From the NCBI RefSeq assembly GCF_002174455.2, contig NZ_CP147246.1:1391501-1455500 (forward strand): a stretch of DNA of 64,000 nt, in the 5' to 3' direction. A program made the translations under genes and the position numbers. This DNA is from Enterococcus sp. 9D6_DIV0238. Its GTDB lineage: Bacteria; Bacillota; Bacilli; Lactobacillales; Enterococcaceae. The notes under the pieces were generated by a model. It ran no database searches. It saw only the letters and a list, made by a program, of their open reading frames with translations, and was not told the origin of the DNA. Positions 1 through 64,000 of the stretch are shown piece after piece. The number at the start of each line of letters is the position of its first letter. The first letter of the stretch is position 1.

Positions 1-434
1 TGTCTATCTTGATGCTCGGACTTGGGTTGGGCGTAAACACAGTTATCGTCACCGTATTTTTGTATTCTCTTTTGCCGATCATCAAAAATACCTACACTGG
101 TATGATCCAGGTGGACAGAAATATTTTAGATGTTGGAAAAGGGATGGGCATGACGAAATGGCAGCGGCTTTATATGGTTGAATTGCCGCTTTCAGTTTCT
201 GTGATCATGGCTGGAATCCGTAATGCATTAGTTGTTGCGATCGGGATCACTGCCATCGGTGCCTTTGTCGGTGCAGGCGGTCTAGGCGATATCATTATCC
301 GCGGAACCAACGCAACAGATGGTACAGCGATCATTCTTGTCGGCGCCTTGCCAACAGCTTTGATGGCGATCATTACTGACTGGGTACTAGGGATGATCGA
401 GCGACGTCTTGATCCTGCAAGTAAACATTCATAA
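1..434 (+). CDS. OpuC-type betaine/carnitine/choline ABC transporter permease (5' truncated)
   Basis: C-terminal part of an integral membrane permease of the binding-protein-dependent (MetI-like) fold; the reading frame is open from base 3 and the true start lies outside the window. The EAA-type loop is visible as GMGMTKWQRLYMVELPLS, followed by two or three hydrophobic segments and a GAGGLGDII motif typical of OpuCB/OpuCD-like permeases for compatible solutes. About 140 residues are present against roughly 210 in the family. The gene ends at a strong bidirectional hairpin shared with the convergent kimA. The exact substrate (glycine betaine, carnitine or choline) cannot be read from this fragment. 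Confidence 0.8.
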   Translation, partial: SILMLGLGLGVNTVIVTVFLYSLLPIIKNTYTGMIQVDRNILDVGKGMGMTKWQRLYMVELPLSVSVIMAGIRNALVVAIGITAIGAFVGAGGLGDIIIRGTNATDGTAIILVGALPTALMAIITDWVLGMIERRLDPASKHS

Positions 435-439
435 GCAAT

Positions 440-480
440 AAAAAAGCAGCTCTTCTCAAAATCAGAAGAGCTGCTTTTTT
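440..480. terminator. Bidirectional intrinsic terminator
   Basis: GC-rich stem AGCAGCTCTTCT/AGAAGAGCTGCT flanked by A-run and T-run on either side, between convergent genes; it can serve both strands. Confidence 0.9.
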
Positions 481-483
481 GTT

Positions 484-2307
484 TTATTTTTTCAGTCGGT
501 AACTGTAAGTTGAAACGATCAGATTGTCCCGCAAAGCCAGACGAAGCCGTAAACGCAGACTGGTTTGGTTATGAAGAATATTTTGCCAGCGTTTATTTGG
601 CACAAATTGCGGAATCAAGACAGTCGTCGTATAGTTGCGTTTAGCTGAATTCTTACTAACTAAATCAACGTAGCGCAAAATAGGATTCGTGATCGAACGG
701 TAGGAAGAATGGACGATCGAAAAACGAATATCTGGAAAGGACTTCTTAAATTCAGCTTCGATTTCTTTTTCTTTGGCTGGGTCTTCATCGATAGACACGT
801 GCATCGCTACAACATAATCTCCAATTGAACGGGCATAATTGATTGCTCCAACGTTTGCCTTTGTCGCATTTCCAACTAGAATGATCACCGTATTTCCATA
901 ATATTTTTGCTCATCCACTGTTTCTTCCAGACGCAGCTGTTCTGCTACATTTTTATAATGCGTATGAATGCTGTAAAAAATGAAAATCAAGACTGGCATA
1001 ATAATGAAAAATGGCCAGATGTCGTTCAAACGATAGACAAATAAAATCACAATGATCGCATAAGAAATGAAGGCCCCAACAATATTAGCAGCAGACTTAG
1101 ACAACCATTTCTTTGTCTCCTTACGCCACTTAAGTACCATTCCAGTTTGAGATAAGGCAAACGGAATAAACACACCGATTGAATACAGTGGAATCAAACG
1201 TTCTGTCGATCCTTGAAAAATCAGCAGGAGTACAACCGAACCCGCTGCCAAAGTCAAAATCCCATTAGAATAGCCTAAACGGTCGCCACGATCCATATAC
1301 ATATGCGGCATAAATTTATCTTTGGCTAAATTGTAAGCTAAAACTGGAAATGCCGAAAAACCAGTATTTGCAGCTACAGCTAAAATCAAAGCCGTTGCAA
1401 ACTGTAAAATATAATACAAAATATTTTGACCAAAAACAGCTTGTCCGATTTGAGCCAGTACGGTCATTTCCGTTTTAGGAACAATGCCGTACCAATAGTT
1501 GATAAACGTGATCCCTACGAAGAAGAAGCCCAAGATCATTGCCATCAAAGCCAGCGTACCCGCTGCATTTTTTGCTCTAGGCTTTTTAAAAAAAGGAACC
1601 GCATTGCTAATAGCTTCCACACCTGTCAATGAAGATGACCCAGAAGAAAACGCACGTAAAATCAATGCGATCGTAATACCTGGTACAACTGTCCCAGGTA
1701 TCGCTGTTGCGTGCAGCGGAACTGCGCCAGTCATGATTTTGAATAAACCAGTCACGATCAGCAATGTAATGACCGCAATAAAACTATAGACTGGAAACAT
1801 CAAAAATCCGGCCGATTCTCGTAACCCTCGTAAATTCATCAGCATGATCAATAACACGATCCCGATTGAAATGATCACCTGATGTCCATACAATGCTGGT
1901 ACGGCTGAAATGATCGCTTCTGCACCTGCAGATACAGAAACTGCTACGGTCAGCATATAATCCACTAATAAAGAACCACCAGCAATCAAGCCAGCATTTT
2001 TCCCTAAATTCTCACTGCTGACAACATAGGCTCCACCGCCATGGGGATAAGCATGAATGATTTGCCGATAAGATAGTGTCAATGAAATAAGTAAAATAAT
2101 AACAAATGCAGCAATCGGTAACGAATACCAAATAGCGGCAGCTGATAAAGTAACTAGTACGACAACGATTTGTTCCGTACCATAAGCAATCGAAGATAAT
2201 GCATCTGATGATAATAATGCTAAAGCTGCAAACCGACTTAATTTATGCTCATCATTCTCAGCAGACTTTAGCGGTTTTCCGATAAATAATCGCTTCAAGT
2301 AATCCAT
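484..2307 (-). CDS. kimA: KimA-type high-affinity potassium importer (APC superfamily)
   Basis: 607 residues, the same length as Bacillus subtilis KimA (YdaO), which it resembles throughout: N-terminal FLIGKPLKS-like motif (here RLFIGKPLKSAENDEHKL), LLSSDALSSIAYGTEQ, YPHGGGAYVVS and GVEAISNAVPFFKKP. About twelve membrane segments occupy residues 25-460. A C-terminal cytosolic universal-stress-like domain follows (residues ~480-607, ending LIVSTYSYRLKK), which in KimA binds cyclic di-AMP and inhibits K+ uptake. The start ATG has an AGGAGGAG ribosome site. It appears monocistronic. Family knowledge gives the proton-coupled K+ role; regulation by c-di-AMP here is inferred from the conserved tail. 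I did not recognise a ydaO riboswitch in the 400-base upstream gap. Confidence 0.88.
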   Translation of the reverse strand: MDYLKRLFIGKPLKSAENDEHKLSRFAALALLSSDALSSIAYGTEQIVVVLVTLSAAAIWYSLPIAAFVIILLISLTLSYRQIIHAYPHGGGAYVVSSENLGKNAGLIAGGSLLVDYMLTVAVSVSAGAEAIISAVPALYGHQVIISIGIVLLIMLMNLRGLRESAGFLMFPVYSFIAVITLLIVTGLFKIMTGAVPLHATAIPGTVVPGITIALILRAFSSGSSSLTGVEAISNAVPFFKKPRAKNAAGTLALMAMILGFFFVGITFINYWYGIVPKTEMTVLAQIGQAVFGQNILYYILQFATALILAVAANTGFSAFPVLAYNLAKDKFMPHMYMDRGDRLGYSNGILTLAAGSVVLLLIFQGSTERLIPLYSIGVFIPFALSQTGMVLKWRKETKKWLSKSAANIVGAFISYAIIVILFVYRLNDIWPFFIIMPVLIFIFYSIHTHYKNVAEQLRLEETVDEQKYYGNTVIILVGNATKANVGAINYARSIGDYVVAMHVSIDEDPAKEKEIEAEFKKSFPDIRFSIVHSSYRSITNPILRYVDLVSKNSAKRNYTTTVLIPQFVPNKRWQNILHNQTSLRLRLRLALRDNLIVSTYSYRLKK

Positions 2308-2707
2308 ATTGTCTCCTCCTTTACTTACAATAAAAAACCAAATAGTTTTTCTGAATCCCTTCAGAAAAGAGATATTTTTCTACAAACAATCACATATGCT
2401 ACGCTCTTAAAACCTAATTGTCAATTATTATTTAGTAAAATTAATGATAGAAATAAGTAGTTTTCATTTATCTTTCTTTTTTCCATTTTAACAAGAGTTG
2501 ACTGGACAAAAAAATATTCCGCTTATGCACATTTCTGTGGCAAAATAAATAAGAAGATCGAAATAAAAATTGATTAGGTTCGAGAAATTTGATTTTTAGC
2601 CACCTTCTATTAAAAATAAAAAAAGAACGGAACAAAACCAAAAATCAGTTTTGTTTCGCTCTCTGAACGCGAACAGACATAAAAAATAAGTGCTCTTCTT
2701 TTCAACT
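2308..2707. other. 400-base intergenic region between kimA and MutS-like gene
   Basis: AT-rich. It contains the kimA promoter region (no convincing -35/-10 pair recognised) and, at 2625-2661, the terminator of the upstream gene. No ORF with a ribosome site was seen. Confidence 0.5.
2611..2661 (-). terminator. Terminator of MutS-like gene (dispersed palindrome family)
   Basis: Read on the minus strand: GAGCGAAACAAAACTG, a short loop, then GTTTTGTTCCGTTC and a run of seven T. One of at least four similar palindromes in the window (also near 26494, 51247 and 59781). Confidence 0.8.
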
Positions 2708-4366
2708 TTAAAGTATTTTCCATGCGTGATGTTGATCAAAATAGTTTGCTTCTTTTTTTGCAGTAGCTATTACAGTTTCGGGGTAATTCAGCACTTCTAA
2801 TAATCGAATCGCATTTCTAGTACGCGCAGGTCCCTCTTTCAATAGATAATCAAACGTTACTCCATTTTTCCCAGTTACTTGTTCTTCAAAATGAACATTG
2901 GCACAGGATTCTCTCAAAACTTCGGTCAGCTCAATATCATGAGTGGCAATGAAGGCTAGAGAAGGATAATCTTTCAACCAGTGCACCATACTTGATGATG
3001 CTGCGATACGCTCAATGGTATTCGTTCCTTTAAGTATTTCATCGATAAAACAAAAACAGGGTACATTTGTTTCGACCAGATCCAGTACACGCTTGACAGA
3101 TTTGATCTCCGCTACAAAGTAGCTGTCTCCTTCAAAAATATCATCTTCTACTGCCATCGAGGTTAAAACATGTCCAAAGGGCAAGCAAAAGGTCTTTGCT
3201 AGTGCTGTATGAATCGTTAAAGATAAGATACAGCTGATTGCTACACTTTTGACATACGTTGACTTACCTGACGCATTAGAGCCTGTCACAAGCGTATTTT
3301 TAGCCCATTCAACTTGATTCGGTACAGGTGTTTTCAATAAAGGATGATAGACCTCTGTTCCACTTACACAAACGTCTTCACTAAAAACAGGTTGACTGGT
3401 ATCAGGCATTAGTATTCGAAAATTCAATACAGCTGCTGCAACCTCTAATTCTCCTAATAAACGCCATAATTCTTTTGCCTGTTCTTCATGATCTGCTAAT
3501 TTCTCCAAGACAAAGTTATAAGAAATGAACGGTAGCATAAAAATCATCGATAAATAGTCGAACAGCAACTCTGCTTCGCTATTTGACTTCATTCGAAAAG
3601 CAACTCCAAACTTTGTCATTGAGGCTAATGGCGTGAGCGTTCTTTTTATATCCTCTTGAAATGGGGTTTCAATCTTTGCTATCTTCTTGGCACAAGCAAT
3701 CGTTTGAACCAAGTAACCCATACAAGCTAATTCCCGCTCCAATGTTTCCTTTTTTATTTGATAGTAAATGACATTGAAAAGAATTGAACCCAAAAGAATG
3801 ACAATCGACAAGGTACTAGGCAATAAAATGAGCATTACCAATCCAACGAGTGGTAATAATCCTAAAAACAGATAAATTTTAGTATAAGGCAACTCTTGCT
3901 CTCTTGTTTCACTCAAATAACTTTCAACATGATTATTATCTTTTTTTCCAAGACAAGCAAATAGATACTGTATCTTTTCTCTAATTGCAGGATTCTTTTT
4001 ATAATAAGAAATCAAGACTTCTAAACGATCATGGCGATTTTTTGAAAAATCGAAATTTCTCAAACGCTGATACAAGGCTTCTGAACCAATACTAGAGTAT
4101 GTTGCATTGATTTGTTCAAAAATAGTATAACCATCCAAATCATACCAAGTAATATCATCAATCTCGCTATCAAATGTCTGATATTTCTTCGATTGCTGCC
4201 AAGCTTTCTTTAAGCTTTCTTCCTTATCGAAAAAACGGCTAGTAAAAAAAGTTCCCCACTTATTTTTTACCAATTTCTTTAGTTTTATTCGATTGATCAG
4301 CTCGATCAATCCAATCAATAAAATGACCAGCACGATAAACCCTACCACTATCAACTGCATTTCCAT
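2708..4366 (-). CDS. Membrane-anchored MutS-family ATPase
   Basis: 552 residues from the chosen ATG, which sits 7 bases after GGAGG; a longer GTG start at 4387 would place the ribosome site inside the gene. Residues 1-23 form a hydrophobic anchor. A second hydrophobic block follows near residues 155-205. The C-terminal half is the MutS domain V ATPase: Walker A TGSNASGKSTYVKS, Walker B CFCFIDEILKGTNT and ATHDIELTE. The mismatch-recognition domain I with its Phe-x-Glu motif and the Smr domain of MutS2 are both absent. This is a MutS-related subfamily common in Firmicutes with unknown role, not MutS1. It is probably monocistronic, with its own terminator downstream. Confidence 0.8.
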   Translation of the reverse strand: MEMQLIVVGFIVLVILLIGLIELINRIKLKKLVKNKWGTFFTSRFFDKEESLKKAWQQSKKYQTFDSEIDDITWYDLDGYTIFEQINATYSSIGSEALYQRLRNFDFSKNRHDRLEVLISYYKKNPAIREKIQYLFACLGKKDNNHVESYLSETREQELPYTKIYLFLGLLPLVGLVMLILLPSTLSIVILLGSILFNVIYYQIKKETLERELACMGYLVQTIACAKKIAKIETPFQEDIKRTLTPLASMTKFGVAFRMKSNSEAELLFDYLSMIFMLPFISYNFVLEKLADHEEQAKELWRLLGELEVAAAVLNFRILMPDTSQPVFSEDVCVSGTEVYHPLLKTPVPNQVEWAKNTLVTGSNASGKSTYVKSVAISCILSLTIHTALAKTFCLPFGHVLTSMAVEDDIFEGDSYFVAEIKSVKRVLDLVETNVPCFCFIDEILKGTNTIERIAASSSMVHWLKDYPSLAFIATHDIELTEVLRESCANVHFEEQVTGKNGVTFDYLLKEGPARTRNAIRLLEVLNYPETVIATAKKEANYFDQHHAWKIL

Positions 4367-4440
4367 TTCCACGCCTCCTTCTTTCACTCATAGTATAAAG
4401 TGTTCCCTTCTTGTAAACAAGATGAATCACATACAGAATA

Positions 4441-4495
4441 AAAAAGAATAACCTGTAAGGAGCCTTCATAAGCACTCATTACAGATTATTTTTTT
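4441..4495 (-). terminator. Intrinsic terminator
   Basis: Arms AATAATCTGTAA and TTACAGGTTATT on the minus strand (one U-G wobble, which pairs only in that orientation) followed by CTTTTTT, just after the small membrane protein gene ending at 4499. Confidence 0.7.
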
Positions 4496-4498
4496 TAG

Positions 4499-4837
4499 CT
4501 ATATTTGGTAATATTCCTGATTCATACTTTCGTACTCATCTAAATGCCATTCCTGGTCAGCTGTTTCAACAACTGGTATTTCCTTTGACCGAAAAGCAGC
4601 AACTTTTTTAGGCGTATCAGCGTCTTCTGCCAGCATATGCGAGATCGTTTCATCCTGCATGCGAATCACATGCTTCAAGCGAACCTTTTCCAGTTTCAGC
4701 TCAGTGATCTCTTCGTGCTGTATCTCTTGCTTCTCAAATAGATTCTGCAGTACTTGCTTGTCTTTCACAATAACTAACGCTAGAACGGTGAGCATAACAA
4801 TCAGAAAATACACGACAATCAACAAATTCATCTCCAT
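4499..4837 (-). CDS. Small membrane-anchored coiled-coil protein, function unknown
   Basis: 112 residues: one N-terminal transmembrane helix (about residues 4-24), then a charged helical stretch likely to form a coiled coil (KDKQVLQNLFEKQEIQHEEI and on to about residue 70), then an acidic tail. The start ATG is 8 bases after AGGAGG, a strong site. No catalytic motif is visible. The topology (short N-terminal anchor, cytosolic coil) recalls accessory proteins of division or secretion, but I do not recognise the family and assign no function. Confidence 0.6.
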   Translation of the reverse strand: MEMNLLIVVYFLIVMLTVLALVIVKDKQVLQNLFEKQEIQHEEITELKLEKVRLKHVIRMQDETISHMLAEDADTPKKVAAFRSKEIPVVETADQEWHLDEYESMNQEYYQI

Positions 4838-4981
4838 TTTTAATTCCTCCTAACAATCCGTTCTTATGGTAACACGTTAGAGAGGCTTACTTTTCTCATT
4901 TTTTTAGTAAAAAAAGGCTATTATACATATTTTTTTGAGAAAATGATATATTAATATGATTTATATTTATAAAAATGATAT

Positions 4982-6145
4982 TTAAAGTAAATATATATGG
5001 TCAAAGGTTACTTCTACAGGATAATCTCCAATATTACGATATACTTGCTCTTGGATTCTAATTTGCAATTCCTGATCTGTTGCTTTAAAATCGCTGGGAA
5101 CAACTAGGTCAAATAAAATACGCGGTCTATCTGCATGATCGATCAAACGAATATCATGAGCCCTCAAATCACTATTGATGGACTTGATGATTTTTTTTAT
5201 TTCCAGATGAACAAACTGTTGTCTTTGATCATGTAAATTCACAGGATCAATATGGCAAACCAGCTCAACACCTAACTGCTTCTTGAACTTTTGTTCGATT
5301 TCATCGATTTTTTCATGAGCATGAGGTAAATCCCAACGATCATCGATTTCAATATGCACAGAAGCAAATGTCTTATTGGGCCCATACTGATGGATCAACA
5401 AATCATGGTACCCTACGATATCTGTTACAGAAGACAAATATTCTTTCATTTGGTCGATCGCCTCTTGATTTGGTCTTAATCCCATCAGCTCATTGATAAA
5501 CTCTCGAATCAATTGCAAACCACTGAAAATAATGTAACAAGCGATCAATAAACCTACGAAGCCATCGATTTTTAGTCCTGTGATTCCCTCTACTGATGCA
5601 GATACTAGTACAGCGATCGTTGTGAAAACATCGTTCAAACTATCTTTCGCTGTCGCAACCAATGCATTCGAATCGATTTTTTTAGCGACTCTCCGATAAA
5701 AAACTCCCTGCCACACTTTAATAAGGATCGATAGCAAGAGAACTACTAAAATCACTGGAGTGACTTTGATGCTCTGGGGATCTCTGATTCGGTCGATCGA
5801 CGTCATGAAAAATTGAAACCCAACAAAAGTGATCAGCAGTGAAACCAGCATGCCACTGATATATTCAAAGCGCTCATGTCCATAAGGATGTTCTTTATCT
5901 GCGGGTTTTCCTGAAATATAGAAACCAACGAGTGTCAGTACAGAGGAAACTGTATCAGATAAGTTGTTCATAGCGTCTGCCATGATCGATACACTGCCTG
6001 AAACTAAGCCGATTAATAATTTACTCACAAAAAGCAGTAGATTCGATAATAGGCCCATGATGCCGGCAAAAATACCAAAAGCAGTTCTGATATCCGATTT
6101 TTTCTGTTGTTTCTTTTCAAAGCGTTCAATCAAAAAATTTATCAT
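4982..6145 (-). CDS. Cation diffusion facilitator (CDF) metal efflux protein, possibly Mn-type
   Basis: 387 residues from the ATG at 6145, preceded by AGGTAGGA; an upstream in-frame extension of 55 codons lacks family similarity and is probably leader. Six membrane segments span residues ~20-215, followed by a cytoplasmic dimerisation domain. Metal-site motifs are NNLSD in TM2 and DSLND in TM5, i.e. NxxxD/DxxxD rather than the HxxxD found in TM5 of zinc CDFs. This resembles the manganese exporter MntE branch (inference). HPYGHERFEY lies in the TM2-TM3 loop as in the whole family. It would extrude a divalent metal against the proton gradient. Monocistronic as far as seen. Confidence 0.8.
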   Translation of the reverse strand: MINFLIERFEKKQQKKSDIRTAFGIFAGIMGLLSNLLLFVSKLLIGLVSGSVSIMADAMNNLSDTVSSVLTLVGFYISGKPADKEHPYGHERFEYISGMLVSLLITFVGFQFFMTSIDRIRDPQSIKVTPVILVVLLLSILIKVWQGVFYRRVAKKIDSNALVATAKDSLNDVFTTIAVLVSASVEGITGLKIDGFVGLLIACYIIFSGLQLIREFINELMGLRPNQEAIDQMKEYLSSVTDIVGYHDLLIHQYGPNKTFASVHIEIDDRWDLPHAHEKIDEIEQKFKKQLGVELVCHIDPVNLHDQRQQFVHLEIKKIIKSINSDLRAHDIRLIDHADRPRILFDLVVPSDFKATDQELQIRIQEQVYRNIGDYPVEVTFDHIYLL

Positions 6146-6319
6146 CACGATTCCTACCTTTTTTTTAGCGTATCTTGACACTATAAAATGATTTCTTCTA
6201 TTTGTATAGTAAAATGCGGTTTTTTTTAGTGAGTTTTTATTGTTTAGAACGTCCCAAGTTGATTGCTTGGGCAACATGCCTTTTTTATTAGGCAACCCTT
6301 GAAAATACAATGCTCAACT

Positions 6320-6362
6320 CAATAGAAAAAGATCAAGAAAACTGTCCTAGAAGTTTTCTTAA
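6320..6362 (-). terminator. Intrinsic terminator of pip-like gene
   Basis: Nine-base arms AAGAAAACT and AGTTTTCTT around an 8-base loop, then GATCTTTTT on the minus strand. Confidence 0.65.
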
Positions 6363-6378
6363 TCTTTTTTCTGATTTT

Positions 6379-9087
6379 TTAATGGAAAATATGACTCTTA
6401 TGGGAAATACTAGCCAATTTCTTGGTTTTTTCTTCTATATATGGATATAAAATGACTCCCGCTAAGCAGAACACGATCGTGATACACACTAAAATAATGA
6501 TCGCTTTCCAAGCATTTGGCCAATAGATTCCACCGGCGGACTCTCTCAATAGATTGACCGCATGCGTAAATGGTAATAACGGATTGATAAATTGGAAGAA
6601 CTTCCCGGAAACTTGGATCGGATAATTCCCGCCGCCGCCGGATATAGAGAGCACAAGAATAATGATCGCGATCCCTTTCCCTACATTCCCAAACAGGGCG
6701 ACTAATGCGTAAACCATCACCATGAATGTAAAAGCGATCAGTAATGCAAATAGCACACTGTAAAATGGCTGTCTCACATCCACACCAAGTAAGAAGTAAT
6801 TTCCTAACGTTACGATCAATGCTTGCGCTAAGCCCATCACGATAAATGTCAGCATTCTTGCAGAAAATTGTTCTCGCTTAGAGTATTTACCACGATCTTT
6901 TTCATCTAAATAAAAATCTGTTGTAGCTATACTTGAAAACAGTACCGCTCCAACCCATAAACATAGCGCCGTATAAAATGGGGTACTGGCAGAACCATTA
7001 TTGGCAATTGGATAAATTTGTTTTTCAGAGATTTCTACTGGTTTTGCGAAAAAGTCACTTTCGGCGTTTGCATCCAGTTTAAGCAGCTTGATCACTTCTC
7101 CAAGATCAACATCCTTTTCACCTTCTCTGATCGCTTCAGCAGCTTTATGAAGGCCTTTTTTGATGCTTGGCCAGTCATTTTCAACTAAATCATTCGCTTT
7201 ATTCAAAGCAGCTTCTAAATCCGGCATTTTATCGTTCACTGTTTTCAGTGTTCCAGTAATATCATCTCTGATTCCTGGATAATCATTTTGGATAAACGCC
7301 GCTGCCAATCCTAGCTTATCTTCAATGACCGGTAACTCATTATTATAAAGATCTGCACCTTTATTGATTCCATTGACGATCGTATCCATATGCCCGTTCA
7401 ATAAAACATTCGCATCATGAACTTCCTGCTTGATAGCCGGTAATTCTGCCTGATATTTTTCTAAAATCCCTATAGCATTAGTGACCGTTGCTTCTGTTGA
7501 ACGCAGTAATGCTGCAAAATCAACTTGTTTTGCTTGAGATAAAAGTCCTTGTGCTGTATGGATCGTATCGATCAATTTCGTTAAAATATCGTTGACGCTA
7601 GCACTCACACCATCAACATCGATACTGCCAGCCAAGCTACTAATATTATCTGCAGTTGTTCTAATTTCATTTAAAACAGCTTCTAATTCCTCAGCGGAAA
7701 TAGCATCTGCATCAATGCTATCAACACGAGCTTTTAGCCCTCCGATCAATGTACTTACACTCGTCAAATTATCGATGATCGGTTGTAGATCTTGGTTTCC
7801 AGCTGCCTGTTGAATATTCGTCAACATCACGATCAATTGATCGATCGCGGCTTGTTGTTTTCCTAAGCTATCCGAAAACTGAGCAAGTAGCTGTTTCAAG
7901 GCTGCACGTTCTTCCGGCGTCAATTCATTATCTGATAACAATTGTTCGATTTGTCCAGCGATCGCTGAAACATTTGAGCTGATCGTTTGGACAGAATCTA
8001 ACGTTACCTTGATGCTGCTGGTGATGCTTGGTAACGCTTCTTGCAATTTTGAAGCACCCTCACTTGTAGCACTAGCCAGCTGATCTGCCTGATCACCTAA
8101 TTTTTGAATATCTGGTAATGCCTGTTGCACACCTTGAATGATGGTCAATCCTTGCTTCGCTTCTTCGATCCCTTCATTCATCGTTTGTTCTACAGAAGCA
8201 AAATCTTCATCGATCATTGCTAACTGCTTCCCTGCATTTTGGATTTCCGGGATTTTTTCTTGTAAAGTCAAGATCACTTTCGCCTGCTCTTTGATCGCTG
8301 GCATCTTAGCATTCAAATCAACTAGCTTCGCGCCTAAGGCATCCACTTCCGGTAAATATTCGACAAATTCATTGGCTTTCGCCAATTTTGTTTTTAGTTC
8401 AGGCATCTTTCCGTGTAAAGCAACAACTTCTTGTGTATATTTATCGATTTCAGCGATATTCGCATCTGTCGAAAGGATCATGTCTTTCACTTTCGTAATA
8501 CTGACTAAATTTGAATCTAAATCATAGCCGATTTCGTTAAAAACACGAACCAAGGTGTTACTGGCTGTTTCAGTGAACTGATCTGTGATTTGTGCCTGTA
8601 GCGAGGTAGCTCCTTTTTCTGCGATCTTCGGCGCGATCGCATTGATCTTTTCATTGATGGAATATTCTATTTTCGGCTTCGTGATTTCTCCCGTGGTAAA
8701 ACTCAGCAAATCTTTTGAGAAGTCTTTAGGCAAATAAATACCTGCGTAGTATTTCCCAGATTTTACCCCTTTATCCAGTTCCTTTTTCGAATCAACGAAT
8801 TTCCAACCAAGCTGCTTATTTTCATGAAGATTTTTTAAAACTTCCTCACCAATATTAACTTTTTTATCCTTGAATGATGCAGCTTGATCATCACTGTAGA
8901 CAGCAATCGGTAATTCTCCAGTATTTGCATATGGATCCCATAAAGCTTTAATATTAAACCATGCATAAAGAGATGGAATAATCATCAGTGCAATAATCAA
9001 TAATGTTGCGATCGGATTTTTAAAAATGCGCTGCCAATCTAATTTGAATAACTTCAATGTGTTTTTTATATGTTTCATCCTGCTCAC
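6379..9087 (-). CDS. YhgE/Pip family membrane protein (phage infection protein homologue)
   Basis: 902 residues. The N-terminus has one membrane helix (about 21-42) followed by [17 protein letters not shown], a hallmark of the YhgE/Pip family. Residues ~50-680 form a long extracellular helical region rich in Ala/Gln heptads. The C-terminal ~200 residues hold five or six membrane helices of the ABC-2-like domain. Family knowledge: Pip of Lactococcus and its E. faecalis homologue are surface proteins needed for infection by some phages, and YhgE-type proteins have been linked to secretion. The start is ambiguous: GTG at 9087, or ATG at 9078 preceded by GGTGAG. Monocistronic. Confidence 0.85.
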
Positions 9088-9244
9088 CCACTCTTTTTAA
9101 TGACTGATATACTTTAGCATAATTTTTTTATCCATAACAAATGAAAAATGATGATTTTGTCTATTTCTACGACAAGTAATTAAAACTGTCGTAGAATTTT
9201 TTAGTTCTCGGTTTTAAATAACGATGATTTATCTCTTAACAGCT

Positions 9245-9288
9245 AAAAAGAGACAAACTCATCCTGTTGAATCAGCTTGTCTCTTTTT
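9245..9288. terminator. Bidirectional terminator
   Basis: Arms AAAAAGAGACAA and TTGTCTCTTTTT, lying between the 75-residue gene (minus) and the pip-like gene. Confidence 0.75.
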
Positions 9289-9295
9289 GCCGAGC

Positions 9296-9523
9296 TTATA
9301 ATTTTGCTGAAAATTCTGATACTACTTTTTTTACTTCATTTACTGAATCCGGATCTAAATAAGACAATGCTCTAGGAACCACACTCATCAGATACATTTT
9401 ATCAAGCTTATCTGTCGCTCTTCTTTCCATCAATTCCGCTAGCAAATGTTTCATGTCTTCTTTGTGATCCTCTTTGGTACGATCCATTATGAAGTCATAA
9501 AACTTCTGTTCCTCTGCTTTCAT
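9296..9523 (-). CDS. Small soluble helical protein, function unknown
   Basis: 75 residues, no membrane helix or signal peptide, highly charged and predicted helical throughout, with HKEDMKHLLAELMERRATDK in the middle. Start ATG is 9 bases after AGGAGG; a strong terminator follows immediately. It is a genuine small gene by its signals, but I do not recognise a characterised family. Confidence 0.6.
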   Translation of the reverse strand: MKAEEQKFYDFIMDRTKEDHKEDMKHLLAELMERRATDKLDKMYLMSVVPRALSYLDPDSVNEVKKVVSEFSAKL

Positions 9524-9600
9524 CTGCGATGCCTCCTAGATTTTTATTCTATTATAAGCTTAAATCCCTTTAAGTAGAAGTAATTTGCCTTTAAACAATA

Positions 9601-9634
9601 AAAACAGCAGGAAAAAAAGATTTCCTGCTGTTTT
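9601..9634. terminator. Intrinsic terminator (bidirectional)
   Basis: Arms AAAACAGCAGGAAA and TTTCCTGCTGTTTT, directly after the stop of the flavoprotein gene. Confidence 0.85.
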
Positions 9635-9650
9635 ATACGATACATGAAGA

Positions 9651-10994
9651 TTAAACGCCATATTTTTTGATTAAAAATTCATACGCCGCCTGACTAATAA
9701 ATCCTAGCGGTTGATTGATCGCGGGATTGAAATAAAAATCCATAGTGACTAATTCTTCCAATGTCGTTTCTTTATCGATTGCCAAAGATAGTGTATTGAT
9801 CGACTGTGTAATGTCTTTTTCAGACATTAATTGCCCTCCAATCAACTTATGCGTACTTTTCTCAATGACTAAATTCACGTGAACCTCTTCTTGTACTTTA
9901 AGATAAGGCATCTGACAAGGCAATGTCACAAAAATGCTTTCCGCTTCGATCCCTTCAAAAATCGCTTCATCTGCTGTCAAGCCAGTAGTAGCAATGTAGC
10001 ACCCGAAGATTTTCGTAGCAGTTGTTCTTTGTGTCATATTGTAGTTGATCGTTTGACCTAACACATTCATTGCAGCGACGATCGCACTTCTCACAACATT
10101 ATTCACCAATGGAATAAATGATTTGCGGTAACTATTCCGAACTGGATAAGAAGTAACATCCCCAATCGCATAAATATCCGGATCACTGGTCTGCATCTGC
10201 TCGTTTACTCGTACTGTACCGTTTGTATTTAAATCCAAAAATTCTTTGACCAATGTTGTATCTGGACGGGCATTTACTGCAACGATCACATAGTTATTGC
10301 GAATCTCTTTATTTGTTGTATGTGTCACGAACAACTCTTTATCTGTATCAGAAAAACCAAGAACACTTTCATTTAAATGTAAATTTATACCTGAATCGAT
10401 GATCTTTTTTTCGATTATAGAAGCAATTTCTTTTCCAAGATAACGAAAAAGGATAGAATCTGCACTCTCGATTAAATGAATCTCTTTGCCTTGATCTTTT
10501 AACGCATCACATAGCTCTACACCAATGTATCCTCCACCTACGATCGAGATAGATTGTGCCTTTTCTAAGTTTGCTAATGCATTCACTGAACTTGGATAAC
10601 TTTTATACATAGTGACTTTATCCTCACTAGGCAATGTTAGGTTTGTCGAAAACTGATTTGAGCCTGTCGCTAGAATCAATTTATCGTAGCTCAATTCACT
10701 TTTTTGTCCATCCTGACTTTCGAAAATGACTGCCTTTCTTTCAGGATCGAGCGCTGTCACAGCTGTATTAAGTAAAACATCGATCCCTTTTTCTTCTAAT
10801 TCTTCCAAAGTAAGATATCTGACTTGATCCAGTTCATCGACCATGTCATTCATTTTTAAAATAATGCCACTTGAAATAAAACTAATCTCAGTTCTTTTTT
10901 CTATTAAAAGAACTTCAGTACTGGAATCTAGTCTTTTTAACGTCAATGCTGCCTGAAGTCCCCCATGGGAAGCTCCAATAATTACTACTTTCAC
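9651..10994 (-). CDS. NADH oxidase/peroxidase-like flavoprotein with Ser42 in place of Cys42
   Basis: 447 residues from a GTG at 10994 placed after AAGGAGAAGA; this start reproduces the family length and numbering. FAD motif VKVVIIGASHGG with the conserved His10, NAD motif SIVGGGYIGVELC near residue 160, second FAD motif PDIYAIGD near 280, and a C-terminal dimerisation domain with LIGGQLMS. It resembles enterococcal water-forming Nox and peroxidase Npx along its length, but the redox-active cysteine in FLSCG is serine here (ISFISSG, residue 42). In Nox, a Cys42 to Ser change is known to shift the product from water to hydrogen peroxide. It may therefore be an H2O2-forming NADH oxidase. Divergent from an Mga-like regulator. 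Confidence 0.8.
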   Translation of the reverse strand: MKVVIIGASHGGLQAALTLKRLDSSTEVLLIEKRTEISFISSGIILKMNDMVDELDQVRYLTLEELEEKGIDVLLNTAVTALDPERKAVIFESQDGQKSELSYDKLILATGSNQFSTNLTLPSEDKVTMYKSYPSSVNALANLEKAQSISIVGGGYIGVELCDALKDQGKEIHLIESADSILFRYLGKEIASIIEKKIIDSGINLHLNESVLGFSDTDKELFVTHTTNKEIRNNYVIVAVNARPDTTLVKEFLDLNTNGTVRVNEQMQTSDPDIYAIGDVTSYPVRNSYRKSFIPLVNNVVRSAIVAAMNVLGQTINYNMTQRTTATKIFGCYIATTGLTADEAIFEGIEAESIFVTLPCQMPYLKVQEEVHVNLVIEKSTHKLIGGQLMSEKDITQSINTLSLAIDKETTLEELVTMDFYFNPAINQPLGFISQAAYEFLIKKYGV

Positions 10995-11183
10995 TAAAGT
11001 TCTTCTCCTTCCAACCACTTGTAACTATAATAATTGCATAAATATCAAAAAAAAAGAAGATCACGCTTCATTATATACAAAATTTTAGTTTTTTTAAATA
11101 ATAATAAGTGATAAATTTCTTTTTATAAGTTGCGTATTGCCATTTCCATGTGAATCAAGTATCCTTAAAGTGAGGTGTCTATT

Positions 11184-12665
11184 ATGCTAAAACGAGATTT
11201 TTTAGAAAAGCCTTTTGATTATATGAATGATATATTATTATTTTTATATAACAATCAAGGTATTGCAACAAAAAATGAGCTAGTAAGTGAATTTCAAATT
11301 AGCTTACCAACATTAAATGAATATCTTTCTTTCCTGCAAAGTTTTCTCGAAGAGAATAAAATAGATGATCAAGTGGAAATTACCTTACAAGGGGAAAATA
11401 TTTCTTTAAAAAAACAAGCTACTTTTCCATTAAAGAAAGTTGTTGTTCTTTTTTTAGAAAAATCTATTAAATTTCAAATGATCAATCGATTATTCAATAA
11501 AGGCGAGCTGACTTGTGACTATTTTCAGCTGAATTATGCGATTAGTTCCGCCACGTATTATCGGAAAATCACTGAGCTCAATGAGCTTTTAAAAGAATTC
11601 CGACTACAGATCAAGCGGGGAAAACTGATTGGGGAAGAAAAACAAATTCGCTATTTCTTCTTCAACTTCTTTTGGTTCCTTTTCGAGGATAAATCCAGTT
11701 TAGAAAAAGAAACAGCAAATCAGTATCTGGGCTTTGTGGATATTTTAAAAGAAGCCCTTAATTTGACGTTTGATCCAACTGAAGTACTGCAGATCAAGCT
11801 GTGGATGAAAATTTCTTTCCGCAGATTAACGACAGAATACAATCCGGTGATTAGTCCGAACTATGATTATCCAGATCGACCCCTATTTGAAGAAATCAAC
11901 CTTTCCTTACATACATATATGAAAAAAATCGATCGTCCATATACTATCTATGAAGCATACATGTTTTATGACTTCTTTTGTTCTATGAATAACTTTTCTC
12001 CAAACTCGTCTTTTGCTTTTCGATTGGCAGAAAAACAACGTAGAGAAAGTTCTTACTTGAATTACATGAATAAGGTGATTTTAAAATATTTAAAGCAACA
12101 AGGGTATCTATCCAGCTATGCGTCATCTGCACGTTTGTTATATATTGAAAACTTGCTGTTTCAACTTCACTCACAACTTTATTATTTTGATGGTTTCATT
12201 TTACCGTTCGACAGTTGGACGATCAAATCGATCGTCAATGCTCATCGGCATCCATTTTCTGGCAATGAAGTCTTTGAATTGATGGATATCGCTACAAAGA
12301 AGTTCGATCAAGATGGTGAAAAAGGCAGTTATAAAAATAAATTTACTGAAATTCATTACACGATTATTTTGAATCATATCGCTGAATTGAATGAAGAAAA
12401 AATAGCAATTGGCGTATACCACTCATTGAATCCTTCTATTGGCGAATTGGTGATCCAGCACCTGACTAACGTCTTAGGTCACAAATATCCAATCAAAGCA
12501 GAGGCATTTAAAGAGGAAAGTCACTATGATATACTGCTTTCTAATATATATACCGAAGTAATCGCTGAAAAACAGGAACTTGTTTATATTTTTTCAGATA
12601 TCGGCAATAGTTATGATATGACAGAAATTGAACATTTAATTCTTCAACTGATCGATACACGCTAA
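11184..12665 (+). CDS. Mga-like helix-turn-helix transcriptional regulator
   Basis: 493 residues from ATG at 11184, preceded by GTGAGGTG; a GTG three codons earlier is less well placed. The N-terminal winged-helix region (residues ~10-60, GIATKNELVSEFQISLPTLN) is followed by a second Mga-type HTH around residues 100-150 (SSATYYRKITELNELLKEF). A long helical middle region and an EIIB-like C-terminal domain follow, with no phosphorylatable Cys motif evident. This architecture fits the Mga/AtxA regulators of streptococci and enterococci. It is transcribed divergently from the Nox-like gene with 190 bases between them, which makes that gene a possible target (inference). Confidence 0.75.
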   Translation: MLKRDFLEKPFDYMNDILLFLYNNQGIATKNELVSEFQISLPTLNEYLSFLQSFLEENKIDDQVEITLQGENISLKKQATFPLKKVVVLFLEKSIKFQMINRLFNKGELTCDYFQLNYAISSATYYRKITELNELLKEFRLQIKRGKLIGEEKQIRYFFFNFFWFLFEDKSSLEKETANQYLGFVDILKEALNLTFDPTEVLQIKLWMKISFRRLTTEYNPVISPNYDYPDRPLFEEINLSLHTYMKKIDRPYTIYEAYMFYDFFCSMNNFSPNSSFAFRLAEKQRRESSYLNYMNKVILKYLKQQGYLSSYASSARLLYIENLLFQLHSQLYYFDGFILPFDSWTIKSIVNAHRHPFSGNEVFELMDIATKKFDQDGEKGSYKNKFTEIHYTIILNHIAELNEEKIAIGVYHSLNPSIGELVIQHLTNVLGHKYPIKAEAFKEESHYDILLSNIYTEVIAEKQELVYIFSDIGNSYDMTEIEHLILQLIDTR

Positions 12666-12700
12666 CCGATTACTTTTATATGCTACTCAATAGAGATTAT

Positions 12701-12737
12701 AACAGAGAACGAAGTCTTTATGTTCTCTGTTTTCTTG
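12701..12737 (+). terminator. Intrinsic terminator of Mga-like gene
   Basis: Arms AACAGAGAAC and GTTCTCTGTT followed by TTCTTG, 36 bases after the stop codon. Confidence 0.75.
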
Positions 12738-12841
12738 TCGGGTACTAAATTAAATGAGAATATTTGATATCATTTAAAGAAAAAATCCAATTACTTTTCA
12801 TTTTAAATAACATTTTTTCAAATTTACAAAAGTAAAAAAAT

Positions 12842-12890
12842 AAAAAAGAACGATAGGAGCAGGCATGCTCAAGTCTATCGTTCTTTTTTT
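12842..12890 (-). terminator. Terminator of signal peptidase gene
   Basis: Arms AAAAGAACGATAG and CTATCGTTCTTTT with T-rich tails on both sides; it overlaps the last bases of the lepB coding end. Confidence 0.85.
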
Positions 12891-13746
12891 ATTTTATCCA
12901 GCCAATAGTACTAAATGGCGCAAATCTGAAAGAAACGACTCCTTCGATAGCTTTTCCGTCAACTAGACCAAAAGCTCGACTATCGCTAGAATTGTTTCGA
13001 TTATCTCCTAAAACAAAATAGTGACCTGTTGGAATTTTGTTTAATTGAGACATTTGTTCCAAACTTTCATCTGAAATATTGACTTTGATCGTTCCATCTG
13101 GCAATTCGCTGGCAGCAGACATTTCAGATTCTTTTGGTAAGGTCTCTGCCTGATGATTGATAAATAAGTCATTGCCTTCTGTCCAAACTAAATCTCCTGG
13201 CATTCCAATTACTCGTTTGACATATTGAAATTCACTTTTTACAGGTGGTTTGAAGGTAATGATCTCATATCTTTCTGGGATTTTGGTCCGACGAACGATC
13301 ACTCGATCTTTATCCATCAAGGTTGGTTTCATTGAATCACCATCCACCATATGCGGGGATGTATTCAATATAAAAAAGAATACAAGTACTGCCACAAGTA
13401 CGACAGGCAGCATAAATTTAATGATTTCGATTATATTCTCTTTTCTTTTTTTCTTTCTTCTTTTTTCGATTTCTTCTTTTGTTATTTTACGTTTTTTTCT
13501 TTTTTTGATTGGCGGTGTTACTATTTCAGCTGGATCACTTTGTCTTATTTTAGTATTTACAGCTTCTTTTTTTGGTTCCATTCTTGACTTTGTCTGTGGC
13601 TGTGGACGCTTCTTTTTTTGCTTAGATCGTTCTCTTGATTTATCGTCATTGTATTTACGGCGATTATTAGCCGGTCTTTTCTCTTTATTCATTTTTTGTT
13701 TTAATTGTTTTTTCAATCGACGAATGCGCCTTTTCAATTTATTCAT
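12889..13746 (-). CDS. lepB: Type I signal peptidase with a ~105-residue basic N-terminal extension
   Basis: 285 residues. The catalytic core lies in residues ~105-285: one membrane helix (about 105-127), Ser138 in GDSMKPTL (nucleophile), Lys177 in YVKRVIGMPGD (general base) and GDNRNNSSDSRAFG near the end. It removes signal peptides from secreted proteins on the outer face of the membrane. The first ~105 residues are extremely rich in Lys and Arg (for example KKRKKRKITKEEIEKRRKKK) and predicted cytoplasmic; typical Gram-positive SipS-type enzymes have only a short N-terminus of about 10-20 residues. The ATG is preceded by TGAGGTG. Monocistronic. Confidence 0.92.
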   Translation of the reverse strand: MNKLKRRIRRLKKQLKQKMNKEKRPANNRRKYNDDKSRERSKQKKKRPQPQTKSRMEPKKEAVNTKIRQSDPAEIVTPPIKKRKKRKITKEEIEKRRKKKRKENIIEIIKFMLPVVLVAVLVFFFILNTSPHMVDGDSMKPTLMDKDRVIVRRTKIPERYEIITFKPPVKSEFQYVKRVIGMPGDLVWTEGNDLFINHQAETLPKESEMSAASELPDGTIKVNISDESLEQMSQLNKIPTGHYFVLGDNRNNSSDSRAFGLVDGKAIEGVVSFRFAPFSTIGWIK

Positions 13747-13862
13747 GATTCACCTCAATTGATACCGATTATACTCTTTACTAAGAATAACAGACTGTTG
13801 TCTATTTTTCCATATAAACCCAACTAACATTCTTTCATTCATTTTCGATGATCAAAAGTGGT

Positions 13863-13908
13863 AAAAAAATGGATGGAACAAGATGCTAAAAAGCTTTGCC
13901 CCATCCAT
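13863..13908 (-). terminator. Intrinsic terminator of the LysM operon
   Basis: Arms ATGGATGG and CCATCCAT enclosing an inner GCTTTTTAGC stem, followed by TTTTTTTAC on the minus strand. Confidence 0.8.
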
Positions 13909-13914
13909 AACATA

Positions 13915-14325
13915 TTATCTACCGAATACTAATTCCTGTCCTTCAATCAGGACGCTGCTGCTAAGTTGATTTTCATTCATTAATGTTTGGATTGATAAAC
14001 CTGAATCCTGAGCAATTTCCCACAGTGTCTGTCCACTTTTGACGACATATACTTCCGAATCCTGCACGTTACTTTCAGCAGTAGATTCTGCTGGAGGTTC
14101 CGTCGATACGGCAGTAGGCGTCGGCGCTTCTACTTTTGTTTCTGATGAAGCTGTTTCTGGAACAGAAGCAGGCGCTACAGGCTGACTATCCGCAGTAACT
14201 GGCGTACTTCCTCCTGGTGAGGCGCCTAAAATCAATGAACTAGATAAGAAGTAAATTGCTGTACTAAACAATAATGCTGAAAAAACCAATAACAAACGAT
14301 AATTTTTAGTGCTATGTTTTTTCAT
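13915..14325 (-). CDS. LysM-domain cell-wall-associated protein
   Basis: 136 residues: N-terminal hydrophobic signal or anchor (about 10-33), a Pro/Ala/Thr/Ser/Glu-rich linker (about 35-90) and one C-terminal LysM domain (about 92-135, VYVVKSGQTLWEIAQDSGLS). The single LysM would bind peptidoglycan, holding the protein between membrane and wall. It is the last gene of a three-gene set with a coiled-coil protein and a membrane protein (31- and 33-base gaps), suggesting an envelope structural role (inference). A terminator follows. Confidence 0.8.
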   Translation of the reverse strand: MKKHSTKNYRLLLVFSALLFSTAIYFLSSSLILGASPGGSTPVTADSQPVAPASVPETASSETKVEAPTPTAVSTEPPAESTAESNVQDSEVYVVKSGQTLWEIAQDSGLSIQTLMNENQLSSSVLIEGQELVFGR

Positions 14326-14356
14326 ATTGTTCCTCCTCTCACTTCATCTATATAGA

Positions 14357-15712
14357 TTAGTTATTCGCTTTATCTAAACGTGATAACTTACTTAGACGTT
14401 CTTCTAATTCACGATAAATCGTCATCACTTCGTTCTTAGACTCTTCAACTTCATTTGAAATATTCTTCGCGCGGTTACCGATGTTCAGCATTTCTAATTC
14501 AGCAGAGTTGATCATGTGTTTTGCTTCAACTTGCGCTTCATTGATGATTCTATTTGCTTCTTTCTTCGCAGAAACCATTACTTCACCGATTTCTTGTTGT
14601 GATTTCAAAGCTTCTTCTTGAAGAGATTGGTTTTTCAATAGTAGATCGTTGATTTGCTGTTTCGCTTGTAGCAGTTCTGCAAGCTGGTCACCTTTTACTT
14701 CGCCAGTTGCTGACATGCTGCGCATTGCTTCTAATTCTGCATTTAAGGTTTCAAGCTCTTCTTCTTTTTCTTTGTAGTTGCTTCTTAAAACAGCTAATTC
14801 AGATTCAAACACATTCTTCTGGATAGAATATTTATCATTCAATCCTTGAATTTGACCTAGATTAGTTTCTAATTCACTTTTGTCTTTTAAGACTGCTTCT
14901 AATTCTTTTTTCAGTTCTTCAACACGGCTGTTATCAACAGAAGAATCATTCGTTACTGCTAAAGAAATTTCTTTGTCTTTCAATTCTTGATTTTCTTGTT
15001 GTAAACGACGCATTTCTTCTTGAAGATCAGCAAGTTTTTGTGTCAATTCTTGATTTTCTTTATCAGTAGTTTGAAGTTTTTCATTCAATGATTCTAATTC
15101 CATCTTCACCGTCTCCAATGCTTCTTGTTTTTCTCCGATTGTTCCTCGGGCAGCTAATTCTGTTTGTAATTGGTTGATTTCTTGTTCTTTTTTAGTGATT
15201 TGTGTTTCTAATTCTGTTTCTTTTTCAAGTAATGCTGATTCTAGTTGAACGATACGTTCCTGACCTTTAGCATTCTCATCTTTCAGTTCACTGATTTGTG
15301 CATTTAAACGAGCGATTTCTTCTGCTCCGTCAGATGCTTCATTCACATCTTCTAATTCCAACAGTTCTGTTTCTTTTTGATTCAGCTGTGTTGCCAACTC
15401 ATCATTTTGCTCTTTTAAAGCATCCAGCTCACTTTGATTGGTTTCAACTTTATGGACTAATTGTTTGTTTTGTTGAGACAAGCGGAAGTTTTCTTCTTTA
15501 CTTTGTTCAAATTCTTCTTCCTGCATTCTGTATTCTTCGATCAGCTCTCTCAAGCGTGTGATCTCTTGTTCCTGCTCTGTTATCAGACTGCTGTTTGCTG
15601 TCGTTCTAACGGTTGTTGGTTGTTGCTCTGGTTCTGAATTGAAGTCTACATCCTGCGATAATTCTTCTTCAGAAACCTCATTGATTTTTTTTATTAAACG
15701 TCTTTTTGCCAT
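14357..15712 (-). CDS. Long coiled-coil protein with DivIVA-like C-terminal helix
   Basis: 451 residues, almost entirely heptad-repeat coiled coil rich in Glu, Gln, Leu and Lys. There is no signal peptide or membrane segment. The last ~100 residues (VMVSAKKEANRIINEAQVEA, then SAELEMLNIGNRAK) resemble the C-terminal coil of DivIVA-type polarity proteins, though the N-terminal DivIVA membrane-binding motif is missing. Acidic, so probably cytosolic and filament- or scaffold-forming. It sits between a membrane protein gene (upstream) and a LysM gene (downstream) in one operon. The exact family was not recognised; a SMC-like name would be misleading, as there is no ATPase. Confidence 0.65.
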   Translation of the reverse strand: MAKRRLIKKINEVSEEELSQDVDFNSEPEQQPTTVRTTANSSLITEQEQEITRLRELIEEYRMQEEEFEQSKEENFRLSQQNKQLVHKVETNQSELDALKEQNDELATQLNQKETELLELEDVNEASDGAEEIARLNAQISELKDENAKGQERIVQLESALLEKETELETQITKKEQEINQLQTELAARGTIGEKQEALETVKMELESLNEKLQTTDKENQELTQKLADLQEEMRRLQQENQELKDKEISLAVTNDSSVDNSRVEELKKELEAVLKDKSELETNLGQIQGLNDKYSIQKNVFESELAVLRSNYKEKEEELETLNAELEAMRSMSATGEVKGDQLAELLQAKQQINDLLLKNQSLQEEALKSQQEIGEVMVSAKKEANRIINEAQVEAKHMINSAELEMLNIGNRAKNISNEVEESKNEVMTIYRELEERLSKLSRLDKANN

Positions 15713-15745
15713 GCGTGTACACCCCGTCTTTTATTTCTCTTACTC

Positions 15746-16447
15746 TTACTTGTCTAATGCAACTTTTTCTAAATTGTCTTCTTTCGTATTTCTTGAATAA
15801 ACAATAGATTGTTTGGATAGCTTGCTTGATTTATCTCGATATGTAAAGGTGAAATCAATCATTGTGATTTCTTTTACCGGCTGTAATTCTTTGATAAAGG
15901 TTTCAACATTTTTCTCTGCCGTTTGGAAATCACTATAAGTTAGTACTGTTGAAAAAACTGCAATAGTCATTGTTTCTGTTTTTTGACTGATCATGATCGC
16001 TACATTTGATTCTCCGAAAAAGGGTTGCCATTCTCTCATAAATTGAAGTTCATAGTTGTCTAATGTTTTTGCATCACGACTTTCTATAACTTTTTTCCAA
16101 GAAAACTCACCTAATTTCAGCGTATTTTCTTTATAGTTTTCGATCCCAGTGCCAGAAGTTACACCTCTGGCATCTGAAATTTCTTCTATCTTAAATTCTA
16201 AGTCCTTATTATCTTTTCTCAAAGTATTTTGATTATACAAGATACCTAACAAGATTAAACAAAAAATAATTGCTGCGATCATTAAAAATAATAGTGAACG
16301 ATTATTTTCCTGATGCTTATAAAAATTTATCTTGCGTTTCATTTTTGGACTATCAGAATCTAAGCTTTCCAACTGGAAACGAACATACAACTGATAACTG
16401 AAAAAAAGAAACAATAGTACTGTTAATACAAACATAAAAATCGTCAT
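15746..16447 (-). CDS. Two-helix membrane protein, function unknown
   Basis: 233 residues from ATG at 16447, which follows AGAAGGAG; a further in-frame stretch upstream (to 16528) places that ribosome site inside the gene and is rejected. Two membrane helices (about 2-24 and 55-75) are followed by an extracellular or cytosolic domain of ~150 residues with no recognised motif. First gene of the operon with the coiled-coil and LysM proteins. It may serve as the membrane partner of the coiled-coil protein (inference from position only). Confidence 0.6.
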   Translation of the reverse strand: MTIFMFVLTVLLFLFFSYQLYVRFQLESLDSDSPKMKRKINFYKHQENNRSLLFLMIAAIIFCLILLGILYNQNTLRKDNKDLEFKIEEISDARGVTSGTGIENYKENTLKLGEFSWKKVIESRDAKTLDNYELQFMREWQPFFGESNVAIMISQKTETMTIAVFSTVLTYSDFQTAEKNVETFIKELQPVKEITMIDFTFTYRDKSSKLSKQSIVYSRNTKEDNLEKVALDK

Positions 16448-16528
16448 CAAATATAAACTCCTTCTATTCCTTAATAAAAAAACACTATATTTATCTATTT
16501 TTTTGAAAGTTACCCACTTTCTACCCAA

Positions 16529-16852
16529 TTATACATAGTTTATTGTAACATTACGTCGCGTTATTGCCAACTTTTTTTTATAAACTCTGACATTTGTCAA
16601 TAAAACAAGAACCTATCTAGAAAATTTTAGTATTTCTTTATTAATTTAACAAAAGAAAAGCACTTGATTGGCTTCAAATGCTCTTTCTTCTTTTATTTTA
16701 TTTATATTTTTGTTTACTATTGTGGATGAGCTTAAAATAACAGCTTGTTCTAATGAGTTTGACCTACGCTTTCTCCGATGGCTCATCTAAGTATCTACTT
16801 TCAACAAATGTGACTTTTGTTTTATGTTTTCCTTTGAGAATGTATGACATGC
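16529..16852. other. 324-base intergenic region
   Basis: Holds the promoter region of the membrane/coiled-coil/LysM operon and the terminator-like hairpin of mazF at 16651-16694. The rest is AT-rich with no supported gene. Confidence 0.5.
16651..16694 (-). terminator. Imperfect terminator hairpin downstream of mazF
   Basis: Minus-strand arms AAGAGCATTTGAA and TCAAGTGCTTTTCTT, followed by TTGTTAAATT. Confidence 0.5.
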
Positions 16853-17230
16853 TCAACGATATGTACCAAGATTTTCTTCTAGTTCTTCTTCATGAATTCC
16901 TACACTAACGCCCAATGCACGGTCGACAGAGTTCATGACTTCAATGCCTAAATGGCAAACTTTTTCTTTTAATCGTATTTTATCGATCGTACGTATTTGT
17001 TCCAATAAAATGACAGAATCTCTTTCAATCCCGGTTTCCTCAGAATTGATCCCTATATGTGTTGGTAATTTTGGCTTCGCCATTTTTGCCGTGATTGCTG
17101 CGACAATGATGGTCGGACTAAAATGATTACCTAAATTATTTTGTATGACTAGTACTGGACGTACTCCCCCTTGTTCTGATCCTACGACAGGGGATAAGTC
17201 TGCAAAATATATGTCACCCCTTTTGACCAT
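16853..17230 (-). CDS. mazF: MazF/EndoA-family endoribonuclease toxin, downstream of alr without MazE
   Basis: 125 residues, very close to B. subtilis EndoA (MazF): RGDIYFADLSPVVGSEQGGVRPVLVIQ at the N-terminus contains the catalytic Arg (R24), and Thr47 lies in VAAITAKM. The family cleaves mRNA at short sequences (UACAU in Bacillus). A C-terminal extension EEELEENLGTYR exceeds the Bacillus protein by about ten residues. ATG follows AGGAGG at 6 bases. In Bacillus the antitoxin gene lies between alr and mazF; here alr stops only 15 bases upstream, so no antitoxin is encoded there. Confidence 0.9.
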   Translation of the reverse strand: MVKRGDIYFADLSPVVGSEQGGVRPVLVIQNNLGNHFSPTIIVAAITAKMAKPKLPTHIGINSEETGIERDSVILLEQIRTIDKIRLKEKVCHLGIEVMNSVDRALGVSVGIHEEELEENLGTYR

Positions 17231-17245
17231 TTGAAACCTCCTATT

Positions 17246-18364
17246 CTATTTGTACTCTCTTGGCAAGCGCTCAGAAAAAGTACATGCAACTTCATAATGG
17301 ATCGTTTCTAATTTATCAGCCACCATCTGCATAGTGATCTCTTTCCCATGATCGTGCCCGATCAATGTCACTGTTGTTCCAACTGCAACTTGATTTGGCA
17401 ATCTGATCATACATTGATCCATACAAATTCTACCAACGATTTCACACGCTTCTCCTTCTACCAGTACTGAAAAGCCAGTTAAATGTCTCAACCAGCCATC
17501 TGCATAACCGATGGGGACCGTTCCGATCCATTCATTTTCAGTCGTTGTATACGTATTGCCATATCCAATGCCTTCTCCTGCTGGAAGTTCCTTGACCTGT
17601 ATCAGCTCTGATACTAAGGATAATGCTGGTTTTAGTGGATAAACCTCTGTCAGCTCATGACCAGAAGGATTTAATCCATATAGTCCAATCCCAAAACGAA
17701 TCATGTTCCCTGCATGCTCAGGATGCCAAAATGCTGTAGCGCTATTGCTAGTATGAACATATCTTGGTAATTCATCTAAAACAGCTAGAACTTCTTTAAA
17801 TCGTTGCTCCTGCTTTTGAAAGTAGCCAGTATCTTTCTCATCAGCTGTTGAAAAATGGGTAAATAGCCCTTCCCACAGCATTCTTTTTTCAGACTTCACC
17901 ACTGTTACTGCTTTTTGAACCGTTTCTGGTGAAGTAAACCCTATACGTCCCATTCCCGTATCTACTTTTATATGTATTTTCAATGGTGTTTTTGCTTGCA
18001 GATGAATCAACTGCTCTTTCGCCTGCTCTAACCATTCTTGGGTTGCCGCGGTAACTGAGAGGTCATACTTTAGCAGCAAGTCTATGTAAAAAGTATCTAC
18101 AACTCCTAAAATAAGGATCGGTTCTGTAATACCAGCTTCACGTAATTCGATTGCTTCGTCTAAAACAGCTACACAAAATCCTGTCGCGCCACCTTCAATA
18201 GCAGCTTTTGCTGTCTGGATCGCACCATGACCGTATCCATTTGCTTTTACAACAGCGAATAATTCTGTTCTGCTGGGCATTCGCTTGATTTCATTACGAA
18301 CGTTTTGCTTTATTGCTTGTGTGTCAATCACTAACTTGGTTGGACGATGCCATCCTACAACCAT
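17246..18364 (-). CDS. alr: Alanine racemase
   Basis: 372 residues, PLP-dependent fold III. It interconverts L- and D-alanine for peptidoglycan. Lys40 in FAVVKANGYGHG binds PLP; Tyr268 in GIGYGNTY is the opposite-face catalytic base. The barrel and C-terminal beta domain are complete, ending FSERLPREYK. Start ATG follows AGAAGGA. It lies between acpS (100 bases upstream) and mazF (15 bases downstream), the usual Firmicute order, and close to ddl and murF, which use its product. Confidence 0.96.
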   Translation of the reverse strand: MVVGWHRPTKLVIDTQAIKQNVRNEIKRMPSRTELFAVVKANGYGHGAIQTAKAAIEGGATGFCVAVLDEAIELREAGITEPILILGVVDTFYIDLLLKYDLSVTAATQEWLEQAKEQLIHLQAKTPLKIHIKVDTGMGRIGFTSPETVQKAVTVVKSEKRMLWEGLFTHFSTADEKDTGYFQKQEQRFKEVLAVLDELPRYVHTSNSATAFWHPEHAGNMIRFGIGLYGLNPSGHELTEVYPLKPALSLVSELIQVKELPAGEGIGYGNTYTTTENEWIGTVPIGYADGWLRHLTGFSVLVEGEACEIVGRICMDQCMIRLPNQVAVGTTVTLIGHDHGKEITMQMVADKLETIHYEVACTFSERLPREYK

Positions 18365-18464
18365 ATGTATCCTTCTTTCTTTTATAGTCGAACAAAAAAT
18401 AAAACAATAACGTTTTTATTTCCTTCTTTGTTAAGGCTATTTATTCAGTGGATGCTAAAAATAT

Positions 18465-18818
18465 TTAGCTGGATTCTAATATTATCTGTGCCACTGCGCT
18501 AGTTTCCGTATGTGAAATAGATACAAATACCTGCCCATCATGTGGCGACTTCGTCACTTTAGGGGCGCCATTTTTTTCTTTCAAGATTTCGATATCTTGT
18601 AATCCGACTGCTCCAATGCCAGTCCCCCAAGCTTTGGAGAATGCTTCTTTACAAGCAAAACGACCCGCTAAAAATTCAACTTGACGCTTATGAGGCAGTT
18701 CTTCAAAAAGAGCTTGTTCATTTTCAGTTAAAACTCTGTTCACAAAAGAAGACTTGCGTGTAATAATTTTTTCGATTCTTGAAAGTTCCACCATATCTAT
18801 ACCAATTCCTTTGATCAT
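18465..18818 (-). CDS. acpS: Holo-[acyl-carrier-protein] synthase
   Basis: 117 residues, the usual length. It transfers 4'-phosphopantetheine from CoA to acyl carrier protein. Diagnostic motifs: IGIDMVELSRIEK at the N-terminus (metal-binding Asp) and AGRFACKEAFSKAWG (catalytic Glu/Lys region), then VSISHTETSAVAQ. Upstream of alr on the same strand, as in Bacillus and other Firmicutes. The ATG is in a weak but plausible context. Confidence 0.95.
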   Translation of the reverse strand: MIKGIGIDMVELSRIEKIITRKSSFVNRVLTENEQALFEELPHKRQVEFLAGRFACKEAFSKAWGTGIGAVGLQDIEILKEKNGAPKVTKSPHDGQVFVSISHTETSAVAQIILESS

Positions 18819-18900
18819 TCTTTCAAGCCCTCTTTTTATAATTTATAAATCACTCTTATTCTATCAAATTTTAGCAATTTTTCCACACAATAATTGAAAA

Positions 18901-18943
18901 ATTAATAAAAAGATGCAACAAAGCTTAAACGCCTTGCTGCACC
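18901..18943 (-). terminator. Terminator of cshA
   Basis: Minus-strand hairpin GGTGCAGCAAGGC, loop, GCTTTGTTGCATC then TTTTTATTAAT. Confidence 0.7.
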
Positions 18944-19010
18944 TGAACGAAATTTATTAAATGATTAAATAGAAATGGTTTATTTCTATTTTTCAGCTTT
19001 CGTAGTTTTA

Positions 19011-20546
19011 TTATTTTGAATTGTCTCTAATAACAAAGCTGCGTTTTTTATCATTATGTCTTTTGGCTGAACGGTTATCTTTATTTTTGTTGTAACCACC
19101 GTGATTACTGTTACCGCCGCCAGTACCTTTATTGTTTTTGTTGCCGCCGCGATATCCGCCATTTTTGTTACGGTTGCGATTATTACCGCCACCACGGCTA
19201 TTTTTGTTGAAGCCTTTTTTAGTTGAAGGTAATGGGCGTTCTGGGGTGATTTTTACTGGTACAGCATCAGATGGGTCTTTAGAAATTGTTTTTAGTAATA
19301 ATGCAGCCAAGTCTTCAGCAGAATATTTTTCTAAAAGATTTGCAGCTGATGGTAAATAATTTTCCAAGCCGTTTTCTTCTAGTTTTTCTTCAACAGTCTC
19401 GATTGCAGCACCTAGTTGCCCTTTGAAAGCTTCTTTTTCACTTGGCGGACGTAATGGTGTCATACGTTTTTTCGTTAAATCCTCAATGACATGTAAGTAG
19501 CCCATTTCGTTTGGTGTAACGAAAGTAACAGACATACCGCCTTTACCAGCACGGCCTGTACGGCCGATACGGTGAACATAGCTTTCAGGATCTTGCGGAA
19601 TATCGTAGTTGTAAACATGAGTCACACCAGAAATATCTAGGCCTCGAGCAGCCACATCTGTCGCAACTAGGATATCTAAACTACCATTTTTAAATGAACG
19701 CAATACGCTCATACGTTTTTGTTGAGACAAATCGCCATGAATACCTTCTGCTTTATAACCACGCGCCTCAAGCCCACGTGCCAATTCATCTACACGACGT
19801 TTTGTACGACCAAAAACAATTGTCAATTCTGGTGTTTGTACATCTAGTAAACGAGTCATAATATCAAATTTTTCAAAATCTTTTGAGCGTACATAGTATT
19901 GATCGATCAAATCAGCAGTCATTTCTTTTGCTTTGATTTTTACGTGCTCAGGTTGTTTCATGAATTTAACGCCGATATTTTTGATTGCAGGCGGCATTGT
20001 TGCTGAAAATAGCAGTGTTTGACGCTCAGATGGAATTTTAGAAATGATTTTTTCGATGTCTTCTAAAAAGCCCATGTTTAACATTTCATCTGCTTCATCT
20101 AAAACAAGTGTTTCAATTGTTTCTAATTTTAAGGTACGACGATTGATATGATCCAATAAACGTCCTGGTGTTCCGACAACGATATGTGGATTATCTTTCA
20201 GTCCACGGATTTGACGACCGATATCTGCTCCGCCGTAAACTGCCTGAACACGAATTTTTTTATCGCGACCTAAACGGAAAAGTTCTTCCTGTGTTTGAAT
20301 TGCTAACTCACGTGTAGGAGCGATTACGATTCCTTGTAATACACGGTTTGATGTATCTATTTTTTGCAGCATCGGTAAACCAAAAGCAGCTGTCTTACCT
20401 GTTCCTGTTTGCGCTTGTCCAATAACGTCTTTTCCTTCGATTGCTAATGGGATCGTTTCTTCCTGGATGGGTGTTGCTTCTTCAAATCCTGAACGCTCGA
20501 TTGCTGACAATAATTCTGGTGATAAGCCTAGTTCTCTAAATTTCAA
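19011..20546 (-). CDS. cshA: DEAD-box RNA helicase CshA
   Basis: 511 residues. All core motifs are present: Q motif with [10 protein letters not shown], motif I AQTGTGKT (~44-51), motif II DEAD (~150), motif III SAT, and motif [12 protein letters not shown] near 330. After the RecA-like domains comes a CshA-type domain, then a basic Gly/Asn/Arg-rich tail from ~440 with RGG-like clusters, a typical RNA-binding extension. It unwinds RNA in mRNA decay and ribosome assembly and supports growth in the cold. It starts at TTG, 7 bases after AGGAGG; no in-frame ATG fits the site. A long 5' leader (~280 bases) precedes it. Confidence 0.93.
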
Positions 20547-20877
20547 ATGAGATCCTCCTAATAAATGTTTGTTTCAGAAGAAATACTTCTTCCTTTGTTA
20601 CAGGTGATTTGACTTTCACTGATGGGAAAATGTTCCTCCGCTTTGTAGACCTTCAACATAGGTCTATTTTATTTTCTGATCAGCGTTACCGAAAAATCCA
20701 CCTTATGAAGCCAATGGCACTAGAAAAGCCAAACGACGTCGTTCAGCTTTTTTAATCTTTATTATAAATAGAATTCCTTCTTATTATAGAAGCGTATTCC
20801 ATTACTTTACTTCGATCTTTCGGCAATAGGTTATTTTAGCATAGTTTTGCGTTTTCAGCAAGTTTTATGAAAGCTTG
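20547..20877 (-). promoter_or_regulatory. cshA promoter and long structured 5' leader
   Basis: A good promoter lies at 20833-20861 on the minus strand: -35 TTGCTG, 17-base spacer, extended -10 TGCTAAAAT. This gives a leader of about 280 bases. It contains hairpins: AAAAGC...GCTTTT at 20722-20753, TAGACCT...AGGTCTA around 20644-20665, and AGAAG...CTTCT just before the ribosome site. No recognised riboswitch; long leaders are common for cold-induced helicase genes. Confidence 0.55.
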
Positions 20878-22245
20878 CTAACTTTTCATCAATTGTTCCA
20901 CAACTTCATTTAAGCCCATACCATTACTTCCTTTTAAGACAACCATATCTTCAGCTTTTAGGATTGATTGCAGTGTATCGATCAAGCTGTCTTTTTCTTC
21001 CTTAGTAAAGTAATGGACTTTATTTTCAGGATAGTTTTTCTTCAACGTATTGTACAATGCCTTCATTTCAGTCCCATAAAGTAAAACTTCAGCAATTTCC
21101 TTTGGATTTAAATGTTCACTGACAGAAGCATGCATCGCAGCGGAATCAGGACCTAATTCCAGCATATCTCCCAGAACTGCTACACGTTTTCCAGAAGTCG
21201 CCATTTGGCTGAAGCTATCTAAAACTAAATTCATCGCAGTTGGATTCGCGTTATAAACGTCACTCAATATTTCAACAGATCGTTGATTTTTCAACCATTC
21301 TGTTCGATTTTTTGTTAGCTTGAAGTTTGCTAAACCTGCTTGGATTTTTTCTTCTGCAAGACCGAACCACTGGCCAATACTAATCGCGATCAGAGCGTTC
21401 CCAATATTATATTTACCTGGAACAGGTATCGTAAACAATGTATCGGAGCCTTTTATTTTAAACGTACTTTGTTCTTTTTGTTCCGTGACGATTTCAGCCT
21501 GACAGTCGGCATCATGCCAACCAAAGGTCTTGATCGTCTGAGGCAATCCATTGATCAAAGGTAACAATAACGGCTCTTCAGCTGGTATCAGCAATAAACC
21601 TGATTTATCTAAGCCTGCAGTGATTTCCATTTTTGCTTGGGCAATTCCAGCTCTTGAACCTAGATTCTCGATATGAGCTTCACCGATCATTGTGATCGCA
21701 GCAACTTCCGGCTGAGCTAATGTTGAGAGAAAATCAATTTCATGTGCATGATCCATACCCATTTCTAAAATCAGTTTTTCTGTTTCATCGGGCATATGTA
21801 AAATAGTATAAGGCAGACCGATGTCATTATTATAATTCCCCTGTGTTTTATACGTCTTGAATTGTTGAGATAAAACAGCTTCTGTCATATCTTTTGTTGT
21901 TGTCTTTCCATTACTTCCAGTCACTGCAATTACTGTTGGTGTCATCTTCTTTAAGTAGTAAACAGCCAGATCCTGCATTGCCTTTAGCGTATCAGAAACC
22001 TTAAGAAAAGGTAATTCAACAGGTACATCATCTACTCTACTCCAAAAAGCAGCCCCTGCTCCTTTTTCTATGGCACTTGAGATGAATGAGTGTCCATCAT
22101 TCGCTCCTTTTAAAGGAACAAATAAATTCCCCGCTGTAATCAAACGACTATCAAATTCAAGTCCTGTCAATTCAAAATCTGCCCATTGCTTCCAATCATT
22201 TTCTGCCTTGACAGCTTCTGCTGCCTCCCAAAAAGTTAGTTTCAT
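20878..22245 (-). CDS. murF: UDP-MurNAc-tripeptide--D-alanyl-D-alanine ligase
   Basis: 455 residues from ATG at 22245 (after AGGAAGGA; a TTG seven codons upstream would overlap the ribosome site). ATP site VTGSNGKTTTKDM near residue 105, then LEMGMDHAHEI, and VYNANPTAM of Mur ligases in the central/C-terminal domain. It adds D-Ala-D-Ala to the UDP-MurNAc-tripeptide in the cytosol, the last soluble step of precursor synthesis. Directly downstream of ddl (88-base gap), so ligase and dipeptide synthesis are probably co-expressed. Confidence 0.95.
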   Translation of the reverse strand: MKLTFWEAAEAVKAENDWKQWADFELTGLEFDSRLITAGNLFVPLKGANDGHSFISSAIEKGAGAAFWSRVDDVPVELPFLKVSDTLKAMQDLAVYYLKKMTPTVIAVTGSNGKTTTKDMTEAVLSQQFKTYKTQGNYNNDIGLPYTILHMPDETEKLILEMGMDHAHEIDFLSTLAQPEVAAITMIGEAHIENLGSRAGIAQAKMEITAGLDKSGLLLIPAEEPLLLPLINGLPQTIKTFGWHDADCQAEIVTEQKEQSTFKIKGSDTLFTIPVPGKYNIGNALIAISIGQWFGLAEEKIQAGLANFKLTKNRTEWLKNQRSVEILSDVYNANPTAMNLVLDSFSQMATSGKRVAVLGDMLELGPDSAAMHASVSEHLNPKEIAEVLLYGTEMKALYNTLKKNYPENKVHYFTKEEKDSLIDTLQSILKAEDMVVLKGSNGMGLNEVVEQLMKS

Positions 22246-22333
22246 TGATTTTTTTCCTTCCTGCAATTGCTTTCTTCACTATAAAAGGGCTGAGATAAGA
22301 CGTCCAACGTTTTACCCCCTCCCTTTAAAGTTA

Positions 22334-23410
22334 TTATCTTTCGTAAAAGCTTTGTCTTTGCTTAAAGCGGTTCAAAGCTAACTGGATCAATTCTTCGATC
22401 AGATCGCTATATTTCAAACCCATATTCTCCCACAATAGCGGGTACATGCTAAATTCTGTGAATCCCGGCATTGTATTCAACTCATTCAAAAAGAGTTCAT
22501 TTTTACTAGTCAAAAAGAAATCACATCGGCTTAAGCCACTGCCGTCTAAGATCGTATAGGCCTTTTTAGCAAATTCCTGTGCTTTTTGATGAACTTCTTC
22601 TGGGACTTCAGCTGGAATCTGCATAGTGATTTGATTGTCGATATATTTTGAATTATAGTCATAAAAATCAACATCTTTCACGATTTCTCCCGGCAAGGTC
22701 GTCCGCACATCTTCATTTCCTAAAATCGCTACTTCGATTTCACGCGCTTCGATCCCTTGCTCAACGATCGCTCTAGAGTCATAGCGGTATGCCTCTTCCA
22801 AAGCATTTTGCAGTTCTTCACGATTTTCAGCTTTACTGATCCCTACACTTGATCCCATATTTGCCGGCTTCACAAAAACAGGATAAATCAATGAGCCTTC
22901 ACATTGCTCAAAAACTTTCTTAGGATTTTCTTTCCAATTACTTTTCAATACTGGTACAAAAGGAACTTGCGGAATTCCAGCTGTTTGCAGTAGATATTTG
23001 GTCATGATCTTATCCATTGCATTGGCACTAGCCAAAACACCAGCGCCGACATACGGCATTCCTATCGTCTCTAAAAAGCCTTGGATAGTTCCGTCTTCGC
23101 CATTCGGGCCATGAAGTACCGGGAAAACGATCGTATCTTCTTCTTTGATTTCGCAAGGCAGGATAACTTTCCCTGTGAACTCTCCCCATTTGTCTACTTC
23201 GCCACTGTCCGACCAAGTTAATTTCAAGACCTCTTCACTCTCTGGCTTTTCTGAAAGTAATGGTCCTTTGACCCACTCACCCGCTTTACTAATATAAACC
23301 AGTTGAACTTGATAGTAATTATAATAAATCGCATTTAAAACAGAATAGGCAGATAATATCGAAACATCGTGCTCTTCACTTCTCCCACCATATAGCAAAG
23401 TAATCTTCAA
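22334..23410 (-). CDS. ddl: D-alanine--D-alanine ligase
   Basis: 358 residues, ATP-grasp fold. N-terminal YGGRSEEHDVS, ATP-binding VKPANMGSSVGISKA, and the omega-loop tyrosine in DYNSKY, which marks a D-Ala-D-Ala (not D-lactate) ligase; vancomycin-resistance VanA-type ligases have His at that region. C-terminal LNELNTMPGFTEFSMYP supplies metal ligands. It starts at a TTG 7 bases after AGGAGG. First gene of a ddl-murF pair. Confidence 0.95.
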   Translation of the reverse strand: MKITLLYGGRSEEHDVSILSAYSVLNAIYYNYYQVQLVYISKAGEWVKGPLLSEKPESEEVLKLTWSDSGEVDKWGEFTGKVILPCEIKEEDTIVFPVLHGPNGEDGTIQGFLETIGMPYVGAGVLASANAMDKIMTKYLLQTAGIPQVPFVPVLKSNWKENPKKVFEQCEGSLIYPVFVKPANMGSSVGISKAENREELQNALEEAYRYDSRAIVEQGIEAREIEVAILGNEDVRTTLPGEIVKDVDFYDYNSKYIDNQITMQIPAEVPEEVHQKAQEFAKKAYTILDGSGLSRCDFFLTSKNELFLNELNTMPGFTEFSMYPLLWENMGLKYSDLIEELIQLALNRFKQRQSFYER

Positions 23411-23566
23411 ATGCTCTTCCTCCTAAAATTCTTCATATATTCATAGATTTAAAAAAACAGGCAAAACTGCTCTTTCATATTTTAGCATAAAACCCGCAAC
23501 CCGAATAGAAACAAATAGCGAAATAAATAAAAATAAGACATTTTTTCCCAATGCCTTATTCATTCC

Positions 23567-24013
23567 TTAAACAACTTCTTCAAGCAATGTGATCAATTTT
23601 TGTCTAAATGCGTCTCGATCTATTTGAGTAAATGGTTTTGGCCCTTTCGTACGCCCGCCGCTTTTACGAACCTTTGCACTAAAGTAACGCTGCTCCAACA
23701 GCCCATCGATCGTCTCTGCTGTATATTCAGTGCCTCTTTGATGTAACACACGCACGCCTTTAGGTAAAACCAATGAAGCCAAACCATAATCTTGTGTCAC
23801 TAATATATCTCCAGATTTGATCAATTGCACGATTTTGTAATCTGCTGCATCTGCTCCTTTATCAACGTATGTAAAAGAAACATTTTTTGGATATTCTTTT
23901 AATGAATAATGATCGATACTTGTCACGATCACAACCTCGATCTCATACATCTGCGCAACTGAAATGGCTGTATCTTTCACTGGTGAGCCATCACCATCAA
24001 TAAAAATTTTCAT
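23567..24013 (-). CDS. UPF0178 (YaiI/YqxD) family protein
   Basis: 148 residues, the family length. N-terminal [14 protein letters not shown] and the [23 protein letters not shown] segment define the UPF0178 family, a small PIN/NYN-like nuclease fold with conserved Asp residues. Biochemical role unknown. It lies 18 bases after the GyrB-like gene and is probably co-transcribed. Confidence 0.85.
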
Positions 24014-24031
24014 GGACTTTCCTTCTTTTCA

Positions 24032-25042
24032 TTAATTCAAATACCAGCTTGGATGACGTTTTAAGAAAGTAGCAACTTCAGCAAAAACAGCTTCTTTAAC
24101 GATTTTATATAGTTCAGGGTTTCTGATTTTTTTCTTGACTGCCCCTGTATATCTTGGACGCTTCAAGCGAATCGATAATACTATATCAAAACGTTCAGGA
24201 AAATTTTCTGCAGTCAAATACTGCAGACGATTTGTTTCCTTCAAAAACTGATTAACTGCATCTACTGTTCCATCGATAAATCCATCTAAATGAGTCCCGC
24301 CGTCCGCAGGAAAATGGCCATTGACAAAGCTATCTTTGATACTTGTTGACCCATTTTTTGAAATAACTGCCTGAATCGTTACCCCCTCACTGACTGTATT
24401 GATCGAAAGAGGTGTACTGCCTCGTGTGATACTGTCATCCTTTTGAAAAATATATTCTTCAAGACCTTTTTTATAGTGGAAATAATTTTTCTGTTTCTTC
24501 CCATCTGTCAGAGAAATCGTCAAGCCGCTGTTTAGCATCGCTAACTCTTGACAACGATTAAATAAAATAAAATAAGATAATTGCTTATCGCCGAAAAAAG
24601 TTTCCGCGGGGGTAAACGCCAGCTCGATCCGCTGTCCCTCATCCTCAGAAGGAATCAATGCTTTTTTGCTCAGTTCACCATTTTGATAGATCTGGATCGT
24701 ACGCTTCCCTAATTTTTCCACACCAAACCCCAACTGCTCAGATAAGGCATTTACTACGGATAAAAATAGATAAGGCGGTGTATATTGTTCTTCCGGCTGT
24801 TTATTTAAAAGTAAGCCTTTCTTGCTGAAAAAAGAAAAGATAAATTGTTTTTCTGATAATTCAATAGATAGTTCAGCCTGCTGTATATCTACAGCTAACT
24901 GCAATAGATGATCTAAGACTTGCAATACCATACTTTCCAAACCAGTTGGACCAATTCCGCCAATGTACATACCTGGTCGTTTGCGAATACTATCTTTTAA
25001 AACATCATCGTTCAGAGCTTTCCAAATATTTTCATCGGTCAT
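24032..25042 (-). CDS. GyrB-like protein lacking ATP-site motifs and TOPRIM domain
   Basis: 336 residues with clear similarity to the first ~390 residues of DNA gyrase subunit B: RKRPGMYIG near residue 20, SVVNALSEQLG near 95, LNSGLTISLTDGKKQKNYFHY near 170-190, and SFVNGHFPADGGTHLDGF near 240. The Bergerat ATP pocket is gone: the catalytic Glu/Asn box is QVLDHLLQLA, and the DxGxGIP and GxHGxG stretch is missing. No TOPRIM or winged-helix domain follows. It therefore cannot work as a topoisomerase or, probably, as an ATPase. Possible roles are a binding partner or decoy of gyrase/topoisomerase IV (inference). Linked to the UPF0178 gene. Confidence 0.75.
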   Translation of the reverse strand: MTDENIWKALNDDVLKDSIRKRPGMYIGGIGPTGLESMVLQVLDHLLQLAVDIQQAELSIELSEKQFIFSFFSKKGLLLNKQPEEQYTPPYLFLSVVNALSEQLGFGVEKLGKRTIQIYQNGELSKKALIPSEDEGQRIELAFTPAETFFGDKQLSYFILFNRCQELAMLNSGLTISLTDGKKQKNYFHYKKGLEEYIFQKDDSITRGSTPLSINTVSEGVTIQAVISKNGSTSIKDSFVNGHFPADGGTHLDGFIDGTVDAVNQFLKETNRLQYLTAENFPERFDIVLSIRLKRPRYTGAVKKKIRNPELYKIVKEAVFAEVATFLKRHPSWYLN

Positions 25043-25211
25043 ATCGATCTCCTCCTGTAGCCAGTTTTATTTTCATACGAACATGTCACGTCTCAACAGC
25101 ACTCGCCTCCTAAGCATAACAATTTATCTGTTATCCGTAAATGGTTTCGCTATATTACTTTAGAGACTTATCATTTCTATCTTATTATAATGAAAAAAAG
25201 ACTAGATTAAA

Positions 25212-25254
25212 AGAGCACCGTTCAGAACGAAATATCCGTTTTGAATGGTGCTCT
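25212..25254 (-). terminator. Strong terminator at the end of the catabolic cluster
   Basis: 18-base arms AGAGCACCGTTCAGAACG and CGTTTTGAATGGTGCTCT with one G-T mismatch type difference; minus tail TTTTAAT. Follows the KDG kinase gene. Confidence 0.8.
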
Positions 25255-25320
25255 AAAAATTTAATAAGTAGGAATGCAGTCCTATACAAGAAAGGCTTCC
25301 TCTTATCCTCAAATACTTCA

Positions 25321-26331
25321 CTAACGAATCAGATCGATCGTCGGATGCTCCATGATATGTTTTACTTGTTTTCGTGTGGTTAATGGCACATCTCCTTGAA
25401 TCGTATGAGCTAAAACACCATTCGCTGTCGCAAACGCCACACTTTTCTCTAAAGACCAATTTTCAACAACACCAAGTAAAATACCAGCTGCATAACCGTC
25501 TCCAGCACCAATTCGATCTAAATTGATGATTTCTCTTGGTTTTGCTTGAACAACGGTTTCAGAGTCAGCTAAAAATCCTGACAGATAATGTTTGTCTCCT
25601 TCACTTTGGCGGAAAGTTCCAGCAAAATGAGCAATGCCGTATTTAGCCATAAATTCATGAACGATCACTTCAAACTGCTGTGAAGGTGCTAGAGACTCCG
25701 TCAATTCCATTCCTAACAAATCGGTCAAATCACGTTGACTGCCGAAAACTAGATCACAATAAGGTAAAATTTTCTCATATTGTTCCCGCATAAATAAAAC
25801 TCCATGCTCTTCATTCAAGCTAGGACGGAAGTTAAAATCAAAACAGACTTTTACTCCTTTTTCATGAGCCTTTTTAGCTAAATCAAAAGCTGCGTTACGG
25901 GTTTCATCCGTCAAACTCAAGGCAATCCCACAAATATGCACTAGATCAATTTCTTCTAGAAACGAAGCAAAATCATAAGCCTCCGCATCACTTTTTCCAA
26001 ATGAGCTGCTCCGCCGATTCTGATAGGTTACTTGTGTCGGTCTTATACCGAAGCCCATCTCTGCAAAATAAGAACCAATATGATCGCCAAAACTGCCGAT
26101 CCAGTGATCTTGAATCCCTAGTTGACGAATACTTGCTTTAGCCGCATCACCTAAGCGATTATCCGGCAGATTTGTGATCAAACTTGTTTGACAGCCAAAA
26201 TGAGCTAAATTACTTAGAATATTGACACCTGTACCAGTAAAATCCAGACGTAACTCTTTTGTTTGTTCCAACATTAAATATTCGGGCGGTGTTAAACGCA
26301 TCATCACTTCACCAAAAGCCGCTATTTTCAT
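25321..26331 (-). CDS. kdgK: 2-keto-3-deoxygluconate kinase (PfkB family)
   Basis: 336 residues of the PfkB ribokinase fold: N-terminal AAFGEVMMRLTPP, substrate lid with FTGTGVNILSNLAHFG, and C-terminal signature LDRIGAGDGYAAGILLG with the catalytic Asp. It phosphorylates KDG to KDGP, feeding the KDGP aldolase immediately upstream. The 242-base gap to the aldolase holds a terminator-like palindrome, so it may be expressed at a lower level or from its own promoter. A related sugar-acid kinase specificity is possible. Confidence 0.85.
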   Translation of the reverse strand: MKIAAFGEVMMRLTPPEYLMLEQTKELRLDFTGTGVNILSNLAHFGCQTSLITNLPDNRLGDAAKASIRQLGIQDHWIGSFGDHIGSYFAEMGFGIRPTQVTYQNRRSSSFGKSDAEAYDFASFLEEIDLVHICGIALSLTDETRNAAFDLAKKAHEKGVKVCFDFNFRPSLNEEHGVLFMREQYEKILPYCDLVFGSQRDLTDLLGMELTESLAPSQQFEVIVHEFMAKYGIAHFAGTFRQSEGDKHYLSGFLADSETVVQAKPREIINLDRIGAGDGYAAGILLGVVENWSLEKSVAFATANGVLAHTIQGDVPLTTRKQVKHIMEHPTIDLIR

Positions 26332-26573
26332 TCTGTTTTTGCCTACTTTCCAGCGTTATGAACTAAGACAGCACTCAATTTGAATCCCATCGTATGCCAA
26401 ACTAAATGTTCAACATACGAAGATAAGATAAAAGTGCTTCACTCCGAGAAATAAGAAGGAGCTGTTTTTATTCACCGTTTATTTGGGTTTAAAGAGCGAA
26501 TCAAAACTGATTTTTAGTTTTGACCCGCTCTCTTTCCATTTTTCGATCAGTGTCGAACAAGTTCATTGCGCGT
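26332..26573. other. 242-base gap within the catabolic cluster
   Basis: Contains the palindrome at 26494-26530 and a stretch near 26440-26465 whose complement (CTTCTTATTTCTC) matches the loop of the palindrome near 59800. No gene seen. Confidence 0.5.
26494..26530. terminator. Dispersed palindrome, probable attenuator between aldolase and kdgK
   Basis: GAGCGAATCAAAACT and AGTTTTGACCCGCTC arms; no long T-run on the minus side, so leaky termination is likely. Confidence 0.5.
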
Positions 26574-27317
26574 TTATTTTTTCAACGTATTTTTCATCAT
26601 GCCTAGTAAGGTCTTCACATCTTCTGGTTTAGTGTCGCCCGTTTCTTTATCGATGATCGAGCTGTAAACGTGTGGAATAATTTTCTTAACACCTGCATCA
26701 ACTGCGATCTGAACGATTTCTTCAAAGTTTTCTAAATCGATCCCGCCTGTAGGCTCTAAGTAAAAATCATATTTTGCACAGGCTTCTGCTACGGCTTTGT
26801 ATTCTTCGATGTGTGCTAAACCTTTCATTGGGAAATATTTGATCGAGCTGCCGCCCATATCTTGAAGTAATTTGATCGCTGTTTCGATCGGTACTTCTCC
26901 TGCTGGTGCTTGTGAGCTTAGCGGGCCTGTTGCGATATTCACGATCCCAACTTTCCCTGTTGGAGATACTAAACCATTGACGATCGTGTCATTTTGAGCT
27001 AGTAAAGCACGAGAAGTGCCTACTCCTGTAAAAACTTGGTTGACATGCTGTGGTTGTAATTCTGCTGAGATTCGGCTGACCATTTGGCTTTGATTTGGAT
27101 CTCCTGCACCTAGACCAACGGATAAAGCGTTGTTTGTTTCAGCTGCATATTTTTTCATATCTTCGATCGCAGCTTCATCTGTCGGATAGTTTTTAGATAA
27201 TACACCTAAGATCACGTGGCCGTCTGCAGCTTCATAGCATGCTTTGGCGTTTTCTACTGAGTTGGCTAATACATTCAAACAAATACGGTCTTCTAAATAA
27301 TTTGGGGTTAATGACAT
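26574..27317 (-). CDS. dgaF: KDGP aldolase (DgaF family)
   Basis: 247 residues. Class I aldolase TIM barrel cleaving 2-keto-3-deoxy-6-phosphogluconate to pyruvate and glyceraldehyde-3-phosphate. Visible features: NCLANS-like N-terminus (RICLNVLANS), VSPTGKVGIVNI, MGGSSIKYFPMKGLAHIEEY with the Schiff-base Lys region, and LEPTGGIDLENF. It matches the family named from Salmonella D-glucosaminate catabolism and the E. faecalis EF_0839-type proteins (from memory). ATG after AGAGGAG; 28 bases behind the PLP enzyme gene. Confidence 0.85.
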   Translation of the reverse strand: MSLTPNYLEDRICLNVLANSVENAKACYEAADGHVILGVLSKNYPTDEAAIEDMKKYAAETNNALSVGLGAGDPNQSQMVSRISAELQPQHVNQVFTGVGTSRALLAQNDTIVNGLVSPTGKVGIVNIATGPLSSQAPAGEVPIETAIKLLQDMGGSSIKYFPMKGLAHIEEYKAVAEACAKYDFYLEPTGGIDLENFEEIVQIAVDAGVKKIIPHVYSSIIDKETGDTKPEDVKTLLGMMKNTLKK

Positions 27318-27345
27318 GTTTAATTCTCTCCTCTATATAAGTGAT

Positions 27346-28440
27346 TTAGTTCATGATCTCTGTTAAACGAGTCACGATTTTGTTCATTTCTGTTTCGTTG
27401 ACCGAACGAATATCGAATTCGATGATCCCGTTGTTAGCTTGATATTCTCGGGTATAAATAGCGGGACTTTCCGCTTTTAACGCTTGGATGACTTCTTTTG
27501 CTGATTTAGCACCTGTCACTTTGATGCTTGCTCTGTAAATATCACGTCCTGCACCGTCTTGAACGATACTTGCTTTGATATGATCTATTTGATTCAAGGC
27601 TTCAATGAAAGGCGTTAGTCGGGCTTGCATCGACTCACCGGATTCACTGCCGTTTTTCACGTAATCTTCTACAGCTTGAGTGAAACCTAAGATATTGTCC
27701 TTACCGATCTTCATAGCACGACCAATGCCTTTGCCTTGCAGACGTAGCCAGTCGATGTAGTCTTTTTTACCGATCACCAGACCAGCACTTGGTCCTTCAA
27801 TGGCTTTAGCGCCGCTGTAGATCACTAGATCAGCGCCAGCTTCGATATACTTGAACAAGTCTTCCTCCGCCGCTGCATCAACGATCAACGGCAGTTTGTG
27901 TTTTTGTGCGACTGTTGCCGCTTCTTTTACGCTTAGCATACTTTTTTGAACAGTGTGATGACTTTTAATGTATAAAATCGCCGCTGTCTGCTCCGTGATC
28001 ATCATTTCAATATGCTCTGGTGTACACATATTGGCATAGCCAGCTTCGACCACATGACCGCCGCCTTGTTCCACCATCACTTCGACAGGCGTACCATAAT
28101 CGACATTATGTCCTTTGGGTAAAATGATTTCCCGTTTGGTCACTTTATCGGTATAAGGATGATACGCATGATACACAGAGCCTTCACCGATCAGCGCCGC
28201 CACACTTTGAGCGATTCCTGCAGAAGCAGAAGAAACGACCTGTGCATCTTCCACCTTCAATAGCTTAGCTAGATAAGCCCCTGTTTGGATACTCAGCTCA
28301 CTCATTTCAAAAAAGTGTTCTCCACCGAAGCGTTGAGCAGCTAAGACATTTTCGGAAACTTTTGACACACCCAGAATAGTCATTTTTCCGGATGCATTGA
28401 TGACTTCTTTTAGATTGAATTTTTCATAGCTAATTGTCAT
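27346..28440 (-). CDS. dgaE: DgaE-like PLP-dependent ammonia-lyase (SelA-like fold)
   Basis: 364 residues from ATG at 28440, 8 bases after GGAGG; it overlaps the deacetylase stop by 11 bases. The SelA-like aminotransferase fold shows the PLP lysine in DLVIYSGAKAIEGPSAGLV and an N-terminal NASGKMTILGVS motif. DgaE of Salmonella eliminates ammonia from D-glucosaminate-6-phosphate to give KDGP, which fits its neighbours KDGP aldolase and KDG kinase. It is not selenocysteine synthase: no selenium genes are nearby. The true substrate may be another 2-amino sugar acid. Confidence 0.8.
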   Translation of the reverse strand: MTISYEKFNLKEVINASGKMTILGVSKVSENVLAAQRFGGEHFFEMSELSIQTGAYLAKLLKVEDAQVVSSASAGIAQSVAALIGEGSVYHAYHPYTDKVTKREIILPKGHNVDYGTPVEVMVEQGGGHVVEAGYANMCTPEHIEMMITEQTAAILYIKSHHTVQKSMLSVKEAATVAQKHKLPLIVDAAAEEDLFKYIEAGADLVIYSGAKAIEGPSAGLVIGKKDYIDWLRLQGKGIGRAMKIGKDNILGFTQAVEDYVKNGSESGESMQARLTPFIEALNQIDHIKASIVQDGAGRDIYRASIKVTGAKSAKEVIQALKAESPAIYTREYQANNGIIEFDIRSVNETEMNKIVTRLTEIMN

Positions 28441-29539
28441 AAACTGTGCCTCCAATGATTGTTTTTACTGGTGTGATCAATTCTTTTGCTTCTCGTGTGA
28501 AACCATTTGAATCAGTCAATATTTTTTGTCCTTCTTCAATCGTGAAAATCGTGATATCACCATCGTAGCCTTCTTTTAGATGACCTTTTGTATCAAAATG
28601 AAAATTTTTAGCTGGTACATCTGTGACTTTTTCAATAATCTCCGGCCACTCATAGCCTACGACACGTAATTTTTCCATCGTTGTGGCTAAATCATAGACA
28701 GGCCCATTTTCACGGTTACGAATATAAATATCGGTACTGATCGAAGATGCCTTCATCCCCTCTTTTAGCGCAGTTTCTGCTACATGGAAATTAAAGCTGT
28801 CTGTACCGTGACCAATATCAAAAACGACCCCTTTATCATAAGCAGCCCATGCAAAATTTTTGATCTTATCACTTTCTTTGTCCAAAATGCCGTTTGGTTT
28901 GCCATTAAAGCAGTGAGTCAAAACATCCCCTTTAGTCATATGTGCTAAAATTTCATCTAATTCAGGCGGAGCAGAGCCAATATGCACCATCAACGGCAGA
29001 TCATTATTCTCTTTTTGAATTTTTTTAGCCATCTCCAAAGGTGTGATCCCATTTTCACCAATCACAGTTTTACTCATTCTTGCTTTGATCCCTACCACAA
29101 AATCTGGTAATTCTGTCAGTGCCTTATGAACCAGTTCTTCTTTCACTTTGCTTAAATCAGCTAATTCATCTTGCTCAACAATGCCCCATTTTGAGATGTT
29201 GACCAAGGCATAGACATTGGTTTTCGCTTGTTTGGCAAGATCATAAAACTCATGAATATTTTCAGCGCCCGTCGTTCCGGCATCAATAACTGTCGTTACG
29301 CCTTTTTTCACACCGATTTCATCCGGGAAATCATAGTACAAGGTCATTTTTTCAAAGCAATGAACATGATCATCGATCCAGCCTGCGGATACATATGTTT
29401 GTCCATCCAGTGCAATCTGTTCTTTACTGTCTGCTTCGATCTTTTCCGACACTTTTACTATTTTCCCGTCACTTATAGCTATTTCTATCGGATCACCATT
29501 GATCGTCAAGCCGTTTTTTATGATTAAGTCGTAACTCAT
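28430..29539 (-). CDS. Amidohydrolase/deacetylase family metalloenzyme
   Basis: 369 residues of the amidohydrolase superfamily: metal motif DDHVHCFEKM (HxH) near residue 57, GVTTVIDAGTTGAEN, carboxylated-Lys candidate in VVGIKARMSK, and VMVHIGSAP and THCFNG His motifs, then STDIYIRN with the catalytic Asp. This is the amidohydrolase that accompanies the DgaE/DgaF genes in the EF_0837-type cluster. Probably removes an N-acyl group from the amino-sugar acid before DgaE acts (inference). Eight bases downstream of the MupG-like gene. Confidence 0.82.
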   Translation of the reverse strand: MSYDLIIKNGLTINGDPIEIAISDGKIVKVSEKIEADSKEQIALDGQTYVSAGWIDDHVHCFEKMTLYYDFPDEIGVKKGVTTVIDAGTTGAENIHEFYDLAKQAKTNVYALVNISKWGIVEQDELADLSKVKEELVHKALTELPDFVVGIKARMSKTVIGENGITPLEMAKKIQKENNDLPLMVHIGSAPPELDEILAHMTKGDVLTHCFNGKPNGILDKESDKIKNFAWAAYDKGVVFDIGHGTDSFNFHVAETALKEGMKASSISTDIYIRNRENGPVYDLATTMEKLRVVGYEWPEIIEKVTDVPAKNFHFDTKGHLKEGYDGDITIFTIEEGQKILTDSNGFTREAKELITPVKTIIGGTVYDN

Positions 29540-29547
29540 TTTATCCC

Positions 29548-30636
29548 CTACTTTTCTATAAATCTAAATTTTGTCCAGGGTTTTACAAAATCCAATAACA
29601 ACAATTCATCTTCTGTTATTTTCCCTACTTTATTTTTACGGTCATCGGTATGCGGCTGTAAAACAATCTGCAGTTCATTTTTGTATTTCCCAAACGCATC
29701 ATTTCCGATGACAACATCACCGATTTGAAAGGCTTGTGTATTATCATGTGCTGGATTCGCTTCATTTTTGTATTTTTTACGTACCTCCGTTGAACGAACC
29801 ACCTGATCTGTGATATCGCCACGTCTAAAGTGCTGCTCAGTCAATGTAATCTCTTTTTCAACCGTACTAGCTTCTTTGGTAAATTCAATTGCCAATGCAA
29901 GCTGGTAGCGATTCAACTGACCTAATGCTTCTAATTCTTCATCAGATGCATACGCATTGCCGATGATCACATCATCGATCAATCCAGTAGCAAATAAGTG
30001 TTTCGCTTGTACTTCTACAGGTAAATGGCGGTGCATTTCCAGTGTTGGTAACCCATCATTTACATCCCAGGGACCAATGACTCCAGCTTGAGAATTGATG
30101 AAAGCAGCCGTCCGAATTCCCTGTTTTTTGAAACGGACACTACAACGCTCAAAGAAATCATAAGGCAATGCCGTTCCTTCCTGCGGATAAAAATTATGAC
30201 ACCCGTATAAAAACGGCACGTTTGCTTCATAAGTCAAAATATTGTCTAAGTAAGCGACATCGTTACTCATATTCAACTCGATCGCTAAATCGAAAGGATT
30301 GTACGTCAATTTTGCTTCTTTATTTCCATCGAAACCTGCATCTAAACGAATCCCATCGGCACCTGTTTCAGCAAAGAAGGTCAGGTCATCGTAAGAAATC
30401 TCTAATTCATCAAAAATATTCGGCGCTACATCCAGAATCGTTTCATAACCCAATCCTTTCGCATAACCAATCAATGATTTGAATTTTTCTTTCACGACTT
30501 CTTTTCCTTCGGTTACCTCCAGCATACTCATAAAAATGCGGGAAAATCCGCATTCGCTTGCCTTCTTCAAATAAGCTTTGTCCTTTTCTATATCGCTATG
30601 GTCTGGATAAACTGATACACCTAACGCTCGTTTCAT
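29548..30636 (-). CDS. MupG-like 6-phospho-glycosidase (DUF871 TIM barrel)
   Basis: 362 residues. N-terminal ALGVSVYPDHSD, DVAPNIF, and GADGIRLDAGF identify the DUF871/MupG family with a C-terminal cyclophilin-like domain (~250-360, RRGDITDQVVRSTEVRKKYK). Staphylococcus MupG hydrolyses MurNAc-6-phosphate-GlcNAc after PTS import. Here it follows a PTS EIIC gene, so it could split a phosphorylated disaccharide and release an N-acyl amino-sugar acid for the downstream enzymes. The substrate is inferred from context. ATG start, 34 bases from the upstream gene. Confidence 0.8.
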   Translation of the reverse strand: MKRALGVSVYPDHSDIEKDKAYLKKASECGFSRIFMSMLEVTEGKEVVKEKFKSLIGYAKGLGYETILDVAPNIFDELEISYDDLTFFAETGADGIRLDAGFDGNKEAKLTYNPFDLAIELNMSNDVAYLDNILTYEANVPFLYGCHNFYPQEGTALPYDFFERCSVRFKKQGIRTAAFINSQAGVIGPWDVNDGLPTLEMHRHLPVEVQAKHLFATGLIDDVIIGNAYASDEELEALGQLNRYQLALAIEFTKEASTVEKEITLTEQHFRRGDITDQVVRSTEVRKKYKNEANPAHDNTQAFQIGDVVIGNDAFGKYKNELQIVLQPHTDDRKNKVGKITEDELLLLDFVKPWTKFRFIEK

Positions 30637-30670
30637 TACTGTTTCCTCCGCTCTAAGTACTTGCTCTTGT

Positions 30671-30946
30671 TTAGTTTCTTACTTCCGATTTTTCATTTTT
30701 CTCTAATACCCCAGCGCCAAAAGTTCTGTAACGCCAAGAAATAAGCGAGCCGCATAAGATCGTCATCGATCCTACCACAAAGATCGGGGAGTGACTCATG
30801 ATCCCTACTATGATCGCCAGTATAATCATTGCGATCGATACCGCACACAAAGGCAGTAATCTCAGCTTAAGAATCTTTTTAGGCAACCAGTTTTTTTCGA
30901 TCATTATTTGACTTGCAATGAAAAATACAATAAACCAAATCATCAT
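30671..30946 (-). CDS. Small three-helix membrane protein, function unknown
   Basis: 91 residues with about three hydrophobic helices (2-18, 29-48, 53-68) and a charged C-terminus. No recognised motif. Located between the PTS EIIC and MupG-like genes with gaps of 51 and 34 bases, hence part of the same operon; it could assist the transporter. Confidence 0.6.
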   Translation of the reverse strand: MMIWFIVFFIASQIMIEKNWLPKKILKLRLLPLCAVSIAMIILAIIVGIMSHSPIFVVGSMTILCGSLISWRYRTFGAGVLEKNEKSEVRN

Positions 30947-30997
30947 AATTAAACACCGAAGAGGGTAGTTCCTTTACTACCCTCCCTCTCTTTTAGA

Positions 30998-32317
30998 TTA
31001 AACAGCTTCTTTTGCTTTTTGCTCTGCTGCTAGTTCTTCTGCTTCTTTATCTAATTGTTGTTTTTCATATACTTTGAAGAACGGGTAGTAGATCGCCAAA
31101 GTAATCACGAAATTGACACAAACAAGCAGTGCTGCAGTAATGCTCCAGTTGGTACTCATCCAAGCCGCGATCGGGGCTGGAAAAGCAAATCCTAGACGTG
31201 CCATCATCATCGGCACTACATTACTGATCGTCAAGAAATAAGAAAGTGTCGTAGTCACTAATGGTGCTACGATAAACGGAATCCCTAGAATTGGATTCAT
31301 CACGATAGGTGTTCCGAAAATGATCGGTTCATTGATATTGAAAATTCCCGGAAGGAAAGATAAACGACCTAAACTCTTCAAATATTTTGATTTTGAAAAC
31401 ATCATCAAAACAACTAATGCAAGTGTAGTCCCAGCGCCGCCGATCCAGATAAACCATTGTAAGAATTGTTCAGTGAAAATATTCGGTAAATTATTTGCGC
31501 TGACACCATTAGTAAAAGCATCCACATTTTCTGCGATAGACATATCCCAAAATGGACGAATGACAGGACCCATGATTGCCGGTCCGTGAATACCCAATAC
31601 CCAGAAAAAGCAAATCAAGAAAACAGTTAGAAGTCCGCCGAATAAGCTATTACCAGCTAAGATTCCTTTCAGCGGCATCAAGATTGTACTTAAGAATCCA
31701 TTTAAATCAAAACCTAAAATGTGACGGATCACCCAGAATAACATTAAAATCACTGCACCCGGAATCAATGCAATAAATGAATTTGATACTTCTGGCGGAA
31801 CGCCTTCAGGCATTTTGATCGTAATATTTTTTACGATAAAGAAACGATAAATTTCGACAGAGATCAATGCTGTGACGATTGCGCCAAATAATGAAGCGGA
31901 GCCTAAGTTAGCCAAATTAATGTAGCGCCCTGCACTGATCACATCTGTCACATCTTCCATCACACGTGTTGGAGGAGCGGCTGTGACCAAAAACGCCATC
32001 AATGCAAGCAGCCCGCAGCTTAATGAATCCAGCTTATAGCTTTTCGCTAATGCTGAAGCGATCCCAAATGTTGCATACAACGCTAAAATCCCCATCGTAT
32101 ATCTTGACGGAATATCCAATACTGGTAAATAAGGCGTAATAAACTTCGTATATGCCTCGATCGGAATATTTTGAAATACAGTAAAGAAAGACCCCACAAT
32201 CGTTAATGGCATCGTTGCGATCAACCCTTTTCTGATCGCCACCATATGCCGCTGTGAACCAAACTTATTGGCAACAGGCATCAGATGCTGCTCCATCCAT
32301 AACACAAAACCATTCAT
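30998..32317 (-). CDS. PTS EIIC component, lactose/cellobiose family
   Basis: 439 residues, about ten membrane segments, CelB-like throughout: MNGFVLWMEQHLMPVANKFG start, GLIATMPLTIVGS, WVLGIHGP, and NINEPIIFGTPIVMNP, which carries the sugar-binding Glu/His region. It imports and phosphorylates a beta-linked disaccharide or glycoside with separate EIIA and EIIB partners; none of the chitobiose-type EIIA/EIIB genes is adjacent, so they must be supplied elsewhere. An independent promoter with a cre-like site and a 12-bp operator candidate lies just upstream. Confidence 0.88.
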   Translation of the reverse strand: MNGFVLWMEQHLMPVANKFGSQRHMVAIRKGLIATMPLTIVGSFFTVFQNIPIEAYTKFITPYLPVLDIPSRYTMGILALYATFGIASALAKSYKLDSLSCGLLALMAFLVTAAPPTRVMEDVTDVISAGRYINLANLGSASLFGAIVTALISVEIYRFFIVKNITIKMPEGVPPEVSNSFIALIPGAVILMLFWVIRHILGFDLNGFLSTILMPLKGILAGNSLFGGLLTVFLICFFWVLGIHGPAIMGPVIRPFWDMSIAENVDAFTNGVSANNLPNIFTEQFLQWFIWIGGAGTTLALVVLMMFSKSKYLKSLGRLSFLPGIFNINEPIIFGTPIVMNPILGIPFIVAPLVTTTLSYFLTISNVVPMMMARLGFAFPAPIAAWMSTNWSITAALLVCVNFVITLAIYYPFFKVYEKQQLDKEAEELAAEQKAKEAV

Positions 32318-32375
32318 TTCTTTTGTCCTCCGTTCAAAAAATTAGTATAAAATAAATCAAAATTATTTCAAATTC

Positions 32376-32431
32376 ATACTAACATAGTAACATTATAATG
32401 TAAACGGTTTTCAAAAGAAAAGTGCAACTTT
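32376..32431 (-). promoter_or_regulatory. Promoter of the EIIC operon with cre-like palindrome and 12-bp operator candidate
   Basis: Minus strand: -35 TTTACA (32399-32404), 17-base spacer, -10 TAGTAT (32376-32381). The 15-base near-palindrome at 32399-32413 (plus strand TGTAAACGGTTTTCA) resembles a CcpA cre site but is one base longer than consensus. The 12-mer AAAGTTGCACTT (32420-32431, minus strand) is identical to one arm of the dyad upstream of the regulator gene at 37066-37093. Confidence 0.5.
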
Positions 32432-32439
32432 ATTTCTTT

Positions 32440-33111
32440 TTAGCTAGGTAAATCTACTGGGAATATTGCACCAAAGATCATAGCACCTAAAATTGCTCCA
32501 CCGGCAATCGGTTTTTTCCATACGTAGAAAATCACCGCTCCGATAATCGAACCAATGCCGATTGGTGCTGATGCGCCACATGCACTGATAATGATCAAAG
32601 GCCCTAAGAAACGTCCTGAAGCATTTCCAGCCCCCATCATAACGTCTGCACCAAAGGTTGAATTAGACTGATTGATCGTAAACTTACGGATCATGATGAT
32701 AATACCACCGATAATCAATCCAAGAACCATCCCGGTAAGTAATGACAAAGCAAAATTCTCAACAGGTGCGGTAATATTCATACTTAGTAAAATCGCAGGA
32801 ACACCAATCCCAACTCCTGTTAAAATCGCTCCGCCAATATCCAAGATCCCAACAAGTGAACCTTCTAAAATTCGTGCAAATAAGAAGCTAGCACCAAATG
32901 CCGCGGCAGCTCCATAAGAACCACCATCCATACCAGCTTTTAACATCGCAACGATCGCTACTTCATTAAACGCTCCTACGCCATGTTCAAAATACATATG
33001 CGTTCCAGCAAAAACACCCGCTGATAATAACCCAACTAAAATCGGAAATGACCAGTCAGCAAACCAAAAATTCTTTTTCTCTTCTAATCCTACGCCTACT
33101 GTTTCTTCCAT
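32440..33111 (-). CDS. DUF4310 family membrane protein
   Basis: 223 residues, about six membrane helices rich in Gly and Ala (AILTGVGIGVPAILLS, GLIIGGIIIMI, AGGAILGAMIFGAIFPVD). It matches the DUF4310 (EF_0833-type) family, always found with DUF4311, DUF4312 and SFCGS proteins. Function not established; the glycine-rich helices and partner genes suggest a transport channel. 27 bases behind the DUF4311 gene. Confidence 0.78.
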   Translation of the reverse strand: MEETVGVGLEEKKNFWFADWSFPILVGLLSAGVFAGTHMYFEHGVGAFNEVAIVAMLKAGMDGGSYGAAAAFGASFLFARILEGSLVGILDIGGAILTGVGIGVPAILLSMNITAPVENFALSLLTGMVLGLIIGGIIIMIRKFTINQSNSTFGADVMMGAGNASGRFLGPLIIISACGASAPIGIGSIIGAVIFYVWKKPIAGGAILGAMIFGAIFPVDLPS

Positions 33112-33138
33112 TATATATCTCCTCTCCTTTGTCTTTTA

Positions 33139-33921
33139 CTAATTGCCAACACTAAATACATCATGCATGTTTTGCAGCCAGCTCGGAATTTGTAAACGGA
33201 AGCTTTCGATCATCTGTAAATCAAAGCCACGGAAGAAGCCACTTAAGACAAATAATAAAATAACTGCTGCCATCATGCTTTTCGTTACTTTGTTCCAGCC
33301 GATTTCATCAACACCTTTACCGATCAAGATCCCTAAAACAACACCAGGAACTGCATTGCCCATGATCATTGTTGCTAGCCCTCCAAAAATCGTTGCCCAA
33401 AGTCCGGAACGTTTGCCGGCATCGATTGCAGCCAGCCAGAATAGCACTGGCATCACTGTATTGATCAATAGATTTGCGGCAGGCACCAAGACAGCCACCG
33501 CTGTCACTTGTAATGATTCCGGGATTGCTGAAGCTGTCGTGTTTAAAAATGCAACAACAACCATTCCGACAAGCGCACCGGAAATCCCCATTTTCTTAGG
33601 GTTATGCATTGTTTCAGCGACATTTTTATTTTTGACCAATAATGCCGCTGCTGCCCAGTTGGGAATAACACGGTGATCCACATCTTGGGTAAAAGCTCCC
33701 GCACCCACAGTTGATGCCCAAGCGTTGAAGAAGAAGCCTAATCCAAAAGAAAAATGACTGGCCGCATCTCCTTCACAGGCATTCATTTCACCTAGGGTTC
33801 TAAATGCGCCTAAACCTTGTGTACTTGGTGCATGAAACATTCTTGCTGCGCCAGCACCTGCTGCAAAACCAACAATTCCTCCAATCAATAATGATTTGAG
33901 TAAAACAACTACCACATCCAT
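33139..33921 (-). CDS. DUF4311 family membrane protein
   Basis: 260 residues, about seven membrane segments with a conserved soluble loop (HAPSTQGLGAFRTLGEMNAC, then EGDAASHFSFGLGFFFNAWA). Belongs to the DUF4311 (EF_0832-type) family. The start ATG abuts the stop of the DUF4312 gene (TAA-ATG), with GGAGG inside the last codons of that gene, so translation is coupled. Probably the larger membrane subunit of the putative transporter. Confidence 0.78.
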   Translation of the reverse strand: MDVVVVLLKSLLIGGIVGFAAGAGAARMFHAPSTQGLGAFRTLGEMNACEGDAASHFSFGLGFFFNAWASTVGAGAFTQDVDHRVIPNWAAAALLVKNKNVAETMHNPKKMGISGALVGMVVVAFLNTTASAIPESLQVTAVAVLVPAANLLINTVMPVLFWLAAIDAGKRSGLWATIFGGLATMIMGNAVPGVVLGILIGKGVDEIGWNKVTKSMMAAVILLFVLSGFFRGFDLQMIESFRLQIPSWLQNMHDVFSVGN

Positions 33922-34296
33922 TTAATTTGCCTCCTTATGCATTCTCTTATTTTTTCTAAAGGGAAGAGGAAGACCATTTGGGTCTGAAACTTTTTTTTCG
34001 ATGAATGGAACAGTCTCCATTTCGATCAACGTAATTTCAACTGTAACATCAAGCAATACGCGATAATCTGCACGTGTTCTCGGCAAGAAGAAAAATAGAA
34101 AGCATTCCGTAAAAGTTTCTTGCTCTGCTTTTAGGATAGTGATATCCAGAGGTTCGATCCGTACGATCACATCATTTTTCTCTTTTAAGACTCGATTATG
34201 GATTTGATTGAGCGCATTGGCAAAAGCTAGATTTTTTTCCTTACCTGTTCCTTCAACTTGAATGACCTGCTTCTTTTTTATTGTTACTTGTTCCAT
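33922..34296 (-). CDS. DUF4312 family protein
   Basis: 124 residues, soluble, with an IQVEGTGKEKNLAFANALNQI segment and a basic C-terminus. Matches DUF4312 (EF_0831-type). No catalytic motif recognised. It sits between the SFCGS gene (44-base gap) and the coupled DUF4311 gene; likely a cytosolic subunit of the same system. Confidence 0.75.
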   Translation of the reverse strand: MEQVTIKKKQVIQVEGTGKEKNLAFANALNQIHNRVLKEKNDVIVRIEPLDITILKAEQETFTECFLFFFLPRTRADYRVLLDVTVEITLIEMETVPFIEKKVSDPNGLPLPFRKNKRMHKEAN

Positions 34297-34340
34297 CGGT
34301 ACTTCCTCCCCTAACTTTTTGCTGTAAACAGCAGGTTGTA

Positions 34341-34694
34341 TTAAGCGTTTTTCTTCATATAGGCTTCAACGATACGTTTGCCCAATTCTTCTTGATCCAT
34401 GAAACCAAAGCCTAAAACTGTTTTTCCATCATTGATCGCTGTAACACCTTCATCGATCGAACGCATCCCATGGCGTTCCGGATATCCATATTTTGTCGCT
34501 GCAGTCAATGCTCCAGCGCCGCCGCTTCCGCAAAATGAAATGCCAAGATCCGCATTTTCCTGCTGCATCACATCACCTAAGCGCATGTCTGCACCCATTC
34601 CAGGTACAACAACTGCTTTGCCGCCAGCTGCTTCCACTCCTTTTGCAACATTTTGGCCTTTTCCTAAACGATCTGCGATTACTACTGTTACCAT
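34341..34694 (-). CDS. Glycine-rich SFCGS family protein, PTS EIIB-like candidate
   Basis: 117 residues from ATG at 34694 (8 bases after GGAGG; an earlier TTG would overlap the site). Contains the name-giving LGISFCGSGGAGALTAATKYG with a conserved Cys, and GQNVAKGVEAAGGKAVVVPGMGADMRLGD. The Cys in a small Rossmann-like domain beside a PRD regulator suggests a phosphotransfer or EIIB-like role, but this is inference. Family EF_0830-type. Confidence 0.75.
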   Translation of the reverse strand: MVTVVIADRLGKGQNVAKGVEAAGGKAVVVPGMGADMRLGDVMQQENADLGISFCGSGGAGALTAATKYGYPERHGMRSIDEGVTAINDGKTVLGFGFMDQEELGKRIVEAYMKKNA

Positions 34695-34784
34695 AATTGA
34701 TTCCTCCAATTTTTATGTTAATAACAGATAAACATCGTCCTTGTAAAATAAGAACGTCTTTATCTTGCTTACTTCCTTGGTTTC

Positions 34785-35123
34785 TTATGCTTCATTTTGC
34801 TTAGCAGATTCAAAATGGATGGATAATACATACATTTCGTCCTGCGGTAAATTACCAATATGCTGAACTACTTGATCAGCAATCTCCAACGCTTCGTTTG
34901 ATACCTCTTCAAACATCGCAGGATCGACACCCGTCATTTTTTCATTTGCTTTAGAGCGTTTGATCATTTCATTCACATGATTGATCAAGATCGTCCATTG
35001 TAAATCAGTTGGTTCAATCGCTTGTTTTTCCAACAACTCACTAATTTTTTCAAGTGAAGCGTCCAATTCGACCCTATATGGACTTTCCTCAATTATTTTT
35101 TTTGCATCATCCGTTCCCTTCAT
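34785..35123 (-). CDS. Stand-alone PRD-domain protein
   Basis: 112 residues making up a single PTS regulation domain (EF_0829-type), with the conserved His in WTILINHVNEMIKRS near residue 49. It lies five bases behind the PRD/EIIB regulator gene. An isolated PRD could be phosphorylated by HPr or by the system's own components and modulate the regulator (inference). Confidence 0.75.
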   Translation of the reverse strand: MKGTDDAKKIIEESPYRVELDASLEKISELLEKQAIEPTDLQWTILINHVNEMIKRSKANEKMTGVDPAMFEEVSNEALEIADQVVQHIGNLPQDEMYVLSIHFESAKQNEA

Positions 35124-35128
35124 GCATG

Positions 35129-37009
35129 CTACTCCTCTCGTATATAATTCAATAAAGCAGTGATTTCTGCTTGATTAACCATTAAATCGTTTTTAGCAAA
35201 AATTTGTTCGATTTTTCCGACTAATTCCTGCTGTGCCAACAATGTTTCTTTCACTATATTCCCTTCATTCTCGTACTGACTATCAAAGGTAATACGATGG
35301 ACCATCAACATCACATGAAGTAAAAATGCTTCTCTATACTCACAAGTCAGCTTTTCAGCAAAAGCTTTGAGCAATTCTTCATAAATGACATATATCCGCA
35401 CTAAAATATCTCTGCTTTCCGCCTCTATTCCCTGTTTTTCTTTCACTTGATGACGTGGGATCAAACGAGGAACTTTTCCAGATTTTGTCTGTGTCAATAT
35501 TTTATTGACTTCCTCTTGAATGCTATGGATATCCGCCTCTGTCGGTAATGGATTGACTTTGATAAAAGGACGATTCATGATCTCGATTGGGAAAATACTT
35601 AAAACGAGATCCGGATTTTTTTCCTCGATCACGTCTACAGCATTCAAAACAGAAGCAAACCCAGCGATTTCGACATTCGCCACTTCTTCTAATATTTTTT
35701 GTTCGATCAAGCTTGTCACACCAAGACCTGTTGAACAGACATAAACAATTCGGACAACATTGATTTCATGCTGATTTTTTTCATATGCTACTAAAAAATG
35801 CAGCGCAATGTAAGCGATAAACGAGTCATTGATCAGTAATGCCGAACCGACAATGTCACTTTGACTTGCAAGTTGGATCGCTGAAAACAGCTGCGGATAC
35901 TTAGCCTTGATGTCATCAACAAAAGGATTGTACTCATTGATGTAGAGGTGTTTTTTCGTTAAGCGTAAGGACAAATGTGCAAAAAGGTTTGTGAACAACT
36001 GCTGATCTCGATAAAAAGGAAAATTGACTTCTTCTGACACATCTTTGATCAATTCCTCAGTCAAACCAACAATATCTTGCCGATTATTTGCTACAAAAAC
36101 GTCACTGTAAACATAAAAATATTCATCTGCCAACAACGGTAATTCATAATGATCAAACACTTTTTTCATCAGTAAAAACGGCAACTCTTGTTTTTGCTGT
36201 AACACCTTTTGATTCGTGAGCAATTTGTAGCCGCCCACTGTATGATGCAGCTGCATACGTGATGCTGCGATTGCGACTCGCAATGTAATTGAAAGAATTT
36301 CAGCATAATTGAATTGATCGAATAAAGAAGGATCGATCAGATTCGTCATTTCTTTCAAAGCGACTTGGTAGATACTTTGAAAAATCGTATGAACACCTAC
36401 ATGAACTTCCTGCATCTTTTTTTGCTGACCAGATTGAACAAAATAGCTCATGATTTGATAAATGTCATATTCTGTTATCTCTTTTTGTGTGATGTATTCC
36501 ATCAACAAACGAATCTTACTTTCATCTCCGACAATCGAAAACCCTTGACGGCTTTGCCTATTCAGTACAAGCCCGTATGAAAGAACCAATTCTTCTACAC
36601 GATCTAAATCGCTAATGATCGTATTTCGACTCACCTGAATCTCCTCTGACAATTGTTGAGATGTCAGATGTGCGGGGGCTAATAATAAGCGAAAAATCAA
36701 TTGATTGATTCTTAATTCTTGGTCTGGATAAGTCTCAAAACGTTCGACCTCAATGATTTCGTTTTTCAACGTTAAACGTTCTGAATCTGGAATATCTAAC
36801 CAAATCCCTTTGTTACGACGCGTATGTAGTTCAACCTTTTGCTCTTTAAACCACTCACGAACATTGTCTAAATCATATTTGATCGACCGTACACTGACTT
36901 GAAAGGTATCTGCTAATTCTTTTGTCGTCACACTCTCTTCTAAATCTAAAAGCATCAGTAAAATTTTTATTTCGCGTTTTGATAAGTGCAGAGACACACC
37001 GCTCACCAA
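35129..37009 (-). CDS. Transcriptional activator with HTH, PRD and EIIB-like domains
   Basis: 626 residues. Two N-terminal helix-turn-helix segments (residues ~10-60, VTTKELADTFQVSVRSIKYD, and ~110-150, LTSQQLSEEIQVSRNTIISD) are followed by two PRDs (~180-390), an EIIB-like domain with Cys in RIVYVCSTGLGVTSLIEQ (~420-500), and a third PRD-like domain (~530-625) where LicR/MtlR-type activators carry EIIA. The start is TTG at 37009 or the next GTG codon, after AAGGGA. It heads the cluster and is the likely activator. DNA dyads AAAGTTGCACTT lie upstream. Confidence 0.82.
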   Translation of the reverse strand: MVSGVSLHLSKREIKILLMLLDLEESVTTKELADTFQVSVRSIKYDLDNVREWFKEQKVELHTRRNKGIWLDIPDSERLTLKNEIIEVERFETYPDQELRINQLIFRLLLAPAHLTSQQLSEEIQVSRNTIISDLDRVEELVLSYGLVLNRQSRQGFSIVGDESKIRLLMEYITQKEITEYDIYQIMSYFVQSGQQKKMQEVHVGVHTIFQSIYQVALKEMTNLIDPSLFDQFNYAEILSITLRVAIAASRMQLHHTVGGYKLLTNQKVLQQKQELPFLLMKKVFDHYELPLLADEYFYVYSDVFVANNRQDIVGLTEELIKDVSEEVNFPFYRDQQLFTNLFAHLSLRLTKKHLYINEYNPFVDDIKAKYPQLFSAIQLASQSDIVGSALLINDSFIAYIALHFLVAYEKNQHEINVVRIVYVCSTGLGVTSLIEQKILEEVANVEIAGFASVLNAVDVIEEKNPDLVLSIFPIEIMNRPFIKVNPLPTEADIHSIQEEVNKILTQTKSGKVPRLIPRHQVKEKQGIEAESRDILVRIYVIYEELLKAFAEKLTCEYREAFLLHVMLMVHRITFDSQYENEGNIVKETLLAQQELVGKIEQIFAKNDLMVNQAEITALLNYIREE

Positions 37010-37282
37010 CTTTCTTTCCCTTACAATTGAACTATAGCTTGATTTTTATTGCCAAACAACACAAAAAAGTTGCACTTACACAAGTGCAACTTTCTTAATA
37101 TTCTTATTTATTAAAAAAAATCAACTTATTCTATTTGTTATTTTACCTCAGTAAACAAAAGTATTCTACTCAGAAATTCAAGTTTCATAGGCTTTTTCAT
37201 TTAGTGCAACAGATAATAACTTTTATTAAATCCCTCTTGCACCAACAAGTGCAATACTCTTTTTTTGCACAAATTAGATCAT
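37010..37282 (-). promoter_or_regulatory. Upstream region of the cluster regulator with TTGCAC dyads
   Basis: Carries the perfect 12-base dyad at 37066-37093 (4-base loop), a second dyad TTGCAC-N6-GTGCAA at 37235-37252, and half sites near 37201 and 37263. On the minus strand the 37066-37093 dyad is followed by TTTTTT, so it might be an attenuator hairpin instead of, or as well as, an operator. No clear -35/-10 pair recognised. Confidence 0.45.
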
Positions 37283-37310
37283 AAAAAAAGAAGACCGAAG
37301 TCTTCTTTTT
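37283..37310 (-). terminator. Intrinsic terminator with TTCG tetraloop
   Basis: Stem GAAGAC/GTCTTC extended by A-T pairs, UUCG loop, and U-tract. Terminates the candidate small RNA and any read-through from the oxidoreductase gene. Confidence 0.85.
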
Positions 37311-37479
37311 ACACAGTATTTATAAACATAAATAGATAAAATCTTCTCCACAAAAATATTTATCCGACACGCCTACATCCGGTAGGTATGATTAAACATA
37401 TGTGCCTCTGTGGATTGGTCAATCACTAGCCGTCAAAACGGAACAGCAAAGCTGTCTGATTGAGTCAACTCGTCGCATG
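37283..37479 (-). ncRNA. Candidate structured small RNA (~195 nt)
   Basis: Own promoter on the minus strand: -35 TTGCGT (37508-37513), 17-base spacer, -10 TAAAGT (37485-37490). Own terminator: GAAGAC-TTCG-GTCTTC plus seven T (37283-37310). In between there is a three-way junction (TCAATCA/TGATTGA closing two hairpins, ACAGC-TTT-GCTGT and CCGT-TTTG-ACGG), a CCTAC-CGGAT-GTAGG hairpin enclosed by TCCACA/TGTGGA, and no ORF with a ribosome site. It does not match a riboswitch I know. Confidence 0.5.
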
Positions 37480-37523
37480 AAGCTACTTTAACATAAATAC
37501 TCTTTAAACGCAACAGAGATTCT

Positions 37524-38498
37524 TCAGCCAATCTGACCTTCTTTTAGCCATTGCGTATACAGATCATCTACTAAAGTAACTGTCTGAAGGGTCATCTCTT
37601 TCGTCATTATCGGACTTTCAATCATCCCTTGGTTCAAACAGCTATTCACATGATCGATCTCAAATTCAAATTCGCTTTCAAAATCAGCAGTTAACTTTTC
37701 CTGTTTGCCATTATTGTAATAAATCATCGCCTCACGTGCTTTCCAAAACTCTGGAATTTCGATTCTGCCTTTTTCACCATAAATCGTCATTTTGCTCGGA
37801 ATATCTACTTTAACAGAAATAAAAATATTCCCTAATACTTGATTTTGAAATTTTAAGCTCAAATTTGCTTGATCATCTGTTTGGCCTTTTTCAGCAGTTG
37901 CGTTTCCATAATACTCCGTAATCTTTTGTCCCAACAAAAACTGCATATACTGGATCGGGTAACTGCCTGAGCCATGTAGCGCTCCGCCACCTGCTGTCAA
38001 AGAATGGAACCATGAAATATGATCGACACTCGGATAGGTCGTTACAGACTGTAATAGCTGAATACGTCCAATTTTCTGCTGCTCGATTGCCTCTTTGACT
38101 TGCATAGTGACAGGTAGAAATACTGCTTTTTGAGCTTCCATCAAAAAACAACCATTCTTTTCTGCTAACTCAAAAAGTTCTACTGCCTGCTTACTATCGA
38201 GCGTAAAAGGTTTCTCCACCAGCACGTGCTTACCATGCAGCAATACTTGTTTTGCACTTTCATAATGACCTTTATTATAGGTTGCTACATAAATAATATC
38301 GATCTCTTGATCCTGATACAATTCTTCATAACTTCCATAAGCTTTTGGAATAGCTAAGTCTGTTGCCATTTTTTTTGCTTTTGTCAAAGATCTTGAAGCA
38401 ATCGCAGTTGCTTCACCTTGATGGCTTTTTCTGATTCCCTGAACAAAACGAGGCACAATTTGAGCTGTACTTAAAATCCCATAACGAATCGGTCTCAT
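37524..38498 (-). CDS. Gfo/Idh/MocA family NAD(P)-dependent oxidoreductase
   Basis: 324 residues. Rossmann N-terminus IRYGILSTAQIVPRFVQGI, family motif GKHVLVEKPFTLD (the EKP motif with catalytic Lys near residue 95), and C-terminal substrate domain with GGGALHGSGSYPIQY. It oxidises or reduces a sugar, inositol or dihydrodiol substrate; specificity cannot be read. Apparently monocistronic, with the small-RNA promoter directly behind its stop. Confidence 0.85.
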   Translation of the reverse strand: MRPIRYGILSTAQIVPRFVQGIRKSHQGEATAIASRSLTKAKKMATDLAIPKAYGSYEELYQDQEIDIIYVATYNKGHYESAKQVLLHGKHVLVEKPFTLDSKQAVELFELAEKNGCFLMEAQKAVFLPVTMQVKEAIEQQKIGRIQLLQSVTTYPSVDHISWFHSLTAGGGALHGSGSYPIQYMQFLLGQKITEYYGNATAEKGQTDDQANLSLKFQNQVLGNIFISVKVDIPSKMTIYGEKGRIEIPEFWKAREAMIYYNNGKQEKLTADFESEFEFEIDHVNSCLNQGMIESPIMTKEMTLQTVTLVDDLYTQWLKEGQIG

Positions 38499-38726
38499 TC
38501 ATCTCAACTCCTTTTCTCTACTATAGCTATTATTCACTATAATTTCAAAAAACCTCTATTTTATCACTTACAAAAAAAAACTGGAAGTACAGATAATGAA
38601 TGTCTCCCAGCCGATCGATTATTAACATTTTAAAGCATCGATACAGATTTCCCCAACAGTTTCCCAATATCGCTTATCTGCAAATAAAAAATGCCTATGT
38701 ACAACTTACTTATGTATCACTTTTAC

Positions 38727-39068
38727 TTAACGAATACCAATACTGATTTTCAACGCCTGATCGACCTTCAGCATATCATCATCCTGTAACTGACAAATTT
38801 TATGCAAAATTCGTTCTTTATCCAGCGTTCGGATTTGCTCTAGTAATACCAAAGACGGCGTCATCCGATCTTCATGCGGAATATCTACTTTCACCTGTGT
38901 CGGCTGCATTTTCTTATTCACATTCCTCGTGATCGGAGCAACAATCAATGTCGGACTAAATAGATTTCCCTTATTATTTTGGATAATCAATACAGGTCTT
39001 ATCCCGCCTTGCTCTGAACCAATCACAGGTGAGAGATTCGCATAAAATATTTCTCCTCTTCGTATCAT
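38727..39068 (-). CDS. Second MazF-family toxin, no adjacent antitoxin
   Basis: 113 residues, clearly paralogous to the alr-linked MazF: RRGEIFYANLSPVIGSEQGG, catalytic Arg24 and Thr47 (VAPITRN) conserved, LLEQIRTLDKERILHKI. It starts at ATG after GGGGTG, with an extended -10 TGATATAAT at 39111-39119. The flanks hold no MazE-like gene: downstream is intergenic then an oxidoreductase, upstream 630 bases lack an ORF. If active, an antitoxin must act in trans. Confidence 0.85.
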   Translation of the reverse strand: MIRRGEIFYANLSPVIGSEQGGIRPVLIIQNNKGNLFSPTLIVAPITRNVNKKMQPTQVKVDIPHEDRMTPSLVLLEQIRTLDKERILHKICQLQDDDMLKVDQALKISIGIR

Positions 39069-39504
39069 CGTAATTTATCACCCCTTATTCACAAAACACT
39101 ATTTTTGTAAATTATATCATGCTTTTACATTGGAATTTTTCAATATTTTATGCTATTTACTAAAAACTTTGATAATCTCTATAAAAGGAAAATTTGATGA
39201 GAAAAACCTTTCAGATAGTTGTTCTTCCAAAAAGATATTTTATTCAAATATACTTAACGAACTATAAATAAAATCGAATATAAAAAAGACATTCCGTTCA
39301 TAAAAAAATGATTTTCTCTAAAAAAGAGAAACTTCCTTTATATATATGGATTTACATAAATAAAAAATAACGTTTAAATATTATAGATATCAACTGTTAC
39401 GTTTTCATTTTGATTTCATATAAATGATTTTCATATGCAAATAATACAAAATAATTTGTTTTTATTAATCATAAAAAAAGATGATATTTCCTCCTCATTA
39501 AATT
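39069..39504. other. ~440-base AT-rich intergenic region
   Basis: Contains the second mazF promoter (extended -10 TGATATAAT). Otherwise A/T-rich with homopolymer tracts; I see no gene, RNA or repeat that I can support. Confidence 0.5.
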
Positions 39505-39558
39505 CTAATAAAAAAAGAGTGACTGGGTTATAACTCGTAGAGTTATAATCCAGTCACT
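39505..39558 (-). terminator. Strong terminator downstream of the PASTA operon
   Basis: 19-base arms AGTGACTGG(G/A)TTATAACTC on the minus strand, followed by CTTTTTTTATTAG. The hairpin lies about 145 bases after the PASTA gene stop. Confidence 0.8.
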
Positions 39559-39701
39559 TCAAAAACAGATAAACGATGGAAACAGATGGAAGGCTTTCTT
39601 ATTTCTTGATTCCCGAAATTGAAAACTTCTGTTCCAACCTCCTAAAAACTTGATCATTCGATCTTCTATCCTAATTTTTTCCAATCGCTTGTATTCACCA
39701 T

Positions 39702-41153
39702 TCAGCGTTCTTCCTTTTCTTCATCAGATTCAGAATCTGCTCCAGAAGAGTTATTCGCTTTGGGAGTAGCTGCTCCAGCCAAATTACCTAAACTAATATC
39801 AAGTCCAACAGTATATTCCAAAGGAACATACTGATTATATGCGCTCACCCCTACAACTGTTCCTTTAGGTTCAGCAGAATCTACATATCTCACAGTATAT
39901 CGAATATTCGCTCCTTTAGATTGAAATTCTTCATAGAAATATTTTTGTAGATCTCCTTCGACCGTATTGTTCCTCAAATCTTTCAAGTAAGGCTGCCCTG
40001 CTGAGTAATACACATCCACCTTTAAATCATCTTTACTAGTCAACGTTGTTCCAGCTTCAACACTTTGGGAAATCAGTTGACCATAAGGAACATTCGCGGT
40101 AAAAATCGTTTTCGCCTTGACAGTCAAGCCTTCTACAGCAGAACCAGCTTCTTCCTGTGTATATTCAGAAAAATTCGGTACCACATATCCTTTACCTAAA
40201 GAAACTGTGACAGTCATGCTGTCTTTTTTAGCTATCTTCTGATCTTTGGCAATACTTTGTGAGATAATACTTTCCGCTGGTATTTCTGCTGAACTAGCCT
40301 CCTCGTATGTCACCTTGATTTCATTGGTCTTCGCCCAGCTCTCAACTTCTGCTTTCGGCTTTTTGGTGAAATCAGGAACAGAAATATTCTTTTCAAACGT
40401 TTCTTTGCCTTTTGAATAATACATATTTGCTTTATCTTTACGTTTATAGTTTTCCTTCTTGACTTCTTTATTGACGATTTCAAAACGAATCGATTTGCCT
40501 TTTTCCAACGTCTCATTGTATTCGTCGATCAGAGAAATATTATCTGCATGGTTCTTTTTGATCCATTGTTCTGCTTCTGATTTTTTCATCGTCATAAAAT
40601 CAGGTAATGTCAATTTTTCTTCCGGATCTGCACCTAAACTAGCTGTGACTTTTAGCTCAGAGCCTTTTTTGATCTTGCTGCCTTTTTTTGATTTTTGTGT
40701 AATCACTTTATTCGTCTCGACATTCTTATCGTATTTCTGTTCAACATCGATCTTTACCTTATTTTCAGTTGCCCATGTTCGTGCTTCAGCTAAGTCTTTC
40801 CCAGAAAAATCTGGTACTTTAACATGCGTCATTTGATAATAAGTGAAATAGACAACGCCTAACAAAATGATTGCACCGATTCCAATCAGTATAAACTTTT
40901 TTTTGCGTTTTTGATGATACGTTGGATCGATCTGCGTTTCAGAATCCACTTGGCTTCTGCTCATGGTTGGAATGATCTCATCGGCCGCTTGAAAATCATT
41001 GGCTGGCTCCACAAATGTTTCTGTGGGCTTATCTACCACGTTACGCGGCAGCGATTCTTGCTTTTGTATTCGTTCTTCTTGTTTTGTCTGTTGCTTCTTC
41101 TCTTTAGTTTCCTTATAGCTGTCTTTATTGAAATTTGATAAAAAATCACTCAT
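39702..41153 (-). CDS. PASTA-repeat membrane protein without kinase domain
   Basis: 483 residues: cytosolic charged Gln/Lys/Glu-rich tail (1-82), basic KKRKKK and one membrane helix (87-105), then four extracellular PASTA domains from residue 112 (VPDFSGKDLAEARTWATENK, LPDFMTMKKSEAEQWIKKNH, VPDFTKKPKAEVESWAKTNE, VPNFSEYTQEEAGSAVEG) and a C-terminal unknown domain. PASTA domains bind muropeptides or beta-lactams in PASTA kinases; here the kinase is absent and the protein is the last gene of an ABC/two-component operon (8-base overlap with the ATPase), so it may sense or present wall fragments to that system (inference). Confidence 0.85.
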   Translation of the reverse strand: MSDFLSNFNKDSYKETKEKKQQTKQEERIQKQESLPRNVVDKPTETFVEPANDFQAADEIIPTMSRSQVDSETQIDPTYHQKRKKKFILIGIGAIILLGVVYFTYYQMTHVKVPDFSGKDLAEARTWATENKVKIDVEQKYDKNVETNKVITQKSKKGSKIKKGSELKVTASLGADPEEKLTLPDFMTMKKSEAEQWIKKNHADNISLIDEYNETLEKGKSIRFEIVNKEVKKENYKRKDKANMYYSKGKETFEKNISVPDFTKKPKAEVESWAKTNEIKVTYEEASSAEIPAESIISQSIAKDQKIAKKDSMTVTVSLGKGYVVPNFSEYTQEEAGSAVEGLTVKAKTIFTANVPYGQLISQSVEAGTTLTSKDDLKVDVYYSAGQPYLKDLRNNTVEGDLQKYFYEEFQSKGANIRYTVRYVDSAEPKGTVVGVSAYNQYVPLEYTVGLDISLGNLAGAATPKANNSSGADSESDEEKEER

Positions 41154-41820
41154 TCAACATCAACTCACCTTGCTTTAGAAAATAAGTTTTATCTGATTGA
41201 TTCGCAATTTCATTCGAGTGGGTAACAACGATCACACATTTATTATGTGTTTCAGCTAGATCTTTGAAAATATCGACAATTTCCTGCTCCATTCCCTCAT
41301 CCAAATTCCCGGTAGGTTCATCTGCAAGAATAATATCGACATTTGTCGCTAAAGCTCTGGCAATCGCCACACGTTGCTGCTCTCCACCTGACAGCTGTCC
41401 CACTAAACGATCCGCTTTACTTTTATTGATCCCAATATAATCCAATAAATTATACGCGACCTCACGATCATCCTTCGGCATATCATTATCTGTGATCGAC
41501 ATAGCAACTAAGACATTTTCTAAAGCAGTCAGATACGGCACTAAATTGTAGCTTTGAAAGATGATACTAATGTCATCTCTGCGGTATTTTTCCAAACCGA
41601 TTTCCTTGATATTTTGCCCTTTATACAGTACTTCACCCGATTTAGGTTCATCTAATGCACTGATCAAAGAAAGAAAGGTCGTCTTTCCCGACCCTGATTG
41701 CCCTAAGATGGTGTAAAATTGTCCCTGATCAAAATTGATCGATGTATCCTGTAAAATCATCCGGCGTTTGTCCCCGTCCTGATAAAAATAGCTCACGTTT
41801 TTTGCTTGTAAAATTGTCAT
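41146..41820 (-). CDS. ABC transporter ATPase, MacB/LolD type (canonical)
   Basis: 224 residues, all catalytic motifs intact: Walker A LGQSGSGKTTFL, Q-loop FQSYNLVPYL, signature LSGGEQQRVAIARAL, Walker B IILADEPTGNLD and switch His in VVTHSNEIA. It powers the FtsX-like permease encoded 12 bases upstream and may form a dimer with the degenerate ATPase encoded earlier in the operon. Overlaps the PASTA gene by 8 bases. Confidence 0.9.
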   Translation of the reverse strand: MTILQAKNVSYFYQDGDKRRMILQDTSINFDQGQFYTILGQSGSGKTTFLSLISALDEPKSGEVLYKGQNIKEIGLEKYRRDDISIIFQSYNLVPYLTALENVLVAMSITDNDMPKDDREVAYNLLDYIGINKSKADRLVGQLSGGEQQRVAIARALATNVDIILADEPTGNLDEGMEQEIVDIFKDLAETHNKCVIVVTHSNEIANQSDKTYFLKQGELMLNE

Positions 41821-41832
41821 TCTGATTTCCTC

Positions 41833-43311
41833 CTACATCATGATTTTCTTTGGATTCAGCCTTAAAACATACGTCAAAGGCAAAACAGCAGAGAATAAAA
41901 CTGTACTTAATCCGGCAATCAAAAATGTTATGATGTAGCTAAAAGAAAATCTCACTTCATAAGCTCCTGTCACTTCTTCACTTGTTAAATTCGGCATATT
42001 AGTCGTTCCGCCCATCATCATCATACCATTCGTACTTGCGCTTTCAGTTTGTGAAAAAGCATCACTGGCAACTAAGGATTCTGAAACCATTTTTCCAAGA
42101 AAATTCCCTGTTACTAAGGACAAACACATTGCAACTAGACTGATCAGCAATAATTCGATCAAAATCTGCTGCATCACCTTCATTCTGCTTTCTCCTAAAG
42201 AAAGATAAATACCAAGCTCATGTTTACGATCACGTAAAAATAGAATGACCACTAAAGAAATGATCAATAACGTCGCACCGATCGCTAAAACAACCACGTA
42301 ACCGGAAATTTTCGACATCTTTTTGACCGTACCGCCAACTTGATCATATTGATCTGTTGAGGCATTCAATTTGTAGCCCTCAGGAATACTCGCTTTAGCT
42401 TCTTCTTTAAAGGCTTCCACATCTTCCGGAGATTTTAAGTTATACGTAGGTGTGATTTGAACAGTATCTTCAAATGTCGCCTCTGAGCCATCTGTATTTT
42501 TATAACGATCCGGCAATAACTCTTTCCCTTTATCAAATTCAACTTTACTGATTGCTTTTACAGCATCATTTGGCATATATACTGTATTGAATTGTTCTGT
42601 TTCTAAAAATTGTTCATTGACTCCTTGCTTTTCTTTGTCATCTGACTTTTTCTTTTCCACACTGGCAGGTTCAAAAATACCAATGATCTCAACGGGATGG
42701 TCTTGACTCCCAACTTCTTCTGTTGAGCCGTCAGCTTTATAATCGACTATTGAGCTATCTAAAACTACTTTATCACCAACATTGAACCCATTTTCTTCTG
42801 CGACTTTCTTTGAAATAATTGCAACGTCTTTTCCATTGTTGATTTCATCTTGCTTAAAGGTTCTACCTTCAATCAATTTCACATTCTTATCTTTAAAATC
42901 CAATGGCTCTAATAAATTCGTCCCTTTAAGATTCAGCATATTCGACATATTACTGACTACACCAGAATTTTCCTGTTCATAGGTTTTGATTTTTTTTACG
43001 AACAACGTCGTTTTCACATTGTAATCAAAATCCTTGACGTATGTTGATTTTCCTAATTGTTTAATGGTTTCTTCTTTTAATGTACCTGGAGAAAACGACT
43101 GTCCTTCTTCCATCATTTTGTCAAAGTCCAATTCAACTGTGACCATCGCACCTAGATCATTTTTGATTTTCTTTTCTACATTTGCCGAAGATTGCTGGAT
43201 CGCAATAGATCCCGCAATGACATTTCCTAAAATGAAAATAACAGCAAATAGAATAATCGATTTTCCTTTTCTTCTTGTTACACTACATAATGCCCGATTC
43301 CAATAATTCAT
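41833..43311 (-). CDS. FtsX/MacB-like ABC permease
   Basis: 492 residues from ATG at 43311 (after GAAGGA; eight extra codons upstream would cover the site). One N-terminal membrane helix (~19-40), a large extracellular domain (~45-330, acidic/lysine-rich), and three helices at the C-terminus with LRDRKHELGIYLSLGESRMKV, typical of MacB-type mechanotransmission permeases. It contains a Met-rich TNGMMMMGGTTNMPN loop before the last helix. Paired with the canonical ATPase immediately downstream. Confidence 0.85.
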   Translation of the reverse strand: MNYWNRALCSVTRRKGKSIILFAVIFILGNVIAGSIAIQQSSANVEKKIKNDLGAMVTVELDFDKMMEEGQSFSPGTLKEETIKQLGKSTYVKDFDYNVKTTLFVKKIKTYEQENSGVVSNMSNMLNLKGTNLLEPLDFKDKNVKLIEGRTFKQDEINNGKDVAIISKKVAEENGFNVGDKVVLDSSIVDYKADGSTEEVGSQDHPVEIIGIFEPASVEKKKSDDKEKQGVNEQFLETEQFNTVYMPNDAVKAISKVEFDKGKELLPDRYKNTDGSEATFEDTVQITPTYNLKSPEDVEAFKEEAKASIPEGYKLNASTDQYDQVGGTVKKMSKISGYVVVLAIGATLLIISLVVILFLRDRKHELGIYLSLGESRMKVMQQILIELLLISLVAMCLSLVTGNFLGKMVSESLVASDAFSQTESASTNGMMMMGGTTNMPNLTSEEVTGAYEVRFSFSYIITFLIAGLSTVLFSAVLPLTYVLRLNPKKIMM

Positions 43312-43368
43312 ACATTTTTCCTTCCCATCGTACAATCTCTCTATTGATCTGGGAAGAAAGGGGTCCTT

Positions 43369-44046
43369 TTACATCCCGTCAATTTCCGTATTGTCCTTGA
43401 TAAATGATAGCTTCCCACCATTCAGCCCCCATAATTCATCTACATAAGCTGCAATTTTTTGCGATTGCGAACCAATGATGATGCACTTGTTTTCATTTTT
43501 TGCATATACACATAAATAAGCCATGATCGCCTCTAGAGAAAGCTCACTTAGCGTCTTTTCCGGAGCATCTAATAGAATGATTTCGGGATCATTCAACGTA
43601 GCTTTTGCTAAAGATACTCTTTGCTGATCTGCGGCAGACAGTTTTTTGATTTTTTTACTTGCTTGTTTTTCATTTATTCCTACTTCTTTTAGCCGTTTAA
43701 GAAACTGTTCTGTATCATTTACTTGCCTCCAGGACAGCAGCTTGAACATCGTTAGTGCACTCGCATCAGAAAGTAGATTATATTGCTGAAAAACTGTGCC
43801 GACTTCTTTTCTACGGTAACGATCTCGGTCTATTTTTTGAAAATTCTGATTTTTAAACAGAATATCACCGCTAGAAATTTTGCCGAATCCTGCTAAAAGA
43901 GCTAGTAGAGCTGTCTTTTCAGCATTATTTTCCCCTAAAATCCCATAAACTTTTCCTGCTGAAAAATCCACTGTGATCCCTTTTAACATTGTCACTTTAC
44001 TTTTTTTATGTGTATAAACTATATTTTTAAGAGAGAGAATCGTCAC
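43369..44046 (-). CDS. Degenerate ABC ATPase (pseudo-ATPase)
   Basis: 225 residues of the LolD/MacB type, but key sites are changed: Walker A GENNAEKTA (two glycines lost; Lys44 retained), signature LSAADQQRV instead of LSGGQ, Walker B glutamate replaced (LLLDAPEKTL, Ala161), and the switch His lost (IIIGSQSQK). It starts inside the stop of the upstream permease gene (ATGA overlap), so it is translated. Likely non-hydrolysing; may pair with the canonical ATPase in an asymmetric dimer (inference). Confidence 0.8.
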   Translation of the reverse strand: MTILSLKNIVYTHKKSKVTMLKGITVDFSAGKVYGILGENNAEKTALLALLAGFGKISSGDILFKNQNFQKIDRDRYRRKEVGTVFQQYNLLSDASALTMFKLLSWRQVNDTEQFLKRLKEVGINEKQASKKIKKLSAADQQRVSLAKATLNDPEIILLDAPEKTLSELSLEAIMAYLCVYAKNENKCIIIGSQSQKIAAYVDELWGLNGGKLSFIKDNTEIDGM

Positions 44047-45383
44047 TCGTCTAAATTCCTTTCTAACAAAAACTCTATTGGGTCAAATTTAACGATCTTA
44101 TAGCTGTCGATCAAACTAATACTTACGATGAATAGACTGGTGATCACTAAAAGCAGTAGGAGAGCGCTCCCATTGATCTCAATTGGAACTGAGTTGATAG
44201 ATGTCAAAGATTCATTGATCATCGCATTTGAAATCTGTTCAAAATCTCCAATCATATTTTTTTGACTATTCAGCTGCCAATCTGCAATCGTTTGAACTGC
44301 AAAGACAACTGATCCAAAACTTACCACAATACTCACCGCTGCCACGAAAAGCAATTCAACAAACCTACTCATTATCAATTCTCTATTTGCAATACCAGCA
44401 TTTTTTAATAAATAGATTTCTATTTGTGACTGTTTGAACCGACTAGCTGAAAATAATGTAAGTCCCACTACTCCAAAAATCAAACTACCTAAAAATAGAC
44501 TCCCCGACAAAATCTTCATGCTGTTTACTGGACTTAGCAACAACTTTTTATTCGTATCGTTGGTCATGACATAGTAATTTTTCAGACTATCCATACTTTT
44601 CATTTTTTTCAAGAATGTTTGACTGCTTTTTACATCTTTAAACTTATAAGAAGCTGTGATATAGCCTAATTGTTCGAAGTTTTTCATCCCTTCAACGGTA
44701 TCCCAGTTGGTAAAAATATCATTTTCTTGAAATATCCCCCATCCAGAAGTCGTTGTTGTCCCAGCTCTCTTTTTTGATCGGTAGGTTCCCGCGATAGTCA
44801 ACCGCTTCTTTTCTTTCTGACCATCAACTGTCGTCGATATCTGAATCGTATCGCCAACCTGTAGATCATTTAATTCAGCCAAGTCATGACTGATCAAGCA
44901 TTCATTCAAGCCAAGATTCGCTGTTCCAGTGATGACTTCCTGATTACGCTGAAAAAGTTCCTGTACAAGTCCTTCTTTATCCAAGCCCTGCATGATACCC
45001 ATGATTTCCTGTGTCATTTGATTTGCAGCACTATCAAAAGTTTCCATCTGGAGTTGCCCTTTTTCATCAAGAGGTTTTAAGTGTTCGAATGAGACTTGTA
45101 TATTCCCTACTACCTTTGTTTGATCGATAGAATCTGATTGACCTAATTTAAGATATTCCTCTTTTGTTAGTTTTTCTTCATGCGCTGCATTTAAATCTGT
45201 CGGCAAAATCGTTACGATTGGTGTAAAATGCTGTGCGTATCCTTCTGCAAATTTCTTGGTTGAAGTAAAAATGAGTCCCGCTGATAAAGCTATAAAAATT
45301 AAAAACAGCAATAAACTTCCAATCAACATGTGCTGCCAGCAATGTCTTTTTACATTTAAAAGCGCATGTTTTAAGACGAGCAT
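44043..45383 (-). CDS. FtsX-like ABC permease, first of two in operon
   Basis: 446 residues: N-terminal helix (~18-38), extracellular domain (~40-295) containing GTYRSKKRAGTTTTSGWG, and three C-terminal helices (~300-322, ~345-370, ~405-430) as in MacB-like permeases. Gene order puts it with the degenerate ATPase (4-base overlap). About 57 bases behind the kinase gene. Confidence 0.82.
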   Translation of the reverse strand: MLVLKHALLNVKRHCWQHMLIGSLLLFLIFIALSAGLIFTSTKKFAEGYAQHFTPIVTILPTDLNAAHEEKLTKEEYLKLGQSDSIDQTKVVGNIQVSFEHLKPLDEKGQLQMETFDSAANQMTQEIMGIMQGLDKEGLVQELFQRNQEVITGTANLGLNECLISHDLAELNDLQVGDTIQISTTVDGQKEKKRLTIAGTYRSKKRAGTTTTSGWGIFQENDIFTNWDTVEGMKNFEQLGYITASYKFKDVKSSQTFLKKMKSMDSLKNYYVMTNDTNKKLLLSPVNSMKILSGSLFLGSLIFGVVGLTLFSASRFKQSQIEIYLLKNAGIANRELIMSRFVELLFVAAVSIVVSFGSVVFAVQTIADWQLNSQKNMIGDFEQISNAMINESLTSINSVPIEINGSALLLLLVITSLFIVSISLIDSYKIVKFDPIEFLLERNLDE

Positions 45384-45440
45384 CTTCCTGCTCCACTCCT
45401 TTCTTGAACCTACTATAACAAATCGATTGTTAACTGAATG

Positions 45441-46532
45441 TTAACTTTGAGAAATTTGCGGAAATGACAGATAAAAAGTTGAGCCCTCATCTTTTTTACT
45501 ATCCACATAAACAAATCCCTGACATAACTTACATACATGCGAAACAACTGATAAGCCGATTCCATAGCCATCCTGTTTTAAAGCATTGATTCGAAAACGA
45601 TGAGTAAAAATCGTATGTTGTCGCTCGAGTTCGATTCCTTTGCCTCGATCTTTGATTTTGACTATGACGCTCCCTTTTTTACAACTAACAACAACATCAA
45701 TTGGTTTGCCTTCTCCATATTTGATAGCATTATCTACTAAATTTGAAACAGCTCTGTAGATCCAGCGGTTTTTCCCTAAGATAAATGTTGATTCAGCTTC
45801 TTCAAACGTAAATGATAGTGTAGGATAACTTTTTTGATAAGCATCACAGACCTCTGCGCAAATCAGCGATACATCTACCTGTTCACTGGAAGACTCTTCC
45901 ACATTGTTGGACAAGGTCAACACATCGTCGATACTGTCCGTCAGACGATCTAAAATAGACAGATTTCCAGATTCATTTGCCTCCAACTCCAAATTCGCTC
46001 TTAAAATCGCGATCGCATTTTTTTGTTCATGCGTTAAATAGCTGCTCAGCCGTTTGTAATCATCCAAATTCCCATCAAGTTTGTCTTTCAATTGTTTAAA
46101 AGCGTGAGCAACAGCTTTATCTTCAACATTTTTTTCATTAAATTTTTCTAAAAACTGTAGATCATGAATGATCCGGACCATTTGTTTTGTATAGATCCGC
46201 CGTAAAACCACCCATAAGCTTATCGTTAAAAGCAGTAATGCACATGAAACGAGTAAAATAATCAAAGGTAAATACTTCAAAAACGAATTCATGTATATTT
46301 CATCCAATGTTTCTGTACTCACCATCTCTTCGGCTGCAAATTCGATGCTCTCAGCTGGTTGAAAATCTGTCAGTTGATTTGTTTTTACAACATAAACTGC
46401 CGAACCGATCGACTCCCCAATGTTAAGTGACTGCCAGTTGGTTTTAAGCGCAAAAAAGCCGCCGCTGATAATTAAAATAATAAAAAAAGCAAAGGTAATG
46501 ATCGTTAAACCGATTTTGAATGTTACTCGCAT
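45441..46532 (-). CDS. Sensor histidine kinase
   Basis: 363 residues. TM1 ~7-29, a short extracellular sensor of ~58 residues (30-87), TM2 ~88-110, then a linker, H-box YLTHEQKNAIAIL with the phosphorylated His near residue 167, N-box NLVDNAIKYGEG and G-boxes DRGKGIELE and GYGIGLSVVS. It phosphorylates the response regulator whose gene overlaps its start by 10 bases. The small sensor plus FtsX-like transporters nearby recall Bce/MacB-type envelope-stress modules. Confidence 0.9.
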   Translation of the reverse strand: MRVTFKIGLTIITFAFFIILIISGGFFALKTNWQSLNIGESIGSAVYVVKTNQLTDFQPAESIEFAAEEMVSTETLDEIYMNSFLKYLPLIILLVSCALLLLTISLWVVLRRIYTKQMVRIIHDLQFLEKFNEKNVEDKAVAHAFKQLKDKLDGNLDDYKRLSSYLTHEQKNAIAILRANLELEANESGNLSILDRLTDSIDDVLTLSNNVEESSSEQVDVSLICAEVCDAYQKSYPTLSFTFEEAESTFILGKNRWIYRAVSNLVDNAIKYGEGKPIDVVVSCKKGSVIVKIKDRGKGIELERQHTIFTHRFRINALKQDGYGIGLSVVSHVCKLCQGFVYVDSKKDEGSTFYLSFPQISQS

Positions 46533-47191
46533 AATTGATATCCTTTCGCACGAATTGTTTTAAGCAAGTCTTTTCCTGAAGCTTGGGCAAGCTGCTTTTT
46601 TAGTCTAGCCATATGGACCCTCAAGACAGAAGAAAAAGGGTTAAAATTTTCATCATAAACGTGTTCAGCAATCTCCTCTGTTGAAACAACAGCCGGATGC
46701 TTTTGTGCAATGCATAAAAGAATATCGAATTCTTTCGGTTTTAAAGCAATTTCGTGCATCCCATAACTTGCACACCGTTTAACAGGATCTATCATCAATT
46801 CATTGATCTTGATTTGCGGTGTTGCCCGTCCATGGAATCTTCGGACAACTGCCCGAATCCGCGCAGTCAATTCAAGCAACTCAAAGGGTTTTACTAAATA
46901 GTCATCTGCACCAAAATCAAGACCTTTCGCTCGTTCCTCTATTTCATCCCTTGCAGTAATAATAATGATTGGACTATCGATGGCCTTTTCTCTCAAAAAA
47001 TGTAAGATTGCCAATCCATCTTTATCTGGTAAATTTAAATCTAACAAAATAGCATCATATGTATTTACATAAGCTTTTTCTTCTCCTTCTAGACCAGTAA
47101 AAGCCAGATCTACTAAAAATTTTTCTCGCTCTAATCCTTTTTGTACAGAGAAAGCTAACTCACGATTATCCTCAATGACCAAGACACGCAT
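46523..47191 (-). CDS. OmpR/PhoB-family response regulator
   Basis: 222 residues: receiver domain with DLNLPDKDG (Asp51 region), conserved Thr/Lys (IIITARDE, DYLVKPFEL), and winged-helix output domain ending IRAKGYQL. First gene of the seven-gene operon; probably controls that operon. Promoter has a TATAGT -10-like element near 47243-47248 on the minus strand without a good -35. Confidence 0.9.
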   Translation of the reverse strand: MRVLVIEDNRELAFSVQKGLEREKFLVDLAFTGLEGEEKAYVNTYDAILLDLNLPDKDGLAILHFLREKAIDSPIIIITARDEIEERAKGLDFGADDYLVKPFELLELTARIRAVVRRFHGRATPQIKINELMIDPVKRCASYGMHEIALKPKEFDILLCIAQKHPAVVSTEEIAEHVYDENFNPFSSVLRVHMARLKKQLAQASGKDLLKTIRAKGYQLCE

Positions 47192-47300
47192 TCAATCACC
47201 CTTTCCAACTTTTCTTTTACATGCTGATAGATACCTCATACGATACTATAATCCGGAACGCTTTGTCTATGTTCCTTTTTTGAAGTTTTTGTAAAATAAC

Positions 47301-47354
47301 AAAAACACAAGTAGAAGCACTCGATTTTCTCAAGCGTTTTTACTTGTGTTTTTT
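47301..47354 (-). terminator. Terminator of udk
   Basis: Arms AAAAACACAAGTA and TACTTGTGTTTTTT; A/T-rich flanks on both sides. Confidence 0.75.
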
Positions 47355-47366
47355 ATCAACTCTATT

Positions 47367-47996
47367 CTAGATTTCGTTTAAAATACTTGCAACTTTCGTA
47401 GTGATCAAATCGATCGCTACATGATTTTCTCCGCCTTCCGGCACAATGACATCTGCATAGCGTTTCGTCGGTTCAATAAATTGATGATACATTGGTTTGA
47501 CGACGGTCAAGTATTGTTCAATAACGGAGTCCAGTGTTCTGCCCCGTTCTTCCATATCACGCTTGATCCTGCGAATGATTCGAATATCATCGTCTGTATC
47601 CACGTACAATTTGATATCCATCAGCTCTCTCAAACGTTGGTCTTCCAAAATCAGAATCCCTTCTAAAATAATCACTTCTTTTGGTTCCTGAATCAAAACA
47701 TCCGAGCTTCTTGTATGCGCAACATAATCATACACAGGTTTTTCAATGGTTTGATAAGCGATCAATTGTTTTAAATGTTCAATCAGTAAATCTGTATCAA
47801 ACGCAAAAGGATGATCATAATTAGTCGTCAGTCTTTCTTCAAAACTTAAATGGCTCTGATCTTTATAATAAGAATCCTGCTCCAACATCATAATCGAATG
47901 ATTCGGGAAATGATTAAAAATTGCTCGACTCACGCTGGTTTTTCCACTACCAGATCCACCAGTTACACCAATCACGATTGGTTGATTATTTTTCAT
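47367..47996 (-). CDS. udk: Uridine/cytidine kinase
   Basis: 209 residues. P-loop [14 protein letters not shown] (Lys19), [24 protein letters not shown] and [20 protein letters not shown] match the uridine kinase family. It phosphorylates uridine and cytidine in pyrimidine salvage. Apparently monocistronic with its own terminator. Confidence 0.93.
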
Positions 47997-48142
47997 TCAG
48001 CGAAACCTCTCTCTTAACGTAATAGTCATAATAACCTTTATCTATTATAATAGAAACAAGAGAGATTACCACAATTTTATGTACATTTTTTGATAAAATC
48101 ATTTTAATTGAAAACAAATCAGCTTCTAAAAAGGAGGAAACC

Positions 48143-48595
48143 ATGCTTATAAGAAAAGTGGAAACATTTACCCCTACTCACTTAGAATTACTTCTATCTG
48201 CTGATCCAAATAAAGAATTAGTCGAAGAATACATCAAACGCAGCTTTTGTTTTGAATCATTAGACGATGGTCACGTTACCGGCATTGTCGTTTTGCTTCC
48301 CACAAGACCAGAAACATTGGAGATCGTAAACATTGCTGTTTTAGAACAATTTCAAGGGCAAGGGATCGGTGAACAGTTGATTTCCTTTGCCCTTACTCAA
48401 GCAAAAGAGCATTCGTATAAAACAGTTGAGATCGGTACTGGCAGTACAAGTTTTGGTCAATTGTATCTTTATCAAAAATGCGGCTTTCGCATGACTGGTA
48501 TCGACCGAGATTTTTTTATACGGCATTATGATGAGGAAATTTTAGAAAATAAACTAGTTTTAAAAGACATGGTACGTTTGAGCATCGATGTTTAA
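48143..48595 (+). CDS. GNAT-family N-acetyltransferase
   Basis: 150 residues with the acetyl-CoA binding V/I-x-x-x-x-QGxGIG motif (LEQFQGQGIGEQLISFAL) and a C-terminal YLYQKCGFRMTGIDRDFF. ATG follows AAGGAGG. Substrate unknown. Followed by a perfect bidirectional terminator. Confidence 0.85.
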   Translation: MLIRKVETFTPTHLELLLSADPNKELVEEYIKRSFCFESLDDGHVTGIVVLLPTRPETLEIVNIAVLEQFQGQGIGEQLISFALTQAKEHSYKTVEIGTGSTSFGQLYLYQKCGFRMTGIDRDFFIRHYDEEILENKLVLKDMVRLSIDV

Positions 48596-48637
48596 ATAAA
48601 GAAATGCGATAGCAGTTGTTTAGATCGGAACAATACG

Positions 48638-48683
48638 AAAAGTGTAGAACAAGACCTAAATTTAGGTCTTGTTCTACACTTTT
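48638..48683. terminator. Perfect bidirectional terminator
   Basis: Two 23-base perfectly complementary arms beginning AAAAGTGTAGAACAAGACC; serves the GNAT gene (+) and yjjG (-). Confidence 0.9.
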
Positions 48684-48701
48684 GTTTACTGTACATTCAT
48701 T

Positions 48702-49388
48702 TTAATCCGCTAAAATCGTGAAGATATCATCCAGCTTACTGATCTCATATGTTGGTTGGATCACGCCATCTGTTGCTTGGTTCTCTGGATTGAGCCAAAG
48801 CGTTTGGATATCTGCTTTGTTTCCTCCTTGAATATCAGAGGCCAGAGAATCTCCAATGATCATTGTCTTTTCTCGATCAAAGTTTGGAATTCGATCAAAT
48901 ACATAATCAAAATATTCTTTCATCGGCTTTTGATACCCTACTTCTTCTGACACAAAAATATCATCGAAAAAAGGAGTCATCTGTGAATCTTTTAGTCGTT
49001 GATATTGGGTTTTAGCAACACCATTTGTTACGATATATAATTCATAATCTGGTCTTAAGCGAGAAATGATCTCTTTACTATTTCCTAATAAATCATGCCC
49101 TTGACTCAAATGATAGCGATATTTTTCACCCATCTGTTTCCCATCGACTTTTTTCCCATATTGCTCAAACAGTAGACTAAAACGAGTATCTATCACTGTT
49201 TTTTTATCCGTTTTACCTTGTTCAAATTCTCGCCAAAGTCGATGATTGATTTTTTTATAGGTTGTTTCGATTTCTTCTGTCAAAGGAATTTCTTCTTCTT
49301 GAAATAGAGCATGTAGTGCTTTTTTCTCTGTCAACTTAAAATCTAATAGCGTATCATCAACATCAAATAGTAGTGTTTTAAATTTCAT
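48702..49388 (-). CDS. yjjG: YjjG-family HAD nucleotidase
   Basis: 228 residues of the HAD superfamily: DVDDTLLDF (nucleophile Asp9), VTNGVAKTQYQRL, and IGDSLASDIQGGNKA. YjjG-type enzymes dephosphorylate non-canonical pyrimidine nucleotides. Its start overlaps the rsuA stop by 4 bases (ATGA), so the two are translationally coupled. Confidence 0.85.
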   Translation of the reverse strand: MKFKTLLFDVDDTLLDFKLTEKKALHALFQEEEIPLTEEIETTYKKINHRLWREFEQGKTDKKTVIDTRFSLLFEQYGKKVDGKQMGEKYRYHLSQGHDLLGNSKEIISRLRPDYELYIVTNGVAKTQYQRLKDSQMTPFFDDIFVSEEVGYQKPMKEYFDYVFDRIPNFDREKTMIIGDSLASDIQGGNKADIQTLWLNPENQATDGVIQPTYEISKLDDIFTILAD

Positions 49389-50134
49389 TTTCTAGACTCT
49401 TTTCTTTTTTTATGAATAGTGAAATAAGGAAGTAGGCGCGTAAGCTCCTGTTGGTTCAACGGGCGATATTGTCCTAATGCTAATGTATCATCAAGGACTA
49501 ACGGTCCCATTGTAATACGTTTTAAATACGTCACTTTTTTCCCGACAGACAAAAACATCTTCTTGACCTGATGAAATTTTCCCTCTGTGATATCCAGATA
49601 GGCTCGACTTTCATTTATTGTAGAAGTCAATATTATTAACTCAGCAGCTTTACATATTTCTCCGTCAGAAAATACGATTCCTTTTTCAAAGGCAATCTGA
49701 TCAGCTTTCGTCAATGGCTCATTTACGATGACTTCATAGCGTTTCAATACTTTTTTATGAGGCAGCAGCAACTGATACCCTAATTGACCATTATCTGTAA
49801 TAAGCAACAGCCCTTCTGTATCACGATCTAGTCTACCTACTGGATATAATCCGTTTCTTTGATCATTTGGCTTGATCAAATCGATCACGGTTTGATGCTT
49901 AGCATCCTTTACGGCTGTGACGATTCCCTGAGGTTTATTCAGCATATAATAAACGTGGGTCTGATTTTCTATCTTACGACCGCCCACAACGACTTCCTGC
50001 AATGAAGCATCTACATTCAGACTCTCATCTAGGATCGTTCGTCCATCTACACAAACCTGCTTACTTTTGATCAAGGCTTTGACTTTTCTTTTGGAGCCTA
50101 TTTTTTCCTGCTCTAATAGCTTATCTAAACGCAT
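49385..50134 (-). CDS. rsuA: 16S rRNA pseudouridine synthase RsuA
   Basis: 249 residues: N-terminal S4 domain (MRLDKLLEQEKIGSKRKVKA) and the RsuA catalytic domain with PVGRLDRDTEGLLL, Asp103 nucleophile. Makes pseudouridine 516 in 16S rRNA (family knowledge). In operon with yjjG. Confidence 0.9.
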   Translation of the reverse strand: MRLDKLLEQEKIGSKRKVKALIKSKQVCVDGRTILDESLNVDASLQEVVVGGRKIENQTHVYYMLNKPQGIVTAVKDAKHQTVIDLIKPNDQRNGLYPVGRLDRDTEGLLLITDNGQLGYQLLLPHKKVLKRYEVIVNEPLTKADQIAFEKGIVFSDGEICKAAELIILTSTINESRAYLDITEGKFHQVKKMFLSVGKKVTYLKRITMGPLVLDDTLALGQYRPLNQQELTRLLPYFTIHKKRKESRK

Positions 50135-50568
50135 TTATTTTCCTCATTTCCCTTAATAGTTTAGTATACACAAGCTCGTTTGAAAAGGATAATGTTTTTT
50201 CGCTTCCCTTGACTTAACTTTAGATTAGGGTTATGGTTGATATAGAAAGTGAATAAGGTTTCTCAAAAACAGCGTAATGACCTGGGAGAGAATAAGGTAT
50301 CATATGGAATTTTCCCTGGATGATTGTGCACAATTATTCGGGATTTTTTGTTTTTGCGGTACGTTTTGTAGAAGCTGCTTGTTCGTTTCATAGATGAACA
50401 GAAAACCTTAGCTACGTTTTAAGCTTTACATGTTTACACCTGTGTCAGCAAGACATTTATATTCCATCATGTTGCGTTTTGCAGATAACCAACTATGAAT
50501 TCACTTGGTTTATCTAGCTTTGCGAGTCCATCTCGTTCAGCTTTTAAATTTAAGGAGGAATTTAGGTT
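50135..50568 (+). promoter_or_regulatory. Promoter and structured leader of ctc/rplY
   Basis: TTGACT at 50210-50215 with a -10-like TATGGT 17 bases later. A terminator-like hairpin around ATTGTGCACAAT (50325-50336) is followed by GGGATTTTTTGTTTTT. Further hairpins: TGTTC...GAACA at 50380-50400, and AGATAACCAA/TTGGTTTATCT (50480-50512). The last ~30 bases before the gene (TTCAGCTTTTAAAT...AGGAGGAATTT) resemble those before the amino-acid ATPase gene at 58310. Confidence 0.45.
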
Positions 50569-51180
50569 ATGTCAGTATCATTAGAAGTTAAAGAAAGAGC
50601 TGTCCGTCCACGTTCACTAAGAAATCAACTACGTCACTCTGGTCAAGTTCCTGCCGTCGTTTATGGATATGAGATCGAAAGTACTCCTATTTCCGTTGAA
50701 GAAAAGGAATTGACCAAAATTTTGCGTGATAATGGTGTCAATGCCGTGATCACAATGACTGTCGGGGGCAAAAAAATCAATACATTGATGTATAAAGCCC
50801 AATTAGATACCTTTACAGGCCAAATGAAACACGTTGAATTTTTGGCTGTAAATATGAAAGAAGCTACAGAAGTTGAAGCTGAAATAGTTTTAGTCGGCGA
50901 ATCTGCCGGCGTTAAATCAGGCGGTGTTTTAGCACAAAACCTGTATAACGTTCTTGTTTCAGCAACTCCAGATAAATTACCAGAACGTGTTGAAGTCGAC
51001 ATCACAGACTTAGCGATCGGTGACGCAATTACCGTTGCTGATCTACCTAAGAATAATGATTACGACATCATCACGGAAGCAGAAGAACAAATAGCAGCTG
51101 TGGTAGAAGCTCAAGCAGCTGAAGAAGAAGCTCCAGAAGAAGCAGCAGAACCTACTGTGATCGGTGAAAAAGAAGAATAA
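50569..51180 (+). CDS. rplY: 50S ribosomal protein L25, CTC (TL5) form
   Basis: 203 residues: N-terminal L25 5S-rRNA-binding domain (RPRSLRNQLRHSGQVPAVVYG) and C-terminal TL5/CTC beta domain, then an acidic Glu/Ala-rich tail (AQAAEEEAPEEAAEPTV). It binds 5S rRNA in the 50S subunit; the homologous Ctc is a general stress protein in Bacillus. ATG after AAGGAGGAATTT. A terminator of the dispersed palindrome family follows. Confidence 0.92.
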   Translation: MSVSLEVKERAVRPRSLRNQLRHSGQVPAVVYGYEIESTPISVEEKELTKILRDNGVNAVITMTVGGKKINTLMYKAQLDTFTGQMKHVEFLAVNMKEATEVEAEIVLVGESAGVKSGGVLAQNLYNVLVSATPDKLPERVEVDITDLAIGDAITVADLPKNNDYDIITEAEEQIAAVVEAQAAEEEAPEEAAEPTVIGEKEE

Positions 51181-51246
51181 TCAATAGAACAGAGTTGCTG
51201 AACTCTGATGAGTAACATCTGATTCTATCATCTATTTGAGTTTAGA

Positions 51247-51290
51247 GAGCGGGACAAAACTGAGTTTTGGTTTTTGTTCCGCCCTTTTTT
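51247..51290 (+). terminator. Terminator of rplY (dispersed palindrome family)
   Basis: GAGCGGGACAAAACT, loop, GTTTTTGTTCCGCCC followed by TTTTTT. Confidence 0.85.
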
Positions 51291-51469
51291 GCGATTTTTC
51301 TGAAGTATCTGGCTTTCGGGTACCGTTTATTAAGAATTAAATGATGGAACAAAACTGTTTTCGTCAATTTCGAGCATGATAGTTGCTTTTTTTAGCAAAC
51401 TTTCCGGAAGCTTGTTTTTCTGAAATAAGGTATACTGTTTGTATTAGATCGTTAAAGGAGGTCAAATAG

Positions 51470-51790
51470 ATGGTTGAAACTTTTGATAAACAACGCAGAC
51501 GTTATGCTTCTTTAGGGGTGGTCGAGCGTTTACCTGGTGCTTTGATCGATAGTATTTGGTTGATCATCGATATCGATTTGAAAGGTCTCGTGCCGCTAAC
51601 CAACATGTTGTACTTTGATTTGATCGATAATGATGGGAAAGTGACGATTCATTTTTCACAGGAAATCAGTGATGTCCAAATGGCCATTGACTTACCTTTT
51701 CCTTACTCCGATGAATATCCCTCACAAGTCTTCGCTTTTGATGATGGGAATAAAGAAACGATCCTACTGCCTGCGGAAATGCTTGAATAA
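51470..51790 (+). CDS. DUF960 family protein
   Basis: 106 residues, acidic and soluble, with RYASLGVVERLPGALIDSIW at the N-terminus and LYFDLIDNDGKVTIHFSQEI in the middle, as in the small DUF960 family of Firmicutes. No function is known. ATG after AAGGAGG. Convergent with the envelope-stress genes across a bidirectional terminator. Confidence 0.65.
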   Translation: MVETFDKQRRRYASLGVVERLPGALIDSIWLIIDIDLKGLVPLTNMLYFDLIDNDGKVTIHFSQEISDVQMAIDLPFPYSDEYPSQVFAFDDGNKETILLPAEMLE

Positions 51791-51796
51791 ACACCT

Positions 51797-51849
51797 AAAA
51801 AAAGGCGACCAGATAAGCAACTACTGCTCACCTGGTCGTCTCTTTTTTT
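51797..51849. terminator. Bidirectional terminator
   Basis: Arms GGCGACCAG and CTGGTCGTC with inner AGC/GCT stem and A-run/T-run flanks, between DUF960 (+) and glsB (-). Confidence 0.9.
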
Positions 51850-52096
51850 ACGCCATTCGTTTTACAATAAATGAATAAATCGCAATACAGATGACGGCAC
51901 CAATCAATGCTGAGATGATTGGGAATCCGCCAATAACGGGGCCGAAGCTACCTAATAATTTCGTTCCTACCCAGCTTCCGATAAAACCGACGATGATGTT
52001 TCCAATGACACCGCCTGGGACATCTCTACCTAAAATCGCTCCGGCGATCGCACCTAGTACACCACCGACGATCAATGACCAAATAAAGCTTAACAT
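51848..52096 (-). CDS. glsB: GlsB/YeaQ/YmgE family stress membrane protein
   Basis: 82 residues, three membrane helices full of glycine (GALAG-like turns: GVLGAIAGAILGRDVPGGVI, IIVGFIGSWVGTKLLG). Transglycosylase-associated/GlsB family, induced with Gls24 in enterococcal envelope stress. Follows gls24 with a 24-base gap. Confidence 0.88.
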   Translation of the reverse strand: MLSFIWSLIVGGVLGAIAGAILGRDVPGGVIGNIIVGFIGSWVGTKLLGSFGPVIGGFPIISALIGAVICIAIYSFIVKRMA

Positions 52097-52120
52097 TTAG
52101 CTTCTCCTCCTTCGTTCACT

Positions 52121-52591
52121 TTATGCTAACGTACGTGAATTCGTTTCACTTTGATTATTTTCTTCTGCTGGTTCTTTTTTCTTGCCTTCAAATTTTTCCT
52201 TGTACTGTTCTTTCGTCATGACATCATCAACATTCATATTGAATTCGATCACATCTAAACCAGTCATGTTTTTTACTTCATCTGCTACTTTTTTAGTTGC
52301 AGTATCAAAGACTTCGGCGATATTTTTACCATATTCACCAATAACATCTAAATCGATCGCTACTTGTTTTGTTCCAACCTCAGCATTGATTCCTTTCGTC
52401 GGGTTGTTGCCGTTTGTAAATCTGTCAGTTAAGTTTGAAATGGCATTTCCGCTCAAGCCCAAAATTCCAGGAATTTCTGAAACAGCAATACCAGCGATTT
52501 TTTTCACAACCTGATCGTCGAATGTCAATTTTGTTTTGATGCCATTCTCATTGATTACTTCTGTGGTGCTTTCATTTGCTTTGTTATCCAT
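52121..52591 (-). CDS. gls24: Asp23/Gls24 family envelope stress protein
   Basis: 156 residues: DUF322/Asp23 fold with VVKKIAGIAVSEIPGILGLSG and VAIDLDVIGEYGKNIAEVFD, and a Lys/Glu-rich tail. Gls24 is a general-stress and virulence-linked protein of E. faecalis; Asp23 proteins are held at the membrane by AmaP. Part of the amaP-DUF2273-gls24-glsB operon. Confidence 0.92.
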   Translation of the reverse strand: MDNKANESTTEVINENGIKTKLTFDDQVVKKIAGIAVSEIPGILGLSGNAISNLTDRFTNGNNPTKGINAEVGTKQVAIDLDVIGEYGKNIAEVFDTATKKVADEVKNMTGLDVIEFNMNVDDVMTKEQYKEKFEGKKKEPAEENNQSETNSRTLA

Positions 52592-52622
52592 TTTGTACTC
52601 AACCTTTCTTTATCATCTATTT

Positions 52623-52838
52623 TTACCTCTCAAAAAAAGCTTGGATCGTTGCTAAAATTGAGGAGATAGAGCGTTTTTCATCTTGCATCGTTCCAATCAA
52701 TAAGCCGATTCCTGTAAAAAAGAATAGCACGAGCGTTTTCCAAAAACCGATCGTCATGAATAAAACAGCGATCACCAAGAAAAGACCTGTAAAAAACAAT
52801 TGATTACGATAGGGTGCTAGTGCAAGCAATTTTTTCAT
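52623..52838 (-). CDS. DUF2273 family small membrane protein
   Basis: 71 residues with two membrane helices (about 15-30 and 33-50). DUF2273 proteins sit between AmaP and Asp23/Gls24 genes across Firmicutes. Role unknown, presumed part of the Asp23 membrane complex. Gap of 13 bases to amaP. Confidence 0.85.
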   Translation of the reverse strand: MKKLLALAPYRNQLFFTGLFLVIAVLFMTIGFWKTLVLFFFTGIGLLIGTMQDEKRSISSILATIQAFFER

Positions 52839-52851
52839 GATCTTCTCTCCT

Positions 52852-53412
52852 TTAGATTACACGTGTACCTTTTTTATTGTCGACAACTGTAGAATCATTC
52901 TTTTGTTTTTTAAAGACGATCTTTGTTTTGTTGACTTCGATGTTTGCCATTTGCTTAAAAGACAGTATCAGTTTTTCTCGAATTTGTTTACTCTTGCTCA
53001 AAAATGCTTCCTGTTCAAGATCAGATAGAATCACATCAATATTTGCCATTTCCGCTTTGGACAACTTAACTTTCACTTGGACCGTATCAGTTTTAACGAT
53101 CTCTTTTACTGAAGAACGGGCGATCGCTTCCAACGTTTGCACTGGTAAATCGATTTGCCCCATCGTTTTAGGAATGTGTATGACCTTTTTAGTTACTGGT
53201 TTGAATACGATCAGTAAAAAAATCAGTCCTGTTAAAACCAATAGAACAAATAATAGTCCCTGATAAAAATACACAAGCCAATCAGACTGGAGCAATAAAT
53301 TTTGGAAGAAGGTGCTCACAACGCCTAGATCGACAATCTGGGAATATAGACCAACGATTCCAAATATACCTGCTATCAATAATAGTGAGATGATTCCTTT
53401 CAGTAGCCGCAT
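52852..53412 (-). CDS. amaP: AmaP, membrane anchor of alkaline shock protein
   Basis: 186 residues: two N-terminal membrane helices (about 5-28 and 50-72), then a cytosolic domain with VQTLEAIARSSVKEIVKTDTVQ related to the Asp23 fold. AmaP anchors Asp23/Gls24 proteins at the membrane. First gene of the four-gene envelope-stress operon. Confidence 0.87.
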   Translation of the reverse strand: MRLLKGIISLLLIAGIFGIVGLYSQIVDLGVVSTFFQNLLLQSDWLVYFYQGLLFVLLVLTGLIFLLIVFKPVTKKVIHIPKTMGQIDLPVQTLEAIARSSVKEIVKTDTVQVKVKLSKAEMANIDVILSDLEQEAFLSKSKQIREKLILSFKQMANIEVNKTKIVFKKQKNDSTVVDNKKGTRVI

Positions 53413-53560
53413 CGCTTTTCCCTCCGTCGTTGTGTTTACTTTTGCAAAAGTTTTTTCCTAATTCCTTATGTTTTATGGTAAACGCATCTTTCAACAATTA
53501 CAAAAGATACGCACAAATCCTTTTTCAGCACTCTTTTCACAGGCTATAAAAAAGCGAAAA

Positions 53561-53603
53561 TGAGTCCATGACAAAACTATTCTCTAGCTTTGTCATGGAC
53601 TCA
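53561..53603 (-). terminator. Terminator of oppA-like gene
   Basis: 15-base arms TGAGTCCATGACAAA and TTTGTCATGGACTCA; minus tail TTTTCGCTTTTTT. Confidence 0.85.
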
Positions 53604-53617
53604 TCCCAACTTTTCAT

Positions 53618-55258
53618 TTATTCAACGTACGCTAAACGATAGGAAACGGTTCTTCCAAAAGGAAATACTTGAAGATCTTTCAATTTATCTGCTTTCAGAT
53701 AACCAATCGCACCTTGATATAGCGGTAACACAGCTGCATCTTTTTCAATCAAGGTTTCTTCTAACTCTTTTAATTTATCCCAACGTTTTTCTGGTTCATT
53801 CGCTAAAGTGATTCTAGCATCATTTAAGCCTTTATCATACTCTGGATTATCATAACCAGCTGTATTTAGTCCACTCTTCGAATCATAAAATTCTAAAAAG
53901 TTGATTGGATCTGCATAATCTGGTGTCCATGTACCAAAAACTAAATCGAAATTGCTCGCTGTTTGTAAGTCTAAACGATTTTGCAAAGGAACTGATTTCA
54001 ATGTGATTTTTAGTCCTGGTAGATTTTGCTGCAGTTGTCCTTGAACATACTCGATCGTTTTCTTTGCAAGTGCGGAATCTGCGGAAAGTAATTCCAATTC
54101 GATTTGATCTTTGCCTAGTTCTTTTTTAGCAGTTTCCCAGCTTTTTTGTGCAGCTTTGACATCATAAGCTAAAAAGTCCCCATTTTCTTTACGGAAATCT
54201 TCTCCCGTTTCAGGATCTTTCGCAAAATCTTTTGGTACAAAACCATTGATAGCAGTCGATCCATCGCCTAAAATATCCTTAGCAAATGTTTCCTTATCGA
54301 TCGCTTGCAAAATTGCTTTTCGGGCATTGACATTGCCCGTTACTTCTCGTTTATGGTTTGGACTTAAATAGCCGACCATCGCCTTTGGAACAAAGTTGGC
54401 TTGCGGTGAGTCTTTGTATTGTAAAGCATAAGTGTCTGCTAAAACAGTATAGTCTAAATCACCTGCGTCAAACAGATTTGTCCCTGTACCGATTTCTTTG
54501 ACGACTTGAACGTTGATCGTATCAAGTTTGACATTTTCTTGATCCCAGTAATCTTTGTTTTTGGTTAATTTCCAGGTTTCTGTGTTGCCATCCCAGCCTG
54601 AAATTACGAACGGACCATTTCCGACAAAGTTATCTGCTGATGTACCATAAGCATCGCCTTTTTCTTTGACAAATTTTTCATTTTTAGGCATAAAAGGTGT
54701 TCCAACCAATACTTGAGACAAATAAGGGATCGGGTACTCTAATGTCATCTCCAAGGTCTGATCATCGACTGCTTTTACACCAAGCTCATCAACAGATGCC
54801 TGACCTTCACGGATTTTTCGACCATTTTTGAAGATATCCATCTGATTACTGCTGCTTGAACCAAAGCTTGGATCTACAACGTTTTTAAAAGCAGAGACAA
54901 AATCTCCAGCAACAACTGGATCTCCATTACTCCATTTTGTTTCTTTGAGTTTAAATGTATAAACCAACCCATCATCGCTCACTTTAGGCTCACTTGCAGC
55001 TACAGCAAGTTCTGGATCATCATTTTTATCCATTCTATAAAGCCCTTCAACTACTTGTCCGATCATATCAGAACTATACACATCTGTATAGTGCGCACTA
55101 TCCAAAGTAGATAGTTCGCCACCGGATGCTACTTGGATCACTTGTTCTGTATTACCTGCTTCTTTTTTTCCAGATGAGTCTGTTGCTCCATTATTCCCAC
55201 CACAGGCTGTCAGCATCAAGGCAGCCAACAACACAACGACGCCTAACTTTTTCTTCAT
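53618..55258 (-). CDS. Oligopeptide-binding lipoprotein (OppA/DppA-like)
   Basis: 546 residues. Lipoprotein signal VVLLAALMLTACGG with lipidated Cys19, then the SBP_bac_5 fold: LSTLDSAHYTDVYSSDMIGQVVEGLYR, ETKWSNGDPVVAGDFVSAFK, ADPINFLEFY near the end. It captures peptides for an Opp-type ABC transporter; no permease genes lie next to it. Twenty bases behind the C26 hydrolase, so the two may form an operon. Some enterococcal paralogues bind peptide pheromones; nothing here shows that. Confidence 0.88.
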   Translation of the reverse strand: MKKKLGVVVLLAALMLTACGGNNGATDSSGKKEAGNTEQVIQVASGGELSTLDSAHYTDVYSSDMIGQVVEGLYRMDKNDDPELAVAASEPKVSDDGLVYTFKLKETKWSNGDPVVAGDFVSAFKNVVDPSFGSSSSNQMDIFKNGRKIREGQASVDELGVKAVDDQTLEMTLEYPIPYLSQVLVGTPFMPKNEKFVKEKGDAYGTSADNFVGNGPFVISGWDGNTETWKLTKNKDYWDQENVKLDTINVQVVKEIGTGTNLFDAGDLDYTVLADTYALQYKDSPQANFVPKAMVGYLSPNHKREVTGNVNARKAILQAIDKETFAKDILGDGSTAINGFVPKDFAKDPETGEDFRKENGDFLAYDVKAAQKSWETAKKELGKDQIELELLSADSALAKKTIEYVQGQLQQNLPGLKITLKSVPLQNRLDLQTASNFDLVFGTWTPDYADPINFLEFYDSKSGLNTAGYDNPEYDKGLNDARITLANEPEKRWDKLKELEETLIEKDAAVLPLYQGAIGYLKADKLKDLQVFPFGRTVSYRLAYVE

Positions 55259-55278
55259 TATTCAAATCCTCCTCTATT

Positions 55279-56001
55279 TTATAATTTTTTTACTACATAT
55301 CGAAAAACAGCCATTTCTTGTTCTAAATGATCATAAGCAAAATCTGGATGCCACTGTACACCCAAAAAAGCAAAGCTCGGATCTTTACTTTCAATACCTT
55401 CAACAATACCGTCTTCACTAAGTGCTGTAACTTTCAACGGATCAGCTATTTTTTTTACCGCTTGAAAATGAAAGGAATTGACTGTTGTTTCTTCACCATA
55501 GATTTTACGTAAAATACTGCGTTCTTTCGTTTGGATGCGATGGGTCGGTATTTGCCTTGCCACCGGTACCTGCATGTGAGCGATCTTCTTATCTGATACG
55601 TGACTGATATCCTGATACAAACTTCCACCTAACGCGACATTCATCAGCTGCAGGCCGCGGCAAACTGCAAAAATCGGCTTTTTTTGTCTAAGTGCTTCTT
55701 CGATCAAGGCTAGTTCAAATTGATCTCTTTCATCAGAAAGTCCTGCCTCTTTTACCTGAACGCTCTCTCCATAAAGCTTAGGTGATACATTTTGTCCACC
55801 AGCTAGGATCAGTTTATCTATTTGGCTAATATACTCTTTCGCTAAATCAGGAGCACCAACTGGTAACAAAAGCGGCAGTCCACCAGCATTTTGTACCGCT
55901 TTCACATATCCCTGAGGTGTATAGCTGATCGGCAAGTGATACAATGTCGCTCCTGCATCAGTCATTTCATTTGCCGCAATTCCTATGATCGCTCGTTTCA
56001 C
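55279..56001 (-). CDS. Gamma-glutamyl-gamma-aminobutyrate hydrolase family (peptidase C26)
   Basis: 240 residues, class I glutamine amidotransferase fold: nucleophile Cys114 in FAVCRGLQLMN, and HPDFAYD His near the C-terminus in GVQWHPDF. PuuD-like enzymes cleave gamma-glutamyl amides. It precedes the peptide-binding protein gene, suggesting processing of imported gamma-glutamyl peptides (inference). Confidence 0.85.
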   Translation of the reverse strand: MKRAIIGIAANEMTDAGATLYHLPISYTPQGYVKAVQNAGGLPLLLPVGAPDLAKEYISQIDKLILAGGQNVSPKLYGESVQVKEAGLSDERDQFELALIEEALRQKKPIFAVCRGLQLMNVALGGSLYQDISHVSDKKIAHMQVPVARQIPTHRIQTKERSILRKIYGEETTVNSFHFQAVKKIADPLKVTALSEDGIVEGIESKDPSFAFLGVQWHPDFAYDHLEQEMAVFRYVVKKL

Positions 56002-56223
56002 CCTGCCTCACCTCTCTATCATTTCCATTAATAATTGTACATAAGTGTATCAGATACATATAGGAAAGGATAGTAGGAATTGCACAGGGGCGATAGTTTT
56101 TAACTATCACGATTCACTTACTTTTTGATAGAAAGTGTCTACTATAGTGTACCTCACTTTACGCTTTTCGTTAATTTTTATGCCTAGTTCATTCATTTTC
56201 AGAATTTTCTAAACAATATGTTA

Positions 56224-56252
56224 TTGACAATCTTGTCGGCTGGTGGTAAAGT
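56224..56252 (+). promoter_or_regulatory. Promoter of the T-box-controlled transporter operon
   Basis: -35 TTGACA (56224-56229), 17-base spacer, extended -10 TGGTAAAGT (ends 56252). Transcription would start near 56259. Confidence 0.75.
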
Positions 56253-56258
56253 TATAAA

Positions 56259-56512
56259 AAACAAAGAACAGAAGAGTACCTTTATTAGTTCATTCAAGAG
56301 AGTCTTTGGCTGGTGGAAAAAGACAGGAAGATAAAGCGAACCACATCTGGGAGTTAACTTTTTGAACAACAAGTAGGAAAGTTCGGGTATGCTCGTTACA
56401 GCATTGAAGTCAATGACTTCTTGAGGTTATCGTTGTGAGACGATAATAAAAAAAGGTGGAACCACGATTTTACGTCCTTTGGCATTGATGCCAAAGGACT
56501 TTTTATTTTTTT
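56259..56512 (+). promoter_or_regulatory. T-box leader 1 with terminator
   Basis: Stem I region with AGAGAG and GGCTGGTGG; candidate specifier CAC (56342-56344, in GAACCACATC), pointing to histidine; T-box bulge sequence GGTGGAACCACG (56455-56466); terminator GTCCTTTGGCA/TGCCAAAGGAC with a long T-run (56474-56512). Uncharged tRNA would favour the antiterminator. The specifier assignment rests on its position and on the transporter family. Confidence 0.85.
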
Positions 56513-56733
56513 AAGTAAACGGCCAATAAACAAGAACACAATGAATAAAACCAAAACATAGGATCAGAACAAGTACTCCTCGATCATTTCCTGACAGAGA
56601 TTTCTTCATTTGCTGAAAGAAGAAACTGGAAACCGTTGACGAACACATCTGATTTGTCAGTTTCTGAAGTCAGTAAGAAGCTGCGGTATTCTCCGTTATC
56701 AGAAAAGAGTTTTTAAACAGCATAAAACTCTAT
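56502..56733 (+). repeat. Perfect 231-bp direct repeat, copy 1 (T-box Stem I module)
   Basis: 232 bases identical to 56733-56964, tandem and sharing one base at the junction. Holds a T-box-type Stem I with candidate specifier CAC (56644-56646) but no T-box sequence of its own. At its end AGAGTTTT...AAAACTCT (56706-56731) is followed by ATTTATTTTTTT, forming a terminator-like structure at the duplication junction. Confidence 0.9.
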
Positions 56734-56964
56734 TTATTTTTTTAAGTAAACGGCCAATAAACAAGAACACAATGAATAAAACCAAAACATAGGATCAGAA
56801 CAAGTACTCCTCGATCATTTCCTGACAGAGATTTCTTCATTTGCTGAAAGAAGAAACTGGAAACCGTTGACGAACACATCTGATTTGTCAGTTTCTGAAG
56901 TCAGTAAGAAGCTGCGGTATTCTCCGTTATCAGAAAAGAGTTTTTAAACAGCATAAAACTCTAT
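56733..56964 (+). repeat. Perfect 231-bp direct repeat, copy 2 (T-box Stem I module)
   Basis: Identical copy of 56502-56733. Here the same hairpin is followed by GAGGTCAATATTG, leading into T-box 2. Confidence 0.9.
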
Positions 56965-57052
56965 GAGGTCAATATTGTGAGATATTGATAAATTGAGGTG
57001 GAACCACGTATTTTCGTCCTCTTGGTACTTTTTACCAAGAGGATTTTTTTGT
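56744..57052 (+). promoter_or_regulatory. T-box leader 2 with terminator
   Basis: Uses repeat copy 2 as Stem I (specifier candidate CAC at 56875-56877), then T-box bulge GAGGTGGAACCACG (56995-57008) and terminator TCCTCTTGGTA/TACCAAGAGGA with seven T (57017-57050). The permease gene begins 38 bases later. Confidence 0.85.
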
Positions 57053-57089
57053 TTTACTTATTATATAGTCAAAAAATGGAGGAGTTATT

Positions 57090-57731
57090 ATGGAGTATAT
57101 TTTAGAAATCATGCCAGCTTTATTGGATGGCGCAGTAATGACATTGAAGGTTTTCATTTTCACTTTACTAGGGTCGATCCCTTTAGGTATCCTAGTTGCT
57201 TTTGCCTTACAAACGAACTTTAAGCCACTGCAATGGTTGATCAATATTTATATTTGGTTGATGCGGGGAACTCCTTTGCTGTTGCAATTGATTTTCGTTT
57301 TTTATGGGCTTCCTTTGATCGGAATCGTTTTTGAACGATATGACGCAGCCTTATTTGCCTTTATTTTGAATTATGCTGCTTACTTTGCTGAAATATTTCG
57401 TGGAGGAATCCAGTCGATTCCAGAAGGACAATATGAAGCAGCCAAGGTCCTTCGTTTAACTAAATTTCAGACCGTTACCAAAATCATTTTGCCTCAGGTA
57501 GTTAAAGTCGTCTTACCTTCTATTGGTAATGAAGTCATCAATTTAGTCAAGGATACTTCATTGATCTACGTTCTTGGTTTAGGTGATCTACTGCGGGCCG
57601 GAAAAATCGCGATGAGCCGCGATGTCAGCTTACTGCCTTTGGTTCTAGTTGGAATCATCTATCTTTTGTTGACAGCTGTTTTAACATTAGCTTCGAAAAA
57701 ATTGGAAAAACATTATCAGTATTATAAATAG
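57090..57731 (+). CDS. Polar amino-acid ABC transporter permease (HisY-like)
   Basis: 213 residues, four or five membrane helices, HisM/GlnP family: N-terminal LEIMPALLDGAVMTLKVF, WLMRGTPLLLQL and the EAA loop FRGGIQSIPEGQYEAAKVLRL. Imports a polar amino acid; the T-box specifiers suggest histidine. ATG after GGAGG. First gene of a permease-ATPase-binding protein operon. Confidence 0.88.
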   Translation: MEYILEIMPALLDGAVMTLKVFIFTLLGSIPLGILVAFALQTNFKPLQWLINIYIWLMRGTPLLLQLIFVFYGLPLIGIVFERYDAALFAFILNYAAYFAEIFRGGIQSIPEGQYEAAKVLRLTKFQTVTKIILPQVVKVVLPSIGNEVINLVKDTSLIYVLGLGDLLRAGKIAMSRDVSLLPLVLVGIIYLLLTAVLTLASKKLEKHYQYYK

Positions 57732-57765
57732 AGTAGGCTGTTCTTATTATTTATCAAGGCTTAGT

Positions 57766-58259
57766 GGTTTGTTCTGCTTTTGCTGAGAATCACAGCGAAA
57801 ATAGTTGAGCTGATGACGAACAGTACAAGACTCTCAAAGAAAGTGTTGATCATTTGTATTATCCAGCTGCACAGGCAAGCTCTTCGGAAAAAAGATAAAT
57901 AATGTGTGAGGCAAAAAGCACCACAAACAGTATTTCCTATTTTTCTGTCAGAGCTGGACAAGCCTGTTCCGCTTTTACTGAGAAACACAGTGAATAAAAT
58001 GAACTGATGTTGAACAGTACAAGACTTTCAAAGAAAGTGTTGATCATTTGTCATATCCAGCTGCACAAATCAATCCTTGGGAAAATAGATAAATTGCCAG
58101 TGAGACAAAAAGCGTCTCAAAGTCAATTTCCTAATTTTCTACAGGATTATGCGATTTGTTCCGCTTTTAATGCTATCCAGCTACATGAGTCAGTCTCTCG
58201 AGAAAAAGATAAAACCTGAATGAGGCAAAGAGCGCCTCAGTCATGTTTTCCTTTTTTCT
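57766..58259 (+). repeat. Three degenerate 110-195-base tandem repeats between permease and ATPase genes
   Basis: Copies begin TTTGTTCTGCTTTT or CTGTTCCGCTTTT at about 57766, 57961 and 58151 and end in TTTCCT...TTTTCT; copy 3 has an internal deletion, and the start motif recurs a fourth time at 58279. Shared blocks: ACAGTACAAGACT, TCAAAGAAAGTGTTGATCAT, ATCCAGCT. A hairpin in each unit changes compensatorily between copies 2 (TGAGAC/GTCTCA) and 3 (TGAGGC/GCCTCA). No gene is supported here. Confidence 0.75.
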
Positions 58260-58309
58260 AGTCGAGACTAAGCGGACTCATTCCGCTTTTAAATCAAGGA
58301 GGAATTTCT

Positions 58310-58945
58310 ATGCTACTTATTAAAAATTTAACGAAAAGTTTTGATGGTCGTAAGATCATCGATCAATTGAATTTAGAAATCAAAGATGGTGAGATTTTAA
58401 CGATCGTCGGTCCTTCCGGCGGCGGGAAAACAACGTTGTTACGCTGTTTAGCCGGCTTGGAATCAATTGATTCTGGTGAATTGGTCATGGATGGTACAGC
58501 TTTTGATCCTGTTGCGATGGATAATGCAGATCAAGTTGTCGGCATCGTTTTTCAGGATTTCCAATTATTTCCTCATCTTTCTGTCTTAGAGAATATCACT
58601 TTGGCACCAATACTTTCATTAAAACAAACGAAAGAAGCAAGTAGCGCAGAAGCTATGGAACTATTGACAAAATTTGGCTTAAGCGGCAAAGAAGACTTGT
58701 ACCCTTATCAATTATCGGGCGGTCAAAAACAGCGCGTTGCGCTTGCCCGAGCGTTAGCAATGAAGCCAAAAATATTGGGCTACGATGAACCAACAAGTGC
58801 ACTTGATCCTGAGTTACGACAACAAGTAGAAGAGGTCATCTTAACGCTAAAAGAGCAAGGAATGACACAAATCGTTGTTACCCACGATATGACATTTGCT
58901 GAAAATATTGCAGATAATCTACTGAAAGTCACACCTGTTCAGTAG
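58310..58945 (+). CDS. Polar amino-acid ABC transporter ATPase (HisZ-like)
   Basis: 211 residues, slightly shorter than typical GlnQ (240). Walker A GPSGGGKTTLLRC, signature LSGGQKQRVALARAL, Walker B ILGYDEPTSALDPEL (Tyr in place of the usual Phe/Leu), and VVTHDMTFA. It energises the permease encoded 578 bases upstream. ATG after AAGGAGGAATTT. Confidence 0.9.
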   Translation: MLLIKNLTKSFDGRKIIDQLNLEIKDGEILTIVGPSGGGKTTLLRCLAGLESIDSGELVMDGTAFDPVAMDNADQVVGIVFQDFQLFPHLSVLENITLAPILSLKQTKEASSAEAMELLTKFGLSGKEDLYPYQLSGGQKQRVALARALAMKPKILGYDEPTSALDPELRQQVEEVILTLKEQGMTQIVVTHDMTFAENIADNLLKVTPVQ

Positions 58946-58959
58946 AAAGGAGAACTACT

Positions 58960-59778
58960 ATGAAGAAAAAAAGACTGTTTACTATAATGACCATTGCTAT
59001 ACTTTTTATTCTGATGATTTCTGGCTGTGGCAGAAAAAAAACTGATGTTGATCAGTGGTCTCGTATCAATCATGAAAAAAGAGTGATCGTCGGATTGGAT
59101 GATTCTTTTGTTCCAATGGGATTTCAAAATAAAGCTGGAAAAATCATTGGTTTTGATGTTGATTTAGCTAGAGCTGTATTTGATCAATACGGTATTGAAG
59201 TTGATTTCCAACCGATCGACTGGTCCATGAAGGAAAACGAACTACAGAATCAAACAATCGATCTGATTTGGAATGGCTATTCTAAAAGTGCCGAACGGGA
59301 AGAAAAAGTCCTGTTCAGTGATGAATATATGAAAAATGAACAAGTCGTTGTTTCATTGAAGAAGAATCAAATCAATAGCTTTGCTGACATGGAAGGAAAA
59401 ATCTTAGGTGCTCAAAATGGCTCTTCTGGTTATCATAGCTTTGAAGAACAGCCAAAAATCTTAAAAGATAAGGTCAAAGATCAAACGGCAATTTTATATG
59501 ATGGCTTCAATGAAGCGTTTATGGATTTGAAATCTGGACGGATCGATGGACTTCTGATCGACCGAGTATACGCTAACTATTATCTTTCTCACGAGGATAA
59601 CTTAGCTGATTATTCAATTATCAGTGGTGATTATGAAAGTGAGGCTTTTGCAGTTGGTTTGAGAAAATCAGATCAGATACTTGCTAAAAAAATCAATACC
59701 GCCTTTGAAGAGCTAAAAAAATCAGGCGAACTTGCAAAAATTTCTACAAAATGGTTTGGAGAAGACGTCACCAAATAA
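58960..59778 (+). CDS. Amino-acid-binding lipoprotein (HisX-like)
   Basis: 272 residues. Signal peptide with lipobox ISGC (Cys23), then the SBP_bac_3 fold: VIVGLDDSFVPMGFQNKAGK, IGFDVDLARAVFDQYGIEVD, WNGYSKSAEREEKVLFSDEY, LLIDRVYANYYL. Extracellular substrate-binding component of the transporter; 14 bases behind the ATPase gene. Confidence 0.9.
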   Translation: MKKKRLFTIMTIAILFILMISGCGRKKTDVDQWSRINHEKRVIVGLDDSFVPMGFQNKAGKIIGFDVDLARAVFDQYGIEVDFQPIDWSMKENELQNQTIDLIWNGYSKSAEREEKVLFSDEYMKNEQVVVSLKKNQINSFADMEGKILGAQNGSSGYHSFEEQPKILKDKVKDQTAILYDGFNEAFMDLKSGRIDGLLIDRVYANYYLSHEDNLADYSIISGDYESEAFAVGLRKSDQILAKKINTAFEELKKSGELAKISTKWFGEDVTK

Positions 59779-59780
59779 AA

Positions 59781-59832
59781 GAGCGAGACAAAAGCAGCCC
59801 TTCTTATTTCTCAGAGCAGCTTTTGTCTCGCC
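59781..59832 (+). terminator. Dispersed palindrome downstream of HisX-like gene
   Basis: GAGCGAGACAAAAGC and GCTTTTGTCTCGC arms with a long loop; no clear T-run, so termination efficiency is uncertain. Confidence 0.55.
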
Positions 59833-59921
59833 GTTTATCTGGACTCTTCTTTTCAAGAATTCCTTACACAAGAACATACAAACGCTTTTTGATCTGTTCT
59901 TGTTTCACACTTCATTGGTTT

Positions 59922-60227
59922 TTATACGCTTGTTTCTCCATTCCAAACAGACATACCTTCTGACACTGAAATAACATTATATCCATAATTTTCAAGAAAT
60001 GAACAAGCATGCTCTGAACGGACACCATGCTGACAAATAACATAATGTGGTTGTTCTCGATTGATTTCAGCCATTGTTTCTGGTAATGTTGACAGCGGAA
60101 AATTTTTGGCGATCCCGATATGATCTTCTGTAAATTCTTCTTCCTCACGGACATCGATAATTGATATCGGCTGATTTGTTGTAAGTTGGATCAATTCCTT
60201 TAATTCTTTATTAGATATTCTCTTCAT
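59922..60227 (-). CDS. Rhodanese-like domain protein
   Basis: 101 residues, one rhodanese domain: IIDVREEEEFTEDHIGIAKNF, and the active-site loop VICQHGVRSEHAC with Cys65. Sulfur transferase or persulfide handling. Overlaps the GNAT gene by 17 bases, so the two are coupled. Confidence 0.88.
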   Translation of the reverse strand: MKRISNKELKELIQLTTNQPISIIDVREEEEFTEDHIGIAKNFPLSTLPETMAEINREQPHYVICQHGVRSEHACSFLENYGYNVISVSEGMSVWNGETSV

Positions 60228-60711
60228 TAGATTCCTCCTGCAGTTTTTTCATATACCAAACATCCATAATACTATGAACAGAACCACCTAATGGTTTGTC
60301 TAGTTTCTGGAACCCAAATGAACGATATAATCCATTCGCCTTATCCATTTTTATCATGGTTTCTAGATAACAGTGATCATAATATTCTTTTGCATAACTC
60401 AATGCTGTTTTCATCAATGCTTTCGCGATCCCCTGCCCTTGAGCTTCTGGTATCAAATAAAGCTTTTGAAGCTCACAGATCCTCGCATCAATGTTAAAAG
60501 GAGCGATACCACAGCCGCCCAATATTTTTCCATCTTTTTCGGCTACCCAATAAGCAGCATGCGGCTGACGCGCATAATAGTGACTTAAATGGCTTAGTTC
60601 ACGATCAAAGTATGCCGTTCCCTCAATAGCTAGGTCAAAAGATTCAAGTGTTTCTTTTATGATTTGTTCGATTGCTTTGTCGTCTTTTTCTAGAATTTCT
60701 CTGATGATCAT
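60211..60711 (-). CDS. GNAT-family N-acetyltransferase
   Basis: 166 residues from ATG at 60711 (after GAGGTG; the three-codon longer GTG start would place that site inside). Acetyl-CoA motif LIPEAQGQGIAKALMKTAL, LGGCGIAPF earlier. Substrate unknown. Upstream partner of the rhodanese gene. Confidence 0.85.
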   Translation of the reverse strand: MIIREILEKDDKAIEQIIKETLESFDLAIEGTAYFDRELSHLSHYYARQPHAAYWVAEKDGKILGGCGIAPFNIDARICELQKLYLIPEAQGQGIAKALMKTALSYAKEYYDHCYLETMIKMDKANGLYRSFGFQKLDKPLGGSVHSIMDVWYMKKLQEESNEENI

Positions 60712-60816
60712 GAATTTCACCTCATTAGCAGTATACCATTGTTCTTATCCACAACAAGTTATTCCTATTTTTTCTATGAATTTGATTAGAAATGTTCAAT
60801 ACAACATACTAAGATT

Positions 60817-60852
60817 AGAGGGTAAAGTCCTCCGTCGATGACTTTACCCTCT
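60817..60852 (+). terminator. Orphan terminator-like hairpin
   Basis: Arms AGAGGGTAAAGTC and GACTTTACCCTCT followed on the plus strand by ATTTTCCCTTTTT; no plus-strand gene precedes it. Confidence 0.45.
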
Positions 60853-60931
60853 ATTTTCCCTTTTTAGATTTATGGTACAAAATAATTTTCTTCTTAAACA
60901 TTGAACTTCCACAAAAGTCACTGACTTATAT

Positions 60932-60986
60932 AAAAAACAACTTTCCATTAAATCAATCCTTTCTGCTTTAATGAGAAGTTGTTTTC
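60932..60986 (-). terminator. Terminator of lipoprotein-like gene
   Basis: Arms AAAAACAACTT and AAGTTGTTTT with inner CATTAAA/TTTAATG pairing; minus tail TTTTTTATATAAG. Confidence 0.7.
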
Positions 60987-61487
60987 TTATTCAGATGTAT
61001 TCGTGATTTCTGCTTCATATAGTTGATAAAGTGCTTCTTGTCGACTTTTCAATAGCTCTTTTGCTTCTCTCACTGTAAGAGCATTTGGATCTGTTTCAGA
61101 ACTTACCTCAACCAAAATATCGTTGTCGACCATTTCTCCTGAAAGTATTGATCCATCTTTTAATGCAACGATTTTATCAGTATCTTTATTGTCAAAAAAT
61201 AATTCTTCGATTCCTGCTTCACTGGGATACCCAAAGCGCTGATATAATTCCTCATCACTCATTTCATACATTGAAATGGTTAGAAGTCCTGGCGCCTTTT
61301 TATATTCTGCTCGGGGTTTAGTTTTTTCCTGTTCTGTAGATTCTGCTTGCTGTTTGACATCCTCTTTCGGAACTTCTTTTTTACCAGCTGATTTTAGATA
61401 TATAGTCGCACCAACACAGCCGATCAACACTAAAACAATTAGCACTATTTTACCCTTTTTCAATTTTTCCTCTCCTTTTCGATGCAT
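60987..61487 (-). CDS. Membrane-anchored or lipoprotein-like protein, function unknown
   Basis: 166 residues: hydrophobic segment 12-32 including LVLIGC, which could be a lipobox (Cys24) or a plain anchor; Lys/Glu/Gln-rich linker 33-60; C-terminal domain 62-160 with MYEMSDEELYQRFGYPSEAG and two acidic stretches. Start ATG at 61487 after GGAGAGAGG; a TTG at 61463 after GGAG would give a classic lipoprotein leader. Family not recognised. Confidence 0.6.
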   Translation of the reverse strand: MHRKGEEKLKKGKIVLIVLVLIGCVGATIYLKSAGKKEVPKEDVKQQAESTEQEKTKPRAEYKKAPGLLTISMYEMSDEELYQRFGYPSEAGIEELFFDNKDTDKIVALKDGSILSGEMVDNDILVEVSSETDPNALTVREAKELLKSRQEALYQLYEAEITNTSE

Positions 61488-61544
61488 CTTCCTCTCTCCT
61501 AATTATAAAACTATATGTCTTCTATGACAACCTACCTTATCCTT

Positions 61545-62135
61545 TCAAACTTGTTTCACCGCTTCATAGTAGCCTAGTTTATAAAAATCATACCATTGCT
61601 CAATTTCTGCTTCTGGCATTGCTTGAAGTGCGAGCAAGACCTCTTGAGCAAATTCTAAATGACCTGTTCCATTTGCTGTGATGATATTTTTATCTCTTAC
61701 CGCTTGAACTTCAAGATAATGATTTTCACCTGTATATTTTCGTCCAGTATATGCTTTTAAATCCGGTAATTGATTACTTGTATGCTTCACTTTATTTAAT
61801 ATTCCTAATGTTCCAGCATAAACTGTAGCATCACAAATAGCAGCGATGATTGTTTCTTTTTGCTCTGCCTTTTTCACTAGATTAGCTACTTCCTCCGCTG
61901 CACTCGTTCGCCAAGATTTGCCGCCAATTAAAATGAGTGCTTCAAAATTGATTTTCTCCGCTTCAGCAAGCGTGTAATCTGGCGTAGTGGTAAAACCACC
62001 CATCGAACGGACTGGCCGTTTTGCAGTAGAAACCGTTTTGACCGTAAAGTTTTCCAATTGGTTGAGTACCGCTGCTAAAGATGCTGCTTCCCAATCTGCA
62101 TATTCCTCTAGTAGTACGAATAAAATCTCTTTCAT
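61545..62135 (-). CDS. DJ-1/PfpI family protein
   Basis: 196 residues, type 1 glutamine amidotransferase-like: nucleophile Cys101 in AAICDATVYAGTLG, and ALILIGGKSWRTSAAEEVAN. DJ-1/PfpI proteins act as deglycases, chaperones or peptidases; specificity unknown. ATG follows GGAGG. Confidence 0.85.
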   Translation of the reverse strand: MKEILFVLLEEYADWEAASLAAVLNQLENFTVKTVSTAKRPVRSMGGFTTTPDYTLAEAEKINFEALILIGGKSWRTSAAEEVANLVKKAEQKETIIAAICDATVYAGTLGILNKVKHTSNQLPDLKAYTGRKYTGENHYLEVQAVRDKNIITANGTGHLEFAQEVLLALQAMPEAEIEQWYDFYKLGYYEAVKQV

Positions 62136-62332
62136 GTTCTATTCCTCCTTTACAAGCTAAGTTTATCCTACCTTAAAAGAATGACAGCAGTTTGTCAGCA
62201 TTTATAAAAACATTCATCCGATAAAACATATCCTAAGAAATTGTTCATTCAAAATCTAAATACATTTGCTTATAAAAAAATATTGCAATCCTCACAACTG
62301 CAATACCTTCTGAAAATTATCTCTTCTCACAC

Positions 62333-62989
62333 TCACAAAATAATATGATCCTTCAAAATCTCCAAATCCGTGATCAAAATCTTCCGATCCTGTATCTTGA
62401 TCGCTCCTAATTCTCTTAACTGCTGCATCATGCGATTCACACTGCTAGCGGATGTAATTCCACAAAAATGAGCGATTTCTTCATTTGTAACCACAAAATC
62501 GATCAACAAGCCTTCAGCTGTTTCCACACCAAACGTATCATACAACTCATAAATCTGTGTACAGACTGCACCAAATTTTCCATTCATCAGCATCTGCTGC
62601 ATTTTTTTCATCGAATACATCAAACGCACACGATAATAATCTTTCACGTACATCTGCAGGTCTTTACTTTTATTGATATCCTTCCAAAACTGTACCCGAT
62701 CGATTTGGTACAACTCCGCCTGCTCTGATTCTACACGTATATTGAACGGCGCATCGATAAACTGTGAATATTCATCTCGTAACAGCGAAACGATTTCCAA
62801 GCTATTAATGTATCTTAAATTAAACTCACGGCCGTCCGGTGAGATGACACTGGTTTTGATAATACCGCTTTTCAGCACGTAAGCATAGCGATCTTGCAAT
62901 CCTTCGTATGTGAGGTAATTTTTCCGTTTTTTCACAACGATTCGAAATGCGTGATCATCTAAATATTCTTGTAACACATGACTGTCCAT
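62333..62989 (-). CDS. PrfA-like Crp/Fnr-family transcriptional regulator
   Basis: 218 residues from ATG at 62989, which follows AGGGAG and aligns with the PrfA start; an ATG at 63022 lacks a ribosome site. N-terminal cNMP-binding-like beta roll, with SGIIKTSVISPDGREFNLRY aligning to PrfA DGITKLTSISENG; helix MNGKFGAVCTQIYELYDTFG aligning to PrfA INGKLGSICGQL; C-terminal winged HTH TNEEIAHFCGITSASSVNRM. It resembles Listeria PrfA and E. faecalis Ers. Autoregulation is suggested by the PrfA-box-like site upstream. Confidence 0.82.
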   Translation of the reverse strand: MDSHVLQEYLDDHAFRIVVKKRKNYLTYEGLQDRYAYVLKSGIIKTSVISPDGREFNLRYINSLEIVSLLRDEYSQFIDAPFNIRVESEQAELYQIDRVQFWKDINKSKDLQMYVKDYYRVRLMYSMKKMQQMLMNGKFGAVCTQIYELYDTFGVETAEGLLIDFVVTNEEIAHFCGITSASSVNRMMQQLRELGAIKIQDRKILITDLEILKDHIIL

Positions 62990-63054
62990 GAGTGTTGCGC
63001 TCCCTATCCATTTTATTGTCATACTTATTTAAAAGGATATCACATCAAAAAACA

Positions 63055-63068
63055 ATAACAAATGTTAA
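63055..63068. promoter_or_regulatory. PrfA/Ers-box-like palindrome
   Basis: ATAACAAATGTTAA, one mismatch from the PrfA box TTAACAnnTGTTAA. On the minus strand 23 bases separate it from TAAATA (toward the regulator); on the plus strand 22 bases separate it from TATTTA (toward the MFS gene). The 22-23 base spacing to the -10 is the PrfA rule. Confidence 0.65.
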
Positions 63069-63224
63069 TGATTTTTGTTGTATTTTTTTGTATTTAACCT
63101 TTTTAAACTACAAACCCGCATTTTTTTCTTTTATTTTTTTTGTATAGTATCACCTACAAAGGAATTTCAGAAAATCAATTGTAATTTCATTTTTATTTAT
63201 TGAAGAAAGAAGGAATAACGAAAA

Positions 63225-64000
63225 ATGTCGGAACAGGTAAAGGAAAAATTATTTAACAAAGGATTTATCAGTATCACCTTGATCAATTTCATCGTTTATT
63301 TAGTTTACTATTTATTGATGGTGATCATTGCAGTTATCGCACAAGATACTTTGCATGCTACATTGGGACAAGCAGGTCTCGCATCCGGGATTTATATTAT
63401 TGGAACGTTGATCGCTCGACTATTTATGGGGAAAACTTTAGAATTGATCGGTAGAAAAGCAGTATTACGCTATGGCGCTTTATTTTATCTTCTAACGACC
63501 ATCGCTTACTTATATATTCCAAATATAGGGATCCTTTATCTGGTTCGCCTACTCAATGGTTTTGGCTATGGCGCTGTTTCTACAGCGACGAACGCGATCG
63601 TTACGGCTTATATTCCTAAATCCAGACATGGAGAAGGCATCAATTATTACGGTTTAAGCACAAGTTTAGCCGCTGCTATCGGGCCATTTATCGGGATGGT
63701 TTTGCTAAATACGATGAACTTCTATTCCATCATTCTATTTTCAATCATTCTGATTTTACTGACTACGATCGCCTGTTTTATTTTCCCAGTAAAAAATATT
63801 CAGTTGACGCCAGAGCATCGGGCAAGTTTATCACGTTGGAACTTAGATAGTTTTATTGAAAAAAAGGTACTGTTTATTTCATCTATTGCTTTTCTGATGG
63901 GCTTATCCTACTCCAGTGTCCTTTCTTTTCTTTCCTCTTATGCAAAAGCGATCGATCTTGTGAGTGCCAGTTCTTTCTTTTTCGTTGTCTATGCCTTAGT
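63225..64000 (+). CDS. MFS transporter (3' truncated by window)
   Basis: First 258 codons of a major facilitator: ATG after GAAGGA, about eight membrane helices seen, MFS A-motif region GKTLELIGRKAVLRYGALFY between helices 2 and 3, and RLLNGFGYGAVSTATNAIVT in helices 4-5. Drug or sugar efflux/uptake cannot be decided. Divergent from the PrfA-like regulator and possibly under its control. Confidence 0.85.
   Translation, partial: MSEQVKEKLFNKGFISITLINFIVYLVYYLLMVIIAVIAQDTLHATLGQAGLASGIYIIGTLIARLFMGKTLELIGRKAVLRYGALFYLLTTIAYLYIPNIGILYLVRLLNGFGYGAVSTATNAIVTAYIPKSRHGEGINYYGLSTSLAAAIGPFIGMVLLNTMNFYSIILFSIILILLTTIACFIFPVKNIQLTPEHRASLSRWNLDSFIEKKVLFISSIAFLMGLSYSSVLSFLSSYAKAIDLVSASSFFFVVYAL

Follow-up and report, generated by a model that had tools for sequence, protein, structure and literature searches.

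The leader and the operon behind it

The window (the whole stretch of DNA that was analysed, 64,000 nucleotides) contains an operon for an amino-acid ABC transporter whose leader extends from 56224 to 57090 on the + strand. This leader comprises a candidate promoter and two complete T-boxes that flank a partial one, referred to below as the orphan. The features are as follows.

56224-56252, + strand: candidate promoter TTGACA-17-TAAAGT, the best + strand match (10/12) in 56000-57200
56255-56482, + strand: T-box 1, complete; RF00230 123.3 bits; specifier CAC at 56342-56344; found in relatives
56474-56512, + strand: terminator of T-box 1 with U-run; -18.6 kcal/mol; terminator score +44.2, the highest in the window
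56502-56732, + strand: repeat copy 1, with the end of the terminator 1 U-run, a spacer and the orphan decoder half; specifier CAC at 56644-56646; without T-box bulge
56706-56743, + strand: junction, copied linker hairpin plus copied U-run; -6.4 kcal/mol; terminator score -25.1; at most a weak terminator
56733-56964, + strand: repeat copy 2, the source of the T-box 2 decoder half
56782-57024, + strand: T-box 2, complete; RF00230 99.4 bits; specifier CAC at 56875-56877; found in relatives
56937-56962, + strand: linker hairpin of T-box 2 in its usual place; compensatory changes in relatives
57016-57044, + strand: terminator of T-box 2; -18.1 kcal/mol; terminator score +43.2, the second highest in the window
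57090-57731, + strand: ABC amino-acid transporter permease, probable hisY; NCBIfam HEQRo_perm_3TM above cut-off, no equivalog above cut-off
58310-58945, + strand: ABC ATPase, probable hisZ*; polar amino-acid ATPase families best, none above cut-off among the best 25 of 190
58960-59778, + strand: substrate-binding protein, probable hisX; amino-acid binding protein families, none of 13 above cut-off

The promoter evidence is weak, with 4 sites in 56000-57200 versus 3.6 in shuffles. The three modules were examined with the Rfam T-box model RF00230, a check that the earlier note had proposed. T-boxes 1 and 2 are above its gathering score of 93. The orphan is matched at 56551-56758 with 62.9 bits (E 2.6e-12), which is below the gathering score and identifies it as a partial T-box. 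Matches to PyrG and PyrR were also returned and were dropped, as they lie far under their own gathering scores. The T-box bulge GGTGGAACCACG occurs at 56455 and 56997, in T-boxes 1 and 2 only (56201-57100 searched), and a terminator follows each. The motif TGGNACC is absent from 56502-56790, and the orphan copy is thus without a T-box bulge and antiterminator.

All three CAC specifiers are followed by A, and the orphan Stem I with its CAC-A is identical to that of T-box 2. CACA is found in all rows of both alignments (25 relatives and the window), in agreement with a His-type specifier of CAC plus a purine. A threonine (ACA) specifier was considered because of the TGGA bulge. It was dropped, since CAC then A is present in all aligned rows and the gene order fits hisYZ*X; read in the alternative frame, the T-box 2 rows have T, C or A after ACA. 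PMC7778990 states that His T-boxes were exempt from discriminator matching and, following that source, the bulge base was not used for the specificity call. The bulge of T-box 2 (56997-57008 in the window) has TGGA except in two of the aligned relatives, L022 and the nearest one, G001 (L157:1717), which have TGGC. The base that changes is the one facing the tRNA discriminator.

The families matched by the operon's proteins are amino-acid ABC families only, and no histidine-transporter equivalog is above its cut-off among the matches listed. The operon probably encodes a histidine ABC transporter, hisYZX, an assignment that is made because of the CAC specifier and the gene order. According to PMC9413887, five Enterococcus species have tandem T-boxes ahead of their histidine transporter operon; the gene order given there is hisYZ*X, as in the window.

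The permease and ATPase genes are separated by a gap of 578 bases, in which about three degenerate copies of a dispersed repeat (57770-58300) lie at a spacing of about 194. A 181-base probe of this repeat gave 82 matches in G001, 70 in G014 and 17 in G006 (40 candidates were scored in G001 and G014). The repeat is often tandem at about 120 or 195 bases, and its match pattern at the locus differs between relatives. The predicted fold of the gap beats those of 100 shuffles (z -4.46), and none of the five Rfam matches falls in it.

The duplicated unit and its counterparts in relatives

Direct base comparison shows that base i equals base i+231 for every i in 56502-56733, with a difference at the flanking position on either side. 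The array of period 231 therefore covers 56502-56964, with 232 consecutive identical positions and no differences between the copies. Tandem Repeats Finder returned the same array (100% matches, score 926); the other five rows in the 64 kb score 61 or less. One T is common to both breakpoints. Past one mismatch, two further bases agree, and for this reason the repeat search draws the array from 56499. Such breakpoints are what a homology-poor duplication would leave.

The unit runs from within the terminator 1 U-run to just past the T-box 2 linker hairpin, so that each end adjoins a hairpin (the terminator 1 stem and the linker hairpin). It contains the spacer, Stem I with CAC, Stem II and the linker hairpin. 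Stem III, the T-box bulge, the antiterminator and the terminator are present only 3' of copy 2. At its right end, base 56964 coincides with the start of family D3, a similarity of 57 bases that the 3' parts of the two complete T-boxes share. The earlier note had described a perfect tandem duplication of 231-bp period, a Stem I module with CAC in each copy, copy 1 lying between T-boxes 1 and 2, and a bulge and terminator after copy 2 only. This description is borne out by the base comparison and Tandem Repeats Finder, by the RF00230 matches and specifier positions, and by the absence of the bulge from the orphan.

T-boxes were scanned with Rfam (E up to 0.01) in 31 of 110 loci from relatives (L001-L030 and L054), each extending about 1500 to 3000 bases past its match. 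Two T-boxes precede the permease in 25 of these, one in six and three in none; among the 25, the second T-box falls just short of the gathering score in six (89-92 bits). All 22 same-genus genomes have two T-boxes at the locus and no third. A third copy as good as the orphan would have been seen, because the orphan's E value of 2.6e-12 is compared with a threshold of 0.01. Throughout these 22 genomes, 21 to 27 T-box matches per genome were found among the matches listed. The double T-box is thus the known normal state, both because relatives have two and because tandem T-boxes are reported for Enterococcus in PMC9413887; only the extra decoder half is new.

A DNA search with the unit found a single occurrence at the locus in each of the 22 genomes (one genome per species), and seven of them have a second short match (24-66 bases) elsewhere. 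The unit is matched over its full length only in G001, which has one copy. Viral contigs searched with the junction gave no match, as expected. The unit differs from G001 by 15 substitutions and 4 gap columns, whereas the two copies do not differ at all. A duplication as old as the split from G001 should, at equal rates, have left the copies with about 19 differences. Given identical copies and a diverged G001, there are three possibilities: a recent event, homogenisation of the copies by recombination, or an artefact of assembly.

The spacing between T-box 1 and T-box 2 is 176 to 302 bases in L003, L004, L009, L010, L012, L013 and L017. Six of these seven long gaps (not L017) share a TACTTGGYGAC-like stretch and, by eye, resemble members of a repeat family. 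Decayed decoders were considered as an explanation of the long gaps (up to 302 nt) and were set aside, as no third T-box is found in them at E up to 0.01, a level at which a strongly decayed one could escape.

The hairpin and U-run at the junction

At the junction, the hairpin AGAGTTTT (56706-56713) / AAAACTCT (56724-56731) is followed by ATTTATTTTTTT (56732-56743), in which 10 of 12 bases are T, including a TTNTTT motif. The hairpin has two G-C pairs and a folding energy of -6.4 kcal/mol, compared with -18.6 and -18.1 kcal/mol for the two real terminators. Of the 25 homologous segments folded, only one is weaker. In stretches folded with the U-run, its pair probabilities are 0.83 to 1.0. A d'Aubenton Carafa-type score is -25.1 at the junction versus +44.2 and +43.2 at the real terminators, the two top values of the whole window. 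Only sites with U-run values of 2.6 or more were ranked, and those within 25 bases of each other were merged. Of the 2002 candidate site clusters in the window (both strands), 218 score above the junction, which ranks 219 to 221. A pattern scan for terminators does not list 56706-56743. An intrinsic terminator consists of a stable G+C-rich hairpin and a U-run; at the junction, the U-run is present and the stable hairpin is not.

Covariation of the linker hairpin was explored in 25 aligned sequences, one from the window and 24 from relatives; of the 25 relatives that have two T-boxes, L022 was left out because of poor alignment at the linker. The proposed partners pair in 85.4% of cells, and there are 32 double-change cells versus 10.4 +/- 2.5 in shuffles (none of 500 as high), although these shuffles ignore relatedness. 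When one partner is shifted by one to three columns, pairing drops to 28-59%, a comparison that generally favours a structure derived from a single row. The outermost pair is broken in 12 of the 25 sequences, and two of five whole-structure measures are no better than shuffles (132/500 and 258/500). At the matching place, T-box 1 has a hairpin GAAGTC/GACTTC, as judged by eye from the alignment.

The earlier note had proposed that the duplication created a new terminator-like structure here. The compensatory changes point instead to an ancestral linker hairpin in T-box 2 of the relatives. Since their T-box 2 also has it, the junction hairpin is not new: it is the old T-box 2 linker hairpin, and the duplication would have supplied only the U-run behind it. 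With the weak fold, two G-C pairs and low score of the junction, an extra intrinsic terminator comparable to its two neighbours, as proposed in that note, is not supported, and hence neither are the suggested three serial checkpoints in the operon.

The orphan decoder and what it may do

The locus is probably an ordinary Enterococcus double His T-box in which one part was duplicated recently and almost neutrally; any attenuation that resulted would be weak and Nus-assisted. The leader would have started as a double His T-box before the probable histidine ABC transporter operon. A recent tandem duplication with almost no end homology would then have added a second copy of everything from the terminator 1 U-run through the T-box 2 linker hairpin, giving the order T-box 1, orphan decoder (Stem I, Stem II and linker hairpin), T-box 2. 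From its identity with copy 2, the orphan would be expected to fold, and probably to bind tRNA-His, as T-box 2 does. Because it has no discriminator, it can presumably neither read charging nor switch. The U-run behind its linker hairpin would form at most a weak, unregulated terminator. The effect would be a leader longer by 231 nt, a few seconds of extra transcription per message and perhaps a slight loss of read-through, and the duplication appears near-neutral. The orphan is unlikely to act as a decoy for the tRNA pool, as tRNA molecules far outnumber leader molecules in a cell. Regulation would remain with T-boxes 1 and 2, both of which the polymerase must read through. Two T-boxes in series are expected to sharpen the response or make it more digital (PMC9413887; PMC12452182).

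The linker hairpin and the copied U-run could possibly form a working third terminator at about 56740 that is aided by NusA and NusG, is independent of tRNA-His and lowers expression of the transporter. This is considered unlikely. The hairpin does form in the predicted ensemble and its U-run carries the TTNTTT motif, and PMC8060035 describes the B. subtilis terminators that depend on NusA and NusG as having the weakest hairpins. In that description, NusG with NusA completes suboptimal hairpins having weak A-U pairs at their base, so real termination at the junction, and with it weak attenuation in vivo aided by the two factors, is possible. The two G-C pairs, the energy of -6.4 against about -18 kcal/mol for the neighbours, the 218 higher-scoring clusters and the omission of the junction from the pattern scan argue against a working terminator. 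There is a somewhat smaller chance that the leader is caught midway in T-box multiplication, with an orphan that aids tRNA capture or adds unregulated attenuation before T-box 2.

It is improbable, slightly more so again, that the second copy arose in assembly, as when contig ends that overlap by 231 bases are joined unmerged. The identity of the copies over 232 bases and the single copy in all 22 relatives would agree with such an error, but the junction contains no N. The unit's ends, beside the terminator 1 stem and the linker hairpin, would fit replication slippage as well, a point that is not decisive. Least probable by far is that two decoders share one discriminator, so that tRNA-His held on the orphan Stem I also reaches the T-box 2 antiterminator and capture of uncharged tRNA is eased, much as in tandem-aptamer riboswitches with one expression platform. 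The orphan does retain the entire decoder half unchanged, and PMC7583486 describes T-box modules as interchangeable. However, a whole folded decoder would have to loop out between the orphan and the discriminator, which the stacked spine of Stem I, tRNA and discriminator described in the same source would make hard, and the arrangement is found in no relative.

Compared with known systems, the nearly neutral duplication favoured here most resembles, in gene order and in its two T-boxes, the tandem His leaders before hisYZ*X in Enterococcus (PMC9413887). It differs from those leaders, as they are described there, in the extra discriminator-less decoder half between the T-boxes. The triple T-box leaders of PMC12452182 (thrS, trp of Streptococcus macedonicus, glnQ and artP) likewise have more than two T-box decoders per leader, but the T-boxes in that account are described as complete sensor and regulatory domains, whereas the middle unit here is incomplete. 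Glycine-type riboswitches, in which adjacent aptamers precede one expression platform (PMC12452182), likewise place two similar sensors before one switch, as the orphan and T-box 2 do; unlike them, the present arrangement has no sign of conservation, and contact between the decoders is hypothetical. In the T-box literature searched, no leader with an orphan decoder is named among the matches listed. Duplication is discussed as a route of T-box evolution in PMC2494555.

If the copy number is real, T-box leaders can grow through the decoder half alone, without a discriminator, and a single duplication can set a structural linker hairpin before a U-run. The locus would then be a natural construct for asking if a discriminator-less decoder is silent, a decoy or an attenuator. 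Provided that the copy number holds, this leader is a snapshot of T-box leader growth.
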